Source: Bacteroidota bacterium (GTDB lineage Bacteria; Bacteroidota; Bacteroidia; Bacteroidales; Lentimicrobiaceae). Taken from it: DNA of 64,000 bases. Shown here piece by piece: positions 1 to 64,000 of the stretch. The stretch spans positions 186,001-250,000 of the forward strand of contig WSXU01000002.1 of assembly GCA_009773455.1 (NCBI GenBank). The letters run 5' to 3'. The notes under the pieces were generated by a model that was not told the DNA's origin, made no database searches, and saw only the letters and a list, made by a program, of their open reading frames with translations. Position numbers and translations under genes: made by a program. Positions within the stretch are counted from its first letter, which is position 1, and each line of letters starts with the position of its first letter.

Positions 1-284
1 AAATTATCGGGTGGAAGGATTACATTGAGTGCCTCTGCAAGGGTTTTATCCTTCATATTGAGGGATATGGGCTTTGATGCTTCAATGTGATCGGGGTTAT
101 AGGAGAAAGTGATTCCGGTAATTCTCGATAATTTGTCGAGTACCAGGGAAATCGGTTCATTCACCGCTGAAATGGAAATATTATGGTCCGGATTCTTTTG
201 CTGCGCTGCAGAAAGCAGTGGCAGATGGCAGCAAAGCCACAAAAACAAAATGAACAACTTCTGGTTCTTCAATGATGACTTCAT
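1..284 (-). CDS. TonB-dependent receptor, N-terminal part with STN domain (partial)
   Basis: This gene runs off the left edge; only about 94 N-terminal codons are present. The start codon is the ATG whose complement lies at 282-284. The protein opens with basic residues and a hydrophobic stretch (LFILFLWLCCHLPLLSAAQ), a signal peptide, followed by a segment typical of the secretin/TonB short N-terminal (STN) domain (ISAVNEPISLVLDKLSR, then ITGITFSYNPDHI). STN domains of SusC- or FecA-type outer-membrane receptors contact the FecR anti-sigma factor in the periplasm. The gene lies 45 bp downstream of fecR on the same strand, the usual order sigma-fecR-receptor, so this is probably the receptor of that cell-surface signalling system. 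The nutrient cannot be read from this fragment. Confidence 0.8.
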   Translation of the reverse strand, partial: MKSSLKNQKLFILFLWLCCHLPLLSAAQQKNPDHNISISAVNEPISLVLDKLSRITGITFSYNPDHIEASKPISLNMKDKTLAEALNVILPPDN

Positions 285-329
285 CTGGGAAAAACCACCG
301 GTCTGACTCGGGGAAAAAATACGGATGGG

Positions 330-1334
330 CTAGTGCAGGATGATCAATTGGCCATTCTTTTCAGCTTTAATGCTGAAAATCAGGGAAATGGTCTCCAGTA
401 CTTCATCCAGGGATTCTTTCTCAAAGCGGGCAGTCAATCTTTGGTTCAACACTTCCCGGTTATCAACGATAAACCTGGTTTGATACTTGTTTTCAAGCGC
501 TTTGAGAACATCGGCCAATCTGGATTCCCTGAAAGTAAGGATACCTGTTTTCCAGCTGAGTACATTCAGATCATCATTGACACCTCTGACAATACGCCCG
601 GATTCAGGGCTGAAAGTAGCCATTTCACCAGCTGAAAGCAAAAGACCTGAACTTTCAATGTTCAGTTCACTGGTTCCGGTAGGATAAACCAATACCTGTC
701 CGGTATTGACTGTAACCCTCACAAACCCGGAACCTTTCTTTGCTTCTACATTAAAAGAAGTACCAACAACCCTGACATCGAGTCCTGATGCGTGAATCAG
801 GAACGGCATTTCGCGATCAGGGCTGATTTCAAAAAACGCTTCACCAAAAATAGATATTTCCCTGGAATTACCTGAAAAATGATCAGGATATTTAACAGTG
901 GAGTTTTTATTCAGAACAACTGAAGAACCATCGGGGAGGTAAAAGGGAGCAGATATTTTTTCAACTGAAGTAAACTGTTTCAGCACGGGTTCTTTCTGAA
1001 AAACAGAAAAAATACCGAAAGCAATCAGCAGAACTGCGGCAATACCAACAGCCACAGAATAGCGGGGAAAGAGTATCTTTCCGGCACCGCTGACAGGTTT
1101 CAAACCCTGACCTGATTCAATTCTTTCATGTAGCTTATTCCAGGCCTTATCTGCATCAAAAGAGACTTTTTTCCTGTCTGTAAGTAATAAAAGGCCCTTA
1201 TAATTCTCATACAAACGACGGTTGGTTGCATTTTTTGCAATCCAGGCTTCAGCCAATTTTTGCTCTTCAGAGGTTGTCTCCCCCTGAATGTGCTTAATAA
1301 TCAGTCGCTTATATTTATTGGTAGAATTGAACAT
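330..1334 (-). CDS. FecR family anti-sigma factor
   Basis: Predicted inner-membrane anti-sigma factor of 334 residues. It has a cytoplasmic N-terminal part with the usual short helices (about residues 1-85), one membrane segment at about 91-110 (SVAVGIAAVLLIAFGIFSVF), then the periplasmic FecR domain with YLPDGSSVVLNKNSTVKYP and the FGEAFFEISPD / GTSFNVEA motifs, and a C-terminal DUF4974-like domain that in this family resembles the receptor STN fold. It lies between an ECF sigma factor gene upstream and an STN-containing receptor downstream, all on the minus strand. By family knowledge it relays receptor occupancy to the sigma factor. Length and domain order are ordinary for Bacteroidota FecR proteins. 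Confidence 0.92.
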   Translation of the reverse strand: MFNSTNKYKRLIIKHIQGETTSEEQKLAEAWIAKNATNRRLYENYKGLLLLTDRKKVSFDADKAWNKLHERIESGQGLKPVSGAGKILFPRYSVAVGIAAVLLIAFGIFSVFQKEPVLKQFTSVEKISAPFYLPDGSSVVLNKNSTVKYPDHFSGNSREISIFGEAFFEISPDREMPFLIHASGLDVRVVGTSFNVEAKKGSGFVRVTVNTGQVLVYPTGTSELNIESSGLLLSAGEMATFSPESGRIVRGVNDDLNVLSWKTGILTFRESRLADVLKALENKYQTRFIVDNREVLNQRLTARFEKESLDEVLETISLIFSIKAEKNGQLIILH

Positions 1335-1419
1335 TTAATTTCCGGATATTTTCCTTAACATAAGGACAATCAAAATGGCTTTTACCCCTATCTGGTTTGT
1401 AAAAATATTTTTAAACTTA

Positions 1420-2010
1420 TCAACAAAGCATATTCAGCATGCTGAAAATCAGCCAAAGAGTAGGTAAATAATCGCGAAGCCGTTCTCTCATGAATTCCAG
1501 CGCCTTCGACATCTGAATTTCAACTGTTTTCAGGCTGATTCCAAGTTTCTCTGCAATGTCATGATAGCGCAATCCTTCCAGCCGGCTCATTTCAAAAATC
1601 ATCCTTCGGCGCTCGGGCATGGATTTTACCAGGCTGATCAGCTGCTTTTCCAGATCACTGTGGACCAGGGCATCATGAACAGAAACCGATTGATGGTCCT
1701 CTGTGCGGAATCCCACATATTCCTGGTATTTCCTGAGGTGACTCTGATATTTAATATGGTTCAGTGAGTGATTTGTTACCGACTTATAGAGGTATGCCGC
1801 CAGAGAGCTGGTAATGATCAGGGCATCGCGGCGTTCCCACATCTTGAAAAACATATCCTGAACCACCTCTTCTGCCACATCAGGATCAATCAGATACCTG
1901 CGGGCATGAACACACAACGGGGCATAGAATTCCCGGAAGACAGATTCAAATACCTTCACATCGCCCTGCTTCAGTGCCAGTAATTTGACTTTGTCCGATT
2001 CGGTGTTCAT
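1420..2010 (-). CDS. ECF-type RNA polymerase sigma factor (sigma-70 family, Bacteroidetes type)
   Basis: A 196-residue ECF sigma factor. Region 2 is visible as FREFYAPLCVHARRYL, AEEVVQDMFFKMWERRD and YLYKSVTNHSLNHIK; region 4 near the C-terminus carries SMPERRRMIFEMSRLEGL, YHDIAEKLGISLKTVEIQM and MSKALEFMRERL, the helix-turn-helix that reads the -35 element. I chose the ATG at 2010 rather than an in-frame ATG at 2037 because a TAnnTTTG element (minus strand, 2035-2042) overlaps the upstream codon. The gene precedes fecR and the STN receptor, so it should be held by FecR and released when the receptor is occupied. The C-terminus ends in a hydrophobic tail (LPTLWLIFSMLNMLC), slightly unusual for a cytoplasmic protein. 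Confidence 0.9.
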   Translation of the reverse strand: MNTESDKVKLLALKQGDVKVFESVFREFYAPLCVHARRYLIDPDVAEEVVQDMFFKMWERRDALIITSSLAAYLYKSVTNHSLNHIKYQSHLRKYQEYVGFRTEDHQSVSVHDALVHSDLEKQLISLVKSMPERRRMIFEMSRLEGLRYHDIAEKLGISLKTVEIQMSKALEFMRERLRDYLPTLWLIFSMLNMLC

Positions 2011-2034
2011 TATTCTTGATTTCGGTTCAGATAA

Positions 2035-2042
2035 CAAATGTA
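2035..2042 (-). promoter_or_regulatory. Predicted -7 element of the ECF sigma gene
   Basis: Read on the minus strand this is TACATTTG, a full match to the Bacteroidota -7 consensus TAnnTTTG. It sits about 25 bp before the chosen ATG. No clear -33 TTG is seen about 20 bp further upstream, so this is a consensus match only. Confidence 0.45.
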
Positions 2043-2239
2043 CGAAATTTCTGCCGTAATGGAATTGAAATCAGTCAGAAGGAATCAACCCGGAATTTCG
2101 TTCCGTATATCCATATCAGCCTGAATTCGTTCAGGTTTGAATGGCAAAAAACCGGAAAAGTAACCGGTGCAGCCAGAATTTAAACAGGTCACAGGCAGTC
2201 ATTGGCAGGTCGGTTGGTAGCTGGTAGTATTAACATACT

Positions 2240-2274
2240 ATTCTTTATTCGTAATTCGTAATTCCTTAATCATA
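2240..2274. repeat. Heptamer array, ATTCGTA family (5 units)
   Basis: Five consecutive 7-bp units are in phase: attcttt, attcgta, attcgta, attcctt, aatcata. The array ends 4 bp from the stop codon of the aldehyde dehydrogenase gene. A degenerate stretch of ttggtag/ctggtag words precedes it (about 2201-2229). Near-identical units recur at 57633-57674. Confidence 0.8.
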
Positions 2275-2278
2275 AATC

Positions 2279-3688
2279 TCACCATCCCTTCACTAGTATC
2301 CGCGGTTCCATCATATCCATGATGGCATATTTCACCCCTTCCCGGCCAAGGCCCGAATCTTTGATTCCTCCATAAGGCATATGATCGACCCTGAATGTAG
2401 GAACATCATTGATGATGACGCCACCGACTTCAAGATTCGTAAATGCCTTATCCATTTCGGCAAGGTTATTTGTAAAAACCCCGGCCTGAAGCCCGAAACG
2501 GGTATCATTCATCATCCTGATCGCATCTTCAAAATTTTCATAGGGTTCCAGAGTAACCACAGGCCCGAAGACTTCTTCACTGCATACCAGCATCGATGCA
2601 TTGGTATTGGTCAGAACCGTCGGTGCGACCAATGTTCCTGCCCTGCTACCTCCGCACAGTAAACGGGCTCCATCCTTCAAGGCTTGCTGTACCCAGCTTT
2701 CCACCCTGAAGGCATTTGATTCGTCAATCATAGCACTGAATTCCGTTTCCGGAAGTGAAGGATCGCCCATGATCAATTGACTGGCCATTGCTGAAAACCG
2801 GCTGCTGAATTCAGTATATAAGTCACGGTGTACATATATGCGCTGTGTATGAATACAAACCTGGCCGGAATAGGAAAAGGCACCCACCAGGCATTTTTTC
2901 AATGCCAGTTCAACCGGGGCACTCTGGGTTACAATGACCCCGGCGTTTCCGCCCAGTTCAAGTACGACCTTCTTCTTTCCTGCATCGGCTTTCATCCGCC
3001 AGCCAACATCCGGAGATCCTGTAAAAGACAAAACCGCTATCCTGGAGTCTGTAACCAGCCTGTTACCGGTCGCCCTGTCCATCGGCAGGACCGAAACGGA
3101 ACCGTGCGGCAGGTCAGTTTCAGCAATTATCTGTGCAAGCAGAAGGGTCGACAAAGGTGTTGATGACGATGGTTTGATGATTACAGGGCAGCCTGCTGCA
3201 ATAGCCGGAGCAATTTTATGGACAGCAAGATTGAGCGGAAAGTTAAACGGTGCTATTCCGGCCACGATCCCTGCCGGGAAATACTTCACAAGCCCTTCTT
3301 TCATTTCGCCGGCCGGAGTCCAGTCAAGGCTGATGTATTCGCGGGGCAGACGTTTCGATTCTTCGGCTGCCACGGTAATGGTCTGCACAGACCGGTCAAT
3401 TTCACCCAGGGCATACCGGACCGGCTTACCTGATTCAAGCATCAGTGTTTGGACAAACTCATCACGGCGCTCAGCAAGCCTGTTGCTGATGTACATGAGG
3501 GCTTCGTAACGTTTGAAAGAGGGAAGTGATTGAAGAATTGGTTTTGCCTTTTCAGCGGCGGTGATCGCTGTTTCAAGTTCAGATTCCCCGGCGAGGAAGG
3601 TCTTTGCGACAAGGCTGCCGTCGTAAGGGTTCCTGACTTCAAGTTCCCGGGATGTTCTGATGAATCTTCCGGCCAAAAATATTTCCAT
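2279..3688 (-). CDS. NAD(P)-dependent aldehyde dehydrogenase
   Basis: A 469-residue member of the aldehyde dehydrogenase superfamily. The catalytic elements are present: PFNFP with Asn149, the nucleotide-binding VIIKPSSSTP at 169-178, the general base Glu244 in ELGGN, and the nucleophile Cys278 in SGQVCIH. The C-terminal EEVFGPVV and FGLQAGVFTN motifs are also intact. The ELGGNAG version and overall sequence resemble the lactaldehyde / glyceraldehyde-3-phosphate / phosphonoacetaldehyde branch more than the betaine aldehyde branch, but I cannot name the substrate. The gene stands alone, with its own promoter match just upstream and a heptamer array just after its stop codon, and shows no pathway partner nearby. 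Confidence 0.92.
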   Translation of the reverse strand: MEIFLAGRFIRTSRELEVRNPYDGSLVAKTFLAGESELETAITAAEKAKPILQSLPSFKRYEALMYISNRLAERRDEFVQTLMLESGKPVRYALGEIDRSVQTITVAAEESKRLPREYISLDWTPAGEMKEGLVKYFPAGIVAGIAPFNFPLNLAVHKIAPAIAAGCPVIIKPSSSTPLSTLLLAQIIAETDLPHGSVSVLPMDRATGNRLVTDSRIAVLSFTGSPDVGWRMKADAGKKKVVLELGGNAGVIVTQSAPVELALKKCLVGAFSYSGQVCIHTQRIYVHRDLYTEFSSRFSAMASQLIMGDPSLPETEFSAMIDESNAFRVESWVQQALKDGARLLCGGSRAGTLVAPTVLTNTNASMLVCSEEVFGPVVTLEPYENFEDAIRMMNDTRFGLQAGVFTNNLAEMDKAFTNLEVGGVIINDVPTFRVDHMPYGGIKDSGLGREGVKYAIMDMMEPRILVKGW

Positions 3689-3707
3689 AATCAGCTGTTT
3701 AACCTTA

Positions 3708-3715
3708 CAAAGTTA
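3708..3715 (-). promoter_or_regulatory. Predicted -7 element of the aldehyde dehydrogenase gene
   Basis: On the minus strand this reads TAACTTTG, a match to TAnnTTTG, about 20 bp before the ATG at 3688. No obvious -33 element is visible. Confidence 0.45.
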
Positions 3716-3749
3716 GGTTACTCAGCATAAAAACGGTAACAATGCACAT

Positions 3750-4091
3750 TTATTTCCGGATGATTGTCAGTTTATCGGGCGTTGGGTAACGGATAAGTTT
3801 AGAAAAATTCATTTTCCAGAAATCCAGGTCAAGGAGTCGGTTATTCATATCCTTTGTCAGGGTAATGATGACTTCAATCCCATCAGTATCGGTATACTCT
3901 GCCTGGATCAGATCCCCGGCGTAAAGGTCCGGGTCGCTGCCTTCCATATTGATGCTGCCCATAATACCACCCTCGTATTCCGATACTATTGACGCAACCG
4001 GAAAGTCCTCAGGGGTGTATCCGCATTGCGCCAGCAGAAAAGTAACAAGGGTTAGTTCATCAGGTCTGATTCCTCTTGTTTTATTCATCAC
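3750..4091 (-). CDS. Small conserved cytoplasmic protein (DUF6984-like, tentative)
   Basis: A 113-residue soluble protein with no signal peptide or membrane segment. The N-terminal pattern RPDELTLVTFLLAQCGY resembles small DUF6984-type proteins that begin with a RxLxxxEL..I..LL motif; I recall this family only loosely, so the assignment is weak. The middle part is acidic and Gly-rich, followed by predicted beta strands (EVIITLTKDMNNRLLDLDFWKMNF). It lies 61 bp upstream of the aldehyde dehydrogenase gene but that gene has its own promoter match, so a shared operon is not required. The first two codons are both ATG and either could be the start. Confidence 0.6.
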   Translation of the reverse strand: MMNKTRGIRPDELTLVTFLLAQCGYTPEDFPVASIVSEYEGGIMGSINMEGSDPDLYAGDLIQAEYTDTDGIEVIITLTKDMNNRLLDLDFWKMNFSKLIRYPTPDKLTIIRK

Positions 4092-4232
4092 CCGGAATTT
4101 AAGAATTCAGTTCTTTCGAATATCAGTCATACTTACGGAATCATGCATGGAATAAAACCATCGTCCATGAAACCCTCGTCAGAAACATACCTGAAAAGCA
4201 ATCAATACGAACTTTCTATGTGGTAGCCGGAA

Positions 4233-4688
4233 CTAGTCGTGTACATACATAAGGCCATAGCGCGCGGCTGTATAACCTTCCTTGAATTTATAAACGATAA
4301 CTTCAATTTTATACAAAACGGATTCAGTCGGTTTAACTGTGACAATCGCGTACGACTCCGTAGATTTATCCTCAGCAACAAGCGTCCATTTGTCAAGTAA
4401 TTCATCATAGGAATAAGCTTTGACATCCAGGTCTTCCACTCCGTCATCGGCAAAGGCCACAATGGTATACTCCCAGTCGGATGAAAGGTTACGGAATGAT
4501 TCCTTTGAATCAAAAACCAGGTCATATTCAATTCTCACGATCTCGCGTCCATCGCTGTCCATCTGATCGACGAGGGCTGCACCGGTTTTATAAATCGGAT
4601 AACTCTTGGTCCCGTTGACACATTGAGCCTGTCCGTTAAAAGTTACAGCTACTGCTGCAAGTAAAATTAAGATCAGTCCTTTTTTCAT
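4233..4688 (-). CDS. Secreted hypothetical protein
   Basis: A 151-residue protein with a clear signal peptide (MKKGLILILLAAVAVTFNGQAQ, probable cleavage after AQ). The mature part begins with CVNGTK; a Cys near the mature start is not in a proper lipobox. The rest is a beta-rich, acidic domain with many Tyr and Val residues, ending KFKEGYTAARYGLMYVHD. No known domain was recognised. It has its own promoter match 20 bp upstream of the ATG and no close co-directional neighbour, so it is probably a monocistronic exported protein. Confidence 0.7.
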   Translation of the reverse strand: MKKGLILILLAAVAVTFNGQAQCVNGTKSYPIYKTGAALVDQMDSDGREIVRIEYDLVFDSKESFRNLSSDWEYTIVAFADDGVEDLDVKAYSYDELLDKWTLVAEDKSTESYAIVTVKPTESVLYKIEVIVYKFKEGYTAARYGLMYVHD

Positions 4689-4707
4689 GGCCGCTTTTTG
4701 TTATGAA

Positions 4708-4715
4708 CAAATTTA
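4708..4715 (-). promoter_or_regulatory. Predicted -7 element of the secreted hypothetical gene
   Basis: On the minus strand this reads TAAATTTG, a match to the TAnnTTTG consensus, 20 bp before the ATG at 4688. Confidence 0.45.
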
Positions 4716-4814
4716 CATATACTTTATAGTAAAATAATCGTATAATAACAACGCAGGTATGAAAATGTTGGGAGGAATGCCTGTTTTGTAATAAAATACC
4801 CTAAGAACCGTAAA

Positions 4815-5165
4815 TCAATCACGGTTTTTGCCGGCCCATTTAACCATGGCATCGAGTACATCCCTGAGTCCGGTTCCGGCATCCGTGAGACTATATTCAA
4901 CATAGGGTGGTACCCGGGGAAGGGAATTCCTTACGATGAGTTTGTCGGCTTCCAGCTGCTTGAGCTGCTGAATCAGCATCTTCTCTGTAATGGCAGGAAT
5001 CAGCTTCCTCAACTCACTGTATCGGCGTGTACCACCCAACAGGTTGTAGATAATAATCGGCTTCCACCGTCCACCGATTTTACCAAGGGTATAGGTTACC
5101 GGGCAAACATTCAGTGCCCTGCTCTTGTTTAACTGGTTGGTGGATGATGCTTTAATGTCTGTCAT
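4815..5165 (-). CDS. HxlR family winged-helix transcriptional regulator
   Basis: A 116-residue HxlR-type regulator. It has the family signature CPVTYTLGKIGGRWKPIIIY at about 21-40, then LLGGTRRYSELRKLIPAITEKML (recognition helix region) and the wing with VPPYVEYSLTDAG. Cys21 matches the conserved cysteine that acts as redox or electrophile sensor in characterised relatives such as YodB, HypR and QorR; whether it senses here is inference. The gene is divergent from an NmrA-type oxidoreductase, the same arrangement as QorR/Qor2 and YtfH/YtfG, so it most likely represses itself and its neighbour through the shared 80-bp intergenic region. Confidence 0.9.
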   Translation of the reverse strand: MTDIKASSTNQLNKSRALNVCPVTYTLGKIGGRWKPIIIYNLLGGTRRYSELRKLIPAITEKMLIQQLKQLEADKLIVRNSLPRVPPYVEYSLTDAGTGLRDVLDAMVKWAGKNRD

Positions 5166-5182
5166 TTTTCACACACTTTCGG

Positions 5183-5221
5183 GTAAGTACTTGTATAAAA
5201 GTAAGTACAAATATACTTTTG
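5183..5221. promoter_or_regulatory. Overlapping divergent promoters and probable HxlR operator
   Basis: The octamer GTAAGTAC occurs twice, at 5183-5190 and 5201-5208, 18 bp apart. For the oxidoreductase gene there is a -33 TTG at 5191-5193 and a -7 TACTTTTG at 5214-5221 with a 20-bp gap. For the HxlR gene the minus strand has TATATTTG at 5208-5215, with a TTG complement at 5238-5240 further upstream. The two -7 elements share two bases (CAAATATACTTTTG), and the GTAAGTAC copies lie over both promoters. GTAC-centred sites are typical of HxlR regulators. Binding is inferred, not shown. Confidence 0.65.
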
Positions 5222-5245
5222 TTGCACCAAATAAAAACAAAAAAC

Positions 5246-6136
5246 ATGAAATATATTGTAACAGGATCGCTGGGGCACATCAGCAGGCCACTGGCGGAAA
5301 AATTAATCGCTGAAAAACATGAGGTTACCGTTATCACAAGCAAAACCGCCAAGGTTGCTGAAATAGAAGCTTTGGGCGCGAGAGCAGCCGTTGGCTCCGT
5401 TGAAGATATTGCATTTCTGACTGACACCTTCAGGGGAGCGGATGCTGTTTACACAATGGTTCCGCCATTTTTCGGAGCTCCCGACTGGAAAAAACACATT
5501 GCCGGAATTGGTGAAAACCTGGCAGCTGCCGTAAGGGCATCCGGCGTTAAGAATGTAGTTAATCTGAGCAGCATCGGGGCCCACATGCCCGACGGATGCG
5601 GGCCGGTTAGCGGATTGTATTTTGTTGAGAAGGCTTTTAACCAGCTTGAGAATGTTCATGTGAGGCATCTCAGACCCGGCTTTTTCTTTTATAACTTCTT
5701 CGGCAATATCGGCATGATCAGGCACATGGGCATCATCGGAAGCAATTACGGATCCGGAGCCAACATGGCTCTGGTTCATCCGAATGACATTGCATCCGTA
5801 GCAGCAGAAGAATTATCGGCGCTTTCGTTCAAAGGTAAAAGCATCAGGTATATTGTCGGTGATGAAAGAACGACAGATGAAATCGCAGGAGCTTTGGGTA
5901 GTGCCATCGGCAAACCCGACCTGAAATGGGTTGATTTTACAGATCAGGACACCAAAGCTGCCCTGGTTCAGGCAGGACTCCCGGAAGAAATTGCCAGGAA
6001 CTATGCAGAAATGGGATCTGCCCTGCGCAGCGGTGAAATGGCAAGAGAATACTATGCACAGAAACCGCTGTCGTTGCAACCGGTAAAACTTGCAGATTTT
6101 GCCCGGGAATTTGCTGTTGCTTATGCAAATTCGTGA
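5246..6136 (+). CDS. NmrA/SDR-type NAD(P)-dependent oxidoreductase (quinone reductase-like)
   Basis: A 296-residue atypical SDR of the NmrA family. The N-terminus MKYIVTGSLGHISRPLAEKL contains the Rossmann TGxxGxxxxxxA-type loop, although the usual TGATG is here TGSLGHIS. The following pattern (VTVITSKTAKVAEIEALGARAAVGSVED, AVYTMVPPF, VKNVVNLSSIGAHM) is typical of NmrA-like quinone or NADPH-sensing proteins. I chose the ATG at 5246 because the promoter -7 element ends at 5221, which excludes an upstream ATG-less extension. It is divergent from the HxlR regulator, suggesting a role in defence against quinones or other electrophiles. A strong hairpin follows the stop codon. Confidence 0.85.
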   Translation: MKYIVTGSLGHISRPLAEKLIAEKHEVTVITSKTAKVAEIEALGARAAVGSVEDIAFLTDTFRGADAVYTMVPPFFGAPDWKKHIAGIGENLAAAVRASGVKNVVNLSSIGAHMPDGCGPVSGLYFVEKAFNQLENVHVRHLRPGFFFYNFFGNIGMIRHMGIIGSNYGSGANMALVHPNDIASVAAEELSALSFKGKSIRYIVGDERTTDEIAGALGSAIGKPDLKWVDFTDQDTKAALVQAGLPEEIARNYAEMGSALRSGEMAREYYAQKPLSLQPVKLADFAREFAVAYANS

Positions 6137-6198
6137 ATTGAATCAGTGGATTAAACGAAACCCGATTACGGTTTCTAAGTGATATTGTCCGGTAAAAG

Positions 6199-6270
6199 AG
6201 ACTGCCTGAAAAATTTCCTGAAATGAAACATCATCTTTCAAATCCGGGAACGCTTTCAGGCAGTCTTTTT
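6199..6270 (+). terminator. Terminator hairpin between convergent genes
   Basis: Perfect 13-bp inverted repeat, AGACTGCCTGAAA at 6199-6211 and its complement at 6254-6266, followed by a run of T. The loop is unusually long at 42 nt. It lies between the convergent oxidoreductase and lipoprotein genes and has a T-rich flank in both directions, so it may serve both. Confidence 0.7.
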
Positions 6271-6293
6271 ATGTCATCAGCGATTCTGAGGCC

Positions 6294-6977
6294 TTACCTG
6301 AGTTTAGTACCTGAGCTGCCTGGTAATACTGAAAGATTGGATGCGTTTGATTTCTTTCCCGTCTCTTTTTCCGAGAAACCATCCGAGTCATAAATAATCC
6401 TTCCTTCACCTTCAGCAATCCAGATTCCACCCAGGTTATCAAAGTTATCGAGCATAAAGTTGGCGAAATAAAGGTCCTCGATACCCGTAGCTGTTAGTGT
6501 GCCTGAAACCACATGCACCATTTTAGCTGTGTAGCCGATATAAGTTGAATTGACCTCAGCAAAAACCGTAAATTTATTGTTGGTTCCAACCACGAAGCCT
6601 CCGATTCCGGTTCCGCTCTCACCACCATTATAATAGTCCATCTTCACAGACAGATTGTCGTTGTTTTGTTCAAACAAAGTCAATGAGTAGTCAGAAAAAG
6701 TATATCCGGGGGTATCATTGGGAACATTGCTTGCCTTGAGCACAAATGGGGAGGCGAAATAGGTGCCGTTGAGCACCGGGGGTGTTTCTCCCCGGTTGAT
6801 GATCATTCCCAGGTCAACCATCTTTGTAATGATGCTGTCGGGAATCAGGTTGTTGATTTCCTGGGTCAAACCATTATCTTCTACTTTGCTGTCGTCCTTT
6901 TTGTCTTTCTTGCAACCAACGGAAAAAATTCCCAGAACAAGGACCAGGGTTAAAAACTGAATTGTAATTCTTTTCAT
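6294..6977 (-). CDS. Putative lipoprotein, function unknown
   Basis: A 227-residue protein with a lipoprotein signal peptide: LTLVLVLGIFSVGCKKDKKDD, where Cys22 after SVG is the probable acylation site. The lysine and aspartate run after the Cys is common in Bacteroidota lipoproteins; the surface-export signal of this phylum needs acidic residues close to the Cys, and here the first three are Lys-Lys-Asp. The mature part is predicted to be beta-rich with many Gly and Asn residues and a short segment VLNGTYFASPFVLKASN. No known domain was recognised. It is a single gene facing the oxidoreductase across a terminator hairpin. Confidence 0.7.
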   Translation of the reverse strand: MKRITIQFLTLVLVLGIFSVGCKKDKKDDSKVEDNGLTQEINNLIPDSIITKMVDLGMIINRGETPPVLNGTYFASPFVLKASNVPNDTPGYTFSDYSLTLFEQNNDNLSVKMDYYNGGESGTGIGGFVVGTNNKFTVFAEVNSTYIGYTAKMVHVVSGTLTATGIEDLYFANFMLDNFDNLGGIWIAEGEGRIIYDSDGFSEKETGKKSNASNLSVLPGSSGTKLR

Positions 6978-7298
6978 AACTGCAGATTTGTTGTTTTCCT
7001 ACTCATCAGCTTTTCGGAATGGGCTCCCTACTCTTGTATGACGGATTTTCAGGCCTCTCCGTAAAATCAATATGCTCATTCAAAACCTCTCTGAATCAAT
7101 CTCCGGTTGAATAAAACCTGATGATTGAAACAGATAACCATCATAATACCAACTTTGCCGTTGTGCTGAATCTTCATTCAAAAAGAGAATTCCCAGCTAA
7201 AAAAGTTCATATTATCAATATAGGTTCATATTTATATGTTTCCATGTAAACGAAATGACTCAAATTTTGTTTAGTCAGCATTCTTACAATTACTTCCT

Positions 7299-8228
7299 AT
7301 GACCCGAACGAAACCCTGGTTACCCTGGCTGATACTGATCGTACTTGCAATAACCTGGGGAAGTTCCTTCATACTCATAAAACGGGGCCTCGAAGTTTTT
7401 TCTCCCGGAGAAGTCGGGTCGTTGCGTGTGGTAATTACCTGGTTGTTCCTGCTGCCGTTTGCGCTGAAACGTATGCGTGGCCTGACCCGCCGTCAGTGGT
7501 TGCTATTCCTCTCAGTAGGGTTGGTCGGCAGCCTGATCCCCGCATTTTTGTTTGCCGCAGCCCAGAAGGGCATCGACAGTTCCCTTGCAGGGATACTCAA
7601 TTCACTCACCCCATTATTTACCATGCTGGTGGGCATGAGTTTCTTCAGGTCAAAACCCCGATGGTTCAACATTGCCGGGGTTATCATAGGCTTGCTGGGT
7701 GCTATGGGGCTTGTCAGCGTAAGCGGGACAGGAAACTTTTCATTCAATATGGGTTATGCCATCCTTATAATCATAGCTGCCATCTGCTATGCCGTGAATG
7801 TGAATGTAGTCAAGACATTTCTTCAGGGTGTTGATCCGGTTACCATTACAGCCATGGCTTTCTTTACCGTTGGTCCGATCGCGGCATCCTATCTGCTTGT
7901 TTTCACCGATTTCGCCCCGACCATCAGCAGCAATCCGGGAGCGCTCCCGGGGTTGGTTTATGTAGCCATCCTGGCCATAGCCGGTACCGGGTTGGCCTTG
8001 ATGCTTTTTAACAGGTTAATTCAGATGACCAGCGCGGTTTTTTCTTCCTCGGTGACTTACTTTATACCAGTAGTTGCTGTTTTATGGGGCATTGCCGATG
8101 GCGAACACTTCAGGGCAGGGTTTCTGCTGTGGATTTTACTGGTGATTGCCGGGGTGCTGCTGGTGAATACAAAAAGCCTGACAGACAACAAAGTGTACAG
8201 GTTGCTTTCCGGGAATTTTAAAAAGTAA
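7299..8228 (+). CDS. EamA/DMT-superfamily permease
   Basis: A 309-residue membrane protein with about ten transmembrane helices in two homologous halves, each an EamA domain. The first half has LAITWGSSFILIKRGLEVFSP and the linker LLFLSVGLVGSLIPAFLFAAAQ; the second starts near GYAILIIIAAICYAVNVNVVK and ends VIAGVLLVNT. Members of the drug/metabolite transporter superfamily export amino acids, nucleobases or other small metabolites; the substrate cannot be inferred. The gene is monocistronic between a divergent lipoprotein gene and the rplU promoter region. The downstream gap contains repeat arrays. Confidence 0.88.
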   Translation: MTRTKPWLPWLILIVLAITWGSSFILIKRGLEVFSPGEVGSLRVVITWLFLLPFALKRMRGLTRRQWLLFLSVGLVGSLIPAFLFAAAQKGIDSSLAGILNSLTPLFTMLVGMSFFRSKPRWFNIAGVIIGLLGAMGLVSVSGTGNFSFNMGYAILIIIAAICYAVNVNVVKTFLQGVDPVTITAMAFFTVGPIAASYLLVFTDFAPTISSNPGALPGLVYVAILAIAGTGLALMLFNRLIQMTSAVFSSSVTYFIPVVAVLWGIADGEHFRAGFLLWILLVIAGVLLVNTKSLTDNKVYRLLSGNFKK

Positions 8229-8330
8229 TTGGCTAAAAATCATCTGCAATTTCGCAGAGAATTTAAGGGAAAGATAGTTTCGAACAAGCCTCCCCGATAG
8301 TTTTCTGGGTTACAGGCCTTGGATTTTCTG

Positions 8331-8371
8331 ACAGGATTTACAGGATTTACAGGATTTTCGATTTCGGATTT
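8331..8371. repeat. Nonamer array (ACAGGATTT) passing into GATTTCG words
   Basis: Three copies of the 9-mer acaggattt are followed by gatttcg and gatttcg-like units. This is one of the few arrays here whose period is not 7. It lies in the 444-bp gap between the permease and rplU. Confidence 0.7.
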
Positions 8372-8379
8372 CGTTTGCC

Positions 8380-8392
8380 CCGCCAAAGGCGG
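8380..8392. repeat. GC-rich hairpin CCGCC-AAA-GGCGG
   Basis: Perfect 5-bp inverted repeat with AAA loop, sitting just after the nonamer array. It belongs to a family of CCCGCC..GGCGGG hairpins seen again at 44155, 51327, 51368 and 56602. Confidence 0.65.
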
Positions 8393-8480
8393 TGGGAATG
8401 CGGATTTACTTTCGGAGAAATCCACTTTGCTGAGGTCCGGATTGCAGATTGCTGACCTGGAATTTGTTTTTGGCCCTGAG

Positions 8481-8548
8481 TTTTAAATTGTAAACTGTAA
8501 ACCCGCGATATGGGGCAGACCGTAAACCTTAAATCGTAAATCGTAAAT
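8481..8548. repeat. Heptamer arrays, GTAAA family (two blocks)
   Basis: Units ttttaaa, ttgtaaa, ctgtaaa at 8481-8501 and cgtaaac, cttaaat, cgtaaat, cgtaaat at 8521-8548, both with a 7-bp period, separated by a GC-rich 19-bp spacer. They lie 50-120 bp upstream of the rplU promoter. Confidence 0.75.
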
Positions 8549-8599
8549 TTTATCTTTCGTTCACCTTCATCCCTAATGCAATATTTTTCAAATAAATAG

Positions 8600-8629
8600 T
8601 TTGGTGTTTCAGAATATTTATTATTTTTG
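8600..8629 (+). promoter_or_regulatory. Predicted promoter of rplU-rpmA
   Basis: The -33 element TTTG is at 8600-8603 and the -7 element TATTTTTG at 8622-8629, an 18-bp gap, close to the Bacteroidota optimum. Transcription should start near 8634, giving a leader of about 40 nt before the rplU ATG. Confidence 0.7.
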
Positions 8630-8672
8630 CACCCCCAATAAAAGGGAAAACAAACCAAATAAATCATAAAGC

Positions 8673-8984
8673 ATGTACGCAATCGTAGAAATCGCCGGAC
8701 AGCAACATAAAGTTGTGAAAGACCAGGTGATCTTCGTGCATCGTCTTGAAGGTGAAGAAGGCGCAACTGTTAGTTTCGACAATGTAATGTTGATCGACAA
8801 TGACGGCGCTGTTACCATCGGACAGCCAAAGGTTACCGGCGCTGTCGTGTCGGCTAAAATCCTGTCGCATTTACGTGGCGATAAGGTGATCGTCTTCAAA
8901 AAGAAGAGGAGAAAAGGTTATCAGAAATCAAACGGCCACAGGCAATACCTTACCAGGCTGCAAATTGATGCCATCACCGCCTGA
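8673..8984 (+). CDS. rplU: 50S ribosomal protein bL21
   Basis: The 103-residue product is full length for bL21. It begins MYAIVEIAGQQHKV and contains the family pattern KDQVIFVHRLEGEEG, then VTGAVVSAKILSHLRGDKVIVFKKKRRKGYQKSNGHRQ, ending with LTRLQIDAI. The protein binds 23S rRNA in the large subunit. It is followed 46 bp later by rpmA in the nearly universal rplU-rpmA order, and both are driven by the promoter at 8600-8629. Confidence 0.98.
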   Translation: MYAIVEIAGQQHKVVKDQVIFVHRLEGEEGATVSFDNVMLIDNDGAVTIGQPKVTGAVVSAKILSHLRGDKVIVFKKKRRKGYQKSNGHRQYLTRLQIDAITA

Positions 8985-9030
8985 AAAGGCTGAATCCAAA
9001 TCAATGTTTAACAGCTAAAAACAAAAAGAT

Positions 9031-9297
9031 ATGGCTCATAAAAAAGGTGCCGGTAGTTCAAGTAACGGTAGGGAATCACACAGCAAACGTCTTGGCGTGA
9101 AGATATATGGCGGACAGGCTGCACAGGCCGGTAACATCATTATCCGCCAGCGTGGCACGGTTCACAATCCAGGCCTCAATGTAGGTATGGGAAAAGACCA
9201 CACCCTGTTTGCCCTTATTGATGGTGTTGTTGAATTCCGCCGCAGGAAAAACGACAAATCATACGTTTCGATACTCCCGATCAAGGACGCCGAATAA
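9031..9297 (+). CDS. rpmA: 50S ribosomal protein bL27
   Basis: The 88-residue product begins [20 protein letters not shown], which is the mature bL27 form without the cleavable N-terminal extension found in Firmicutes. [23 protein letters not shown] and [20 protein letters not shown] are characteristic. The flexible N-terminus reaches the peptidyl-transferase centre. It is co-transcribed with rplU and ends at a strong terminator. Confidence 0.98.
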
Positions 9298-9330
9298 TCT
9301 GTATAGCAGATAATACTGGCAAAAGTATAC

Positions 9331-9358
9331 AACTCCCGGTCATTGGCCGGGAGTTTTT
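9331..9358 (+). terminator. Rho-independent terminator of rplU-rpmA
   Basis: Stem AACTCCCGG (9331-9339) pairs with CCGGGAGTT (9347-9355) across a 7-nt loop and runs into a T tract. It lies 34 bp after the rpmA stop codon. Confidence 0.85.
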
Positions 9359-9422
9359 GTTTGATTTAAAATTCACGTGACTTTGGATCAGCACAAATCA
9401 CCGATAAAAACAAACTGTTTCT

Positions 9423-9430
9423 TACCTTTG
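9423..9430 (+). promoter_or_regulatory. Predicted -7 element of serS
   Basis: TACCTTTG matches the TAnnTTTG consensus, 19 bp before the serS ATG. No TTG is seen at the expected -33 distance. Confidence 0.6.
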
Positions 9431-9449
9431 CACCTCAAAAACGAATTCA

Positions 9450-10721
9450 ATGCTTGAACTGAATTATATCCGCGAAAACACAGCAGAAGTTGCCTCAAGG
9501 CTGGCCATTAAAAACATTGATGCCGCCGGTACACTTCAAAAGATTATTGATATTGATGCCCGCAGGCGTGAAGCCCAGAAACAACTGGACGACAACCTGG
9601 CTGAATCAAATGCCATTGCCCGCCAGGTAGGCGATCTCTTTAAATCAGGAAAAGCTGCTGAAGCAGGCGAACTGAAAGCCTGTACAGCAGAATTGAAAAT
9701 CCTGGCAAAAGACATTTCGGAGAAGTTGGATAACCTCACCATCGAACAAAACAGCCTTTTGGTGCTGTTGCCCAATGTCCCCCACCCTTCAGTGCCGAGA
9801 GGCAAAACTCCTGAAGACAACGAAATCGTCCACAGTGAAGGTGAAATGCCAAAACTCTATGAGGGGGCAGTACCGCACTGGGATCTGGCATCTAAATACG
9901 ACATCATTGATTTCGAACTCGGCAACAAAGTCACCGGGGCCGGTTTCCCCTTTTACAAAGGACAGGGAGCCAGGCTGCAGCGTGCCCTCATCAATTTCTT
10001 CCTCGACAATGCCATTGCAGCCGGTTATTATGAAATACAACCACCGCTCGTGGTGAACGAAGCATCGGGTTACGGCACCGGCCAGTTGCCCGACAAAGAC
10101 GGTCAGATGTACTTCTGCGATGTGGACAAACTTTACCTGATCCCGACAGCCGAAGTTCCTGTAACCAATATCTACCGCGATGTCATTGTTAAAGCAGCCG
10201 ATTTCCCCATCAAGAATGTGGCCTATTCAAATTGCTTCCGCCGTGAAGCCGGTTCATACGGAAAGGATGTACGCGGGCTCAACAGGCTCCACCAGTTTGA
10301 CAAAGTAGAAATCGTTCAGATTCAGCATCCCGACAATTCCTACCAGACACTGGAGGAGATGCGCGACTATGTGGCTGGTCTGCTGCGCAAACTTGAACTG
10401 CCCTTTCGTATCCTGAAACTCTGTGGCGGGGATATGAGTTTTACCTCATCGCTCACCTACGACTTTGAAGTGTATTCAGCTGCCCAGCAGCGCTGGCTTG
10501 AAGTAAGTTCGGTTTCGAATTTTGAATCCTTCCAGGCCAACCGTATGAAACTGAGGTTTAAAGACGAGAACGGGAAAACCCGCCTTTGCCATACGCTCAA
10601 CGGCAGTGCCCTGGCATTACCCCGGATCGTGGCTTCACTGCTCGAGAATAACCAGACCGCCGATGGTATACTTATGCCAACTGCACTCGTGAATTATACC
10701 GGCTTTGAAATGATCAAATAA
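9450..10721 (+). CDS. serS: Serine--tRNA ligase
   Basis: A 423-residue class II aminoacyl-tRNA synthetase that charges tRNA-Ser. The N-terminal long coiled-coil arm (about residues 25-100, rich in Lys, Glu and Leu) is followed by the catalytic core: motif 1 near the proline-rich ALINFFLDNAIAAGYYEIQPPLVV, motif 2 FRREAGSYGKDVRGLNRLHQF, and motif 3 ending with NGSALALPRIVASLLENNQ. The serine-binding TAEVPVTN motif is present. Length is typical. It has its own promoter and a weak hairpin after the stop codon. Confidence 0.98.
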   Translation: MLELNYIRENTAEVASRLAIKNIDAAGTLQKIIDIDARRREAQKQLDDNLAESNAIARQVGDLFKSGKAAEAGELKACTAELKILAKDISEKLDNLTIEQNSLLVLLPNVPHPSVPRGKTPEDNEIVHSEGEMPKLYEGAVPHWDLASKYDIIDFELGNKVTGAGFPFYKGQGARLQRALINFFLDNAIAAGYYEIQPPLVVNEASGYGTGQLPDKDGQMYFCDVDKLYLIPTAEVPVTNIYRDVIVKAADFPIKNVAYSNCFRREAGSYGKDVRGLNRLHQFDKVEIVQIQHPDNSYQTLEEMRDYVAGLLRKLELPFRILKLCGGDMSFTSSLTYDFEVYSAAQQRWLEVSSVSNFESFQANRMKLRFKDENGKTRLCHTLNGSALALPRIVASLLENNQTADGILMPTALVNYTGFEMIK

Positions 10722-10752
10722 GATTCATCAGAAGAACAGGATATAACTGATC

Positions 10753-10768
10753 CCGGAAGCGATTCCGG
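10753..10768 (+). terminator. Weak terminator-like hairpin after serS
   Basis: A 6-bp stem CCGGAA/TTCCGG with a 4-nt loop, followed after 7 bases by a T run (ATTATTTTT). The gap between stem and T run makes it only a moderate candidate. Confidence 0.4.
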
Positions 10769-10848
10769 CAGATTATTTTTCCTGATGCGAATACTTAATT
10801 CTGATGTCGTCTGTTTAGATATTGGAAACCTGACATTAGAAATCACCA

Positions 10849-12678
10849 ATGAAGAAACTCCTGTACCTGTTATTATTGCTTCCGGCCCTGACAGTTCCGG
10901 CAGGTTCTGCATTCGCACAGGCGGTAACCGACGAACAGCTGGGGCTTCAGTATTTCAATGCCCGTGAATTTGAAAAGTCGGCGGCCCTGTTTGAGCGGTT
11001 GTTTGAAGAAAAGCCAACGATCTACAATTACACCTACCTACTTCAGAGTCTGCTGGAAATCAACGATCTGGAAAAGGCAGAAAAAATTGTCAAGCGTCAG
11101 GCAAAAAAGAACCCGGACGATTCACGTTATATAGTAGATCAGGGATATGTACTGATCAGGTCGAATCAAAGTAGCAAGGCATCGAAACTTTTCGATGAGG
11201 CCATCAAAGATCTTCCGGCCGATCAGCGGAGGATAGCGGAACTGGCCAATGCATTTCAGGTCAGGCGTGAAAATGACTACGCAATCCGGACCTACATGAG
11301 AGGCCGGCAGCTGCTTTCACCAACCTATACCTTCGGATTTGAACTTGCCAATCTGTATGAAGTTCAGGGCAGTTTTGATAAAATGACCGGCGAATACATT
11401 GAGTTGCTCGAAACCCGGCCGGATATGCAGATGCAGGTTCAGGACAGGTTGCAGAACTCCCTCAACAATGACCCCGAAGGGCTGAAAAGTGAAGCCCTGA
11501 GAACTGCTTTACTTAAAAAAGTACAAAAATCTCCGGATGATGTTCCCTTGTCGGAGATGATGTTGTGGCTTTCTGTTCAGCTGAAGGATTTTGATGCGGC
11601 ACTGATCCAGGCCAGGGCCCTTGACCGCCGCCTGAACGAAAACGGATCACGGGTTTTTGCCCTTGGCTTGTTGTGTGTAAGTAACGGCAACTACAGTACT
11701 GCGGCAGCGGCTTTTACCTATGTCATTGAAAAATCAAAGGATGTGCCGCTGGTTCTGCAGTCAAGGGTGGAACTGTTGAAGTCCGAGTATGAAATTGTAA
11801 CAAGGAAATACCCTGTAATTCTTACCGATCTTGTTCAGCTGGAAGGCAAATACGTTAAAACACTTGATGAAGCCGGGCGCAATCCCCTGATTTACCCCTT
11901 GATACGCAATCTGGCCCATCTGCGGGCATTCTATCTTGACAACACTGCTTCGGCCATCGAACTGCTTGAGGAACTGATTGGTCTCACGGCCAATGAACCG
12001 GTAATACGGGCAGAGTGCAAACTTGAACTGGCTGATATTTACCTTTTTACCGGCGATCCGTGGGAAGCGACGCTACTCTATTCACAGGTTGACAAAGCTT
12101 TTAAAAATGAGCCCATTGGTCACGAAGCCCGTTTCAGAAATGCCCGGTTATCTTTCTATATCGGGGAATTTGACTGGGCACGCGCACAGCTTGATGTTCT
12201 GAAGGCCGCTACTTCAAAGCTGATTGCGAACGATGCCATGTCACTGTCGCTCCTGATCACCGATAACATTGAAGAAGACAGCTCTACGGTTGAACTGGGC
12301 ACCTATACCAGGGCCGACCTGCTTCTTTACCGGAATAATCCCGATGCTGCCCTGGATGTGCTTGATTCGCTCATGACCGCTTATCCATTACACAGTATCA
12401 TCGACGATGCCCTGATGAAAAAAGCAGAGATATTAATGAAGCAGGGAAATTTTTCCGGGGCCGAAACTCTTTATCAGAAAGTCATCAGCGATTTCGGGGA
12501 CGGTATCCTTGGTGATGATGCCCTGTTCAACCTGGCCCAGATGTATGACAGGCAACTGAACGACCCGGTGAAAGCCATGGCTGCCTACCAGGAGTTGCTG
12601 GTAAAATACCCCGGAAGTCTGTTTACCGTGGATTCGAGGAAGCGTTTCAGGGTACTGAGGGGTGATCAGGTTAATTGA
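10849..12678 (+). CDS. Secreted tetratricopeptide-repeat protein
   Basis: A 609-residue protein with a signal peptide (MKKLLYLLLLLPALTVPAGSAFAQ). The rest is helical and built of TPR-like pairs, for example EQLGLQYFNAREFEKSAALFERLF, YLLQSLLEINDLEKAEKIV, and at the C-terminus DALMKKAEILMKQGNFSGAETLY followed by DALFNLAQMYDRQLNDPVKAM. It probably acts in the periplasm as a scaffold, as for TPR proteins of outer-membrane or T9SS assemblies, but no specific partner is visible. It is followed after about 190 bp by rsmA. Confidence 0.75.
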   Translation: MKKLLYLLLLLPALTVPAGSAFAQAVTDEQLGLQYFNAREFEKSAALFERLFEEKPTIYNYTYLLQSLLEINDLEKAEKIVKRQAKKNPDDSRYIVDQGYVLIRSNQSSKASKLFDEAIKDLPADQRRIAELANAFQVRRENDYAIRTYMRGRQLLSPTYTFGFELANLYEVQGSFDKMTGEYIELLETRPDMQMQVQDRLQNSLNNDPEGLKSEALRTALLKKVQKSPDDVPLSEMMLWLSVQLKDFDAALIQARALDRRLNENGSRVFALGLLCVSNGNYSTAAAAFTYVIEKSKDVPLVLQSRVELLKSEYEIVTRKYPVILTDLVQLEGKYVKTLDEAGRNPLIYPLIRNLAHLRAFYLDNTASAIELLEELIGLTANEPVIRAECKLELADIYLFTGDPWEATLLYSQVDKAFKNEPIGHEARFRNARLSFYIGEFDWARAQLDVLKAATSKLIANDAMSLSLLITDNIEEDSSTVELGTYTRADLLLYRNNPDAALDVLDSLMTAYPLHSIIDDALMKKAEILMKQGNFSGAETLYQKVISDFGDGILGDDALFNLAQMYDRQLNDPVKAMAAYQELLVKYPGSLFTVDSRKRFRVLRGDQVN

Positions 12679-12830
12679 TTTCGGATTTTAGATTGCGGGG
12701 TTCGGATTGAAAAAAAGACCAGAAGACAAGGAGAAGCTTGTAAATGGGAATAAACACAACTTTTGCATACAGATTCGGTATTTAAGGTTATAAAACAAAA
12801 TCCAAAACCCACCACCTGGGTACACTCAGG

Positions 12831-12865
12831 TCAAAAATCCGAAATCAAAAATCCGAAATCCGAAA
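12831..12865. repeat. Heptamer array, TCCGAAA family, abutting rsmA start
   Basis: Five in-phase units: tcaaaaa, tccgaaa, tcaaaaa, tccgaaa, tccgaaa. The array ends 2 bp before the rsmA ATG, so it forms the immediate 5' leader. Related gatttcgg words lie at 12677-12710. The same units recur at 46140-46167. Confidence 0.85.
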
Positions 12866-12867
12866 TT

Positions 12868-13641
12868 ATGAAGGAACCCATCCGCGCAAAGAAACACCTT
12901 GGACAGCATTTTCTGAAAGATGAGAACATTGCCCGGAAAATAGTCGACAGCCTCTCCCTGCCCTGCGATGCCCTGCTTGAAATCGGACCCGGAACCGGTG
13001 TTCTGACTAAATATCTGATCAGGCTTCCAATCAGAAAATTCATCGCCCTGGATGTTGACCGTGACTCCATCCCTTTTCTTAAAAATACTTTTCCCGAAGC
13101 TGCAGGTAGCTTTGTGGAAGGAGATTTTCTGCGTCTTCCGGTGGATGAGATGATGGCCGGAAATTTCTCCATCATCGGGAACTTTCCCTACAACATTTCG
13201 ACCCAGATATTTTTCAAGGTACTTGAAAACCGCAACCGGGTTCCGGAAGTGGTAGGCATGCTTCAGAAGGAAGTGGCCGAACGGATTGCAGCGCCACCGG
13301 GCAGCAAAACATACGGCATCATGAGCGTGCTTCTGCAGGCATGGTATGATATTGAATATCTGTTTACCGTCGAACCCCATGTTTTCGTTCCACCTCCTAA
13401 AGTAAAATCGGGTGTGATCAGAATAAAACGCAACCAGGTTCAATCGTTGGGCTGCGATGAGAAACTTTTTATGACCATTGTAAAGACGGCGTTTAACCAG
13501 CGGAGAAAAACGTTGAGAAACGGGCTGAAATCGTTTCAGTTCAGAGAGGACGAAAGGCTTGCTGATTTGTTCACGAAAAGGGCTGAACAACTGGGCGTTG
13601 AGGAATTCGTTTATTTAACGCTGATGGTAAAAACAGATTGA
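12868..13641 (+). CDS. rsmA: 16S rRNA (adenine1518/1519-N6) dimethyltransferase
   Basis: A 257-residue KsgA/RsmA methyltransferase that dimethylates two adjacent adenosines in helix 45 of 16S rRNA. The N-terminus RAKKHLGQHFLKDENIARKIV and the SAM-binding motif LLEIGPGTGVLTKYL are diagnostic, and the catalytic loop is NFPYNIS. The C-terminal helical domain includes FNQRRKTLRNGLK. I chose the ATG at 12868 because the reading frame upstream merely translates the heptamer array. It shows no unusual residues. Confidence 0.96.
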   Translation: MKEPIRAKKHLGQHFLKDENIARKIVDSLSLPCDALLEIGPGTGVLTKYLIRLPIRKFIALDVDRDSIPFLKNTFPEAAGSFVEGDFLRLPVDEMMAGNFSIIGNFPYNISTQIFFKVLENRNRVPEVVGMLQKEVAERIAAPPGSKTYGIMSVLLQAWYDIEYLFTVEPHVFVPPPKVKSGVIRIKRNQVQSLGCDEKLFMTIVKTAFNQRRKTLRNGLKSFQFREDERLADLFTKRAEQLGVEEFVYLTLMVKTD

Positions 13642-13658
13642 TTAATCCATTCCTTTGA

Positions 13659-14011
13659 CAAGATCATACCCGGAATTGTCGAAGCAGCGGTTCAGCAAAA
13701 CAGCTTGAATTGCCTGAATCATTTCACATAAAGTACCATGAAGCTTACATTTTCGAATTCTACGACTTAGATAGCCAGACATTGAATTTTGCCTCCTACG
13801 AGGCTCACAATGTGAAAAATCTGATTTCTTTCTACCATAAAATCGCACCGTTGGTGCTCCCTTGGAATTCAAGCCAGATGATGCTGTTATTGCAGTTCTC
13901 CTGTATTTTGAAATAACTCCTGCTGCCGGTTATTTTTTGATATGTCAAAACGAAATAAAGCAGGATAAAACTTTTCTGCATGAAAACTATCTTTGTAAAA
14001 TCAAATCATAA
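13659..14011 (+). pseudogene. Frameshifted gene remnant, family unknown
   Basis: Two overlapping reading frames give one protein-like sequence. The first frame gives ELPESFHIKYHEAYIFEFYD and continues to FYHKIAPL. The second frame picks up at GAPLEFKPDDAVIAVLLYFE and ends FLHENYLCKIKS with TAA at 14009-14011. One extra G in the GG at 13853-13854 would join them cleanly. No start codon or 5' part is evident, so this looks like a truncated remnant with a single-base deletion, or an assembly error in a real short gene. No family was recognised. The 492-bp gap holds nothing else apart from a promoter match. Confidence 0.4.
13988..13995 (+). promoter_or_regulatory. Possible -7 element for the TMTC-like gene
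   Basis: TATCTTTG matches the consensus but lies 138 bp before the ATG at 14134 and overlaps the end of the gene remnant. It may be fortuitous. Confidence 0.3.
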
Positions 14012-14133
14012 GGCACATCCTCAGGTAGCACTTCAATCCTTTTTTTATGTTACTTTGCGCCCTGAACCGGGACCTTGCCTGACGGGATGTAAACATCCCA
14101 TCAATCTGCCTGTGCCCGGAAACATCAGGTACC

Positions 14134-16149
14134 ATGAACCTTAAAAACAACAAGCCTGTTCCGGCAACCCCCAGGCCGGTTAAACCTGAGTTGCACAAAG
14201 CACCTTCAGACCGCCGCTATTACCTGCTGATCCTGGTTTTTTCAGTTATTCTTTACGGGAATACCATTAACAACCGATACTCCATCGATGACTTCTATGT
14301 TACCGGCAGCAACCCGCTGGTTCAGCAGGGAATCAAAGCCATACCGGCCATCTTTTCCTCTTATTATATATCAATCAATGCAGAGGAGGGCGGGCAGCAT
14401 AACTTTGGTTACCGTCCCATTGCAAAAACAACTTTTGCGATTGAAAGGCAACTCTTTGGCGAAAACCCGCACATCAGTCATTTTATCAATATCCTGCTTT
14501 ATGCCCTGACCGGCATTCTGCTCTTCAGGATACTGCGCCGGCTGTTGAAGAACTACCATTTGCTGCTGCCATTCCTGACTGTTATTTTGTTCATGGTGCA
14601 TCCCTTGCATACCGAAGTGGTGGCCAGTCTTAAAAACCGGGAGGAAATCCTGAGTTTTCTTGGTGCTTTGTTTGCACTCCATTATTTTCTGAAATTTCAG
14701 GACTCCGGTAAAAAGCTCAACATTCTCTGGGGTTCCATTGCTTTTGGCCTGGGTTTTCTGTCGAAGGCCAACATCATGACCTTTCTGGCTGTAATTCCGC
14801 TCGTGATGTATTTTTTCACGGATATAACACCAAAGAAAAATATTCTGCTGGCCGTTTCAATGGTCCTTATGCTGGCAGCCGCCCTGCTGATACCGAGGCT
14901 TTTCCTTGGAACTTCAAGCCGTCCGATGCAATTCATTGAAAATCCCCTGCTTTTCGATGTTCCGTTCGCTGAGCGGATTGGCACCTCCATGCTAAGCCTG
15001 CTGTTTTACCTGAAGATGATGGTTTTTCCGCATCCGCTGATTTATTATTACGGGTTCAACATGATACCCGTTACCGGATTAGGAAACCCGCTGGTCTGGC
15101 TTTCACTGGTCATGCACCTGGCATTGCTTGGATATGCTGTCTGGAAAATCAGGGAAAAACACCTGCTTTCCTTCGCCATCCTCTTTTATCTCGTTAATAT
15201 TTCACTTTATTCGAACCTGGTGGCACCTCTTACAGGGATGGTTGCCGAGCGGTCGCTTTACATTGCCCTCCTTGGATTTTGTCTTGCCCTGGTGTATAGT
15301 TTATTCCGCCTTTCGGGAAGTGAACCTGCCAACCCAAAGATTACCAGGAAAACCCTGAACTATGTTGTTCTTGCTTCGGTGATCCTGTCCATTCCGGCAG
15401 CTGCAAAAACCATTGACCGCAACAATGACTGGAAAGATGAACTCACGCTTTATGCAGCCGATGCACCCCACCAGGAAAATTCTGCGAAAGCCAATTTCAT
15501 TTATGCCACCAATCTCAGGAGTACTGTTGTTGATCGACTGAAGGCCGGCGTCCCCCGTGAACAGGTTAAAGAAGATGCAAACATATGTATTACCCATTTT
15601 AAAAGGGCAACAAAGGTTTATCCGGTATATGCCGATGCCTGGAACAATCTGGGTGAAGTCTATCTGCTGGTGCTTAATGAGCCCGATTCAGCCATCCAGT
15701 ATTTCGAGAAAGCAGTTGCCGCCAATCCTGAATTTACCGCTGCCTTTTATAATCTGGGATATACCTACCAGGTAACCGATCAGCCGGAAAAAGCCATTCC
15801 GGAATATGAAAAGGCCCTCGAACTGGAACCCTACGAGATCAGGGCGATGTCGAACCTGGCACAGTTGTATCACAAGACCGGCCAGGATGATAAAGCCATC
15901 CAGCTTAATCAGGACATTATTGTGATTGAACCGGATCTGGATATACCTTACATCAACCTGGGTACCTATGCCATGCGGAATGGTGATGCAGCCAAAGCAC
16001 TGGAGTATTTCGAAAAGGCCATTGAGATCAATCCGAATAATTTTGATCTCAACATGAAACTCAGAAGCTATTTCCAGAAGGTAGGTGATTCGGCCAGGGC
16101 AGACTATTATCTTGACCTTGCCCGCAGGTCGGGTAAACCACAACAGTGA
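14134..16149 (+). CDS. Polytopic membrane protein with C-terminal TPRs (TMTC/DUF1736-like)
   Basis: A 671-residue protein. Residues about 30-430 hold ten or more transmembrane helices. The loop NTINNRYSIDDFYVTGSNPLV near the first helix, with its Asp pair, together with FLTVILFMVHPLHTEVVASL, is typical of GT-C fold O-mannosyltransferase relatives of the eukaryotic TMTC family. Residues about 470-670 hold TPR units (ADAWNNLGEVYLLVLNEP, TAAFYNLGYTYQVTDQPEK, ALEYFEKAIEINPNN). By family analogy it may transfer a lipid-linked sugar to exported proteins; this is inference. The FAAL gene starts 10 bp after its stop codon, so the two are probably co-transcribed. Confidence 0.8.
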   Translation: MNLKNNKPVPATPRPVKPELHKAPSDRRYYLLILVFSVILYGNTINNRYSIDDFYVTGSNPLVQQGIKAIPAIFSSYYISINAEEGGQHNFGYRPIAKTTFAIERQLFGENPHISHFINILLYALTGILLFRILRRLLKNYHLLLPFLTVILFMVHPLHTEVVASLKNREEILSFLGALFALHYFLKFQDSGKKLNILWGSIAFGLGFLSKANIMTFLAVIPLVMYFFTDITPKKNILLAVSMVLMLAAALLIPRLFLGTSSRPMQFIENPLLFDVPFAERIGTSMLSLLFYLKMMVFPHPLIYYYGFNMIPVTGLGNPLVWLSLVMHLALLGYAVWKIREKHLLSFAILFYLVNISLYSNLVAPLTGMVAERSLYIALLGFCLALVYSLFRLSGSEPANPKITRKTLNYVVLASVILSIPAAAKTIDRNNDWKDELTLYAADAPHQENSAKANFIYATNLRSTVVDRLKAGVPREQVKEDANICITHFKRATKVYPVYADAWNNLGEVYLLVLNEPDSAIQYFEKAVAANPEFTAAFYNLGYTYQVTDQPEKAIPEYEKALELEPYEIRAMSNLAQLYHKTGQDDKAIQLNQDIIVIEPDLDIPYINLGTYAMRNGDAAKALEYFEKAIEINPNNFDLNMKLRSYFQKVGDSARADYYLDLARRSGKPQQ

Positions 16150-16159
16150 TACTGAACCG

Positions 16160-17863
16160 ATGCCTGAAATCTCACGATATTACCAACCCGGACTCACCCT
16201 GCCCGACCTGCTTAAAAGATCAGCTATGGCATATGCTGATCTTTTTATCGGGTACATGAATGATAAAGGTGAAACTGATAAGCAAACCTATCATTCGCTT
16301 TACCAGGAAGCAGGAAAAGTTGCAGCCGGACTTCATCACCTGGGTTTGAAGCAGGGCGACAAGGCAATCATTGCGACATTGCATAACCGCGAAACCATTA
16401 CCCTGCTCTGGGGATGTTTTCTGCTTGGAGTGGTACCAACCGTGCTTCAGCCCCCGATGACCTTTTCGGGATACAATCCTGCGGTTGTCAAACTGATGAA
16501 TGTCTTCGGGCAAATGGGCGAACCCTTCATTTTTATGAGTGAGGAAATGAAGGAAACCGGTGGTTTACCGCAGGAAAAAGTCAGGCACACCGGAGATCTG
16601 GATTGCTCAGGCACTTATACGGAACCTTTGATTGATCCGGACGATACAGCTTTCATCCAGTTTTCTTCAGGAAGTACCGGCGATCCGAAAGGCATCCTGC
16701 TGACACATCACAACCTGATGGTAAATATGGATGCCATCCGCATCGGACTTGATCTCCAACACAGCGATAATACCGGGAACTGGATGCCTCTTTTCCACGA
16801 TATGGGACTGATTGGATATCATTTAACGCCGATTTATTGTGCTCACAATCAGTTTCACATCGAGACCATCGACTTTATCAAAAATCCCGGCCTGTGGCTT
16901 GATCTGATGAGCGAACAGGGAATTGGTGTGACTGGTTGCCCGAATTTCGGGCTGGCCCTGGTTTTAAGGCATCTGAACCGTAGAAAAATATTACCTGAAT
17001 GGAATTTCTCCTCCATGAAAGCCATGCTGAACGGAGCAGAACCCATTTCAGTACAGATTATGAATGATTTTGTTGAAACACTGAAACCATTTGGGTTCAG
17101 TCCCGAAGCCATGATGCCGGTCTACGGTATGGCTGAGGCTACCCTGGCCATCTCCTTCACTCCACTGATGCAGCCTTCGGTAGTTACCGCGTTTGATGCC
17201 ACCGCCCTGGATATTGAAAACAGGGCCATGAAGGTGGGTCCTTCGCATCCTTCAGCCCGGCTGCTCTCTGGCGTAGGGCTGGCACTGAACGACACAGAAA
17301 TCAGGGTTACCGACAATAATGACCAACCCCTTTGTGAAGGATATGCAGGACATATTCAATTAAGAGGGAAAGGCATCACCTCAGGATATTATAACAAACC
17401 GGAAGAGACCGCTTCAGCTTTCGTTGATGATTGGCTGAGAACCGGGGATATCGGCTTCTTCTTTGAAGGCAACCTTTATGTGAGTGGCCGTCACAAGGAC
17501 ATTATTTTTAAAAACGGCCGGAATTATTTCGCCAACGATCTGGAGGTAATGGCCTGTACCCTTGAAGATATCAGTTATGGAAAAGTCTGTTTTGGCGGCA
17601 CAACCAGCAGGGAAACCGGCCACGATAAAGTCATCGCTTTTCTGGCAGGTTCACCGGGAGAGAAAGCAATGGAAACCTTCAGGCAACTGAGGAATCTTCT
17701 GCGCGCCAACCTTGGCATTACTGTGGATGAACTGGTGATGGTAAAATCGAATGAAATTCCCAAAACCTCGAGCGGAAAATTGCAACGTTATAAGCTGATG
17801 CAGCGCTATGTTGCCGGCGATTTTGACGATACGTCCATAATTGCAGAGAATATCCAGGCTTAG
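16160..17863 (+). CDS. Fatty-acyl-AMP ligase (FAAL), stand-alone
   Basis: A 567-residue ANL-superfamily adenylating enzyme. The P-loop FSSGSTGDPKG is at 168-178. The WMPLFHDMGLIGYHLTPI and YGMAEATLAISFTP motifs are those of FAALs, which load acyl groups on carrier proteins, rather than of CoA ligases. The C-terminal catalytic lysine region is KTSSGKLQRYKLM. No carrier domain is fused, unlike the paralogue at 33874-35919. The ATG at 16160 was chosen because it starts the conserved MPEISRYYQPGLTLPDLL; an upstream in-frame ATG lies inside the preceding gene. A free ACP gene is 2.3 kb downstream and may be the acceptor. Confidence 0.85.
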   Translation: MPEISRYYQPGLTLPDLLKRSAMAYADLFIGYMNDKGETDKQTYHSLYQEAGKVAAGLHHLGLKQGDKAIIATLHNRETITLLWGCFLLGVVPTVLQPPMTFSGYNPAVVKLMNVFGQMGEPFIFMSEEMKETGGLPQEKVRHTGDLDCSGTYTEPLIDPDDTAFIQFSSGSTGDPKGILLTHHNLMVNMDAIRIGLDLQHSDNTGNWMPLFHDMGLIGYHLTPIYCAHNQFHIETIDFIKNPGLWLDLMSEQGIGVTGCPNFGLALVLRHLNRRKILPEWNFSSMKAMLNGAEPISVQIMNDFVETLKPFGFSPEAMMPVYGMAEATLAISFTPLMQPSVVTAFDATALDIENRAMKVGPSHPSARLLSGVGLALNDTEIRVTDNNDQPLCEGYAGHIQLRGKGITSGYYNKPEETASAFVDDWLRTGDIGFFFEGNLYVSGRHKDIIFKNGRNYFANDLEVMACTLEDISYGKVCFGGTTSRETGHDKVIAFLAGSPGEKAMETFRQLRNLLRANLGITVDELVMVKSNEIPKTSSGKLQRYKLMQRYVAGDFDDTSIIAENIQA

Positions 17864-17973
17864 GATTATACAGGAATAGATTACCGTATAAAGTAGATGG
17901 GTATTTTCATTGCCGGTTTTCAGTCTCACTGCATCCGAAAGAACATTGGATTACATCTATAAAAGATTCAGAC

Positions 17974-18411
17974 ATGAACGAATTTATGAAAGCAGCCATT
18001 GAAGAAGCGAGACAGGGGCTAGCCGAAGGCGGAATTCCGATAGGTTCTGTGATCGAATATAAAGGCTCCATTATCGGACGGGGCCACAACAGAAGAGTTC
18101 AGAAAGACAGTGTGATTCTCCATGCCGAAATGGATGCCTTCGAAAACGCAGGAAGACAACCTGCCTCAGTATACAGGGAGTGTACTCTATATACGACCCT
18201 GTCGCCTTGTCCGATGTGTTCCGGGACTACATTGCTATACGGTATTCCTAGGGTCATTATAGGTGAGAATAAAACTTTTCATGGATCAGAAGAACTCCTG
18301 CATGAAAACGGAGTCGAAGTTCTTGTATTGGACGACACTGAATGTAAAGAGCTGATGGCCTCTTTTATTCAGGGTAACCCCGGGTTATGGAATGAAGATA
18401 TTGGTGTATGA
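17974..18411 (+). CDS. Nucleoside/cytosine deaminase-like zinc enzyme
   Basis: A 145-residue cytidine-deaminase-fold protein. It has the zinc motif HAE with His50 and proton-shuttling Glu52 (VILHAEMDAFENAG), and PCPMCSG with Cys79 and Cys82 completing the zinc site. The overall arrangement resembles yeast-type cytosine deaminase and guanine deaminase more than the tRNA-adenosine deaminase TadA. Its likely reaction is hydrolytic deamination of a free base or nucleoside. It is 110 bp after the FAAL gene and points the same way, but has no obvious functional link with it. Confidence 0.85.
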   Translation: MNEFMKAAIEEARQGLAEGGIPIGSVIEYKGSIIGRGHNRRVQKDSVILHAEMDAFENAGRQPASVYRECTLYTTLSPCPMCSGTTLLYGIPRVIIGENKTFHGSEELLHENGVEVLVLDDTECKELMASFIQGNPGLWNEDIGV

Positions 18412-18544
18412 TTTGAATATTGCATCTCTTTTTTAACAGTGTGCAACAATCTGTATTTCCGTTTATCCCCACTCATACGTTGATAACACGGACATACAAG
18501 GGAGATAACATTACATCTGTTCCGGAGAAATAAACAGAAATGGT

Positions 18545-20044
18545 TTATTCTGTGACATGTTTATTGACTTCACGGGCAATTTTTCTAAGCATTTTACCCC
18601 ACGAAACAGTATAAATTAGCATAATCACATAATCGGTAAACCGGAGGTAAAGACTTCGGGGTTTATTTTTCCATTCCATGTTGGCATCCACACCGTCGGG
18701 ATGGGTGCGGATAACCTCCTCCAGGGCAATGCGTCCGTAATTGTGATTGGAGGCATACGCCCAATAAGCAGCTTTAAGGCTTTTGGTCCGCCACAGTGTC
18801 CTGAACATCATCCTCCTGATATTTTCTTTATTGTAGAGGCTCAGCCAGATTTCCTTCATCACTGCTTCTATTTCTGCTGTATCCATGTGGGCAGTGCCCA
18901 GGGTAGGGTGCATGAAATGAAAGTGTTTCCAGTCATCCGGGAAATTATCATATCCTATCCTGCCCTGTTCCTTCATTCTTGCAAACAGGGTAGTCCCGGG
19001 TAGTGGTGTAAGTAAAGATGACTGTACCGCATCGATACCGCTACGCAGGATATAATCGCGGCGTTTGTAAAGTGCTTCGCGGGTATCGCTCTCAAATCCG
19101 AAGATCAGGGTACCCAGCACCCCTATACCATATTTGTTCATTTTTCTGAAAACAAGTGCGAATGAATCTACCCCGCGTTTCAGGTTCAGTCTCTTCTTTG
19201 CATCGGCCAGTGCCTCCTGAGTATCTGCTTCGATGCCCATCAGTATTAGTTTACAACCGCTTTTGCCGGCCCAGTAAAGCACCTCTTCGTTGTCAGCAAA
19301 GTTGATGGAAGCCTGTGAAAACCACATGCGTTTTATGCCCCGCTCCACCATGCCTCTAAACAACTGAATGGCCCTCTTCTGAGCCCCTTTGGTATTGTTG
19401 ACCAGGTGATCATCTACAAAGAAAATAAGGGGGCGGGTGGTCTTTTCAAGCTCATCAAGGATTTCATCAACTTCCCTTTCACGATAACTTTTTCCGCACA
19501 TCTGGGTAACCGAGCAGAAATCGCAACCCATCGGGCATCCCCGTGATGTCTGAATGAGGTCATACACATATGGGTACTTGAAAATATCACGCCTGACGTG
19601 AGGAATCGTCCGGATATCCGCTATGCCACCATTGTAAACGGATTTCAGTTTCCCATCCCCAAAGTCTTTCAGCAACTGCGGCCATGAAGTTTCAGCCTCA
19701 CCAACAACAACTGCGTCCACATATTTAACAGCTTCTTCCGGAATCATGCTTGCATGGATTCCGCCAATGACTGTCGGGATTCCCTTTGTCCGGTATACAC
19801 CTGCAATCTCGTATGCTCTGGGTGCATTTGCTGTGAAAGAAGTCAGTCCGACCAGATCGGCAGGCCGGTATGAAAAGTCTTCAAAACTCTCATCAATAAG
19901 TTCAATCTCCCAGTCATTGGGTGTTAGTGCAGCAACAATTCCTAACCCAATCGGCATAAAACTGGTGGAATCATCATTCGAGAATCCCCGCCTTGTCCTG
20001 TTAACCGGATTAATAAGCAACAGCCTTTTCTTGCCTGAAGACAT
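18545..20044 (-). CDS. B12-binding-domain radical SAM protein
   Basis: A 499-residue protein of the cobalamin-dependent radical SAM class. An N-terminal B12-binding Rossmann domain (residues about 1-130: LLLINPVNRTRRG, PIGLGIVAAL, VGLTSFTANAPRAYEIA, VIGGIHASMIPEEA, VVVGEAE) precedes the radical SAM domain with the iron-sulphur motif CPMGCDFC at 170-177. The region after about 400 is a C-terminal extension like that of BchE and hopanoid or phospholipid-modifying enzymes. Such proteins methylate or cyclise unreactive carbons in lipids, tetrapyrroles or antibiotics; the substrate here is unknown. The gene is convergent with the deaminase and divergent from the ACP gene. Confidence 0.85.
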   Translation of the reverse strand: MSSGKKRLLLINPVNRTRRGFSNDDSTSFMPIGLGIVAALTPNDWEIELIDESFEDFSYRPADLVGLTSFTANAPRAYEIAGVYRTKGIPTVIGGIHASMIPEEAVKYVDAVVVGEAETSWPQLLKDFGDGKLKSVYNGGIADIRTIPHVRRDIFKYPYVYDLIQTSRGCPMGCDFCSVTQMCGKSYREREVDEILDELEKTTRPLIFFVDDHLVNNTKGAQKRAIQLFRGMVERGIKRMWFSQASINFADNEEVLYWAGKSGCKLILMGIEADTQEALADAKKRLNLKRGVDSFALVFRKMNKYGIGVLGTLIFGFESDTREALYKRRDYILRSGIDAVQSSLLTPLPGTTLFARMKEQGRIGYDNFPDDWKHFHFMHPTLGTAHMDTAEIEAVMKEIWLSLYNKENIRRMMFRTLWRTKSLKAAYWAYASNHNYGRIALEEVIRTHPDGVDANMEWKNKPRSLYLRFTDYVIMLIYTVSWGKMLRKIAREVNKHVTE

Positions 20045-20152
20045 CTATATTTATGAATGTGACTGATTATGAGCTATTTTAAGTGCTGAAAGATAGAACT
20101 ATTCATGATGCACAGGGCTTAGTATCAATTAAAGTTTGCTTAAAATGAATTC

Positions 20153-20180
20153 TTGACAAATGCGAATCTTTATACCTTTG
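20153..20180 (+). promoter_or_regulatory. Predicted promoter of the ACP gene
   Basis: TTG at 20153-20155 and TACCTTTG at 20173-20180, a 17-bp gap. Because the -7 element ends at 20180, the ATG at 20182 would lie upstream of or at the transcript start, which favours the ATG at 20200. Confidence 0.6.
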
Positions 20181-20199
20181 CATGACTAAACCAGAGATA

Positions 20200-20433
20200 A
20201 TGAAAATCGAAGATTTTATCACCCACATCGAAGAGGAATTTGATGATATAGAGCCCGGCACATTGAAACCCGAAAGCATTTTCAGGGAAGTTTTTGAATG
20301 GAATTCAATCAATGCACTGATTTTAATAGCGATGGTTAAAACAGAATACGATGTTGCGATCAATGCTGAAGATATTGCAAAATCAAAAACCGTTCAGGAT
20401 ATATACAGCATTATTGAGGCACGGGTAGCCTGA
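20200..20433 (+). CDS. Acyl carrier protein
   Basis: A 77-residue acidic four-helix protein. The phosphopantetheine site is the serine of EWNSINALILIAMVK, where the usual DSL is NSI. The flanking pattern of helix 1 (MKIEDFITHIEEEFDDIEP) and the acidic helix 4 (SKTVQDIYSIIEAR) fits ACPs of dedicated lipid or glycan pathways rather than the housekeeping AcpP, which has DSLDTVEL. The start at 20200 is chosen from the promoter position; an in-frame ATG at 20182 remains possible. It lies 346 bp before a KAS III gene and is the likely carrier for the FAAL, KAS III and SDR encoded around it. Confidence 0.85.
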   Translation: MKIEDFITHIEEEFDDIEPGTLKPESIFREVFEWNSINALILIAMVKTEYDVAINAEDIAKSKTVQDIYSIIEARVA

Positions 20434-20779
20434 ATTTTTAATCCGGATAAAGAATCCGGGTTCGGGTATAAAACCCTGGCCTGTCAGACTGAAGCGAATT
20501 CCGGATTCCGGAAACTGATTCCAGTGAGTTATTAACCCTTACTGACAAACCGGAGGATTTCATTAGTCATCGAACTTTGAATGGCAAAGATTCACGAGCG
20601 TACAACATCTCATTTGTATAAAATCCCCTTCCTGAATTAAAAATAAATTATTTTTGTGTGATACCCCGCTGACTTCTGATGTGAAGTTGTTGCGTCCTAT
20701 CCCGATTTCTGTATAGATCAGAAACCGAAAGAGGCTTTTTGCATTTTCAGCCGGTGTATTTCACCCTTTTAAGTTCATC
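20434..20779 (+). promoter_or_regulatory. Intergenic leader region before KAS III gene
   Basis: No gene is seen in this 346-bp gap. It contains a -7 match TATTTTTG at 20649-20656, 123 bp before the KAS III ATG, implying a long 5' leader of about 115 nt. A self-complementary TTCCGGATTCCGGAA stretch is at about 20501-20515. No riboswitch consensus was recognised. Confidence 0.4.
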
Positions 20780-21883
20780 ATGGCCATTTTCGAAATACCT
20801 GACATTCGCATTGCCGGCCTCTCAGCCTGCGTCCCCGAAAAAATTCTGTCGAACCATGACTATACATGGATCAAACAGAAAGAACGCGATCAGGTCATCA
20901 AGACAATCGGGGTAGAGACACGGCATGTTGCGGAGCCGGGACAAACCACTTCCGACCTGTGTTTTCAGGCTGCTGAGCAACTGCTAGGTGAACTTAACTG
21001 GGATCGTAAAGAAATCAACCTGCTTATCTTTGTTTCACAGAGCCGCGATTACATCATCCCTTCTACCTCAACCATTTTGCAGGACCGGCTTAATCTTCCC
21101 CAAAGCTGTATGGCCATTGATATCAACCTGGGGTGCTCAGGTTATGTTTACGGGCTGTCGGTCATCAGCAGCATGATGAAATCAACAGGCATTCAGAAAG
21201 GCCTTTTACTGGTAGGTGACCTGTCGAATGTAACATCAGCTTACCGCGACAAAAGCACTTATCCGCTCTTTGGCGATGCAGGTACTGCCACGGCAATTGA
21301 ACTGAAGCCTGGTCATGCCCCCATGCAGTTCAACCTGCAGACGGATGGCAGTGGCTATGAGGCCATCATTATCTACGATGGCGGTGTGAGGAATCTGGCA
21401 GGTAAACAATCATTTGTTACAAAAAAATACGGGGATGGGATTTACCGTAACCGGCTGCAAATCGCGCTGAATGGTATCGAAGTTTTCAACTTCTCCCTTC
21501 GCGAAGTAGTTCCCAATATTAAAACAACCCTGAAACATTTCAACCGGGAACTGGTTGAATTCGACTTTCTGCTGTTTCACCAGGCCAACCGTCTGATTAA
21601 TGAAACTATCCGTAAGATGCTGAAAGCTGATCCCGTTAAAGTGCCCTATTCCCTGCGCGAATTCGGAAATACCAGCTGTGCCTCTATCCCGCTGACGATG
21701 GTCAGCCAGATCGGGGAATCACTTAAGGAAAAACCAAACAAATTGTTGCTGTCTGCTTTTGGTATAGGCCTTTCATGGGGAACAGTACTGATTGAAACCG
21801 ATGGCATTGTAGTTCCGCCTTTGACCGAACTCAAAAATGAAGAGATCATAACCTCCGGACCAAATAATCCACTAAATGAATAA
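20780..21883 (+). CDS. 3-oxoacyl-ACP synthase III (KAS III) family protein
   Basis: A 367-residue FabH-like condensing enzyme. The catalytic triad is intact: Cys119 in INLGCSGYVYGL, His267 in FHQANRLIN and Asn297 in FGNTSCASIP. It would join an acyl group (acetyl or longer) to malonyl-ACP to give a 3-oxoacyl-ACP. It is about 40-45 residues longer than housekeeping FabH, partly at the C-terminus, as in KAS III enzymes of accessory lipid and glycan pathways. Together with the ACP gene before it and the SDR gene after it, it forms a minimal unit for making a 3-hydroxyacyl thioester. Confidence 0.9.
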   Translation: MAIFEIPDIRIAGLSACVPEKILSNHDYTWIKQKERDQVIKTIGVETRHVAEPGQTTSDLCFQAAEQLLGELNWDRKEINLLIFVSQSRDYIIPSTSTILQDRLNLPQSCMAIDINLGCSGYVYGLSVISSMMKSTGIQKGLLLVGDLSNVTSAYRDKSTYPLFGDAGTATAIELKPGHAPMQFNLQTDGSGYEAIIIYDGGVRNLAGKQSFVTKKYGDGIYRNRLQIALNGIEVFNFSLREVVPNIKTTLKHFNRELVEFDFLLFHQANRLINETIRKMLKADPVKVPYSLREFGNTSCASIPLTMVSQIGESLKEKPNKLLLSAFGIGLSWGTVLIETDGIVVPPLTELKNEEIITSGPNNPLNE

Positions 21884-22000
21884 TCCGGGATGGTTCAGCG
21901 TTTATCTTCAACGGAACACCATCATAATTAATTGAGAGGTACATCCGACTTTTTTTTAATTACGGATTCAAATAATATCCGTCACATAATATGACAATTA

Positions 22001-22042
22001 CTTTTTACTTTGAACTTTAGACTTTTTACTTTGAGCTTACTT
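22001..22042. repeat. Heptamer array, CTTTGAA family, abutting SDR start
   Basis: Six in-phase units: cttttta, ctttgaa, ctttaga, cttttta, ctttgag, cttactt. The array ends 2 bp before the SDR ATG at 22045. Units are the reverse complement of those at 44114 and 57491 (AGTAAAA, AGTTCAA). Confidence 0.85.
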
Positions 22043-22044
22043 CC

Positions 22045-22779
22045 ATGAACGCATTTGACCTGACCGGAAAAACAATACTGGTTACCGGAGCCTCATCGGG
22101 CCTGGGCCGGCAAACCGCCATTACCGCCAGTGAATATGGCGCAAAACTGGTAATCACCGGGCGAAACCCGGAAAGGCTTGGTGAAACTTTCCATTTACTG
22201 AAAGGGGAAGGCCACCAGCAGGTCCCTGCTGATCTGACTGTCCAGTCCGATATCGATCAACTGGTTGCTTCTTTGCCCGTTCTCAATGGTGTTGTCCACA
22301 GCACGGGAATTTCTGATCTGTCGCCGGCCCGGTTTATCACCTCTGAAACCATTACCAAAACATTCAGGATCAGCTTCGATGCTTCGGTATTACTTTCTGC
22401 CGGATTGCTGGGAAAGAAAAAACTGGCAAAAGGCCATAGCTCGATAGTATTTATTTCATCCATTTCAACACGATACCCCTTTGTGGGTGGAGCCATGTAC
22501 ATCAGTGCCAAAGCAGCCCTTGAAGCCTATGCCCGGGTGCTGGCGCTTGAACTGGCGCCCAAGGGTATCCGGGTAAATTGTGTGGCACCAGCATTTGTGA
22601 GAACACCCATGCTGGATGAAACTGCCGCCAATTATTCGCAGGAAGCGGTGAATATGATCGAAGCCAGACAGATTCTCGGACTCGGTGATCCGGAAGATGT
22701 CGCAAACTCAATCGTTTATTACCTTTCGGATGCTTCAAAATGGGTCAGCGCGACGAGCCTGGTGCTGGGGGGTGGTTGA
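22045..22779 (+). CDS. SDR family oxidoreductase (3-oxoacyl-ACP reductase-like)
   Basis: A 244-residue classical short-chain dehydrogenase. The NADP-binding TGASSGLG is at 14-21, the catalytic serine is in VFISSIS (138-139), and Tyr152 and Lys156 are in MYISAKAA. The TGR at about 38-40 suggests NADPH preference. FabG-like length and the C-terminal WVSATSLVLGGG fit 3-oxoacyl-ACP or 3-oxoacyl reductases. Placed after the KAS III gene, it would reduce the 3-oxoacyl-ACP to the 3-hydroxy form. Its leader is made of a heptamer array. Confidence 0.88.
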   Translation: MNAFDLTGKTILVTGASSGLGRQTAITASEYGAKLVITGRNPERLGETFHLLKGEGHQQVPADLTVQSDIDQLVASLPVLNGVVHSTGISDLSPARFITSETITKTFRISFDASVLLSAGLLGKKKLAKGHSSIVFISSISTRYPFVGGAMYISAKAALEAYARVLALELAPKGIRVNCVAPAFVRTPMLDETAANYSQEAVNMIEARQILGLGDPEDVANSIVYYLSDASKWVSATSLVLGGG

Positions 22780-22890
22780 TCGTCGCAGTAGCTTTTTAGT
22801 TTTATTGAGAAGAATAAGTTAATGTCAAATATCTAATGACTAATTTTTAAAATAAAAAATGTGTTGAGTCTGTTCCATACATTGGCTTTA

Positions 22891-22918
22891 GAAATTAGAA
22901 ATTAGAAATTAGAAATTT
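22891..22918. repeat. Heptamer array, GAAATTA family, abutting GT2 start
   Basis: Four in-phase units: gaaatta three times and gaaattt. The array ends 5 bp before the glycosyltransferase ATG. The reverse-complement family (CTAATTT) is found at 48404-48438. Confidence 0.85.
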
Positions 22919-22923
22919 CATCT

Positions 22924-23841
22924 ATGCCCGATTATTCCATCATAGTACCGGTCTTCAACAGCAGCGAGTCGCTGGAAGAACTTTTTCGTCGTATTGACCT
23001 GACCATGTCGGGTATACGGAAAACCTTCCGGGTGGTTTTTGTGGATGATTCCAGCCACGACAGCAGCTGGGAAAAGCTGCTTAAGCTACAAAAGGAGAAT
23101 TCAGACAGGGTAACAGTCATCAGGCTTGCCCGCAATTTCGGACAGCACAATGCCACCCTATGCGGAATCGCCCAGGCCGATGGTGAATTTATCATTACCA
23201 TTGATGATGACCTCCAGCATCCACCCGAAGAAATTGTAAAACTGACTGCAACCATGAAAGAGACCGATGCCGACCTGGTTTACGGTATTTCAGGCGAAAA
23301 GAAACATTCGGCCGCGCGGAATATGGGAAGTACAGTTATAAAAAGAAGTTCAAAGCATATATTCAGGACCAAAGGGAATGGTTCATCATTCAGGTTGATG
23401 AAATCGGCACTGGGGAAGAACCTCATGAACCACCAGATCAATTTTGTCTACCTCGACGAAATCTTTAACTGGTATACCAGCCATATCGGATTCGCGGAAG
23501 TTGAGCATAAAAAACGACCCTTTCAGAAATCAACCTACACGCCACGTTCACTCTTTTCATTGCTTACAAACCTTGTTATTTATTATACGGCCATTCCTTT
23601 GAAGCTGATGGTTTATGGTGGTTTTGTATCAGCCATCCTCAGTTTTGCGATCGGTATGTTTTTTATTTACAGGAAAATAGTGATGGATGTGCCACTGGGA
23701 TTTACAGCCCTGATAGTTGCCATACTCTTCTCCACCAGTGTTATCCTTCTTTCGCTGGGTGTTATTGGTGAATACCTGAGCCGGATCTATATGGTGCAGA
23801 ACCGGAAACCGCCCTTCGCCATTAAGGAAATATTGAAATAA
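22924..23841 (+). CDS. GT2 family glycosyltransferase with two C-terminal membrane helices (GtrB/DPM1-like)
   Basis: A 305-residue protein. The N-terminal GT-A domain begins DYSIIVPVFNSSESLEELFRRI and holds the metal-binding DDDLQHPPEE motif. Near the C-terminus two membrane helices occur (about 230-255 and 262-290), as in polyprenyl-phosphate glycosyltransferases such as GtrB and ArnC. It probably moves a sugar from a nucleotide donor to undecaprenyl phosphate at the inner membrane. It lies in the acyl-group cluster, between the SDR and GNAT genes, supporting a role in assembling an acylated glycan. Confidence 0.88.
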   Translation: MPDYSIIVPVFNSSESLEELFRRIDLTMSGIRKTFRVVFVDDSSHDSSWEKLLKLQKENSDRVTVIRLARNFGQHNATLCGIAQADGEFIITIDDDLQHPPEEIVKLTATMKETDADLVYGISGEKKHSAARNMGSTVIKRSSKHIFRTKGNGSSFRLMKSALGKNLMNHQINFVYLDEIFNWYTSHIGFAEVEHKKRPFQKSTYTPRSLFSLLTNLVIYYTAIPLKLMVYGGFVSAILSFAIGMFFIYRKIVMDVPLGFTALIVAILFSTSVILLSLGVIGEYLSRIYMVQNRKPPFAIKEILK

Positions 23842-23856
23842 GCAGTTGAAAAGAAT

Positions 23857-23986
23857 CACGCAATGGCGCGGAGACGCAAAGAATGTTTAAATCTGATTTG
23901 AGCAGAAAATGTGTTTAAATACCAAAAAATTTATACGATTATACTCGGGAATTAAAAATAGACACCGCGTCACCGCGTCCTTGCGT
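23857..23986. repeat. Inverted pair of octamer arrays (ACGCAAAG family)
   Basis: The left arm at 23857-23881 reads cacgcaat, ggcgcgga, gacgcaaa. The right arm at 23963-23986 reads caccgcgt, caccgcgt, ccttgcgt, which is the same kind of unit inverted. They flank an A/T-rich spacer of about 80 bp and are placed between the GT2 and GNAT genes. A third copy is at 38914-38931. Confidence 0.7.
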
Positions 23987-24014
23987 GAGATATTATATTC
24001 ACAATCCATGTCAG

Positions 24015-24692
24015 ATGAAGCTTTTTAAATACGGTATCATACTCGAACGCCTGAAAGAGGAAGATATCGAACTGGTCAGGCAATGGCGGAATTCCGACCC
24101 GGTAAGGCTGAATATGGAGTACCGGGATATTATCAGTCCTGAACAGCAGCTCGGGTGGTTCAGATCCATCGACAATCTGCAGAACAACTATCTGATGATT
24201 CATTACAAGGGTGAAAAAATCGGACTGCTGAACGATAAAAACATAGACTGGAACGCCCGGACATCAGAATCGGGCCTGTTTCTTGGCAAACCAGAATACT
24301 ATGCCTCCTTTATCCCTTACCTTGTTTCTGTAGCCGGCATTGAAACTACGTTTTATTACCTCAACTGGACCAGGCAGTTTGCCCATATCCTCAAGTCCAA
24401 TCAGAATGCCATAAAATACAATCTGCAGTTGGGTTACCATTTGAGCGAGGGTCAGGATGCATTTGAAAATCAGCAATATGAAATGACCCGTGAAAGTTTT
24501 GAGCGATCAGCCGGAAAAATCCGGAAAGCTGTCCGGCTATTGGCCGATCCGGATCTGAAAATGAAATTATTGCTGGAGCCCGCAGATTACGAATCAGGTC
24601 TGGCGCAGAAGTTTGAGGGATTGTTCAGCACTCATCTGGACGGATTGGAACTAAGATCAACAAGCGAAGGATCGTGGTATATTGAACACTAA
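24015..24692 (+). CDS. GNAT family N-acyltransferase (PseH/WecD-like)
   Basis: A 225-residue protein whose first 150 residues fit a GNAT acyltransferase: IILERLKEEDIELVRQWRNSD and IISPEQQLGWFRSI are typical of the amino-sugar N-acetyltransferase branch (PseH, WecD). The strands continue through YLMIHYKGEKIGLLNDKNI and the LYLNWTRQFAHILKSNQNAIKYNLQLGY stretch, matching the acetyl-CoA pocket end of the fold. The C-terminal part (about 155-225) is helical and not recognised. With ACP, KAS III and SDR upstream it may use acyl-ACP to acylate an amino sugar. The ATG at 24015 was chosen because the longer frame begins in repeat DNA. Confidence 0.75.
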   Translation: MKLFKYGIILERLKEEDIELVRQWRNSDPVRLNMEYRDIISPEQQLGWFRSIDNLQNNYLMIHYKGEKIGLLNDKNIDWNARTSESGLFLGKPEYYASFIPYLVSVAGIETTFYYLNWTRQFAHILKSNQNAIKYNLQLGYHLSEGQDAFENQQYEMTRESFERSAGKIRKAVRLLADPDLKMKLLLEPADYESGLAQKFEGLFSTHLDGLELRSTSEGSWYIEH

Positions 24693-24774
24693 CGCCGGAA
24701 ATGATATCCTGTCCATTCTTCTGCTTCCGACAATCTGAGTATGACCGGATATCCTTAAATACAATCCACCGGAG

Positions 24775-26061
24775 TCAGGGTGCTGAAATAATTACTTTCT
24801 GAATCAAGACAGTATTGTCAGCCAGATCTTTCACCTTCAGGAGGTAAATTCCGGGTTGAACACCGGTTATATCCATGGTCATGGAGTCGGTCATGGTTCC
24901 GGTCTCCCTTATAATAATCATTCGTCCGTCTATTGCCATCAATTCAGATGAATACCCTTTTAAGAATCCATTCCTGCCCGAGACCGTTATGATTCCCTTA
25001 CCGGGATTAGGAAAAATCCTTGTCAATGATGAAGAAACCATTTCGATTCCGGTAGGAAGAACATGAATAACCTGGGTTTCAATGTCAGACATGTTGCAAT
25101 GGCCGGCTACAAGCCTTACCTCATAGTCCCCGGAAGCATTGTATATATGAACGGGGTTTGGCAGAGCAGAAGCAGAACCATCACCGAAATCCCATTCGTA
25201 CTGATCAGCAAACAGGGATGAATTGGCAAAACTAACTTCAAAACCATTTACCTCAGCATTAAAACCTGCAGCAGGATCGTACAACCCGATATTCCAGGAT
25301 GCCAGGCTGTCATACACCACCAACCTGACTGCATTCCTGATATAACCGGCTGTTTCCGGATCAAGTGAGGCATTGTATGTAACCAGTATAGGGTCCTGTC
25401 TGAATATTGCGGTATAGAATGACAATGCTGCGGCATAGGTACCAGCCAACGAAGGGTGACTGCCATCAGATGCGTATAACTCTATTCCGGGGTAAAATGT
25501 CCTGAGGTAGTGCCAGACCCTGCCCACCGGAGCGAGGATGGCCATATTGCTATCGGCCATCATCTTGTACCGGAGTGCCAGTAAACTGTCCATCCCTTCG
25601 TAGGTGCATACGGGTGGCCATTGCGGACAGTTTTCCGAATCGCCGTTTTTCCTTCCCCATGTCATGTAAAACAACGTTTCCACACATGGATCTGAAATGT
25701 TAATCAGGCTATCGAGTTTCCTGGCAAAAGGAAAGACCATGTGTTCAACCTGTTCAATGGGAAGTGCGGGAAGCTGGCTTTGTTCCTGCAGCACTACTAA
25801 ATCCCATCCCCCGGACTCTATAAGGGACAGCGTCTCCTGATTGGTTGAATGTGCCTGTAAAGTGTATCCACCCGGTGTATTGCTGTTAAAAACTACTGTA
25901 TTACCAGTCGATAAAGCAATATCCGAAAGCATCTGAGGAAGGTTATTTGCAGCAGTGTAACTGTTGCCAAGAAACAGAACATATCTGAGCTGATTTCCTT
26001 GCGACTGCGCAGAAAGGCCTGCAGAAATAATCATCAGCACAGAAATAATCACCTTCTTCAT
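24775..26061 (-). CDS. Exported SGNH-like (DUF4886) protein with PKD and T9SS sorting domain
   Basis: A 428-residue protein. It has a signal peptide (MKKVIISVLMIISAGLSAQ), then an SGNH-type domain starting YVLFLGNSYTAANNLPQML (GNS block) with WDLVVLQEQSQLP and ASDGSHPSLAGTYAAALSFY (the DxxHP block), as in DUF4886 proteins. A PKD domain follows at about 275-335 (YEWDFGDGSASALPNPVHIY). The last 80 residues (SLTRIFPNPGKG, then GIYLLKVK) are a type A T9SS C-terminal sorting domain. It is expected to be secreted through the outer membrane by the type IX system and to act on an ester or acyl group; the substrate is unknown. Confidence 0.85.
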   Translation of the reverse strand: MKKVIISVLMIISAGLSAQSQGNQLRYVLFLGNSYTAANNLPQMLSDIALSTGNTVVFNSNTPGGYTLQAHSTNQETLSLIESGGWDLVVLQEQSQLPALPIEQVEHMVFPFARKLDSLINISDPCVETLFYMTWGRKNGDSENCPQWPPVCTYEGMDSLLALRYKMMADSNMAILAPVGRVWHYLRTFYPGIELYASDGSHPSLAGTYAAALSFYTAIFRQDPILVTYNASLDPETAGYIRNAVRLVVYDSLASWNIGLYDPAAGFNAEVNGFEVSFANSSLFADQYEWDFGDGSASALPNPVHIYNASGDYEVRLVAGHCNMSDIETQVIHVLPTGIEMVSSSLTRIFPNPGKGIITVSGRNGFLKGYSSELMAIDGRMIIIRETGTMTDSMTMDITGVQPGIYLLKVKDLADNTVLIQKVIISAP

Positions 26062-26261
26062 AAACCGGGGATACGGATAGAGAATGAATAAAAATAGAAC
26101 TTAATATTCTTTCCTGACCAACCCGGGAATATTTTTTCTTCTGATCACATAACACTCAAGCGGTAAACACCGTCCATGATTCAGTGATTTTTACCAACTG
26201 GATACCCGATGATTTGATTCATAACGAGGTTTAAGGGCCACAACCAAAATACTTCAGGGAG

Positions 26262-29012
26262 TTACCATCTTTTCACATCAATCTCAAGACCGCCGTTTGA
26301 TTTCGCGGCTTTATTAATCCTGTATTTAAATGCCAGCATTACATATCTGCCAATGATATCCGACCGGGTTTCGCGCAGGTAATTCATTTCGCTGATTCGT
26401 TCAATACCGGTATTTTTATCAAGAAGATCATAAACCTCGAAGGTCAGCATACCGCGTTTGTTTGCCAGGAAATTAAAGCTGATTTCCGCTCCGATCAATG
26501 GGATGTTTACCGCACCGGTAAAGCTTTCCGAACTGTAATTCACAACATCGGCCGTTGACGCGAAATGCCACGATTCATTTGGAGTAAAGGCGAGGTCGGC
26601 AAAATAACTGATGTTTACAAAACGGTTGTTGAGCGACTCCCGGATTGAGTATTTTGCATTGGTTTTGGTAACTTCACCACCAAACGACAATGCCCATTTT
26701 TCACTCTTCCGGTTGTCAAAGCTCAACTCAACACTTCTTGACAGGTTGGTATTGATGTTCACTTTATCGTTAACAAATGTCTGCCCTTTGTTCCAGCGGC
26801 CATCAAGCGAAAGGTGAACATTTAATCCCGCAAATCTGAGCGGAGTGCTGAACTCAACATTGGCATTCAAAAGATAATTGTCCTTTACATTCATCAAATG
26901 GATGGTTTGAACCAGGCTATCCGTCACGGTCATATTGTAACCAACCCTGTCGTTGGAATAGGTTCCACCCAAACGTGCAAACACGGATGTTTGCGAAAAC
27001 TGGTCAAACAACAGCCAGTTGGCGTACAGATCATGACCCGTTTCAGGTTTCAGCCGGCGGTTGCCGTAAAAAAGTGACAGTGGGTTGGCGTTTTCAACCA
27101 CCGGCACCAGCATTGAAATCTGTGGAGCATTCACGGTTGTATTGTAGTCAAGACTGATCCTGTGACCTGTCTTATAGTCTGATTCCCAGCTGAAAGACGG
27201 CAGTAATCTGGTGTATCTTTGCGCAAAGAATGAACTGCCATTGAGGACATTACGGGTTTCTGCCATAGCAGTTGAAATACCGATTACGATCTTTGATTTT
27301 TTAAAATTACGCCTCAGATTCACGCCGGGGGTCAGCTGGAAGGAAGTCCTGCCAAAATGGGGGCTGAGACTGTCGATGGCTGCATTACCATCACCCGGAA
27401 CGCCTTGTTCCCGGTTGAGATAATCGAAGTCAACATTGGCCCGGACTTCCGGTTCCAGATACAAACCATTTGCTATTCTGATCAGTGAACTGCCCGATAG
27501 ACCATAACTATGATTCCCACTCCTGTTATCGCGGAATTGAAAATCGGTGACCGGATCCACTGAACCAAGATACCGGGAGATGTTCCGGCGGTCATTATTG
27601 CTCATTCCGGCTGCAAATCCGGCATTGGCCCCGGCGGTAAATAATCTGAATGCTCCTTTCCCCCTCTTCATGAAGGAAAAAGATCCATTTCCTGTAAGGT
27701 TGTTTCTTTTTAGGTTTGCATGAGCTTCCAGGTTGTTGATCAGATCTCCGCCAGTGTACGCCCTGGCCAGTGAAACAGCATCTTCTGTTGCATCTGTTAA
27801 CCCGATGCTTCCGTTAAAGATAAGTGTTCTTGTACTGTCCGATTTATCTTTCCAGCCAAGATTAACCCTGTGCGAAAAATTTCGGCTGTCTTCGTGATTG
27901 TCTTCCAGCGTGTTATATTCGTTCCCGTAGGTATAATTCCGGGTTGAAATCGACTGTTTCAAACTTCTGCTACTTCCGTTTCCCAGGTAACTGACATACA
28001 TCCTGTTGTTTTTCTCCGGCTCAAAAGAGTAATTTAAACCTCCGGCACCGGAGGTAACGAGCCCGTTGATGCTCTGTCCGAAGTTGACCGGCAGATCGGT
28101 GTCGCTGGTTATCGACAGCTTCATCGAGCCACTGCCCATCATAGCCGGAAATCCGCCATTGAAGTCGATATAGTCCTGAAAACTGAATCCAAACTGATTG
28201 ATGTTGTTCAGCATGCCAAGCATGGCAAACTGGTTTTTTGCCGTGAAGCGGTAAACCTTTGCTGAAGCCGAGTAGTGCGAGTCGCTTCCTGCCCCGGCCC
28301 TGATATCACCCAGCCAGGCCTGTTTCCTGCCATCCTTGAGCAAAAAATTGATGGTTTTCTCCCTTGAATTATCCTCAATTCCGGCAAGTTCAGAAGCTTC
28401 TGATTTCTTATCATACACCTGCACTTTATTGATGGCATCTGCAGGAAGGTTTTTGGTAGCGACTTTCGGATCAGAACTGAAAAATTCCTTTCCATCCACC
28501 ATAACGTTCTGCACATCCTCGCCCATGGCCTTGATGTTGCCCGCCCTGTCGACTTCCACTCCGGGAAGTTTACGGAGGAGGTCCTCAGCCACGGCATCGG
28601 GCCTGGTTTTAAAGGCCCCTGCATTATATTCAATGGTGTCCATTTTGACAACAATGGGAATGTGTTCGGCCACCACTTCAGCCGAAGGAAGATTAAGTGG
28701 CTTTATTCTCAGGACTACAATACCGAAATCGCCGGCCTGTTCAGGCATTTTCAGTAACTTATAGAATGTCTGGTAGCCAATAAAAGCCACCTGCATAAGG
28801 TAAGTGCCGCGGTTTATCTTTTTTATTTCAAAAGTCCCTTTATCGTTGGTAATCCCAAAAAAAGCAAGGGCTGAATCGGACGGTTTCATAAGGGCAACCG
28901 TTGCATAGGGCAGCGGCTTACCAGCCTCATCCATTACCATTCCTGACAAACCTGACTGGGAAAACAGGGTCATTGGCAACAGCAATAACAATACTGAATA
29001 GAATTTAATCAT
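26262..29012 (-). CDS. Outer-membrane beta-barrel protein with carboxypeptidase-like regulatory domain (TonB receptor-like)
   Basis: A 916-residue outer-membrane protein. The signal peptide is followed by an Ig-like carboxypeptidase-regulatory domain (LSGMVMDEAGKPLPYATVALM, GTFEIKKINRGTYLMQVAFIGY). A plug-like section has DTIEYNAGAFKTRPDAVAED, LLRKLPGVEVDRAGNIKAMG and VNVMVDGKEFF, and the remaining 650 residues alternate as strands of a barrel (OMP_b-brl_3 family). It ends with an aromatic strand. Proteins of this kind are often encoded with a GLPGLI protein, which is the case here (29199-29933). The pair lies downstream of the putative regulator site at 29953-30018. The transported molecule cannot be predicted from sequence. 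Confidence 0.9.
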   Translation of the reverse strand: MIKFYSVLLLLLPMTLFSQSGLSGMVMDEAGKPLPYATVALMKPSDSALAFFGITNDKGTFEIKKINRGTYLMQVAFIGYQTFYKLLKMPEQAGDFGIVVLRIKPLNLPSAEVVAEHIPIVVKMDTIEYNAGAFKTRPDAVAEDLLRKLPGVEVDRAGNIKAMGEDVQNVMVDGKEFFSSDPKVATKNLPADAINKVQVYDKKSEASELAGIEDNSREKTINFLLKDGRKQAWLGDIRAGAGSDSHYSASAKVYRFTAKNQFAMLGMLNNINQFGFSFQDYIDFNGGFPAMMGSGSMKLSITSDTDLPVNFGQSINGLVTSGAGGLNYSFEPEKNNRMYVSYLGNGSSRSLKQSISTRNYTYGNEYNTLEDNHEDSRNFSHRVNLGWKDKSDSTRTLIFNGSIGLTDATEDAVSLARAYTGGDLINNLEAHANLKRNNLTGNGSFSFMKRGKGAFRLFTAGANAGFAAGMSNNDRRNISRYLGSVDPVTDFQFRDNRSGNHSYGLSGSSLIRIANGLYLEPEVRANVDFDYLNREQGVPGDGNAAIDSLSPHFGRTSFQLTPGVNLRRNFKKSKIVIGISTAMAETRNVLNGSSFFAQRYTRLLPSFSWESDYKTGHRISLDYNTTVNAPQISMLVPVVENANPLSLFYGNRRLKPETGHDLYANWLLFDQFSQTSVFARLGGTYSNDRVGYNMTVTDSLVQTIHLMNVKDNYLLNANVEFSTPLRFAGLNVHLSLDGRWNKGQTFVNDKVNINTNLSRSVELSFDNRKSEKWALSFGGEVTKTNAKYSIRESLNNRFVNISYFADLAFTPNESWHFASTADVVNYSSESFTGAVNIPLIGAEISFNFLANKRGMLTFEVYDLLDKNTGIERISEMNYLRETRSDIIGRYVMLAFKYRINKAAKSNGGLEIDVKRW

Positions 29013-29090
29013 GGTCTGGTTGTTTTATGCGAACCGGGTCCTGCTTTCAAATTAGTGAATACCGGGTGCCCCTATTGAAATTTACTTTAC

Positions 29091-29195
29091 TCACTACTCG
29101 CAACTCATAACTCATAACTCACTACTCATAACTCATAACTCACTACTCCTTACTCCTTACTCCCTACTCCCTACTCCCTACTCCCTACTCAACAC
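29091..29195. repeat. Heptamer array, TCNNNAC family (15 units)
   Basis: Fifteen consecutive units all have the form TCnnnAC: tcactac, tcgcaac, tcataac twice, tcactac, tcataac twice, tcactac, tccttac twice, tccctac four times, tcaacac. The first two and last two bases of each unit are invariant, while the middle three vary in runs. It ends 3 bp from the GLPGLI gene stop codon and fills the gap to the outer-membrane protein gene. The same family occurs at 59669-59717. Confidence 0.95.
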
Positions 29196-29198
29196 CGG

Positions 29199-29933
29199 TT
29201 ACTGCCCGATCTTAATCATAATCGCAGTTCCTCCTTCCCCCTGCATTTCACCGGTCTTCTCTTCCACAATTTTATTAAACTCGTCCCGGGTGACTTTCTT
29301 CCCTTGTCTGGGCCTGACCAGTAAAGCGGCTACATCACCATCGGTTAACGAGGTTGCGGAAAAGATCCTTTTGCCTCCATCCACATTCACTTCCAGGATC
29401 ATGCCGGGCAATCCATGATACTTCCCCGGACCGGTTGAAACCGGAATCGAAGGTGTAAACCAGGCCACAGTTCTGACGGTATCTTTCTGGTAAAAAGCCT
29501 CCATACACGGATACCCCAGGATATCGCGGCGGTTTCCTGTCAGTTTCCACGAAAGTGAATCAACCGCTGATTCAATCAGAAACAGCCTCGACATGAAATC
29601 GCGTTGCTCGGTTACTTTCTGATTCTTAATATCAAAATACAGCTGTTCATCGGGTTCATCCATTTTGATAACCATGGTTCCACCTCCTGCCATTTCTTCG
29701 GTAACTTCCTGATCTTCGTTTTTCTTTCCGTTAACATAAATCGAAGCATCCGGTGTATAGTGCAGCAGTTTGACAGATTTGCGTTCCTTTGGAAGCATTT
29801 CAGATATAGCGGCATCCATCCCGTCAAGGTGGATTTCAAGTTTCATGGTTTCATTGTAAACCACTGTACCCGACTGGGCTGAAGCGGCCGTTGCCAATGC
29901 AATTGCACCAATAAAAATCAATGTCTTTTTCAT
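29199..29933 (-). CDS. GLPGLI family protein
   Basis: A 244-residue secreted protein of the Bacteroidota-specific GLPGLI family. It has a signal peptide (MKKTLIFIGAIALATAASAQ). The name-giving motif is present in variant form as YHGLPGMILEV, where the second L-I is M-I, preceded by ILGYPCMEAFY and TVAWFTPSIPVSTGP, all hallmarks of the family. The function of GLPGLI proteins is unknown; they are commonly paired with outer-membrane beta-barrel proteins, as here. The gene has a TAAATTTG promoter element 20 bp upstream and probably forms an operon with 26262-29012, although the array lies between them. Confidence 0.9.
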   Translation of the reverse strand: MKKTLIFIGAIALATAASAQSGTVVYNETMKLEIHLDGMDAAISEMLPKERKSVKLLHYTPDASIYVNGKKNEDQEVTEEMAGGGTMVIKMDEPDEQLYFDIKNQKVTEQRDFMSRLFLIESAVDSLSWKLTGNRRDILGYPCMEAFYQKDTVRTVAWFTPSIPVSTGPGKYHGLPGMILEVNVDGGKRIFSATSLTDGDVAALLVRPRQGKKVTRDEFNKIVEEKTGEMQGEGGTAIMIKIGQ

Positions 29934-29952
29934 ATTTTCATGTTTTATGGAG

Positions 29953-30054
29953 CAAATTTAGGGCGGTCAGTTAAAGGGAATGGTTAACCCGCGGCCAATT
30001 AAGGTTAATTAAGGTTAATGCAGAACCGGTTCACCTGAGAATCAGCTATTTTTG
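29953..30054. promoter_or_regulatory. Divergent regulatory region with three GGTTAA sites
   Basis: Between the GLPGLI gene and the sensor-kinase gene. On the minus strand TAAATTTG (29953-29960) is the GLPGLI -7; on the plus strand TATTTTTG (30047-30054) is the kinase -7. Between them GGTTAA occurs at 29982-29987, 30003-30008 and 30013-30018, spaced 21 and 10 bp. The last two are part of an exact AATTAAGGTT tandem of 10 bp. Direct hexamer repeats one or two helical turns apart are typical of OmpR-family response regulators, so the adjacent regulator may bind here. Confidence 0.6.
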
Positions 30055-30106
30055 TGCTCAGAATAAGTCATTTGATTGATAACTTTACCCTGATCAGCGC
30101 ACTGAT

Positions 30107-31597
30107 TTGAAAACCCTCTCCAACATAGCCCGGATAAGGATCATGATGATTGCAGCACAGTTGCTCCTGACGGGCTTTGCCCTTCACTGGCTGAATATGC
30201 AGTATAAGGAACGGCAGCAATTGCTGGCAAAGGAGATCAACGAAGCCTGGTCCGATTCACAAAAACAGATGATTGACTCTATGCTGATGCATCAATACAT
30301 CGCACCGGCGCTCGATACCTCTTCCAGAATTGACTTCCGGTTTGAGTTCAACACCGATTCCATCAAAACTGTTACAGGAAGCGGTCATACCCAAACTTCT
30401 GCAGTTTGCATGCCTGTACTTGCCATGCCTGCCTCAGGAAGCCGGATAATCGTAAATATTTCAGATTCATCCGGTACCCGAACCATCAACGGAAAAGGCG
30501 ATCAGACCGTTATGACCAGAGATCTGGTATTACAGGGCGTGAAACTTTTCGTCAATACACACTCGGATGTTTCAGGAAATAAGCCCGATCTGTCATCAAC
30601 CTTGATGATGAATCCGGATACTTCGTTGATGAAAACCGTATTTTTCGACCGCATCAGGTCCATTGATCCAAGGATCCGGATCCGCTGGAGCGCCGACAGT
30701 ATCGTTGACAGCAACGGCATGAAGCGGACATTTGTCTATCAGATGGTTACAGGTGACAAGAACCTGGAAGCCGGAATTGACGGTTACCGTCTGATCATCA
30801 TCCGGGGAATCTGGCCGCAGATCACCTTCGCACTGTTGCTCATATTTCTCACAGCAGCTGTATTCTACGCCAGTTTAAAAAGCCTTAAAGCACAGATCAC
30901 CCTGAACAATCAGCGGAATGATTTTATCCGGAACATGTCGCACGAGCTGAAAACACCTGTAGCAACAGTAAAAGTTGCGCTTGAGGCCCTGAAAAACTTT
31001 AACCGCCGCAATGATCCGGTAGTCATGGACGAATACCTTGATATGGCCACAGCCGAAACCAACCGCCTCGAAATGCTGATCAGTCGTGTTATGAATATTT
31101 CGGCAAGTAATGGCGGGGTGATTAAGCCCAATCTTGAACCAGTGATTATCAATGAATTGATATTGGATGTTTTGCAGGCTTTCAGGCCCAGGATCGAAGC
31201 TGAAAAAGCAATCATAACACTCAACCTGCCGGAACAGAGTATTTCAGCCTACCTTGACCGGCTGCATATGCAGGGTGCCATTCTAAACCTGATCGATAAC
31301 AGTCTGAAATACAGTACCCCTCCGGCTGAAGTCGAAATCACCCTGGCTTCAGGTAAGAATGAGATCAACATATCGGTTGCCGACAGGGGTATAGGTATAC
31401 CGGCAGAATACCGTACCCGGATTTTTGAAAAATTCTTCAGGGTTCCCACCGGCGATCTGCACAATGTAAAAGGTTACGGACTCGGGCTTAGCTATGCTGA
31501 AATGGTCATGAAACAACATGGGGGAAGCATCGGATTTTATGAACGTCAGGGAGGTGGAAGCATCTTCATTCTCACGCTACCCATCACCACCTCATGA
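30107..31597 (+). CDS. Sensor histidine kinase (HisKA/HATPase)
   Basis: A 496-residue membrane kinase with a TTG start. The first membrane helix is at about 12-30; a periplasmic sensor of about 200 residues follows, with no recognised domain; the second helix is at about 238-256. The phosphorylated histidine is His279 in RNMSHELKTPVATVKVALEAL, followed by the ATP-binding lobe (NLIDNSLKYSTPPA, DRGIGIPAEYRTRIFEKFFR, GYGLGLSYAEMVMKQHGG). It overlaps the response regulator gene by 4 bp (ATGA) and is divergent from the GLPGLI/outer-membrane protein pair, which it may control. Confidence 0.93.
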   Translation: MKTLSNIARIRIMMIAAQLLLTGFALHWLNMQYKERQQLLAKEINEAWSDSQKQMIDSMLMHQYIAPALDTSSRIDFRFEFNTDSIKTVTGSGHTQTSAVCMPVLAMPASGSRIIVNISDSSGTRTINGKGDQTVMTRDLVLQGVKLFVNTHSDVSGNKPDLSSTLMMNPDTSLMKTVFFDRIRSIDPRIRIRWSADSIVDSNGMKRTFVYQMVTGDKNLEAGIDGYRLIIIRGIWPQITFALLLIFLTAAVFYASLKSLKAQITLNNQRNDFIRNMSHELKTPVATVKVALEALKNFNRRNDPVVMDEYLDMATAETNRLEMLISRVMNISASNGGVIKPNLEPVIINELILDVLQAFRPRIEAEKAIITLNLPEQSISAYLDRLHMQGAILNLIDNSLKYSTPPAEVEITLASGKNEINISVADRGIGIPAEYRTRIFEKFFRVPTGDLHNVKGYGLGLSYAEMVMKQHGGSIGFYERQGGGSIFILTLPITTS

Positions 31598-32286
31598 AGA
31601 CACGGGTACTCTACATCGAAGATGAGCCGTTCCTTGGAAGGATCGTCAGCGAGACCCTGCAGCAACAGGGATTTGATTTGCGCCTGGTGGCCGATGGTGC
31701 TCTTGTGATGAAAACTTTGCGATCGTTCCATCCTGACATCTGTGTGCTCGACATCATGCTACCCAATGTGGATGGATACACCCTTTGCCGGGAAATCAGG
31801 GCACAGAATCCCGGTCTCCCGGTGATTTTCCTCACGGCCCGAAGCGAAACCAGCGATCTTGTCAAAGGTTTTGAAGCCGGAGGTACCGATTATATCAAAA
31901 AGCCCTTCAGCATGGAGGAGCTGATTGTACGCATCAACAACCAGTTGCAGCTTTTGTCATCTTTAAAGAAAACCCTTCCTGACAAAGACCTGTTGCTTGG
32001 CAGGTACCGGCTTTCGGTCAGCCGATACGAACTGATCTCTCCAACGACCACCCACAAGCTTTCGGCCAGGGAGATGGAGATCCTTCTTTTACTTACTTCC
32101 GGCAGCAACCGAGTGGTTGAACGCCGCGACCTCCTGTTGCAGGTGTGGGGCGATGATTCTTTTTTTAACTCCCGCACCCTTGATGTATATGTGAGGAAAC
32201 TGAGGTCACTTTTCGCGGAAGATCCGAATATTGAACTGGTGACCCTGAAAGGAAAAGGGTATTTATTTCTGGTGAAATCCACTTGA
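31594..32286 (+). CDS. OmpR-family response regulator
   Basis: A 230-residue transcription factor. The receiver domain has acidic residues Asp10 and Glu11, phosphoacceptor Asp53 (DICVLDIMLPNVDGY) and Lys103 (DYIKKPFSM). The C-terminal winged helix contains LSAREMEILLLLTSGSNRVVERRDLLLQVWG and the recognition helix SRTLDVYVRKLRSLFAED. It is translationally coupled to the kinase gene through an ATGA overlap. Probable binding sites lie in the intergenic region at 29982-30018, which suggests autoregulation and control of the divergent GLPGLI operon. Confidence 0.94.
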   Translation: MKTRVLYIEDEPFLGRIVSETLQQQGFDLRLVADGALVMKTLRSFHPDICVLDIMLPNVDGYTLCREIRAQNPGLPVIFLTARSETSDLVKGFEAGGTDYIKKPFSMEELIVRINNQLQLLSSLKKTLPDKDLLLGRYRLSVSRYELISPTTTHKLSAREMEILLLLTSGSNRVVERRDLLLQVWGDDSFFNSRTLDVYVRKLRSLFAEDPNIELVTLKGKGYLFLVKST

Positions 32287-32372
32287 GTTACTAAAACAAA
32301 CCAGACTGATTGTCTTCACAGGCAATCATCCGACTTTAAAACCATAACTTTTAACGAATGTAATTTCCCTGG

Positions 32373-33689
32373 TTACTTTCCCCGGAAGATGACTGCGTTG
32401 AGCCGTTGCCTGATCCGGGCGAGAAATCCCCAATCATCACGACTGAATTTCAGTATTTCAATCACCTTCATTCCGGTTATCCGGGAATAGGCAAACAGGT
32501 ATAATACCGAACCCAGGGTATAACTGATGTTGGTCGCCATTACCGCTCCACTGGCACCATAGGAGGGAATCCACAGATAATTCAGTACTACATTCAACAC
32601 CAGTGCTGGAAGAAAAGCCTTCAATGATGCATCGGGTCTGCCCATTCCCGACAACTGCCCGCTGAGGATCCTGAAAAAGATCACCATCAGAATCCCGGGA
32701 AGGATGGTTTGCATAATCAGGATACTGTCGCGGAATTTTTCACCGAAAACCAGGGGAACCACCCAGGGCGCCAGCACTACAATAAATGCTGAGATTACCA
32801 TTCCGAAAACCAGTGATACCCTCAACAATTTTGCCGTACTCTGGTTCATAGTTGTCTTGTCATCAGCATTGGCAGAGCGGCTCATGATCACAATACTGAT
32901 TGCCAGTGGAACCTGCCATAGCAATTCGGCTACCGAGACCCCCAATGAGTAAATACCTACCTCCACGGGGGTTGACAGAGCCTTAAGGAGTAAGACATCC
33001 AGTCTGTAATTCAGTTGAATGACAAGAAATGACAAGGCATAAACAACACCGGTCTGCAGTAGCTTCCCGATAAGGTGATTTGAGAAGGAAATCCTGATTT
33101 TAAACCGGGCGATCAGTTTGACCAATGCCACCAGGGCAACCACCCCGTTTGAAAGAACCATCGATAGCATCGCTCCGTTGAGGCCCCACCGGAATATCAG
33201 GACAAACAGCAGGGCAAAAAACAGCATCAGTGCTCCTGCCAGCCAGTTCATCAGGTTGGCCGAAGGGATCTCTTCCTTTCCCAGAAAAATACCACCGGTA
33301 TAAACAGCTGTAAGCCGCAACGGTATAATAACCAGCGCCATACCCATCAGTAACATTGAATACCCGGCGGTATTGACGAAAAAGTAAGCGATTCCGCTGA
33401 AAAGAATGCCGGCTAATGAAGTCAGCATCAGGATGGTCATAACAGCCGAGACGATCTCATTGTCGCTGTGTTTTCCCGATCCGATCACATGGACTGTGGT
33501 GGCACGTATACCCATCTGGAAAAAACTGACCACGAGCATTGGAACGACAAGAACAGAAGTGTAAAGACCATAATTGGCCGGGCCCAATACCCTTACCAGC
33601 AATATGACCAGCAGCAGGTTCGAAACCAGGGTAAAAACATTGGTGCCGAATACACTGGCAATATCCTGAAAATAACTTCTTTTTGCCAA
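32373..33689 (-). CDS. Polysaccharide flippase (MOP superfamily, Wzx-like)
   Basis: A 438-residue membrane protein with about 12 transmembrane helices and an Asn/Gly-rich N-terminus (YFQDIASVFGTNVFTLVSNLLLVILLVRVLGPANYGLYTSV), characteristic of oligosaccharide flippases. It likely moves lipid-linked glycans across the inner membrane. It is the first gene of a minus-strand run that continues into the FAAL-ACP fusion and the first sulfotransferase upstream, all suggesting a surface polysaccharide or glycolipid locus. Lys/Arg-rich C-terminus as usual. Confidence 0.88.
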   Translation of the reverse strand: MAKRSYFQDIASVFGTNVFTLVSNLLLVILLVRVLGPANYGLYTSVLVVPMLVVSFFQMGIRATTVHVIGSGKHSDNEIVSAVMTILMLTSLAGILFSGIAYFFVNTAGYSMLLMGMALVIIPLRLTAVYTGGIFLGKEEIPSANLMNWLAGALMLFFALLFVLIFRWGLNGAMLSMVLSNGVVALVALVKLIARFKIRISFSNHLIGKLLQTGVVYALSFLVIQLNYRLDVLLLKALSTPVEVGIYSLGVSVAELLWQVPLAISIVIMSRSANADDKTTMNQSTAKLLRVSLVFGMVISAFIVVLAPWVVPLVFGEKFRDSILIMQTILPGILMVIFFRILSGQLSGMGRPDASLKAFLPALVLNVVLNYLWIPSYGASGAVMATNISYTLGSVLYLFAYSRITGMKVIEILKFSRDDWGFLARIRQRLNAVIFRGK

Positions 33690-33732
33690 TTTTTACTTTT
33701 TAAATTTGATGTCAGAGGACGGATACAATTTC

Positions 33733-33873
33733 CTTTCGCTGAGTCACCTGAGTCGCTTTCTTTCGCTTAGTCGCCTGTTTCGCTTCAGTCGCTCCACTTG
33801 TGGTGAGCCTGTCGAACCATCGCTCCATCGCCTTTGAACAGCTGAAGGCTATTGAACCCCTTGAACGGCGAAG
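33733..33873. repeat. Cluster of dispersed repeats between flippase and FAAL-ACP
   Basis: TTCGCTnAGTC words occur in three copies at 33733-33798. A TGGT-TGAGC..-TGTCGAA..ACCA palindrome is at 33801-33819. At 33828-33873 there are repeated TTGAAC words (TTTGAACAGCTGAAGGC, then TATTGAAC and CTTGAAC), whose reverse complement recurs in degenerate form at 57544-57593. No gene fits in this 184-bp gap. Confidence 0.65.
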
Positions 33874-35919
33874 TTATTGAACCTCTTTTATCTTCTCCAG
33901 GGCCTTTTCACAAAGCGCCTTAACAGTGATTTTCTCGAAGAAGATATAAGGTGGAATGTTGACTCCGAATTTAGTAAGTACATCCTGTTGCAGCTGAACG
34001 GCCTTCATAGAGTTGAGTCCATAAACTGAAATCGCTTTTGCCTGATCAATCTGGTCGAAGGGAATTTTGAGATGAATATGGATCCAGGCAATCAGCCAGG
34101 CCTGCAGAGATGTTAAATCTGCCACTACACTCCCGGTAGGTGATTCTTTTGATGCCCAGACAGATTCTCCCACCACTTCGAGTGATTTCTGAAGAAAGCC
34201 CTCCCTGCATGCCTTCCGTTGGATTTTACCGCTGGAGGTCTTCAGAATACTGGCGGTCCTCAGCAATTGAATGGCATAAACATCCTGTTCGAAATCTTCA
34301 GCAACCTGCTGCCGGATGGCATCGCAGACAGCCTCTACATCCAGGTTTCTGATGGCAGAACGCTCCACTTCAGCCACAATCACCAGTTTTTCATCGTCAT
34401 CAGTATCTATTGAAAAAGCAGCACTGGCATTCGGACGCAGAGCCGGATGGCTGGCTTCTGCGACAAATTCTATGTCCTGTGGATAGTAATTTCTGCCCTG
34501 GAGGATAATCATATCCTTCAGCCGCCCGGTAATATACAATTCCCCCTGATCGAAGAAGCCAAGATCTCCGGTGCGCAGGTATTTCACAGATAAATCCCCT
34601 CCTATTGTGGCTGCAAATGATTCCCTTGTTTCAGCTTCCTTATTCCAGTAACCTGCAGTAACTATGGAACCCGAAACCCAGATCTCCCCGACTTCATCAT
34701 CATTGCACAGGTCAAGCGTTTCCGGATTCACGATTTTAACTTCTGTATCCAGCCAGGGATGACCCACACCCACCAGAAATCTGGCATCGTGATCCGTTTC
34801 AGCGGCTTTTTTTATTCTGTTCATCGCCAGTGCATCTGCTGAAACGCATAAGTAAACCGGGCCTCTACCAGCAGGTGGTCCCGAAATAATCAATGTTGTT
34901 TCAGCCATGCCATAGCATGGATATAACATCGGGGTTCCGAATCCGAAATCCCTGTATGTTTCAATAAATCTAGCGAAAGTTGATTTACGGATGGGCTCGG
35001 CACCACAATACAGTGTACTGAGGGATGATAAATCAAGCCCTGCCCTTTCCTCAACGGGTATGCCCTCCACACAATGGTCGAAGGCAAAATTGGGGGCACC
35101 GCCATGGGTACCTTTGTATTTCGAAATGGCTTTCAGCCATCTCAATGGCTTCTGAATAAATGCCACCGGTGGTATTATAACACCCGGATATCCGTTAAAA
35201 ACGGGATCAATCACTCCGTCGATCAATCCCATATCGTGAAAACTGGGCAGCCAGGTTACCGAGACACTTTTGCGCGAAAGGCTGAAGCTGTTCCTGATAA
35301 ACATGGCATTGCGCAGGATGTTCCTGTGCGTAACCATAACGCCTTTGGGCTTCCCCGTGGAACCGGAAGTATATTGTAACAATGCTACATCAGCAGGTTG
35401 AGAGGGCGCAGTATTTATCCAATTGCTGGTATCGCCCTGTAAACAATCCTCAACCTGCAGCCATTTTAGTCCTTTCAACTCTTCCAGATCGGAAAATGAA
35501 CGTTCGAAAGACTGAAAAATATCGGCTATACATAAAACTATCGTTGCTCCTGAGTCAACAACCAGCGTTTTAATCCTTTCAAGGGAACGGTTCTTTCGGG
35601 GTGTATAAGCGGGAACAGCAATGATACCGGCAAAAAAACATCCGTAAAGCGCTTTTACAAACTCCAGTCCCGGAGGAAACAACATCAGTGCCCGTTCCCC
35701 TTTTTCACCGATTCCGGCCAACTTACCCGCTATACCAGTAGCAGCCTGATATAATTCGACATAGGTGATCCTTTCCTCATCATCATCGCCGTCTCTCAGG
35801 AAAACATAGGCAGTTTCATCAGGGGTATGGATTGCCCTGGCTTGAATGATTTCAGGAAGGGTAAAAGTGAAAGTATCCTGTTCAGTTATTGTATCTTTAA
35901 TGAAGTTATCCGGTGCCAT
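33874..35919 (-). CDS. Fatty-acyl-AMP ligase fused to acyl carrier domain (FAAL-ACP)
   Basis: A 681-residue two-domain protein. The N-terminal 580 residues form an adenylation domain with P-loop YTSGSTGKPKGVMVTH, WLPSFHDMGLIDGVIDPVF and YGMAETTLIIS; the ligase C-lobe ends with KTSSGKIQRKACRE. After a short linker, the last 80 residues are a phosphopantetheine carrier domain (ISVYGLNSMKAVQLQQ, acceptor Ser in GLNSM). It should activate a fatty acid as acyl-AMP and load it on its own carrier. The start at 35919 was chosen because a complete promoter lies at 35945-35973 and the longer frame only translates the heptamer array. Neighbours are a flippase and a sulfotransferase. Confidence 0.9.
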   Translation of the reverse strand: MAPDNFIKDTITEQDTFTFTLPEIIQARAIHTPDETAYVFLRDGDDDEERITYVELYQAATGIAGKLAGIGEKGERALMLFPPGLEFVKALYGCFFAGIIAVPAYTPRKNRSLERIKTLVVDSGATIVLCIADIFQSFERSFSDLEELKGLKWLQVEDCLQGDTSNWINTAPSQPADVALLQYTSGSTGKPKGVMVTHRNILRNAMFIRNSFSLSRKSVSVTWLPSFHDMGLIDGVIDPVFNGYPGVIIPPVAFIQKPLRWLKAISKYKGTHGGAPNFAFDHCVEGIPVEERAGLDLSSLSTLYCGAEPIRKSTFARFIETYRDFGFGTPMLYPCYGMAETTLIISGPPAGRGPVYLCVSADALAMNRIKKAAETDHDARFLVGVGHPWLDTEVKIVNPETLDLCNDDEVGEIWVSGSIVTAGYWNKEAETRESFAATIGGDLSVKYLRTGDLGFFDQGELYITGRLKDMIILQGRNYYPQDIEFVAEASHPALRPNASAAFSIDTDDDEKLVIVAEVERSAIRNLDVEAVCDAIRQQVAEDFEQDVYAIQLLRTASILKTSSGKIQRKACREGFLQKSLEVVGESVWASKESPTGSVVADLTSLQAWLIAWIHIHLKIPFDQIDQAKAISVYGLNSMKAVQLQQDVLTKFGVNIPPYIFFEKITVKALCEKALEKIKEVQ

Positions 35920-35944
35920 AGAAACGGGGATGGTTTGTGCTGTG

Positions 35945-35973
35945 CAAAAATAGAAAACTCCCGTTGGAATCAA
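35945..35973 (-). promoter_or_regulatory. Promoter of the FAAL-ACP gene
   Basis: On the minus strand a -33 TTG (complement of 35971-35973) and a -7 TATTTTTG (35945-35952) are separated by 18 bp. The start codon is 26 bp downstream. The -33 element borders the heptamer array directly. Confidence 0.7.
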
Positions 35974-36176
35974 TGAACAGTTAACAGTTAACAACGAACA
36001 ATTAACAATTACAAGGTCAGTGGTCAGAGATTGGTAGTCGGAGGTCAGAAAGATAATGAGGTAAGAGGTAGGAGGTAAGAGGCACGAAATATTCAAAGAT
36101 CCAGAGTTCGGAGGCCGGAAGTCAGAGGTCAGAAAGAAATTGAGGTAAGAAGAAAAAAGTAAGAGTTACGAAGGTA
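35974..36176. repeat. Long heptamer array (29 units in one phase)
   Basis: The entire 203 bp can be divided into 29 units of 7 bp with no phase break. Clear blocks: tgaacag, ttaacag, ttaacaa, cgaacaa, ttaacaa; gtcagtg, gtcagag, attggta, gtcggag, gtcagaa; gaggtaa, gaggtag, gaggtaa, gaggcac; then after five loose units gtcagag, gtcagaa, agaaatt, gaggtaa. The block GAGGTCAGAAAGA..TGAGGTAAG occurs at 36041 and 36125, 84 bp (12 units) apart. It lies between the sulfotransferase stop codon and the FAAL-ACP promoter; no gene is present in this gap. Confidence 0.9.
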
Positions 36177-36237
36177 TTACTCAATTTTCAAACTTTAAAT
36201 CATCGAATCCGGCATCGGCAAGCAGCGATCCGAAATT

Positions 36238-37314
36238 TCACTTCAGAGGTTTCACCTTTCTTTGGTTGAATTTCCAGTAAACCTTAAGAAAAATACCCAG
36301 AAACCTCCCCAGTGTATTACGCATCTGGTATGGCAAATAATCGCCAAGCAACAACAGCCTGTACATCAGCCAGCCGTAAACCTGCATGGGGAGCGTCTTA
36401 ACCCAGACTCCGAAACTGAACCCCGGAAATTCAGGTTCATAGCCTGCCAGCCTTCCGGTCTTTCCTGCAACCATATCAGCTGTGCGGATTTGCTTCGGGC
36501 TCATCTCTGTTTTCCACAGGTTCATCCGTGAGGTTGAGATCGGATTGAGCAGGCTTTTATGTATAACCCCGATCTCGCCGGAACCGGCATAAGCCTTTTC
36601 AACTTCTGATTTCTTCTCGTAAAAATTCATCACAGAGGGGTCAAAATCAATCCCAAGAAAATCGCAGAGTTTGCCGAATTCCGGTTCGGGATTGGCAGCC
36701 AGGTCTTCGTATCTGAGCGCATAAACCAGTCCGGGATGCTGCTTCCTGAGTGTAGAAGCCAGGCGCCAGGCAAACTTCCATCGATAAACCACCAGCGGCA
36801 CAATGGGTACTTCAAAATTCACATTGGTGAGCGAGAGGTAATTGTCACGGTAGTCGCGTGTCAGATGGATGATTTTCGCTTCCGGGAAAAGCCTGTGGAT
36901 ACGGCGGATGTAAAGCGAATAATAAGGGTTTTTATCTCCGATCAGGTGTATCTGTTGTTTATCATATACCGATTTATAGGCCAGGCAAACCTGCTTTACC
37001 ATGGCTTGAAAGGTACATTCTCCCTTAATTTTCAACAGATGCGCCTTGAGGTCTTCTGCAGAAATCAGCCACTTATCAAAATAACGCTGTTTCATCAGAT
37101 CGTTCGTAAACGATTGAATAACAACATCATCCCAAAATATAATTTTCCCGTAGTTCTTGTAAAGGCTGATAATAAAGGGACTTTCAGGGGGTATGATTAC
37201 ATGCGGGTGTGCTTCAAACAGCATCCTCAGCATGGTGGTACCTGAGCGTGGACGGCCGATGATAAAGAACATTGGAACATCTGACAATGGCTGGCCTGAA
37301 GCGGGATTATTCAT
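36238..37314 (-). CDS. Sulfotransferase family protein (first of two paralogues)
   Basis: A 358-residue cytosolic-type sulfotransferase. The PAPS-binding loop is FFIIGRPRSGTTMLRML at about 16-32; the second PAPS motif (3'-phosphate binding) is around IIHLTRDYRDNYLSLTNVNF. LRYEDLAANPEPEFGKLCDFLGID is another family signature. The start at 37314 was chosen because a TAAATTTG element at 37342-37349 overlaps the ATG of a longer frame. The enzyme would transfer sulfate from PAPS to a carbohydrate or lipid hydroxyl. It is divergent from the MBOAT gene and shares about 45 percent-looking motifs with 40103-41158; I did not align them. Confidence 0.85.
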   Translation of the reverse strand: MNNPASGQPLSDVPMFFIIGRPRSGTTMLRMLFEAHPHVIIPPESPFIISLYKNYGKIIFWDDVVIQSFTNDLMKQRYFDKWLISAEDLKAHLLKIKGECTFQAMVKQVCLAYKSVYDKQQIHLIGDKNPYYSLYIRRIHRLFPEAKIIHLTRDYRDNYLSLTNVNFEVPIVPLVVYRWKFAWRLASTLRKQHPGLVYALRYEDLAANPEPEFGKLCDFLGIDFDPSVMNFYEKKSEVEKAYAGSGEIGVIHKSLLNPISTSRMNLWKTEMSPKQIRTADMVAGKTGRLAGYEPEFPGFSFGVWVKTLPMQVYGWLMYRLLLLGDYLPYQMRNTLGRFLGIFLKVYWKFNQRKVKPLK

Positions 37315-37341
37315 TGAACAACAAAAGAAACGTGAAGTTGG

Positions 37342-37349
37342 CAAATTTA
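37342..37349 (-). promoter_or_regulatory. Predicted -7 element of the first sulfotransferase gene
   Basis: On the minus strand TAAATTTG. It lies 28 bp before the start codon at 37314 and overlaps an upstream in-frame ATG, which is therefore rejected as the start. Confidence 0.45.
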
Positions 37350-37431
37350 GGGAATATCTGTCAGGGAAATGCCCCTGAGGGTTTATCTCACCGAAATTGC
37401 TTTATTTTGCACCTTTGATTCCCGTTTACCC

Positions 37432-38883
37432 ATGCTCTTCAATTCCTTTGAATACCTTATTTTCCTTCCGTCGGTAGTTGTCCTTTATTTTACCCTTCCG
37501 GTAAAGTGGAGATGGTTGTTGCTCCTTTTTGCCAGCTACTTTTTCTATATGTGCTGGAAAGCAGAATATGCCATTCTGATTCTTTTTACCACGCTGGTTG
37601 ATTATTTTGTGGCATTAAAAATGGGCAGGGAGCCTTCCCGCAAAAAGAAGAAACGCTGGCTGGTAATGAGTATCCTTGTTAATCTGGGGATGCTGGCCGG
37701 GTTTAAATATTTGAATTTTTTCTCCGAAAGTGTGAATGCCCTGATGCAGATCACCAACAGCGGTTATTCATTTCCCTTGTATCATATCCTGCTGCCGGTT
37801 GGTATTTCGTTTTATATATTCCAGTCGCTCAGCTATACCATCGATGTTTACCGGGGCATTCAGCCGCCTGAAAAACACTTCGGGAAATTCGCGCTGTATG
37901 TTTCCTTTTTCCCGCAACTGGTTGCGGGACCCATTGAGCGGTCGACCAGTCTGCTGCCGCAAATCAATGCACCACGTCCTTTTAATCAGCAAAACCTGAT
38001 CAGCGGTCTGAAGCTTATTCTGTGGGGATTTTTTAAAAAACTTGTGATTGCCGACCGGCTAGGTATGTTTGTCGGCCTGGTGTATGAAAACCCGGGGGAG
38101 TTTAACGGTCTGCCGGTAATCCTTGCCACCATGCTGTTTGCGTTCCAGCTTTACTGCGATTTCTCGGGATACACCGATATTGCCCGGGGCTCAGCCCGGA
38201 TCATGGGTTATGAACTTATGATAAACTTCAACCGGCCACTGATTGCCACTTCACTCCGCGATTTCTGGAACCGCTGGCACATCTCGCTCACCACATGGTT
38301 CCGCGACTACCTGCTTTATTCGCTTCCATATATCCGCGACAAAAAGATCATACAGTCAAAGATCTACCGCAACCTTGTCATCACGTTTCTTTTAATGGGA
38401 CTCTGGCATGGTGCCGCCTGGACTTTTATCATCTTTGGCCTTTTTCACGGATTGATGCTGGTGGTGGAAAGCCTGGCCGAAAAGCCGGTTGGCCGGTTTC
38501 ATGAATTAACCGGGATCAATCATCATCCGGGCATTATAAAGGCGCTTGGCATTGCATACATGTTTATCATGGTGGTATTCTCCCTGTTTTTTTTCAGGGC
38601 AAACAGCCTGGAAAACAGCCTGATTTTGTTAAAAGAAGCATTCGATTTCAGCAACACAGCTGAATCTTTGAAAGCCATGCTCAGGAACCTGGAGTTTGTT
38701 TTCGGCATCCTGATGGTGATTCTGCTGCTTGTAGCGGAGCATTTCCATGCGAAATACAACCTGGTTAAAGTCATTGCAGCCAGGCCGGTTTTTGTCAGAT
38801 GGACTGTATACATCGGCTTTATCTTTTTTGTACTGCTGTTTGGCGTACTGCATCAGCAGAAATTTATTTATTTTCAGTTCTGA
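37432..38883 (+). CDS. MBOAT family O-acyltransferase (AlgI/DltB-like)
   Basis: A 483-residue membrane-bound O-acyltransferase with about eleven helices. The two conserved histidines are present: His283 in FWNRWHISLTTWFRDYLLY and His326 in LLMGLWHGAAWTFIIFG. The loop PQLVAGPIERSTSLLPQI is the AlgI signature. It moves an acyl group, usually acetyl, across the membrane to a periplasmic partner that modifies a polysaccharide. The SGNH-like protein encoded next (39152) is a natural partner. The ATG at 37432 was chosen because it starts the AlgI-type N-terminus MLFNSFEYLIFLPSVV. Confidence 0.92.
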   Translation: MLFNSFEYLIFLPSVVVLYFTLPVKWRWLLLLFASYFFYMCWKAEYAILILFTTLVDYFVALKMGREPSRKKKKRWLVMSILVNLGMLAGFKYLNFFSESVNALMQITNSGYSFPLYHILLPVGISFYIFQSLSYTIDVYRGIQPPEKHFGKFALYVSFFPQLVAGPIERSTSLLPQINAPRPFNQQNLISGLKLILWGFFKKLVIADRLGMFVGLVYENPGEFNGLPVILATMLFAFQLYCDFSGYTDIARGSARIMGYELMINFNRPLIATSLRDFWNRWHISLTTWFRDYLLYSLPYIRDKKIIQSKIYRNLVITFLLMGLWHGAAWTFIIFGLFHGLMLVVESLAEKPVGRFHELTGINHHPGIIKALGIAYMFIMVVFSLFFFRANSLENSLILLKEAFDFSNTAESLKAMLRNLEFVFGILMVILLLVAEHFHAKYNLVKVIAARPVFVRWTVYIGFIFFVLLFGVLHQQKFIYFQF

Positions 38884-38913
38884 TTTCACAATAGTCCATT
38901 AATATTTGGTCTC

Positions 38914-39107
38914 ACGCAAAGACGCAAAGACAATACTGTAATCAAAATGGAATCAAAATTATTAATGAATTATTGGATTCAAACTCAGTGGTTATGTTTA
39001 GTCGATTGTTTTACAATCCATTGACAGAATCTAACTCCTGATTATTGAATCAAAAAAAACTTTACGACCCTGCCAGCCGGTCTACCCGCCGAAGGAGGGC
39101 AGGCTGG
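38914..39107. repeat. Octamer array and GC-rich inverted repeat between MBOAT and SGNH genes
   Basis: Two units acgcaaag occur at 38914-38929 (same family as 23857). Further on, CCAGCC at 39073-39078 pairs with GGCTGG at 39102-39107 around a CCCGCC core; the hairpin is followed by a T run at 39112-39118, so it may also work as a terminator or attenuator. The 268-bp gap holds no gene. Confidence 0.55.
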
Positions 39108-39151
39108 TTCGCTTTTTTGTTGAGACACGAACTGACGGCATAAACTGATTT

Positions 39152-40123
39152 ATGAAAGGCAAATCAATAAAACGTATCCTCCTGTTCGCCGCACTTATCG
39201 TGCTGGTCAACATAGCCCTGGATCTGTCATTCAAGGCTTTTTCGGTGCACAACATCCTGAACCGGAGGATGGACGAACAGTTTGCAGCTTACAATGACAC
39301 ATTGAAATACCTTGCCCTCGGCAATTCGCACAACTGCATCAATACCCTCATCCTGGAGAACAGTTTCAATTATGGTTCGCCCAGCGAAAACTACATCCAG
39401 TCGTATTACAAATTGAAACACATCCTGGAAAAGACCGGAAAGAAACCGGAATATGTCATTCTTCAGGCCGATATCTCAACTTACGGGCCTAAAATCGCCG
39501 ATCGCTACGAGTACAATTCCTACTGGATCGATTACATAGATTACCCGGAATTAGCCAGGATCAAGGGCGACAGAACCATCCTCACCAAATGGCTCGAAGG
39601 TAGATTCTTCTCCTATGCCGGCAACTACAAGGATGTTCAGCTTTCTATCCTTTACAGGATTAAAATCAAAACACTGGAGATGCACAACGGCTACCGCCCT
39701 CACAGAGACTATAAGAACTTCGCCGATGAAACCAACAAACGAAAACTGGCCTGGGACAAGGCCAATCTTTTCCTTACAAAGGGGGTTTATCTCGACAACT
39801 CCATTAAGATCTACTTTGAAAAAATCCTGCAACTATGTCAGGCAAACAAGGTCAGTGTGATCCTTGTCCGTTACCCGATGACGAAGGAATTCAACGACGA
39901 AGAAATGAAGATCGTTCCTGCTGACAAACTGTTTTCGGAAATAGAATCCATTGCTTCCCGATATCCGGTTTACAAGGGTCTGTTCGACTACCACAGTATC
40001 TTTTTCAGTCATCCCGAATATTTCTTCGATCCTGATCACCTGAACATCAAAGGGTCGGATCTTTTTACCAGGCAGTTTGCCCGGGATATGGAGAATCTTG
40101 AATCAGGACTTTCTGCGGAATAA
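39152..40123 (+). CDS. Membrane-anchored SGNH-like protein, probable partner of MBOAT
   Basis: A 323-residue protein with one N-terminal membrane helix (ILLFAALIVLVNIALDLSF). The extracytoplasmic part has the SGNH-type block I as LALGNSHNCINTL (Ser59) and the Asp-His block as FFDPDHLNIKGSDLF near residue 303, so a serine esterase/acyltransferase fold (DltD, AlgX or AlgJ class) is likely. Such proteins receive the acyl group exported by an MBOAT protein and place it on a polymer. The 3' end overlaps the opposite sulfotransferase gene by 21 bp. I recognise no closer family. Confidence 0.7.
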   Translation: MKGKSIKRILLFAALIVLVNIALDLSFKAFSVHNILNRRMDEQFAAYNDTLKYLALGNSHNCINTLILENSFNYGSPSENYIQSYYKLKHILEKTGKKPEYVILQADISTYGPKIADRYEYNSYWIDYIDYPELARIKGDRTILTKWLEGRFFSYAGNYKDVQLSILYRIKIKTLEMHNGYRPHRDYKNFADETNKRKLAWDKANLFLTKGVYLDNSIKIYFEKILQLCQANKVSVILVRYPMTKEFNDEEMKIVPADKLFSEIESIASRYPVYKGLFDYHSIFFSHPEYFFDPDHLNIKGSDLFTRQFARDMENLESGLSAE

Positions 40124-41158
40124 TCCTGAAAACAGCCTTGCCAACAGCAGAGGCCCCTTGCTCAGTATTTTCTCCCTCATGCGGTAGGGAAACCGGTCGA
40201 AGAGGCTGGTCAGCAGATATATGCTCTTTGCATAGAACACGCCGGGAATCGCCAGTATGGCGATCCAAAGGCTGAATTCCAGATATTTCCGCTCATACCC
40301 GGCCAATCCGGCATACCTGCCGGCCACCTGATCGGCTATCCGGACCTGGGTTTCGCTCATCGACTTTTTCCACAGTCCAAGCCGGCTGGTATTGATGGGA
40401 TTAAAAAGGCTTTTATGATGCTTTTCAAGCACTTCCGCAGGATAAGTTTCCTCTGCCCTGCTTTTTACTTTATAGAAGTTGAATACTTCAGGCAAATAGG
40501 GAATATCAAGAAAATCAGCAATCTTACGGAAGTAGTTTTCGGGCTCCGACACCAGATCTTCATACCGGAGGAAATAGAAGGAGTCGGGGTGCTTTTGGGC
40601 CGCTTTAAGTGCCTTCTGATAAAAATACTTCCATTTATAAATCACCAGCGATACCACCGGGACTTCAAAATCGACCCGGTTAACTGAGTGGAAATTATCA
40701 CGGTAGTCGCGCAGAATATAGATGAATTTTGCTTCAGGGTATATCCTGAGCAATCTTTCGGTGTAAATCGTATAGCCATGATTCTTGTCGCCGATCATGC
40801 TGATGCGCTCTTTCGGAAACAGGGAAATATAGCTGAGGTAAACCACCTGGCAGATATCCCTGTATGTACGGGATCCCTGACATTTCAAAAGGTCTGTTTT
40901 CAGACGGCTGTGATCAATGTTCCAGGAACTGAACTGCCACTGTTTCAGCAGATCTGAATAAAACCGTTCAAGATCCTTTTCTGTCCAACGGGTGATTTGT
41001 CCGTATGCCGGAAATAAGTTCAGTACAAACTGGCATTCCCACGGGATCATAATGTTCGGATGGGCATCAAACAGTGACTGGAGCAGGGTAGTACCGGTGC
41101 GTGGCCTGCCGATGATAAAGAATAACGGAATCTGCTGAGGTTGCTCCATCTTATCCAT
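40103..41158 (-). CDS. Sulfotransferase family protein (second paralogue)
   Basis: A 351-residue paralogue of 36238-37314. The PAPS loop is FFIIGRPRTGTTLLQSLF at about 13-30, with the following FDAHPNIMIPWECQFVLNLFP, and the second motif is FIYILRDYRDNFHSVNRVDFEVP. LRYEDLVSEPENYFRKIADFLDIP matches the first copy. The C-terminus is basic. The start could also be the next Met three codons on (41149); the -7 element at 41169-41176 is close to both. It is convergent with the SGNH-like gene. The duplicate suggests two different sulfation sites on one product. Confidence 0.85.
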   Translation of the reverse strand: MDKMEQPQQIPLFFIIGRPRTGTTLLQSLFDAHPNIMIPWECQFVLNLFPAYGQITRWTEKDLERFYSDLLKQWQFSSWNIDHSRLKTDLLKCQGSRTYRDICQVVYLSYISLFPKERISMIGDKNHGYTIYTERLLRIYPEAKFIYILRDYRDNFHSVNRVDFEVPVVSLVIYKWKYFYQKALKAAQKHPDSFYFLRYEDLVSEPENYFRKIADFLDIPYLPEVFNFYKVKSRAEETYPAEVLEKHHKSLFNPINTSRLGLWKKSMSETQVRIADQVAGRYAGLAGYERKYLEFSLWIAILAIPGVFYAKSIYLLTSLFDRFPYRMREKILSKGPLLLARLFSGLFRRKS

Positions 41159-41168
41159 TAACGAATGG

Positions 41169-41176
41169 CAAATATA
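41169..41176 (-). promoter_or_regulatory. Predicted -7 element of the second sulfotransferase gene
   Basis: On the minus strand TATATTTG, 11 bp before the first possible ATG. Confidence 0.45.
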
Positions 41177-41225
41177 AAACTTTGATAACGATTCCTCCCT
41201 TTAAATGGTGAAAGATCCGGGATAT

Positions 41226-41259
41226 AAAAAAGGCCACAGGCAGTCAACCCATGGCCTTT
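41226..41259 (-). terminator. Terminator of the DUF2147 gene
   Basis: Read on the minus strand, AAAGGCCA (41252-41259) pairs with TGGCCTTT (41229-41236) around a 15-nt loop and is followed by T residues. It lies 28 bp after the DUF2147 stop codon. Confidence 0.75.
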
Positions 41260-41286
41260 CATTCCGGTAATGCCGGATCATCAATC

Positions 41287-41883
41287 CTATTTTGAAGGAA
41301 CCCCGGTGGTTCTTGTCCAGGTCAGGGTCTTGCTCATCAGCGATAAGCCGGCCATGGCTGTGACTTCCATGGCATCGTTGTTCTTAATCAGCTTTGCCTT
41401 ACAATCGAAGGTTTTTCCCATTTGCGGCAGATATGCTTTCCCACCTTCGTAGGTCTTTGTTTTGGTATTATACCTGAGGTTGGAAACCATGCGTGTTCCG
41501 ACGATCGGGTTTTTCCTTTTTGATTTGTCCGGATTATTCACGTCAGTCAATGGCTTGCCGTTTTTATCCTTATTTTGTCTTACCCATACGATCTTGCCAT
41601 GATAAACCGCCGTAAGCCAGTATCCAGAAATGTCTTTAACGGTAGTGGTTGGGTTATTCTTAGGTGGAACTACCGAAGGTTTAACCGGGTTAACCGGTTT
41701 TTTCTGGTTTGAGGGTGCCACCTGTTTGTTGGGTGCCTTATCTGCCGAAGCCGGTGGGGCTACTTTTTTAACAACCACAGCGGATTTTGCAGGTGCTTTT
41801 TCCTGGGTCGTCTGAGCACTGACCTGCGCAAAAGTGAGAGAAAAAGAAAACAGAAAAGTCACGAATAGAACACTGTATTTCAT
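41287..41883 (-). CDS. Secreted DUF2147 domain protein with Pro/Lys-rich linker
   Basis: A 198-residue protein. It has a signal peptide (MKYSVLFVTFLFSFSLTFAQ), then a low-complexity linker of about 65 residues rich in Ala, Pro, Lys and Val (residues about 22-85), then the DUF2147 domain from GYWLTAVYHGKIVWVRQ to the C-terminus with DKNGKPLTDVNNPD and RKNPIVGTRMVSNL. DUF2147 proteins are small envelope proteins of unknown function; the linker is longer than usual. A terminator follows the gene. It may span or touch the cell wall, as basic Pro-rich linkers often do; that is speculation. Confidence 0.8.
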   Translation of the reverse strand: MKYSVLFVTFLFSFSLTFAQVSAQTTQEKAPAKSAVVVKKVAPPASADKAPNKQVAPSNQKKPVNPVKPSVVPPKNNPTTTVKDISGYWLTAVYHGKIVWVRQNKDKNGKPLTDVNNPDKSKRKNPIVGTRMVSNLRYNTKTKTYEGGKAYLPQMGKTFDCKAKLIKNNDAMEVTAMAGLSLMSKTLTWTRTTGVPSK

Positions 41884-41945
41884 ACTGAAAAAAGGTTTTA
41901 AGATGAATGGATAATCCCGGAATGCCGGATTTTGAATCGATCATG

Positions 41946-41953
41946 CAAATATA
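41946..41953 (-). promoter_or_regulatory. Predicted -7 element of the DUF2147 gene
   Basis: On the minus strand TATATTTG, 63 bp before the ATG. A typical-distance -33 is not obvious. Confidence 0.4.
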
Positions 41954-42149
41954 ACGCCATAATTCTGATTGAAAAGAAAAAACCCCCTGAATCAGGATGA
42001 GTTAAATTTGTCAAAGAAATACCGGGAGCCTTTTTTCATCTGATGGACCATGAATTTATGTCTGGTTAATTTTCTTATACAATCAAGAGTCCATCAAAAA
42101 ATCAATAATTGCAGGAATTGGTTATTTTAGCAGGCTGAAAGCATCCGGC

Positions 42150-43280
42150 ATGAAAATTCCCTTCAATAAGCCATATTTTACCGGGCGTGAAGCCTTTCAC
42201 CTTTCACAGGCTGCCATTACCGGCAAGCTTTCCGGCAATGGCAATTACACCCGCGATTGTCAGCTGTTTTTTGAGAAAAAGTATGGTTTTAATAAAACCC
42301 TGCTCACCACCAGTTGCTCTGATGCCCTTGAAATGGCGGCGCTGCTGCTTGAAATCAAACCAGGGGATGAAGTCATTATTCCTTCGTACACCTTTGTATC
42401 TACGGCCAATGCTTTTGCCCTCAGGGGGGCAACCATCGTTTTTGCGGATTCCGGCACCCTGAATCCAAACATTGATCCTTCGCTGATTGAAGCGCTGATT
42501 ACCCCGAAAACCCGTGCCATTGTGGTTGTCCATTACGGCGGTATCGCCTGCGAGATGGATACCATCTCTGAAATAGCCGGCCGGTATAACATTGCCATTG
42601 TAGAGGATGCTGCCCAGGGGGTTGATGCCTTTTACCGTGACCAGCCGCTTGGCAGCATTGGCAAACTGGGTACTTTTTCGTTTCACGAAACCAAGAACAT
42701 TACCTCCGGCGAAGGTGGTATGCTGATCGTTAACGACCCGGCAATGATTGGCAAGGCTGAGATTATCTGGGAAAAAGGGACCAACCGTGCTGCCTTTGCC
42801 CGGGGTGAGGTTGAAAAATATGAGTGGGTCGGACTCGGAAGTTCATTTCTCCCCAATGAACTGACCGCTGCCTTTTTGTACAGTCAGCTTGAGCACCTGA
42901 AGATCATCCAGGAGAAAAGATTACAGATATGGCAGGAATACCATAGCCGTCTTTCAACTCCAGCAACAGAAGGCTATTTTTCACTCCCATACGTACCTGA
43001 ATATGCCAGACACAATGGTCACCTGTTTTACATCACGACCCGGAATTCAGGAGAACGCGACCGGTTGCTGGCACATCTTCTCTCAAATGGAATCCATGCC
43101 GTGTTTCATTATCTTACCTTGCACAATTCACCCTATTTCAGCACTCTGCATGATGGCCGGAAATTGCCTCAAGCTGACCGGTATGGGGCGACCCTGTTAA
43201 GGCTTCCTTTCTATTCCGGATTACAATCCGATGAAATTGATTACGTGACCACGATGATCCGGGCTTTTTACAAGAAGTAA
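42150..43280 (+). CDS. wecE: dTDP-4-amino-4,6-dideoxygalactose transaminase
   Basis: A 376-residue DegT/DnrJ/EryC1/StrS aminotransferase. The start KIPFNKPYFTGREAFHLSQA is typical of WecE/RffA. The PLP lysine is Lys182 in FSFHETKNITSGEGGML, and IVEDAAQGVDAFY holds the conserved Asp. It converts dTDP-4-keto-6-deoxyglucose to dTDP-Fuc4N, a 4-amino sugar for surface glycans. It forms an amino-sugar donor for the GNAT enzyme at 24015 in one possible scheme. A PH-domain protein gene starts 4 bp later. Confidence 0.92.
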   Translation: MKIPFNKPYFTGREAFHLSQAAITGKLSGNGNYTRDCQLFFEKKYGFNKTLLTTSCSDALEMAALLLEIKPGDEVIIPSYTFVSTANAFALRGATIVFADSGTLNPNIDPSLIEALITPKTRAIVVVHYGGIACEMDTISEIAGRYNIAIVEDAAQGVDAFYRDQPLGSIGKLGTFSFHETKNITSGEGGMLIVNDPAMIGKAEIIWEKGTNRAAFARGEVEKYEWVGLGSSFLPNELTAAFLYSQLEHLKIIQEKRLQIWQEYHSRLSTPATEGYFSLPYVPEYARHNGHLFYITTRNSGERDRLLAHLLSNGIHAVFHYLTLHNSPYFSTLHDGRKLPQADRYGATLLRLPFYSGLQSDEIDYVTTMIRAFYKK

Positions 43281-43283
43281 CAT

Positions 43284-43700
43284 ATGTCGAAAAGCATCGT
43301 TTTCAGGTCGGGACGGGCAGCCTGGATCATCATTGCAACCTTTCTGCCAACTGCCATTGGCATTGCCCTCTTTTTTACCGGCCCCTGGTTTCTGGGCTTA
43401 CTATTTCTGCCTGTAATGATCATGACCATCCCGATATATTTCAGAACATCCTATACCATTCATGACATTGATCAGCTCACCGTAGTCTGCGGGTTGATGT
43501 ATAAAAAGACTTTCAACATCAATGATATCAAGGGTGTGAAACCAAGCAGCAATGTCATGTCTGCCCCGGCACTTTCGATGAACCGGCTGGAACTGAGGTT
43601 TCAAAACAAGGAATTTTTACTGATTTCACCGGTAAAACCGGATCAGTTTATCGAAGCGCTGCTGGCGATCAATCCCGCAATCGAGGTGAAGAAAAAATAG
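43284..43700 (+). CDS. Bacterial PH-domain membrane protein
   Basis: A 138-residue protein with two membrane helices (about 14-33 and 36-53) and a C-terminal PH-like domain (SYTIHDIDQLTVVCGLMYKKTFNINDIKGVKP and LRFQNKEFLLISPVKPDQFIEALLAINP), as in DUF304/PH_9 proteins. The start is 4 bp after the wecE stop codon, so the two are co-transcribed. Function is not known; related proteins sit in envelope loci. Other interpretations are unlikely given the pattern. Confidence 0.75.
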   Translation: MSKSIVFRSGRAAWIIIATFLPTAIGIALFFTGPWFLGLLFLPVMIMTIPIYFRTSYTIHDIDQLTVVCGLMYKKTFNINDIKGVKPSSNVMSAPALSMNRLELRFQNKEFLLISPVKPDQFIEALLAINPAIEVKKK

Positions 43701-43781
43701 GGACTATATACAGAATATGGCAGCTATGGTGACCCGAAATGTTATGTCTCCGGATAATAATCAGCGAATCAATCCCTGAAA

Positions 43782-44105
43782 CTAAAGGAAACCAAGATCC
43801 AGCATCGCTTCTTCCGACATCATATCCTTGCTCCAGGGCGGATCAAAGGTTAATTCAACAATGCAATCACTGATCCCCTGAATTTCTTTCACCGAATCTT
43901 TTACCTCAACAGGTAACGATTCTGCCACCGGACAATTGGGGGCGGTGAGGGTCATGGTGATGTGGGCAACGGAATCGCTGTCAATGCTGATGTTGTAAAT
44001 CAGTCCGAGGTCATAGATATTCACGGGAATCTCAGGGTCAAACACCCTTTTAAGTCGTTCTATGATCTGGTCTCCCAGGCGGAGGGTTTTTTCGTGATCC
44101 ATCAT
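43782..44105 (-). CDS. sufT: SufT-like MIP18 family (DUF59) protein
   Basis: A 107-residue protein of the MIP18/DUF59 family. DPEIPVNIYDLGLIYNI and TLTAPNCPVAESLPVEVK contain the conserved residues, including the reactive Cys in NCP. In bacteria SufT helps mature Fe-S proteins. It is the last gene of the suf operon on the minus strand, with a 240-bp gap from sufE that contains heptamer arrays. The Met at 44105 was chosen; the next Met (44102) is equally possible. The region upstream of it is repeat DNA. Confidence 0.85.
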   Translation of the reverse strand: MMDHEKTLRLGDQIIERLKRVFDPEIPVNIYDLGLIYNISIDSDSVAHITMTLTAPNCPVAESLPVEVKDSVKEIQGISDCIVELTFDPPWSKDMMSEEAMLDLGFL

Positions 44106-44113
44106 GGGGTACA

Positions 44114-44228
44114 AGTAAAAAGTTCAAAGTTTAAAGCTCAAAGTTTAAAGTTCACCCGCACGAGCGGGCTCAATGAAATCAGGGTTACAGGGTTGCAGAG
44201 TTACAGGGTTGCAGAGTTACAGGGTTTA
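44114..44228. repeat. Heptamer array, CCCGC hairpin and octamer array upstream of sufT
   Basis: Six in-phase heptamers at 44114-44155: agtaaaa, agttcaa, agtttaa, agctcaa, agtttaa, agttcac. Then comes the palindrome CCCGC-ACGA-GCGGG (44155-44168). At 44181-44228 there are six octamers: agggttac, agggttgc, agagttac, agggttgc, agagttac, agggttta. The heptamer block starts 8 bp upstream of the sufT start. Confidence 0.9.
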
Positions 44229-44279
44229 TCCGGCAACTATCATGACCATTGTTCCAAAATTCCTCCATTCCTTTGGTCA

Positions 44280-44299
44280 CCCTGAGCGTAGTCGAAGGG
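44280..44299. repeat. Dispersed palindrome (CCCTGAGC..TCGAAGGG)
   Basis: The arms CCCT and AGGG pair around the core GAGCGTAGTCGA. Same family as 56659-56677 and, with different arms, 33801-33819. Confidence 0.7.
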
Positions 44300-44346
44300 C
44301 ATTCACTCCGAAATCACAATCCGTAATCTAATCAACCATCACCCGG

Positions 44347-44778
44347 TCACCCCATCGCCTGCTTTGTCTTGAAAGCTAGTGCGTACATCTTAATCTGTTT
44401 GATCATTGACAGCAATCCGTTTGAGCGCGAGGGAGATAAATGCTGGGTAAGTCCAATATCATTCAGGAAGTCGGTCGATGAATCAAGGATTTCCTGGGGC
44501 GTGTGACCGGTAAAAACCCTGATCAGAAGGTTGGCAATGCCCTTGGTAATCACCGCATCACTATCGGCTGTAAAATGAATGCAATTTCCGTCAAATTCCG
44601 CATGTAGCCATACCCTCGACTGGCAGCCTTCGATCAGGTTGCTTTCCACTTTGAACTTATCTTCAATCAATGGAAGGGATTTACCCAACTCGATCAGGTA
44701 GTTGTATTTATCCATCCAGTCATCGAAATTATCAAATTCGCTTACGATCGTACTGCTGCTTTCCTCAATCTTCATCAT
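44347..44778 (-). CDS. sufE: Cysteine desulfurase activator SufE
   Basis: A 143-residue SufE protein. The sulfur-accepting Cys is Cys52 in LIEGCQSRVWL, the family motif. It takes the persulfide from SufS and passes it to the SufBCD scaffold. It is encoded directly after sufS (25-bp gap) on the same strand. Two adjacent ATG codons make the start uncertain by one residue. Confidence 0.95.
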   Translation of the reverse strand: MMKIEESSSTIVSEFDNFDDWMDKYNYLIELGKSLPLIEDKFKVESNLIEGCQSRVWLHAEFDGNCIHFTADSDAVITKGIANLLIRVFTGHTPQEILDSSTDFLNDIGLTQHLSPSRSNGLLSMIKQIKMYALAFKTKQAMG

Positions 44779-44802
44779 TGACTCCGTTTTTCAGACACGA
44801 AT

Positions 44803-46017
44803 TTAAAGAAAAAGTGCTTCCACTTTCAGAATGGCTTCCATCAATTTGTCAATTTCCTCCTTTGTATTGTAAAATGCAAAGGAGGCCCTGATGGTTCCGG
44901 GAATGCCGAGGCTGTCCATCAAAGGCTGTGCACAATGAGTGCCAGTCCTTACAGCGACGCCAAACCTATCGATAATGGTCCCTGCATCATACGGGTGAAT
45001 TTTATCAATCATGAAAGAGATCAGGCTGGCTTTTTCAGGTGCATTGCCTATGATCCTGATCAGAGGATCACGGCTGAACTTTTCATTGGCATACAACAGC
45101 AATTCATGTTCGATGGCTGCTATATTTTCAATTCCAATTCCGTTAATATAATCGATGGCTGCTCCGAACCCAAGTACATCGGCAACATTGGGAGTCCCGG
45201 CTTCAAATTTAAACGGGAGTTCGTTGTAAGCAGTCTTTTCAAAAGTCACACTTTTAATCATTTCACCACCTCCCTGGTAGGGTGGCATTGAGTTGAGCAG
45301 TTCCTCCCTTCCGTATAGCCCGCCAATTCCCATTGGACCATAGACTTTATGCGCAGAAAATGCATAGAAATCGCATCCGATGTCCTGAACATCCACTTTC
45401 ATATGCGAAAGAGCCTGGGCACCATCGATAAGCACAACAATGCCCTTTTCATGGGCCATCCTGGTTATTTCCCTCACAGGATTTATGGTTCCGAGTGCAT
45501 TGGAGATGTGGGTTACGGCAAGTAACCTTGTGCGGCTGTTCATCAGCTCTGCCAGTGCCTTCATGTCGAGTGAACCGTCTTCAATAATAGGGCAGACGGT
45601 CAGTTTCGCTCCTTTTTCCTCACAGAGCATCTGCCAGGGAACGATGTTGGAATGATGCTCCATTGCAGAAATGAGGATTTCGTCCCCGCTTAAGATGTTA
45701 GCCCGACCCCAGGCAGCAGCCACCAGATTGATGGATTCGGTACAACCACGGGTATAGATAATCTCGTGACTATATCTGGCATTCACGAACACCTTTACTT
45801 TTTCCCTGACAGCCTCGAATGCTTCCGTTGCCTGCTGGCTCAGGTAATGTACACCCCGGTGGACATTTGAATTCAGATTGGAATAATATGCTACCAGTGC
45901 GTCAATCACTACCTGTGGTTTCTGCGTGGTAGCGGCATTGTCAAAATAGACCAGAGGTTTGTTATGAACCAACCGGCCCAGTATAGGAAAATCGGCCCTG
46001 ATTTCTTCTATTTTCAT
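44803..46017 (-). CDS. sufS: Cysteine desulfurase SufS
   Basis: A 404-residue class II cysteine desulfurase. PLP-binding Lys224 is in FYAFSAHKVYGPMGIG, the catalytic Cys362 is in VAVRTGTHCAQPLMDS, and the N-terminus MKIEEIRADFPIL followed by KPLVYFDNAATTQKPQVV is characteristic. It releases sulfur from cysteine for the SUF system. The Met at 46017 is chosen as the start; an upstream in-frame Met adds 11 residues with no family similarity. Arrays lie in the gap to sufD. Confidence 0.96.
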   Translation of the reverse strand: MKIEEIRADFPILGRLVHNKPLVYFDNAATTQKPQVVIDALVAYYSNLNSNVHRGVHYLSQQATEAFEAVREKVKVFVNARYSHEIIYTRGCTESINLVAAAWGRANILSGDEILISAMEHHSNIVPWQMLCEEKGAKLTVCPIIEDGSLDMKALAELMNSRTRLLAVTHISNALGTINPVREITRMAHEKGIVVLIDGAQALSHMKVDVQDIGCDFYAFSAHKVYGPMGIGGLYGREELLNSMPPYQGGGEMIKSVTFEKTAYNELPFKFEAGTPNVADVLGFGAAIDYINGIGIENIAAIEHELLLYANEKFSRDPLIRIIGNAPEKASLISFMIDKIHPYDAGTIIDRFGVAVRTGTHCAQPLMDSLGIPGTIRASFAFYNTKEEIDKLMEAILKVEALFL

Positions 46018-46139
46018 TGTAATTGATTCAATATCATGATATGTGTTCATTTTCTTTCAGGAATGAGTAGCGTTGAACAGGGACAGGCGACGAGGCCCTT
46101 TTCATATATTTGAAGTTACATCATTTATAAAAATAGAAT

Positions 46140-46167
46140 TCCCGAAATCCGAAATCTGTAATCCGAA
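46140..46167. repeat. Heptamer array, ATCCGAA family, abutting sufD stop
   Basis: Four units in phase: tcccgaa, atccgaa, atctgta, atccgaa. It touches the sufD stop codon within 2 bp and is upstream of sufS. Same family as 12831-12865. Confidence 0.8.
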
Positions 46168-46168
46168 A

Positions 46169-47593
46169 TTAAATCCTGCTCATATCAATCTCAAAAGCAA
46201 CTTTCTGTTCTTTGGCATTGCAATGAAGTACACACTGGTCGCAAACAGATAGTTCTCCCCTCAATCTTTTCTTAACGAGATCATCTATCCTCAGGCGTAG
46301 TTGTGGAATGGAAATTCTGTTAACAATTTCAGCGGCAAAGGCATACATCAGCAACATCCGTGCATTTTCCATACCAATGCCCCTCGAACGGAGGTAGAAC
46401 ATAGCTTCACTATCTAGCTGACCGACGGTTGCGCCATGGCTGCATTTTACATCGTCGGCATAAATCTCCAGAAATGGTTTGGTGTCAATCACTGCCTTAT
46501 CGGAAATCAGTATGTTCTTGTTGTTCTGATAGGCATTGGTGCGCTGGGCATCGCGTCTGACAAGAATATGACCATTAAAAACACCACTTGCGTGATCATC
46601 GAGAATGCCCTTGAACATTTCATTGCTCGTGCAATCGGGTTGTGAATGGTCAACAAATACCTGGTTATCGATGTGCTGGTTGCGGTCCATCAGGTAAACC
46701 CCGAGAATATCGGCATGGGCACCCCGCCCGTTGAGCTTCACATTGGCTTCATTCCGGATCAGGCCGCCGTTCAGGCTGATGGCATTGGTTGAAAGGACAG
46801 CGTTGGCTTCAAGCTGAAAATAGATGTTATTGATCAGCGCCGACCGGTCATTCTTATTCTGTAGCTTGTAATGATCCAGTGATGAATTTTCGCCGATTAC
46901 TGCCTCAGTTACCGAATTGATAAAGCCGATCTGATCATCGACCGAATCGTCACACTGCACGAGTCTGAGACTGCTGTTCCTGCCAAGGATCACAAGGTTC
47001 CTGGTTTGCAGAAACACCTCATTCCCTGAATGGATCAGGTTAACCATTTGCACGGTTTCGGTTACGCTGATGTTGTCAGGAACATAGATAAAAACCCCGT
47101 CGCGGGCAAAGGCTGTATTCAGAGCTGTCAGGCTGCTATCCGAAGCAGGCGCATATTGCCCGAAATGTTTTTCAATCAGCCCGGGGTGTTTAATGAAGGC
47201 TTCGGCAAGACTACAGACCACAACGCCCTGAACTGACTGAGATATAATCTTTCCACGGTCAATGAACTTACCGTTCAGTTGTGCAACCATGAAAGTATCA
47301 AAACCGGGCACATCGCATTTAAAAACCTCTTCAAAATCAACTTCACCTGAATCGGCTTCCAGCGGGAAAGAAAAGTTGTGATTCAGCACCTTGCTCAGAT
47401 CAGTATTACGCCATTTTTCCAGCTTCGTATGTGGAAACCCCTTCTGCTTGAACAGACTGATTCCCTCTTTCCTCAATGCGGAAATCCGGGCACTGTCGTT
47501 CTTTCCGATGCGTTCGCTGTTCTCTTCATAGAGTTTCAGGAGTGCATCCCTGGTGTTATAAGATGTTACGATTGTTCCGTCCATAATCTTCAT
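46169..47593 (-). CDS. sufD: Fe-S cluster assembly protein SufD
   Basis: A 474-residue SufD scaffold subunit. The C-terminal core includes FKGILDDHASGVFNGHILV and YADDVKCSHGATVGQLDSEAMFYLRSRGI, the SufB/SufD beta-helix signature. The Cys-rich tail CDQCVLHCNAKEQ is unusual for SufD: four Cys/His residues in 15 positions. It forms the SufBC2D complex. The start is 14 bp after the sufC stop codon. Another Met three codons on is possible. Confidence 0.95.
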   Translation of the reverse strand: MKIMDGTIVTSYNTRDALLKLYEENSERIGKNDSARISALRKEGISLFKQKGFPHTKLEKWRNTDLSKVLNHNFSFPLEADSGEVDFEEVFKCDVPGFDTFMVAQLNGKFIDRGKIISQSVQGVVVCSLAEAFIKHPGLIEKHFGQYAPASDSSLTALNTAFARDGVFIYVPDNISVTETVQMVNLIHSGNEVFLQTRNLVILGRNSSLRLVQCDDSVDDQIGFINSVTEAVIGENSSLDHYKLQNKNDRSALINNIYFQLEANAVLSTNAISLNGGLIRNEANVKLNGRGAHADILGVYLMDRNQHIDNQVFVDHSQPDCTSNEMFKGILDDHASGVFNGHILVRRDAQRTNAYQNNKNILISDKAVIDTKPFLEIYADDVKCSHGATVGQLDSEAMFYLRSRGIGMENARMLLMYAFAAEIVNRISIPQLRLRIDDLVKKRLRGELSVCDQCVLHCNAKEQKVAFEIDMSRI

Positions 47594-47607
47594 TTCATCC
47601 GGTCTTT

Positions 47608-48357
47608 TTAAACCAGTGATGCCTTAATCCATTCATAGCCTTTTTCTTCGAGTTCAAAGGCAAGTTCCTTACCACCTGAACGAACGATCCTTCCATCGAA
47701 GAGTACATGGACGATATCCGGAACTATGTAATCGAGCAGACGTTGATAATGGGTTATTACCACGAAAGCATTATCGGGCCTGCGCAGTTTATTCACCCCA
47801 TTGGCCACAATTTTCAGGGCATCGATGTCGAGCCCTGAATCAGTTTCATCAAGAATAGCCAGGCTGGGCTCCAGCATGGCCATCTGGAATATTTCATTTT
47901 TCTTCTTTTCACCCCCCGAGAACCCTTCGTTTACCGAACGGTTGGCAAGTTTAGCTGTGATTTCAAGCATCTGCTTTTTCTCCTCCATCTTTGCCAGGAA
48001 TTCATTTGCAGGGATAGGATCGAGACCATGATATTTTCGTTGCTCATTGACTGCGGTACGCATGAAATTGGTAATGCTTACGCCGGGAATCTCGACAGGA
48101 TACTGGAATCCGAGGAAGATTCCCTCACTGGCACGGTCTTCAATGGGCATCTCAAGCAGGTTTTTTCCTTTAAACAGGACATCTCCTTCATCGATGGTAT
48201 AAATGTCACGGCCGGCAATCACCGAAGCAAGGGTGCTTTTGCCGGTGCCGTTGGGTCCCATAATCGCATGGACTTCTCCGGGTTTAACTTCCAGATTGAT
48301 CCCCCTGAGAATTTCCTTGCCATTGATTGAAACATGTAAATTTTTAATGCTGAGCAT
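47608..48357 (-). CDS. sufC: Fe-S cluster assembly ATPase SufC
   Basis: A 249-residue ABC-type ATPase. Walker A is GPNGTGKST, the signature is FSGGEKKKNEIFQM and the Walker B is LAILDETDSGLDIDALK. It drives conformational change in SufBCD. It lies between sufB and sufD in the standard order. Heptamer arrays fill the 148-bp gap to sufB. Confidence 0.97.
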   Translation of the reverse strand: MLSIKNLHVSINGKEILRGINLEVKPGEVHAIMGPNGTGKSTLASVIAGRDIYTIDEGDVLFKGKNLLEMPIEDRASEGIFLGFQYPVEIPGVSITNFMRTAVNEQRKYHGLDPIPANEFLAKMEEKKQMLEITAKLANRSVNEGFSGGEKKKNEIFQMAMLEPSLAILDETDSGLDIDALKIVANGVNKLRRPDNAFVVITHYQRLLDYIVPDIVHVLFDGRIVRSGGKELAFELEEKGYEWIKASLV

Positions 48358-48403
48358 AGTGTGTTTGGTTGATTTGAGCTTATTTAGAAGCCCTTGGTGA
48401 AAT

Positions 48404-48498
48404 GAGAAATTTCTAATTTCTAATATCTGATATCTAATCCTTCCCGCTTCAACTTTAGACTTTAGACTTTAGACTTTTTACCCGGAACTTTAGACTTG
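48404..48498. repeat. Two heptamer arrays between sufB and sufC
   Basis: The first block, 48404-48438, has gagaaat, ttctaat, ttctaat, atctgat, atctaat. The second block, 48450-48498, has caacttt, agacttt three times, ttacccg, gaacttt, agacttg. The second block ends 8 bp from the sufB stop codon. No gene fits between. Confidence 0.9.
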
Positions 48499-48505
48499 GA
48501 GATTA

Positions 48506-49954
48506 TTAACCAACACTTCCTTCCAGGCTGATTGATAGCAGTTTCTGTGCTTCAACGGCAAATTCCATGGGCAATTGTTTCAGCACTTCGCGGGCATACC
48601 CGTTTACAATCAGACCGATCGCACTTTCGGTGCTGATGCCGCGCTGGTTGCAATAAAAAAGCTGATCGTCAGAAATTTTCGAGGTTGTCGCTTCATGCTC
48701 TACAATCGAGGTTTTATTTTCAGTCTTGATGTAAGGAAAAGTGTGGGCACCGCATTTGTCCCCCAATAACAGAGAGTCGCATTGCGAAAAGTTGCGTGAG
48801 TTCTCAGCACGCTTGGTCATTTTAACCAGTCCGCGGTAACTGTTGTTACTGAAACCAGCCGAAATTCCCTTGGATATGATGGTGCTTTTGGTATTCCTTC
48901 CAAGATGGATCATTTTGCTTCCAGTATCGGCCTGCTGGTAGTTGTTGGTAACAGCTACCGAATAGAATTCACCGACCGAATTGTCGCCCATGAGCACCAC
49001 ACTAGGATATTTCCAGGTGATGGCCGAACCGGTTTCAACCTGGGTCCAGGATATTTTTGAATTATTCCCTTTGCAGATCCCGCGTTTAGTCACAAAATTA
49101 TAAATACCGCCTTCGCCCTTTTTGTTACCGGGATACCAGTTCTGAACGGTAGAATACTTGACTTCCGCTTCCTTGAGTGCCACTATTTCAACTATGGCCG
49201 CGTGGAGCTGATTCTCGTCCCTCATCGGGGCTGTACAGCCTTCCATATAACTGACATAGCTGTTTTCGTCACCGATGATCAGGGTGCGCTCAAACTGTCC
49301 GGTATTGGCAGCATTAATGCGGAAATAGGTAGATAGCTCTATCGGGCAACGAACCCCTTTGGGTATGTAGCAGAAAGAACCATCGCTGAAAACTGCTGAA
49401 TTCAGCGCAGCAAAGTAATTATCGTCCGATGGAACTACGGTTCCCAGATACTGTTTCACAAGATCAGGAACTTTCTGCACCGCTTCGCTGAAGGAGCAGA
49501 AGATAATTCCCTGCTTTTCCAGGGTTTCAGAAAATGTGGTTTTCACCGAAACCGAGTCGATAACGGCATCCACGGCTACGCCGCTGAGTTTCTTTTGCTC
49601 TTCGAGTGAAATTCCAAGCTTGTTGAATGTCGCGATCAGTTCAGGATCTACTTCATCCAGACTTGAAAGTTCTTTTTTCTTTTTCGGCGCAGCGTAAAAG
49701 ATGATATCCTGATAACTGATGGGCGGATGGAGCAGATGCGCCCATGTGGGCTCGGTCATTTCCAGCCATTTATGGTAGGCATCCAACCTGTATTGAAGCA
49801 GCCATTCGGGTTCATTTTTTTTTGCAGAAATAAACCTGACCGTATCTTCTGTCAGCCCGACAGGGGCTGTATCCATTTCAATATCAGTATAAAAACCGTA
49901 CTTATAGTCGCCCTGCGTTACCTCTTCGAGTATGTTGTTAGGGTCTTTTTCCAT
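48506..49954 (-). CDS. sufB: Fe-S cluster assembly protein SufB
   Basis: A 482-residue SufB scaffold. It includes [57 protein letters not shown] and [30 protein letters not shown]. The Cys in this last motif (SQCDSLLLG) matches the conserved cluster site. It is the first gene of the operon sufB-C-D-S-E-T; no sufA, iscR or sufU gene is seen. A TATATTTG promoter element precedes it. Confidence 0.97.
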
Positions 49955-50004
49955 TTCCCTTAGGGTTATTTGAGTACTTAATTAGATTAAATTAAGACAG
50001 CCGG

Positions 50005-50012
50005 CAAATATA
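50005..50012 (-). promoter_or_regulatory. Predicted -7 element of the suf operon
   Basis: On the minus strand TATATTTG, 51 bp before the sufB ATG. The divergent thiL promoter lies 190 bp away. Confidence 0.5.
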
Positions 50013-50196
50013 CGAAATTTTGCTGTCGGGAATGTTCCTGTCTGCCTGTAAAAATGCAGTTCACCGGCTACCTGTGAATAGCCCGGAACACCCTATAATT
50101 ACCTGAAATATAACAAATGGACAGTGGATATGTTGCATCAGCCCCGGATGATTGAGCGCATTCATTGCTCAGCCAAAGTGTAAATCTTATTATCGC

Positions 50197-50204
50197 TACT
50201 TTTG
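50197..50204 (+). promoter_or_regulatory. Predicted -7 element of thiL
   Basis: TACTTTTG, 27 bp before the thiL ATG. No TPP riboswitch consensus was noticed in the short leader. Confidence 0.55.
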
Positions 50205-50230
50205 CATTCTGAAAATCAAACCATGAAACC

Positions 50231-51280
50231 ATGACAGACAACACTAACCCACAGCGTACCGAACTGTCGGCCCTCGGCGAATTCGGCCTGATCAGCCACC
50301 TTACCACCGGCCTGAAAACCTTCCATAAGAGCACCCTGAAAGGTGTCGGTGACGATGCTGCGGTTATTGACAATGGTGATGAGGTAACCCTGGTCTCAAA
50401 GGATCTGCTGGTTGAAGGGGTTCATTTCGATCTTACCTACACTCCGCTCAGGCACCTCGGCTATAAGGCAGCTGTCGTAAATATTTCAGACATTGTTGCC
50501 ATGAACGGCACACCCACCCAGATGCTGGTGGGAATTTCCGTTTCAAACCGCTTCTCGGTTGAAGCCCTCGATGAATTATATGCCGGTATCAGGCTGGCCT
50601 GTGAACGGTATAAAGTTGACCTTGTAGGGGGTGATACCACTTCCTCGGTTTCAGGATTGTTCCTTTCCATAACTGTTATCGGCCGGGCAAAAAAGGAGGA
50701 GGTCGTATACCGGAATACTGCCCGTGAACACGATCTGATCTGCGTAAGCGGCGACCTGGGAGGTGCCTACATCGGCCTGCTGCTGCTGGAGAGGGAAAAA
50801 CAGGTTTACAAAGCCAACCCGCAAATGCAACCCGAACTGGAAGGAAACGACTATGTACTTGAACGCCAGCTGAAACCGGAAGCCAGGGTTGATGTGCTTG
50901 AAAAACTCCGCCTGGCCGGTATTAAGCCAACCGCCATGATTGATATATCGGATGGCCTGGCCAGTGAAGTGCTTCACATTGCCAAAGATTCGGGTCTGGG
51001 CTGCCGCATTTATGAAAACAAAATTCCGATCGATGTCGTCACTGCCGATATAGCCGCCGAATTCAAACTCGACCCGACCACTGCAGCAATGAACGGAGGT
51101 GAGGATTATGAACTTCTTTTCACGGTTGATGTGAACGATTTCGAAAAGGTAAAGGACCTCAAAGGCATTCACATCATCGGTCATATGCTGGAGAAAGCGG
51201 AAGGAGAATACCTGATCAGTAATGGCGGAAGTTTATATCCGATTGAAGCACAAGGGTTTGATCATATGAAGGTAGATTAA
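50231..51280 (+). CDS. thiL: Thiamine-phosphate kinase
   Basis: A 349-residue ThiL, which phosphorylates thiamine monophosphate to the diphosphate. The N-terminal motif ELSALGEFGLISHLT, the GVGDDAAVI loop, LVEGVHFDLTYTPLRHLGYKA and DIVAMNGTPTQML are family signatures. The PurM-type nucleotide site is complete: DLVGGDTTSS, MIDISDGLASEVLH and AMNGGEDYELLF. It stands alone, with its own promoter, and is followed immediately by a heptamer array that starts at the base after the stop codon. Confidence 0.96.
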   Translation: MTDNTNPQRTELSALGEFGLISHLTTGLKTFHKSTLKGVGDDAAVIDNGDEVTLVSKDLLVEGVHFDLTYTPLRHLGYKAAVVNISDIVAMNGTPTQMLVGISVSNRFSVEALDELYAGIRLACERYKVDLVGGDTTSSVSGLFLSITVIGRAKKEEVVYRNTAREHDLICVSGDLGGAYIGLLLLEREKQVYKANPQMQPELEGNDYVLERQLKPEARVDVLEKLRLAGIKPTAMIDISDGLASEVLHIAKDSGLGCRIYENKIPIDVVTADIAAEFKLDPTTAAMNGGEDYELLFTVDVNDFEKVKDLKGIHIIGHMLEKAEGEYLISNGGSLYPIEAQGFDHMKVD

Positions 51281-51383
51281 GATTAAGCTCAAAGTTCAAA
51301 GCACAAAGCACAAAGCCCAAAGTTTACCCGCCTTTGGCGGGATCAAAACTCAAAGTTTAAAGTTTATCCGCGCCAGGCGGGCT
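51281..51383. repeat. Heptamer array with two GC-rich hairpins, left arm of inverted pair
   Basis: It starts right after the thiL stop codon with gattaag, ctcaaag, ttcaaag, cacaaag, cacaaag, cccaaag. Then a perfect hairpin CCCGCC-TTT-GGCGGG (51327-51341), then atcaaaa, ctcaaag, tttaaag, tttatcc (51342-51369), then a second hairpin CCGC..GCGG (51368-51380). The first block is the reverse complement, unit by unit, of the array at 52014-52052. Confidence 0.9.
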
Positions 51384-51540
51384 CAAAATCCCAACAGTTT
51401 AATTAAATTTAGGAGCTTTTTCCCGTTTTTAAGATAAAATTAAATCTGAGAGGAAGTTAGAAATTTAATAATCTGTTCGTATTTCATAGCAGCATTTTCA
51501 TCAGGCGAAGTTATCATTCTTTATAGTGTTGATTATAATT

Positions 51541-51589
51541 CCTGACTATCAGGACCATAAGTATTTTCGAAATAACCATAATTCGAAAA
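51541..51589. repeat. Two palindromes upstream of the four-helix-bundle gene
   Basis: CCTGA-CTA-TCAGG at 51541-51553, and TTTTCGAA (51564-51571) pairing with TTCGAAAA (51582-51589) across a 10-bp spacer. The second lies 37 bp before the ATG and could be an operator or an RNA hairpin in the leader. Confidence 0.6.
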
Positions 51590-51625
51590 AATTCCGATTT
51601 TAAAAACAATAAAATTCTATTATTT

Positions 51626-51988
51626 ATGGGAAAATATGATTTATCAGAAAGGCTGCTCAATTTTGCAGTAGATGTAATATATTACAGCAGGACGCTTGAA
51701 AACTCAATAGAAAACAGAATAATTAAACACCAGCTGATCAAAGCATCCACTTCCGCGGGCGCTAATTATGAAGAAAGCCAGGGAGCAGCTTCCAACGCGG
51801 ATTTTATTAATAAAGTAAAAATCTCGCTTAAAGAAATGCGGGAAGCAAACTATTGGCTTAAAGTGATTAAAAAGACCAATATATCAGGAAATAAAAATGA
51901 AGAATTAGAGAGATTAACGGATGAATCAGATCAACTCAGAAAAATTCTGGGTGCAATAATTCAAAAGAAAAGTGCTAAAATTCAATAG
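51626..51988 (+). CDS. Four-helix-bundle protein of the S23/IVP family
   Basis: A 120-residue protein of the four-helix-bundle family first seen in intervening sequences of 23S rRNA genes (S23). The sequence has the family pattern: LSERLLNFAVDVIYYSRTL, then IIKHQLIKASTSAGANYEESQGAASNADFINKVKISLKEMREANYWLKVI, and a helical C-terminus with DESDQLRKILGAII. Relatives include Avd of diversity-generating retroelements, but no reverse transcriptase is in this window. The gene is visibly A/T-richer than thiL and uvrC, stands alone between them and is bracketed by inverted heptamer arrays, suggesting a moveable unit. Function unknown; an RNA or DNA role is inferred from family context. Confidence 0.88.
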   Translation: MGKYDLSERLLNFAVDVIYYSRTLENSIENRIIKHQLIKASTSAGANYEESQGAASNADFINKVKISLKEMREANYWLKVIKKTNISGNKNEELERLTDESDQLRKILGAIIQKKSAKIQ

Positions 51989-52013
51989 ATATCTATATCG
52001 GATAAAAGGAAAT

Positions 52014-52052
52014 CTCTTTACTTTGGGCTTTGAACTTTGAGCTTTGAGCTTC
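52014..52052. repeat. Heptamer array abutting uvrC start, right arm of inverted pair
   Basis: Units ctcttta, ctttggg, ctttgaa, ctttgag, ctttgag, then cttc. It ends at the base before the uvrC ATG at 52053. Reverse-complemented, it reads ctcaaag, ctcaaag, ttcaaag, cccaaag, the same words in the same order as the left array at 51288-51322. Confidence 0.9.
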
Positions 52053-53858
52053 ATGATGACTTCTCAAAACATACTTACGATCCTGAAAACCCTCCCGAAC
52101 GACCCCGGGGTGTATCAGTATTACGATAAGGATGGAACCATCATTTATGTGGGGAAGGCAAAAAATCTGAAGAAGAGGGTTATGTCCTACTTCAACAAGG
52201 ACAGTTCACTTCCCGGTAAAGTGAGGGTGCTGGTGGCCCGGATTGCCGATATCCGCTGGATCGCTGTAGAAAGTGAATCGGATGCATTGCTGCTCGAAAA
52301 CAACATGATCAAGGAGTACCAGCCCAGGTATAACATCATGCTGAAAGATGACAAGACCTATCCCTGGATTTGCATAAAAAGTGAACCCTTCCCCCGCGTT
52401 TTCCCTACCCGAAACCTGATCAAAGACGGTAGTGAGTATTTCGGACCCTATGCTTCCGTAAAAATGATGAATACGCTGCTCGACCTGATCAGGCAGCTTT
52501 ACCCCTTGCGCAATTGCGGTCTGAGTCTTACAAGGCAGAACATCAGCGCAGGGAAGTTCAAAGTCTGCCTTGAGTACCACATCGGCAACTGTCTCGGCCC
52601 CTGCGAGGGATTGCAGAATGAAGAGGATTATCTTGAAACCATCAGGGGTATCCGTGGGATCATCAAAGGTAACATCAGTATGGTTAAGAACCAGCTTGCC
52701 GGTCTGATGAAACATTATGCCGAAACTTTTGCCTATGAAAAAGCACAGGTAGTAAAAGAGAAGATTGAACTGCTTGACCGATACCAGAGCAAGTCGCTGG
52801 TGGTCAACCCTTCCATCAACAATGTGGATGTTTTTTCCATCATTGAAGATGAACACTCTGCCTATGTCAATTTCGTAAAGGTAGCCTCAGGTGCCATCAT
52901 ACAGTCGCATACCGTTGAACTGAAAAAGAAACTTGATGAAACCACAGAGGAACTGCTTTCGATGGCCATTGCCGATCTGCATCCCCGTTTCAGCAGCGGA
53001 GCTGCAGAGATCATCGTCCCCATAATGCCGGAATTCAGGTTGCCCGATCTCACATACACCGTCCCGCAAAGGGGGGATAAAAAGCAACTGCTTGAATTGT
53101 CGGAACGCAATGCAAAATATTACCAGCTGGACAAGCAACGCCAGAAAGAACTTGTAGACCCTGAACGACGTACCAAACGTATCCTTGACACCATCAGAAA
53201 GGACCTTGGCCTGAAAGAACTGCCGGCCCATATGGAGTGTTTTGATAATTCAAATATTCAGGGCACCTATCCGGTGGCTGCCATGGTGGTATTCCGGAAT
53301 GCAAGGCCGGAGAAGAAAGATTACAGGCACTTTAATATTAAAACCGTGGAAGGACCCGATGATTTTGCTTCCATGGAAGAAGTTGTGTACCGCCGTTACA
53401 GCCGGCTGCTCGAAGAAGGACAGGAACTTCCGCAACTGGTGATTATTGACGGTGGGAAAGGTCAGCTCAGTTCCGCAATGAATAGCATCGAAAAACTAGG
53501 CCTTAAGGACAGGATCCAGCTGATCGGGATTGCCAAACGGCTCGAAGAACTGTATTTCCCCGGCGATTCACTGCCCCTGCATCTTGACAAAAAGTCAGAG
53601 ACCCTGAAGGTTATCCAGCAGATGCGCGATGAAGCCCATCGTTTTGGGATAACCCACCACCGAAAACGCAGGGAAAAAGGAACCATCAAAACCAGTCTTT
53701 CCGACATTGAGGGCATCGGACCAGCCAATTCCCAGGCTCTGCTGAGGAAATTCAAATCCGTTAAAAACATCAGGCAGGCGTCCTTTGAGGAACTTGAATC
53801 GGCCATTGGGAAATCGAAAGCTGCCATTGTGTTTGGCCATTTCCATCCTGAACAATAA
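52053..53858 (+). CDS. uvrC: UvrABC excinuclease subunit C
   Basis: A 601-residue UvrC. The N-terminal GIY-YIG nuclease domain is seen as DPGVYQYYDKDGTIIYVGKAKNLKKRVMSYF, the UVR motif as AEFAYEKAQVVKEKIELLDRY-like EKAQVVKEKIELL, the RNase H-like domain with ECFDNSNIQGTYPVAAMVVF and LPQLVIIDGGKGQLSSA, and the helix-hairpin-helix at the C-terminus (LSDIEGIGPANSQALLRKF). It makes both incisions in nucleotide excision repair. The start is ATG 52053 (or the next ATG at 52056); the upstream frame only translates the array, which forms the gene's leader. Confidence 0.96.
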   Translation: MMTSQNILTILKTLPNDPGVYQYYDKDGTIIYVGKAKNLKKRVMSYFNKDSSLPGKVRVLVARIADIRWIAVESESDALLLENNMIKEYQPRYNIMLKDDKTYPWICIKSEPFPRVFPTRNLIKDGSEYFGPYASVKMMNTLLDLIRQLYPLRNCGLSLTRQNISAGKFKVCLEYHIGNCLGPCEGLQNEEDYLETIRGIRGIIKGNISMVKNQLAGLMKHYAETFAYEKAQVVKEKIELLDRYQSKSLVVNPSINNVDVFSIIEDEHSAYVNFVKVASGAIIQSHTVELKKKLDETTEELLSMAIADLHPRFSSGAAEIIVPIMPEFRLPDLTYTVPQRGDKKQLLELSERNAKYYQLDKQRQKELVDPERRTKRILDTIRKDLGLKELPAHMECFDNSNIQGTYPVAAMVVFRNARPEKKDYRHFNIKTVEGPDDFASMEEVVYRRYSRLLEEGQELPQLVIIDGGKGQLSSAMNSIEKLGLKDRIQLIGIAKRLEELYFPGDSLPLHLDKKSETLKVIQQMRDEAHRFGITHHRKRREKGTIKTSLSDIEGIGPANSQALLRKFKSVKNIRQASFEELESAIGKSKAAIVFGHFHPEQ

Positions 53859-54123
53859 AATCGTCCTGCCGGTTTATTAAAGTTCAGCAACAGTTCCCAT
53901 TGTTTAACTGCCTGATCATCTGTTTTTCCCACACCGGATCCGACAAAGTATATATCTCTGGTTATCAGAATATTTGATGTTAATTGCGTGTTGATAAAAT
54001 ATTTTACACGCATACCCTGCCGCCCTGAAAATGAGTTACATTCGCAATAAATGAAAGAAATCCGGTCTGTTCAGGAACAGTACATGGATTTTGTGAATTA
54101 TTCTGTCTGCAATCATATTTGTT

Positions 54124-54573
54124 ATGAAAAAGTACTTACCTATATGGGTGTTGATGCTAATGGTTTCTATTGCCATTACTGCAAAGGGTCAGGTTTACAA
54201 TAAGGGGCTTGACAGGCTTTCATCTGAAATAAGAACTGCCTTTGAAAAAAAGTATGCTTCAACAAGTGAAGAAAACTGGGTCAGGGTTGACAATTCCATT
54301 CTAATCTCCTTCAGATCGGGAGATGAATACTATGATGCTTTCTTTGATGAGAAAGGCAAATGGCTGAGAACAGAAACAGCCATCAGGTTTGAACAACTGC
54401 CCAAAAATGTACAGGATAGCCTGAAAACAGGAGAATTCAGCTCCTGGCAGAAAGGAAGTGTTCTTAAGGTTGAATTACCCGGCGCTGCTGAGAATTACCG
54501 GATTTACGTTTACAGCAAGGACTGGAATGAAATGGAGGTGAATTTCGACAAGTCAGGGAAGCGGATCATATAA
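54124..54573 (+). CDS. Secreted PepSY-like protein
   Basis: A 149-residue exported protein. It has a signal peptide (MKKYLPIWVLMLMVSIAITAKGQ), then a PepSY-like/BLIP-type fold pattern: IRTAFEKKYASTSEENWVRVDN, then YYDAFFDEKGKWLRTETAI and FEQLPKNVQDSL. Similar Bacteroidota proteins of the PepSY-like family (putative beta-lactamase-inhibitor-like) act in the periplasm; their function is unknown. It is 53 bp before the PPK2 gene on the same strand. Confidence 0.75.
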   Translation: MKKYLPIWVLMLMVSIAITAKGQVYNKGLDRLSSEIRTAFEKKYASTSEENWVRVDNSILISFRSGDEYYDAFFDEKGKWLRTETAIRFEQLPKNVQDSLKTGEFSSWQKGSVLKVELPGAAENYRIYVYSKDWNEMEVNFDKSGKRII

Positions 54574-54626
54574 CAAAACCCCTGATTACACGTTTTTGCG
54601 GTACCCAATTAACAACCCTTTACCGG

Positions 54627-55385
54627 ATGAAGAACCTCAGCAGGCACGAAGACCGCTACAAGGCAGAGATGAGGGATCTGCAGATAGAGCTGATCAAGTT
54701 GCAGAAATGGATCCAGGATCAGCAACTCCGGCTGGCCATCATCTTTGAGGGGCGCGATACTGCAGGTAAAGGTGGAGCGATTTACCGGTTTACCCGATAC
54801 CTGAATCCAAGGGCCATGCGGGTAGTAGCGCTTCCCAAACCCAATGAGGTAGAGAAAGGTCAGTGGTACTTCCAGCGCTACATCAAAGAGCTTCCCAACC
54901 CGGGAGAAATCGTATTTTTTGATCGCAGCTGGTATAACCGGGCGGTGGTTGAACCGGTGATGGGCTTCTGTACCAGGGAGCAATATGAGCTTTTCCTGAA
55001 ACAGGCCCCGGTTTTCGAACAGATGCTCCTCGACGACGGCATCATGCTGATCAAATTCTGGTTCTCCATCGATATAAAAGAGCAGAAGGTCCGGATTGAG
55101 GACCGTATTCAGAATCCGCTGAAAATGTGGAAACTCAGCACGGTGGATCTGAAAGCCCAGCAGATGTGGGACGAATTCACCAATTTCAAGAATGAAATGT
55201 TCCAGCACACACACAGTGCCGAAAACCCCTGGGTGATAGTCAAGGGCAACCACAAGCCCACCGCCCGCATCGAAGCCATGCGGTATTTGCTTGCTAAAAT
55301 TGACTATCCCGAAAAAAGCGAAGCAAAGGTATCCTTCACACCCAATCCGGAGATCATTAATGTTTTCGATCCCTCTACGGTCTGA
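54627..55385 (+). CDS. Polyphosphate kinase 2 family protein
   Basis: A 252-residue PPK2. The Walker A motif is FEGRDTAGKGGAI at 40-52, Walker B with the conserved FFDRSWYNRAVVEPVMGFC at 98-116, and the lid region is KEQKVRIEDRIQNPLKMWKLSTVDL. Single-domain PPK2 enzymes phosphorylate ADP or GDP (class I) with polyphosphate; class is not certain, but this core length and the lid sequence fit class I. It may be co-transcribed with the PepSY-like gene. Confidence 0.93.
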   Translation: MKNLSRHEDRYKAEMRDLQIELIKLQKWIQDQQLRLAIIFEGRDTAGKGGAIYRFTRYLNPRAMRVVALPKPNEVEKGQWYFQRYIKELPNPGEIVFFDRSWYNRAVVEPVMGFCTREQYELFLKQAPVFEQMLLDDGIMLIKFWFSIDIKEQKVRIEDRIQNPLKMWKLSTVDLKAQQMWDEFTNFKNEMFQHTHSAENPWVIVKGNHKPTARIEAMRYLLAKIDYPEKSEAKVSFTPNPEIINVFDPSTV

Positions 55386-55428
55386 CAAAAACCTGTGCTG
55401 CCTGTTGTATTAAAGATTCACAATGCCA

Positions 55429-56400
55429 TCAACGGAAAATGAACACCCGGGGCATCTCTCCCTTTTTCACATATCCCCTGAACATTCCGGAAGTATTGAA
55501 AGGCATTGACAGATTACCCTCCTTATCCAATGCGATCAGTCCGCCGTTTGCTCCCATGGATTTAAGTTTCTCATTGATGATATACCCGGCAGTCTTTTCA
55601 AGGGTCTCACCCAGGTAAAGCATCCTGGCAGATACATCAAAAGCCACAGAATTACGGATAAAATACTCTCCGTGCCCGGTACATGAAACAGCACAACTTT
55701 CGTTGTTTGCGTAAGTACCTGCACCGATGATGGGGGAATCACCGATGCGGCCGTATTTCTTATAAACCATGCCACCGGTTGATGTTGCTGCTGCAAGATT
55801 ACCGTTCTGATCAAGGGCAACTGCACCAACGGTACCTTTCCGGCCATCCTTCTCAATCTTTGCCTTCACCCTCAGGTACTCCTGCCAGCTCTCATCGGTG
55901 TAAAAATATGACGGATCGACCATTTCCAGTCCCTGAATGCGGGCAAACTCCTCCGCTCCCCGGCCGGCCATCATTACGTGGACGGAAGAATCCATCACCC
56001 TCCGGGCGGCTTCAACCGGACTTTTAATGGTCATCACCCCAGCCACGGCACCGGCTTTCAGGGTTTTCCCATCCATGATGGATGCATCCAGTTCATTTTT
56101 ACCTTCTGCATTGAACACAGCGCCTTTGCCTGCATTAAACAGGGGACATTCTTCCATCAACTGCACAGCAGCAACAACAGCATCGAGGGCATTGCCACCG
56201 GATGCCAGGATTTTTTCACCTTCCGTCAACGCTTCTGTAAGCTTCTGCTCATAAAGACCCTGTTTTTCAGGGGTGATTCTTTCGGGTGTAATGTTTCCGG
56301 CACCGCCATGGATCACCAGCACATATCCGGGCCTTTGGGCATGGGTGGTGTTTGCCAGGAGTGTGATTGCTATTGCAAAAAAGTAAAAAAGCTTCTTCAT
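55429..56400 (-). CDS. Isoaspartyl peptidase / L-asparaginase (Ntn hydrolase), exported
   Basis: A 323-residue type 2 asparaginase. It has a signal peptide (MKKLFYFFAIAITLLANTTHAQ). The N-terminal HGGAGNITPE and the autoproteolytic site before the nucleophile Thr190 (RKGTVGAVALDQNGNLAAATSTGG) are intact; ATSTGGMVYKKYGRIGDSPIIGAGTYAN is the family signature. It splits itself into two chains and hydrolyses isoaspartyl dipeptides or asparagine. The signal peptide places it in the periplasm. It is convergent with the PPK2 gene. Confidence 0.93.
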   Translation of the reverse strand: MKKLFYFFAIAITLLANTTHAQRPGYVLVIHGGAGNITPERITPEKQGLYEQKLTEALTEGEKILASGGNALDAVVAAVQLMEECPLFNAGKGAVFNAEGKNELDASIMDGKTLKAGAVAGVMTIKSPVEAARRVMDSSVHVMMAGRGAEEFARIQGLEMVDPSYFYTDESWQEYLRVKAKIEKDGRKGTVGAVALDQNGNLAAATSTGGMVYKKYGRIGDSPIIGAGTYANNESCAVSCTGHGEYFIRNSVAFDVSARMLYLGETLEKTAGYIINEKLKSMGANGGLIALDKEGNLSMPFNTSGMFRGYVKKGEMPRVFIFR

Positions 56401-56487
56401 AATGAACGGAATTAGAATGATTATGCATGAATTATATTTAATCTGTTGTGTGATTGAGTTGTTATACTACTGACTATGAGTTATATT

Positions 56488-56677
56488 GAGCGATTCCGAT
56501 AGCTGTCGGATCCGCTCAGGATGACTGCCAGTCCGAACGAAGTCGAAGACATACGCCCTTAACATAACGACATTAAAACGTAAACCCTGACTGCCGTTTT
56601 ACCCGCCAAAGGTGGGCGGGCAGGCTGTAAATTCGTCATTCGTCATTCGTCATTTTTACCCTGAGCTTGTCGAAGGG
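56488..56677. repeat. Cluster of palindromes and an ATTCGTC heptamer array
   Basis: From left to right: GAGCG..CGCTC inverted repeat around ATTCCGA/TCGGAT (56488-56517); GAACGAAGTCGAAGAC-like element (56523-56540); CCCGCC..GGCGGG hairpin (56602-56620); attcgtc three times plus attttta (56631-56658); CCCTGAGCTTGTCGAAGGG palindrome (56659-56677). The last ends 2 bp from the TauE-like gene stop codon. Confidence 0.8.
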
Positions 56678-56679
56678 CG

Positions 56680-57453
56680 TCATTCAAACATCCCCCGGAT
56701 GTCGATAATCCCGAACAAATCGGCCGAAGTAACCAGGATGATTACGATGATAAACCAGCGGATAAAGTTGGCTCCCCAGGTAACGGCATAGCGCGAAGCT
56801 ACAAATGCACCGATGATATTTCCTATGGAATGGATAAGCCCGAATTGCCAGTTGACTTTGTCATTGTAAATAAATACAGCAAGAGCAAAAATGGTATAAA
56901 GCAATACCACAAAGACCTTAATGGCATTGGCCCTTACCAGATCGTATCCGGCACCCAGCACAATTCCGGCAAGCAGAAAATAGCCCACCCCAACCTGTAC
57001 AAAGCCTCCATAAATGCCTATGACAAAGAAGATCAGCATCTGCAGCGGACTGACTTTTTTCAATTGCAGTGCTTTTTGACCTTTCAGCCATTTATCGGGA
57101 TCAGTGATGATGAAAACAATCATCATCAGCATAACCACAGCTATGGCCTTGCGGAAGGTGGCTTCATCAATCTGTACCGATAACTGGGCTCCGATGATGG
57201 AACCAATCACAGTGGGAATGGAAAGCCACAATGCTTTTCTTGTATCCAGTAATTTCTTCTGCCTGAAAGTTGTTACCGAAGTGAGGTTCTGAAGAATCAC
57301 CGCGATACGGTTGGTTCCGTTGGCAATGTCGGCAGGCAGACCCATAAACATGAACAACGAAAGTGAAATGATGGTACCACCACCCGCCAGGGTATTGATA
57401 AACCCGACAAAAACACCGGAAACGATCAGGGCGATGACTTCGAGGCTGGACAT
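56680..57453 (-). CDS. Sulfite exporter TauE/SafE family permease
   Basis: A 257-residue membrane protein of the TauE/SafE (DUF81) family with about eight helices. The N-terminal repeat VIALIVSGVFVGFINTLAGGGTIISLSL and the second repeat LIFFVIGIYGGFVQVGVGYFLLAGIVL, both with the GGG/GxG loops, are characteristic. It may export a sulfur-containing or organic anion; the substrate is unknown. The ATG at 57453 was chosen because a TACCTTTG promoter element follows upstream; the longer frame translates a heptamer array. Confidence 0.88.
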   Translation of the reverse strand: MSSLEVIALIVSGVFVGFINTLAGGGTIISLSLFMFMGLPADIANGTNRIAVILQNLTSVTTFRQKKLLDTRKALWLSIPTVIGSIIGAQLSVQIDEATFRKAIAVVMLMMIVFIITDPDKWLKGQKALQLKKVSPLQMLIFFVIGIYGGFVQVGVGYFLLAGIVLGAGYDLVRANAIKVFVVLLYTIFALAVFIYNDKVNWQFGLIHSIGNIIGAFVASRYAVTWGANFIRWFIIVIILVTSADLFGIIDIRGMFE

Positions 57454-57471
57454 AGAGGGCGGTTGGTGGAG

Positions 57472-57479
57472 CAAAGGTA
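57472..57479 (-). promoter_or_regulatory. Predicted -7 element of the TauE-like gene
   Basis: On the minus strand TACCTTTG, 19 bp before the start codon. Confidence 0.55.
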
Positions 57480-57490
57480 GGTAAGCCTGA

Positions 57491-57674
57491 AGTAAAAAGT
57501 TAAAAGTAAAAAGTAAAAAGTTCAAACTCCTCTCTGTTTATGGGTTCAATGGCTGCAAAGTTCTGTAGCCTTCGGCTGTTTAAAGGTTCAAAAACTGCTG
57601 TATGAAAAAAGCCATGCTCCCCTGGATTCCAGATTCTTTATTCATTATTCTTTCATCGTAATTCGTAATTCTAA
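57491..57674. repeat. Two heptamer arrays between divergent genes
   Basis: Block one, 57491-57525: agtaaaa, agttaaa, agtaaaa, agtaaaa, agttcaa (same family as 44114). Block two, 57633-57674: attcttt, attcatt, attcttt, catcgta, attcgta, attctaa (same family as 2240). Between them a copy of the GAAC-rich repeat of 33828 lies inverted at 57544-57593. Confidence 0.9.
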
Positions 57675-57699
57675 AATATCCCACCACATTGAGGATTTC

Positions 57700-57707
57700 T
57701 ATCTTTG
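57700..57707 (+). promoter_or_regulatory. Predicted -7 element of the nucleoside-recognition gene
   Basis: TATCTTTG, 21 bp before the TTG start at 57728. It excludes an upstream in-frame TTG at 57689 as the start. Confidence 0.5.
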
Positions 57708-57727
57708 CACAACTAAAAACACCCCGT

Positions 57728-58705
57728 TTGAAAATTTCAAACATCACCCGAAGACTTAACCGCTGCATAAAAACGGCACTGCCCAAAGGCCTGAAAACCG
57801 CCTGGTGGCTGATAAAGATAACTGTTCCGGTTTCATTCGGGGTTATGCTGCTTGATTATTTCGGATTGTTATACCTGATTGCAGGATATACAAGTCCGGT
57901 ATTTAACCATCTCGGATTACCCGGAGTATCAGCCGTTGTGTTTATCACCAGTATTTTTACCAATGTCTACTCTGTAGTGGCCATCCTGGCCATGCTTGAC
58001 CTTCCGGTGCGGGAAGGAACCATCCTGGCTGCCATGTGCCTGGTTTCGCATGGATTTCTCATCGAATCAGCTGTTATGAAAAGAACCGGGTCGTCTGTTG
58101 TAAGGATGGTGATCCTGCGACTTACCGGCAGTTTTATTGTTGCGTGGTTGCTGAATCTTCTGATGCCAGGAACAATGTCAACCGAAACCATTACCATCGC
58201 GGCAACACAACCTGATTTTATTTCAGCACTGCTTCATTGGTTTACCTCGATTACATCAACCGTAATCAAGATCCTCATTCTGGTGAATTTACTATTGATA
58301 TTTCAACAGATCCTGGAGGAATTCGGAATGATTGGTGCCATCAACAAGCCTCTTTCTCCTTTGATGAAAGTGTTTGGGTTGCCCGGCAGCACCACCCTTT
58401 CATGGGTTGTTGCCAACCTGATCGGCCTGGCGTACGGCTCGGCAATCATGATCGACCAGAGCGAAAAAGGCAGAATGAGCCGCGAAGATGCAGACCTGCT
58501 GAACCATCATGTGGCTGTTTCGCATTCACAACTGGAAGATCCGCTGTTGTTCGTTACCCTGGGTTATACCCTGCACTGGCTGATCTGGCCCAGAATTCTT
58601 GTGGGGATGCTGGCGGTATGGCTGAGAAAAGGGGAGCTGAAAGTAAAAAGTCTAAAGCCTGCCTGTCGGCAGACAGGTAAAAAAACTAAAGATAGTTTCG
58701 CCTGA
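57728..58705 (+). CDS. Nucleoside-recognition (Gate) domain membrane protein
   Basis: A 325-residue membrane protein with about eight helices. The first half has WWLIKITVPVSFGVMLLDYFGLLYLIAGYTSPVFNHLGLPGVSAVV and the Gate-domain patterns; the second has ALLHWFTSITSTVIKILILVNLLLIFQQILEEFG. Proteins of this class resemble spore-maturation and nucleoside-transport proteins; their function is open. The final 25 residues (KVKSLKPACRQTGKKTKDSFA) are encoded by a heptamer/palindrome insertion at 58643-58690. A TTG start is used. Confidence 0.8.
   Translation: MKISNITRRLNRCIKTALPKGLKTAWWLIKITVPVSFGVMLLDYFGLLYLIAGYTSPVFNHLGLPGVSAVVFITSIFTNVYSVVAILAMLDLPVREGTILAAMCLVSHGFLIESAVMKRTGSSVVRMVILRLTGSFIVAWLLNLLMPGTMSTETITIAATQPDFISALLHWFTSITSTVIKILILVNLLLIFQQILEEFGMIGAINKPLSPLMKVFGLPGSTTLSWVVANLIGLAYGSAIMIDQSEKGRMSREDADLLNHHVAVSHSQLEDPLLFVTLGYTLHWLIWPRILVGMLAVWLRKGELKVKSLKPACRQTGKKTKDSFA
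58643..58690. repeat. Heptamer plus CCTGTC-GGCA-GACAGG palindrome inside a gene 3' end
   Basis: Units gtaaaaa, gtctaaa (58643-58656), then the palindrome with arms CCTGTC (58662-58667) and GACAGG (58672-58677), then gtaaaaa, aactaaa (58677-58690). The element is read through as codons for PACRQTGK and flanking lysine-rich residues. The gene ends 15 bp later. Confidence 0.8.
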
Positions 58706-58820
58706 AGTTCTGCTGCCTGCGCTGATTGTAGGATCAAACTTTGTTGCATCGCTTAATCGGGATAAAATAAGTGGATGTGCTGCGAGTCCCCGCGAATGGA
58801 GTCCTACGGTCAATATAGCA

Positions 58821-59402
58821 TCATTCCAACATTCCAATATCTTTCTTCAGCGCTTCTATATCTATGATTTTTAACTGATTCAGGATCCCCGGGAACAAAC
58901 TTTTATGATAGCCGAAACCTCCGTTCAGAAATTCCTCAATGGCCTCCTCCCTGGTCCAGCCGCATTTGACCATCCTGTAAACGGCAACCAGACATCCTGT
59001 CCTGTCTGAACCGTGCAGGCAATGCACAAGAACCGGCTTTTCTGATTTCAGCAAAAGGTCCATTCCTGAAACGATATCATCATAGGAAATATCAGCGGCA
59101 TTCATTTTAAAATGCTTTAGAAGCAAACCGGTATTTTTAGCTTCATGGTCGTCATTTCTGAATTGCCGGAGGTTAACTACAGTCCTGATTCCAAGGCTGT
59201 CAAGTATCTTCATTTCAGGACTGCCGGGCTGCTCCGATCTGTAAATATCATTGTCGACTTTATACAGATTTTCAAAACCATTCAATTCAACCTTTTTAGC
59301 CCATAATTCCGGCCTGACGGTCAACACAGGGTTTTGAACCTGACATGCAGTCATCAGACTCAGAAATACTATGGAAACCGAAATTTTGAATAGTATTTTC
59401 AT
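58821..59402 (-). CDS. Lipoprotein with dual-specificity/tyrosine phosphatase domain
   Basis: A 193-residue lipoprotein; the lipobox is LMTAC with Cys20. The phosphatase P-loop is HCLHGSDRTG, with nucleophile Cys128 and Arg134, and the general acid could be one of the Asp residues in DISYDD. The upstream part VDNDIYRSEQPGSPEMKIL and LGIRTVVNLRQF is typical of the DSP family that includes bacterial protein-tyrosine phosphatases and Siw14-like enzymes. An exported phosphatase of this type could act on phosphoinositides, phosphotyrosine or inositol polyphosphates. The start at 59402 gives a standard lipoprotein signal. Confidence 0.88.
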   Translation of the reverse strand: MKILFKISVSIVFLSLMTACQVQNPVLTVRPELWAKKVELNGFENLYKVDNDIYRSEQPGSPEMKILDSLGIRTVVNLRQFRNDDHEAKNTGLLLKHFKMNAADISYDDIVSGMDLLLKSEKPVLVHCLHGSDRTGCLVAVYRMVKCGWTREEAIEEFLNGGFGYHKSLFPGILNQLKIIDIEALKKDIGMLE

Positions 59403-59512
59403 ACATTTTTTGATCAAGAAAAATGTCCAGTCTGACAAAACCCGCTCAATGTCACATATCCTCTGGTCACCCTATATCTTTCATGGAACCATTTGCCGAT
59501 CCCCCGGTTCGA

Positions 59513-59717
59513 GCGCATCTTATCTTCTGATGCGCGCATAAGAAGAGCAATCCCCCACAACCACCGGTGGCTTCGATACGATTTGCATTCAGCTGTTTAA
59601 AACTCCCAAAAAAAAAGCAAATCACTCAGCCACCTCAGCCTTCCTTTCTGGTTTATATACTTACTCTTCTCCTTACTCCATACTCCTTACTCCTTACTCC
59701 TTACTCCTTACTCATAT
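59513..59717. repeat. Inverted repeats and ACTCCTT heptamer array
   Basis: GCGCATC (59513-59519) pairs with GATGCGC (59529-59535), and CTTAT in the loop could pair with ATAAG at 59538-59542. At 59669-59717 are seven heptamers: ctcctta, ctccata, ctcctta four times, ctcatat. This 332-bp gap between the phosphatase and permease genes has no gene. Confidence 0.75.
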
Positions 59718-59734
59718 GCTCACTTTGACTCTAT

Positions 59735-61495
59735 TCAGGAACCAATGGCCCGATCCCTGAGCCGGCTGTGCTTCGCTCCGTAAACAAAATACAGCACCAG
59801 CCCGATTACCAGCCATATGAGGAACCTGAGCCAGTTGGTAATACCCAGCTGTGACATCAGGTAAAAGTTCGTTATGAGTCCCAGCGCCGGGATCAGTGAC
59901 AATTGATTCTTAATGGCCAGGAAAGTGACAATTACGGCAACAACCAGGAAAGAATAGTGAGGAATTTTGTGTTGAAATACATCCCAGAAGGATTCTCCGG
60001 GTAAACGGCTGAAGTCAATTAACGACCTGAGATCTTCCGGATCAAGATTTCTCAGCAAAACGAAAACCCCAAGCCAGATCAGCGGCAACCAGTAACGGCT
60101 GTTCACATAAGGGACTCTGAATTTACCGCTGCCGCGCCTGCCCAGGTTGCCAACAGGTGTTTTCTTTCCGTCAAGGATAAGGATTCCCCCCGAAACCAGG
60201 ACAAAGGCAAACAGGGTTCCTATACTGGTCAGGTCGGTGACTTCGGTAAGGTTCATAAACAGGGTAGGAACGGCTACCAGTATTCCGGTTACTATGGTGG
60301 CAAAACCCGGTGTATGATACCTGGGATGCAGTCTCGAGAAGACAGGGGGCAACAGACCGTCGCGGCTCATACTCATCCAGATGCGGGGTTGTCCCATCTG
60401 GAAAACGAGCAGAACACTGGCCATGGCGATGACAGCACTCAGGGCGATGATTCCGGAGAGTTTGGTCAGGTGCAGCTTGTCGAATACAAAAGCAAGGGGA
60501 TCGCTCACTCCCAGCAGGTGGTAACTGACCATTCCGGTCAGCACCAGGCTGATGGCCACATACAAAACTGTTGTTATAATGAGCGAATAAATCATTGACC
60601 GGGGCAAATCGCGCTGCGGATTCTTACACTCCTCGGCAGTGGTTGAAATGGCATCGAAGCCTATGTAGGCGAAGAATACACCCGACACCCCTTTCAGCAC
60701 ACCGCCAATGCCATTGGGTGCAAAAGGGCTCCAGTTGCCGGGATCAACATAAAACGCCCCGACAGCTATGACCATCAGCAAAATGGCCACTTTCAGCAGC
60801 ACCATAATGTTGCCCGCACGCTTTGATTCTCTTATACCCCTGTATACCAACCAGGTAATAAGAATTACAATAGTAAAAGCAGGGAGATCGGCTATCATTC
60901 GCAAACCTCCGATGGCTGGCGCATGGGTCCATGCTCTGTAGGCTTCGCCCAGTTCACCGGGCAATTCACTCAGCGGAAGTCCGCCGGCCATGAGTTCAGT
61001 TGCTTCCCTGAAACCACGGGATGCACTAAGGTAGTCAATGGCAAGAAAATCAGGAATATTGACACCAATGCCTGAAAGTAAACCACAGAAGTATCCCGAC
61101 CATGAAATGGCGACTGCAACGTTGCCTACCGCATATTCCATGATCAGATCCCAGCCGATGATCCAGGCAACCAGTTCTCCAAAACTGGCATAGGCGTATG
61201 TGTAGGCGCTTCCGCTCAGCGGGATGGAAGAGGCGAACTGCGCATAACAGAGCGCTGAAAAGCCACAGGCGATGGCTGAAAATACAAACAACAGGGACAC
61301 TGCCGGACCGCCTGAAGCTGAGGCATTGCCGATGGTACTGAAAATGCCGGCGCCGATGATGGCCGCGATGCCGAAAGAGGTCAGATCCCGGACGCCAAGG
61401 TCCTTACGCATAGAGTGACCGGCATCCAGCTCCCGCCGGGAATGCGCCAGAATCATCTCGACAGACTTACGGCGGAACAACTGTTTGAACTGCAC
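59735..61495 (-). CDS. APC family amino-acid permease (CAT-type)
   Basis: A 586-residue permease with about 14 helices. The N-terminal DLTSFGIAAIIGAGIFSTIGNASASGGPAVSLLF and the helix with GSAYTYAYASFGELVAWIIGWDLIMEYAVGN are cationic-amino-acid-transporter (CAT) features. The unusually long second half resembles the cationic/YfnA-like subgroup. It probably imports an amino acid; which one cannot be told. It has its own promoter. Confidence 0.9.
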   Translation of the reverse strand: MQFKQLFRRKSVEMILAHSRRELDAGHSMRKDLGVRDLTSFGIAAIIGAGIFSTIGNASASGGPAVSLLFVFSAIACGFSALCYAQFASSIPLSGSAYTYAYASFGELVAWIIGWDLIMEYAVGNVAVAISWSGYFCGLLSGIGVNIPDFLAIDYLSASRGFREATELMAGGLPLSELPGELGEAYRAWTHAPAIGGLRMIADLPAFTIVILITWLVYRGIRESKRAGNIMVLLKVAILLMVIAVGAFYVDPGNWSPFAPNGIGGVLKGVSGVFFAYIGFDAISTTAEECKNPQRDLPRSMIYSLIITTVLYVAISLVLTGMVSYHLLGVSDPLAFVFDKLHLTKLSGIIALSAVIAMASVLLVFQMGQPRIWMSMSRDGLLPPVFSRLHPRYHTPGFATIVTGILVAVPTLFMNLTEVTDLTSIGTLFAFVLVSGGILILDGKKTPVGNLGRRGSGKFRVPYVNSRYWLPLIWLGVFVLLRNLDPEDLRSLIDFSRLPGESFWDVFQHKIPHYSFLVVAVIVTFLAIKNQLSLIPALGLITNFYLMSQLGITNWLRFLIWLVIGLVLYFVYGAKHSRLRDRAIGS

Positions 61496-61519
61496 TGGAC
61501 CGGACTTTGATTACAAAGC

Positions 61520-61527
61520 CAAATATA
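61520..61527 (-). promoter_or_regulatory. Predicted -7 element of the amino-acid permease gene
   Basis: On the minus strand TATATTTG, 25 bp before the ATG at 61495. Confidence 0.45.
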
Positions 61528-61615
61528 GAGCTTTTCTCAGACAGCACTATTATTCAGGTTTATCCTCCCTCAGAATAAAAAATTGGTAATTTTACATAGT
61601 ATAAAACCGCTTGTC

Positions 61616-63043
61616 ATGAAAAATCTCTTCCTGTTGTTCCTGTTGCTTGGTCTGGGCTGGTCATCTGCTGCACAAAAAAATGACGGTATAAGTTATGACC
61701 GTTACTTCACTGGTGAAACCATGCGTGTGGATTATTTCCATACCGGCACAGCCACCGAAGAACATTTTTCCATCGACCGGATCCTGAACGACGGATCATG
61801 GGCAGGAAGCAAAACAATGCTTAAAGATGAGCTGAACCGGGGATTGTATTTTTTCAGCATCACGGATACCATAAGCGGTACATTGCTTTACAGCCGTGGC
61901 TTCGCCAGTGTATTCGGCGAATGGCAGACCATTCCCGAAGCTGCTGAAAACTGGGGCACTTTCCATGAATCCCTCCGTTTTCCCTGGCCAAAACTACCGG
62001 TTAAACTCGTTATTGAAAAAAGGGATGCGAAAAATAACTTTGTTGCGATATGGTCAACCGTGATTGATCCGGAATCAAGAATAGTGAACCCTTCCCTGCT
62101 GAAGAGCCCGTATACATCTTTTTCATATTTTGAAAACGGGTCGCCCAACAATCACGTTGATATAGTAATCCTTGGTGATGGCTATACGGAAGCTGAAATG
62201 CCCAAATTTCACAAGGATGTGGCCATGCTCACTGATGAATTGTTCACTGTTGAACCCTTTAGGTCAAGAAAGTCCGATTTTAATGTCAGGGCTGTTGAAA
62301 CTCCTTCGGTCACCAGTGGTGTGAACAAGCCTCATCCGGGCGTATTTAACCGCACCCCGCTTTCAATGTCTTACGGGGCATTCGATTCAGAAAGGTATGC
62401 TTTGACTTACGACAACCGCACCATCCGGGATGTAGCCGCCACCGTTCCCTACGATTATATGTTTATCCTTATCAACGAAAGAACCTATGGCGGAGGTGGT
62501 ATATTCAATCTGTACTCCACGGTTGCAGCCGATAATAAGTTTTCACGATACATTTTTGTCCATGAATTCGGTCACTCTTTTGCTGCCCTGGCCGATGAGT
62601 ATTACACTTCGGATGTCTCCTACCAGGCACCGGAAATCACGGTGGAGCCTTGGGAACCCAATGTAACAGCATTGTTCGACCCGGCAAACCTGAAATGGAA
62701 AGAACTGGTAAAACCGGGAACCCCCATCCCCACCCCCTGGGGAAAAGAAGAATTCGATACATACAGTTTCGGAATACAGAAGGAACGCCGTGCCCTGCGT
62801 GCCGCCAATGTTGCGGAAACGGAAATGGAGAACCTGTTTGAAAGGGAAAAGAAAACCTCTCAGGAGATGTTTGATAAAAACAAATACAGGGATGCCACCG
62901 GAGCATTTGAAGGCGGCAACTATATGCAATTCGGCATTTACCGTTCAGCTCTTGACTGCATTATGTTTACCCGCAATAAGCAGGCCTTCTGCCCTGCCTG
63001 CAGCAGGGCGATATCTCAGGTGATTGAATTGTATTCAAGGTAA
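61616..63043 (+). CDS. Secreted M64-family (IgA peptidase-like) metalloprotease
   Basis: A 475-residue exported protein. It has a signal peptide (MKNLFLLFLLLGLGWSSAAQ), an N-terminal beta-domain, and the peptidase M64 core: VDIVILGDGYTEAEM at 181-195 and the zinc motif HEFGHSFAALADEYY with HEFGH at 316-320. NYMQFGIYRSALDCIM and FCPACSRAI near the C-terminus are the conserved Met-turn/Cys region. Similar genes in Bacteroidota degrade host or environmental proteins. The ATG at 61616 was chosen because it begins the signal peptide. Confidence 0.9.
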   Translation: MKNLFLLFLLLGLGWSSAAQKNDGISYDRYFTGETMRVDYFHTGTATEEHFSIDRILNDGSWAGSKTMLKDELNRGLYFFSITDTISGTLLYSRGFASVFGEWQTIPEAAENWGTFHESLRFPWPKLPVKLVIEKRDAKNNFVAIWSTVIDPESRIVNPSLLKSPYTSFSYFENGSPNNHVDIVILGDGYTEAEMPKFHKDVAMLTDELFTVEPFRSRKSDFNVRAVETPSVTSGVNKPHPGVFNRTPLSMSYGAFDSERYALTYDNRTIRDVAATVPYDYMFILINERTYGGGGIFNLYSTVAADNKFSRYIFVHEFGHSFAALADEYYTSDVSYQAPEITVEPWEPNVTALFDPANLKWKELVKPGTPIPTPWGKEEFDTYSFGIQKERRALRAANVAETEMENLFEREKKTSQEMFDKNKYRDATGAFEGGNYMQFGIYRSALDCIMFTRNKQAFCPACSRAISQVIELYSR

Positions 63044-63509
63044 CCATCTCACCTGTGGAGAGCCAGGAATGGTCTGGCTTCAGCAGATTCTGATTAACAA
63101 GACCGGATAGTAAATAACATTATCTGATAACCTTTACGCATGCTTTTGTCAATGTCCTCTCCGGAAAGCAACCCGAATCAGGCAGGAGCAACGTAAAAAC
63201 CGTTCATCACCCTGTTTCAACATTTCACCATTCTGATCCGGCTTTTCACCTTATTTGGTTTCCAATTGCTTAAAATTAAACTGAGTTTTGTAACTCCAAC
63301 GGACATTTTACGTCTGATCGGATACGCACACTTTAATTTACAGAACTGGACACTATAATTTCCTGCTTGAACGTTATTTAGTTTTATTCTACTGTATATT
63401 AGGTGTTTATCTGTTTGGCACAATAAATGTAAACGCAGGAAACAAGTGATTTGACAACCAGCGATATGCTCTGGCTTCATTTCTCAGGTTCACCAAAAAC
63501 CACAACGGC
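63044..63509. other. 466-bp intergenic gap, no gene or array seen
   Basis: I find no convincing coding sequence, heptamer array, strong hairpin or full promoter match. Short palindromic words occur but none with a stable stem. A TATA-rich stretch around 63340-63420 is A/T-rich. The promoter of the following ABC gene is not identified. Confidence 0.5.
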
Positions 63510-64000
63510 ATGATCCGGCTTAACGGCATTCATAAATCATACATCACCGGCAACAACACATTGCATGTGTTAAAGGGCATCGACCTGAACATCGGAGCCG
63601 GCGAATTTGTCTCCATCATGGGCTCTTCCGGTTCGGGGAAGTCTACGCTGCTTAATATCATCGGGATTCTTGATGAATACGACAACGGGGACTATTACCT
63701 CGACAATACACTGATCCGGAATCAGAGTGAAACCAAAGCGGCAGGCCTGCGAAACCAATACATTGGATTTGTATTCCAGTCATTCAATCTTATTTCCTTT
63801 AAGAATGCTATGGAGAATGTTGCCCTTCCGCTATACTACCAGAATGTAAGCCGAAAGAAGCGCAACCGCATTGCCATGGAATACCTTGAACGTATGGGGC
63901 TGGCCGAGTGGGCCGAACATATGCCCAATGAACTATCGGGAGGTCAGAAACAGCGCATCGCCATCGCCAGGGCACTGATTTCAAAACCAAAAGTGATCCT
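63510..64000 (+). CDS. ABC transporter ATP-binding protein (MacB/LolD type, partial)
   Basis: The first 163 codons of an ABC ATPase; the gene runs off the right edge. Walker A is SSGSGKST, the Q-loop is FVFQSFNLISFKNAMENVALP, and the signature is ELSGGQKQRIAIARALISKPKVIL. The pattern of MacB/LolD/FtsE-type export ATPases is clear. The ATG at 63510 gives MIRLNGIHKSYITGNNTLHVLKGI, which is a standard N-terminus. The membrane partner probably lies beyond the window. Confidence 0.93.
   Translation, partial: MIRLNGIHKSYITGNNTLHVLKGIDLNIGAGEFVSIMGSSGSGKSTLLNIIGILDEYDNGDYYLDNTLIRNQSETKAAGLRNQYIGFVFQSFNLISFKNAMENVALPLYYQNVSRKKRNRIAMEYLERMGLAEWAEHMPNELSGGQKQRIAIARALISKPKVI

Follow-up and report, generated by a model that had tools for sequence, protein, structure and literature searches.

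The window analysed here, a 64,000-nucleotide stretch of a contig from a Bacteroidota bacterium of the Lentimicrobiaceae, holds a single small gene in the spacer between thiL and uvrC, and this gene is bracketed by two arrays of short repeats that abut the neighbouring coding regions (Table 1). Its product is a clear member of the S23 / four-helix-bundle family, with profile searches matching it to TIGR02436 (E=2.4e-23, 82 bits against a cut-off of 24) and to PF05635 (E=1.2e-15, 58 bits against a cut-off of 33.8), and it resembles the structure deposited as PDB 2rld (E=5.4e-16). The pattern CAAAGNNCAAAG occurs seven times in the window, four times on the forward strand (51290-51322) and three times on the reverse (52021-52046); the expectation is 0.3, and none of 100 shuffles reached seven.

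Table 1. Features of the thiL-uvrC region, in positions of the window
Feature	Position	Strand	Remark
thiL (AIRS/AIRS_C domains), upstream neighbour	50231..51280	+	cassette begins just past the thiL stop codon
Left array, CTCAAAG TTCAAAG CACAAAG CACAAAG CCCAAAG	51285..51322	+	CAAAGnn units
Degenerate continuation of left array, TCAAAGTTTAAAGTTT...	51319..51402	+	broken by two short hairpins
Hairpin CCCGCCTTTGGCGGG	51327-51341		inside left-array continuation
Hairpin CCGCGCCAGGCGGG	51368-51381		inside left-array continuation
S23 / four-helix-bundle protein gene	51626..51988	+	120 aa
Right array, CTTTGGG CTTTGAA CTTTGAG CTTTGAG CTT	52021..52051	+	inverted match to left array
uvrC, downstream neighbour	52053..53858	+	ATG directly after right array

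We detected inverted arms throughout by the local-alignment score of the left flank against the reverse-complemented right flank. In the window this score is 44, compared with 20 for the flanks in direct orientation and at most 26 for shuffles, confirming the preliminary description of this locus as an S23 gene set within inverted arrays. The same description had the two arrays carrying identical words in the same order. The words do match, but their order is not strictly kept, as the best 32-bp alignment contains four mismatches. The hairpins in the left array are small and of the CCCGCC..GGCGGG type, and GC-rich hairpins (CCCGCC..GGCGGG, TCCCGAT..ATCGGGA) are also found in arrays at loci L143 and L350-L356; at L356 the TCCCGAT hairpin is present in each arm at matching positions, with loops that differ. 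Long TACTCAC/CTCCTTA arrays without an S23 gene lie elsewhere in the window (29088-29191 and 59669-59713), G-rich right after a stop codon, and their words belong to the family also seen in the L001 arrays.

S23 genes and their arrays across genomes

This genome carries ten S23 genes, nine of which are flanked by inverted short-period arrays. The idea that other S23 copies would lie between inverted arrays of one family was therefore borne out for the arrays but not for the family: each of the nine loci has its own word of 7-9 bp, matched between its two arms (GAGTAAG, GACAAGGG, GGTTACAG, GGAGCGA-like, AACTAAC, TTTGAGGAT, GGAATGATG, CAAAGTT and AATTTCT). Their inverted-arm scores range from 27 to 56, against 18-25 in direct orientation and a mean of 19.5 (maximum 28) for arms drawn from mismatched loci; L004, the weakest at 27, is marginal against these controls. 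In a sample of 770 kb of this genome, taken as stretches, all eight S23 genes scored at least 27, while 16 of 539 other genes scored at least 26. Seven of the latter reached 30 or more, four of these being the GxxExxY gene or genes that border an S23 unit. Matched pairs of inverted arms thus hardly occur outside S23 genes, GxxExxY genes and the genes directly beside them.

The tenth gene (L007) has no arrays. S23 genes lacking flanking arrays had been named in the preliminary description as telling against its reading, but this sole case belongs to a distinct orthologue family and in substance the reading survives it. L007 and its 15 orthologues form a resident, genus-conserved S23 family, mostly 136 aa long and without arrays. 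Among 96 S23 loci from 31 related genomes (many of them MAGs), these 16 are always in sense with both neighbours, and only one of them scores above 26, the 95th percentile for mismatched pairs, compared with 63 of the 80 non-resident loci (the other 17 do not). The resident family is likely domesticated, and serves as a natural control. Where both neighbours of a non-resident gene are known (76 cases), all three genes point the same way in 66, and no non-resident gene runs antisense to both neighbours. At about ten non-resident loci long direct arrays replace the inverted ones or stand alongside them, and the S23 genes of L137, L143, L131 and L133 lie inside very long direct arrays of hundreds of bp.

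Beyond these relatives, few small proteins of unknown function are as common in Bacteroidota as S23, which is present in 116 of 148 sampled genomes, some of which hold 10-16 copies. Inverted arms above the 95th percentile were found at 14 of the 30 loci checked in this sample, and for 48 of 86 S23 genes in a second set of 80 named loci, which includes Flavobacterium, Pedobacter and Tangfeifania together with MAGs of Cloacimonadota, Nitrospinia, Anaerolineae and Desulfobacteraceae. In the subclade that makes up this second set, AGT recurs roughly every 7 nt in nearly all words. Taking the 115 array-bearing loci together, the left array starts a median of 4 bp past the upstream stop codon, the unit measures a median of 554 bp from arm to arm, and 91 of the 115 units run in the same direction as both neighbours. 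In 100 of 110 loci, and in 32 of 35 protein clusters, the left arm is rich in G and poor in C. Values of dN/dS lie between 0.03 and 0.3 in eight of ten informative S23 orthologue pairs, a signature that shows purifying selection on the protein, which must therefore be translated and useful to something.

The array word also tracks the protein. Across the 115 loci, which span many phyla and come in many cases from MAGs, S23 identity correlates with the 4-mer similarity of the arms once pairs with homologous neighbourhoods are excluded (Mantel r=0.37, p=0.0005, permutation maximum 0.15); the correlation is 0.29 across data sets and 0.25 and 0.20 within them, all significant. At the level of sequence, then, co-variation of array word and S23 protein is shown, unrelated sites and phyla included, and the preliminary proposal that S23 handles the arrays gains support as a candidate function. 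Part of the co-variation may stem from shared ancestry of entire units and not from recognition; both predict it, and either would make the arrays part of the element.

Gain, loss and exchange of units

At the thiL-uvrC junction, an S23 orthologue lies between inverted arrays in three genomes (G000, G011 and G017), with a different word in each. In the other genomes of the genus where this junction is fully covered the two genes are adjacent, with neither S23 nor arrays. Gene and arrays are thus jointly present or jointly absent, as the preliminary description had anticipated for a mobile unit, and the arrays-only junction that it had named as contrary evidence did not appear among the empty junctions examined. 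Arm scores within each of the three genomes are 44, 40 and 57, against 17-42 when arms are paired across genomes, from which it appears that both arms change together.

A comparable picture emerges from the leucine-degradation operon. The junction between the acyl-CoA dehydrogenase and HMG-CoA lyase genes is occupied in six genomes by one S23 type with GACAAGG arrays (the array matches being weak in some), in five by a second, unrelated type with GGGACGAG arrays, and in four by no unit. At the junction before it, some genomes have array-bearing GxxExxY genes, while others have a decayed copy, the remnant of an array or nothing at all. Within the genus, the operon is a hotspot at which units turn over. 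In G000 the operon (C82:172604-180078) has three array-flanked units (L002, L010 and L129) in its gene junctions.

Exchange between close relatives is seen in G001 and G005, where flanks that are 92.6% and 94.2% identical enclose S23 genes and arrays that are unrelated; the same junction measures 52-62 bp in G012 and G006. Conversely, L141 and L257 share 619 bp of homology that runs from the outer edge of the left array to the outer edge of the right. Because this homology ends at the array edges and the neighbours are unrelated, the arrays belong to the unit. Genome comparison thus shows the gene and both arrays to be gained, lost and swapped as a whole, in the space from one gene's stop codon to the start codon of the next. 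The preliminary description had taken the arrays for the ends of a mobile or rearranging unit; the mobile part of this gains support, as gene and arrays come, go and exchange together, but inversion or phase switching through the inverted arms is not supported, the units being nearly always in sense. No target-site duplication could be read at S23 units, where the spacers of filled and empty sites diverge too fast, and the neighbours of L178 were absent from the six other genomes searched, which therefore offer no empty L178 site.

Candidate explanations and known systems

We consider it probable that the thiL-uvrC interval is a mobile one-gene cassette with terminal arrays that are recognised, as DNA, by the S23 protein of the same unit, a reading in which binding and the mechanism of movement are inferred. 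Such a cassette would be built as array, S23 gene and inverted array, with one word shared by both arrays, which would serve as the element's terminal recognition sites and be bound as DNA by S23 through their repeated units. The arms would be held matched by a DNA-level process, either the use of one template for both at insertion or later conversion. The cassette encodes S23 alone, and the S23 gene contains no recognisable recombinase. Because we know of no nuclease or transferase activity in S23, strand transfer would probably fall to another enzyme, supplied by the host or acting in trans. With units inserted in sense and hard against the coding ends, the host operon would be spared. Against this reading stand the 17 non-resident loci whose inverted arms do not pass the 95th percentile, the loci with long direct arrays, and the solo arrays that occur without S23. 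A wider form of this reading, which we advance tentatively and with somewhat less than even confidence, is that small non-catalytic S23 proteins, and GxxExxY proteins in parallel, define widespread and undescribed one-gene selfish elements. Each would recognise lineage-specific inverted ends of tandem 7-9-mers, protein and word would co-evolve, and each site would see its two arms rebuilt jointly, perhaps through synthesis of repeats at broken ends, given the strand bias of the left arms.

The closest analogue is the intervening sequence (IVS) of 23S rRNA genes in Coxiella and Leptospira, in which, as in the cassette, an S23p ORF lies within complementary ends, and which is cut by RNase III, is patchily present and has been proposed to be a selfish or mobile element (PMC4990558). 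The cassette differs in occupying spacers of protein operons, at thiL-uvrC as at the other copies, in having ends made of tandem arrays of 7-9 bp units whose word changes from locus to locus, and in arms that carry no G.U signature. We do not class it as an IVS because it does not lie in an rRNA gene. The parallel does raise an RNA-level alternative, in which the arms pair in a polycistronic mRNA and RNase III cuts the stem to free the S23 message from thiL and uvrC, the arrays being there for the sake of this stem. The units are in sense, as this would require, and both arms are predicted to close into an RNA stem around the S23 gene (-194.9 kcal/mol, z=-6.1). However, selection on a sense RNA stem should tolerate G.U pairs, so that G.U should outnumber A.C among the arm mismatches, and no such excess was seen either in the genus set (55 vs 49) or in the 115 loci (123 vs 148). 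The match between arms is therefore not explained by RNA-stem selection, for which the G.U test was twice negative, and a stem alone would need no tandem word that tracks the S23 protein. The predicted fold would be compatible with IVS-like processing; taken as a whole, the RNA-level alternative seems unlikely.

A second alternative, which we rate as distinctly unlikely, is that S23 regulates its own gene or the operon by binding the flanking arrays, and that the module is retained for this role and disseminated through ordinary recombination, not as a selfish element. Co-variation of protein and array, purifying selection on S23 and the position of units inside operons would all suit such a module. 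Its patchy presence would not, nor would the swapping of unrelated S23 types at the same junction in close species; the host genes are unrelated housekeeping genes, and inverted rather than direct symmetry is left unexplained.

GxxExxY genes have an architecture in common with S23 units and bring in a third alternative, that the units are passengers of classical transposons, moved in trans by IS transposases through other ends. An element of about 700 bp in G011 encloses a GxxExxY gene together with its inverted arrays; it has GGGTTATT..ACCC ends, apparent 8-bp target duplications and about ten copies of 79-95% identity, and forms a recently active MITE-like family. Because an outer element with its own ends carries this family, its amplification is ruled out as proof that array units are intrinsically mobile. 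At S23 units such outer ends were not noticed, the arrays beginning almost directly after the neighbour's stop codon, and we consider the passenger explanation very improbable. Least credible of all is coincidence between arrays plentiful in Bacteroidota spacers (about five intergenic arrays per 100 kb, of which two thirds lie away from S23, solo arrays included) and a merely common small spacer gene, a reading already disfavoured by the array-less resident orthologues, the tracking of protein by word and the gene control, and by empty sites that lack arrays.

The favoured DNA-level cassette was also compared with other described systems. Entries for the S23 family (TIGR02436/PF05635, with solved structures 2rld and 2gsc) include the encoded protein but cover the protein only. 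The accessory protein Avd of diversity-generating retroelements (DGRs) shares a superfamily with S23, and the L001 and L007 proteins of this genome match NF033474 below its cut-off, but the window locus has neither a reverse transcriptase nor template and variable repeats, its neighbours being thiL and uvrC. Retro-mobility through a resident reverse transcriptase was rejected on the case of G001, which has eight S23 genes and no RVT_1 match. Like REP/RAYT systems and IS/MITE elements, the cassette is small, with inverted ends seemingly co-specific with one protein. It differs in having no recognised transposase, S23 alone being encoded where REP/RAYT pairs an HUH transposase with palindromic REPs, and its ends are degenerate tandem arrays, not palindromes. 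IS/MITE copies have one terminal inverted repeat in common, but here every locus has its own word, which also rules out a single word family as a classic terminal inverted repeat. TAACTGA-type heptameric intergenic arrays likewise consist of tandem 7-bp units, lie in spacers close to start codons and turn up sporadically in different phyla, but are direct repeats of a single word, unlike the inverted arms of the cassette; 'four helix' is not mentioned in that account (PMC4679880). Searches of the open-access literature brought up no account of S23 or GxxExxY cassettes flanked by arrays.

Taken together, the comparative evidence points towards a small selfish gene cassette of a kind not described before, with a protein that would recognise the ends of its own unit. 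The link between S23 and the arrays supplies this protein with a candidate ligand of testable specificity, ties the rRNA IVS to a far larger family of cassettes in mRNA spacers, and suggests how operons may gain and exchange spacer genes. To our knowledge, heptamer arrays in spacers have no accepted explanation, and a class of selfish elements, if real, would account for many of the enigmatic arrays in Bacteroidota.

The copies of the G011 element are found at L349, L350, L351, L352-L356, L360, L362 and L363, and several of them run up to the edge of a contig. The resident S23 family has a parallel in a resident GxxExxY orthologue (L130, L332-L337; about 127 aa), which mostly overlaps the upstream gene and is without arrays.
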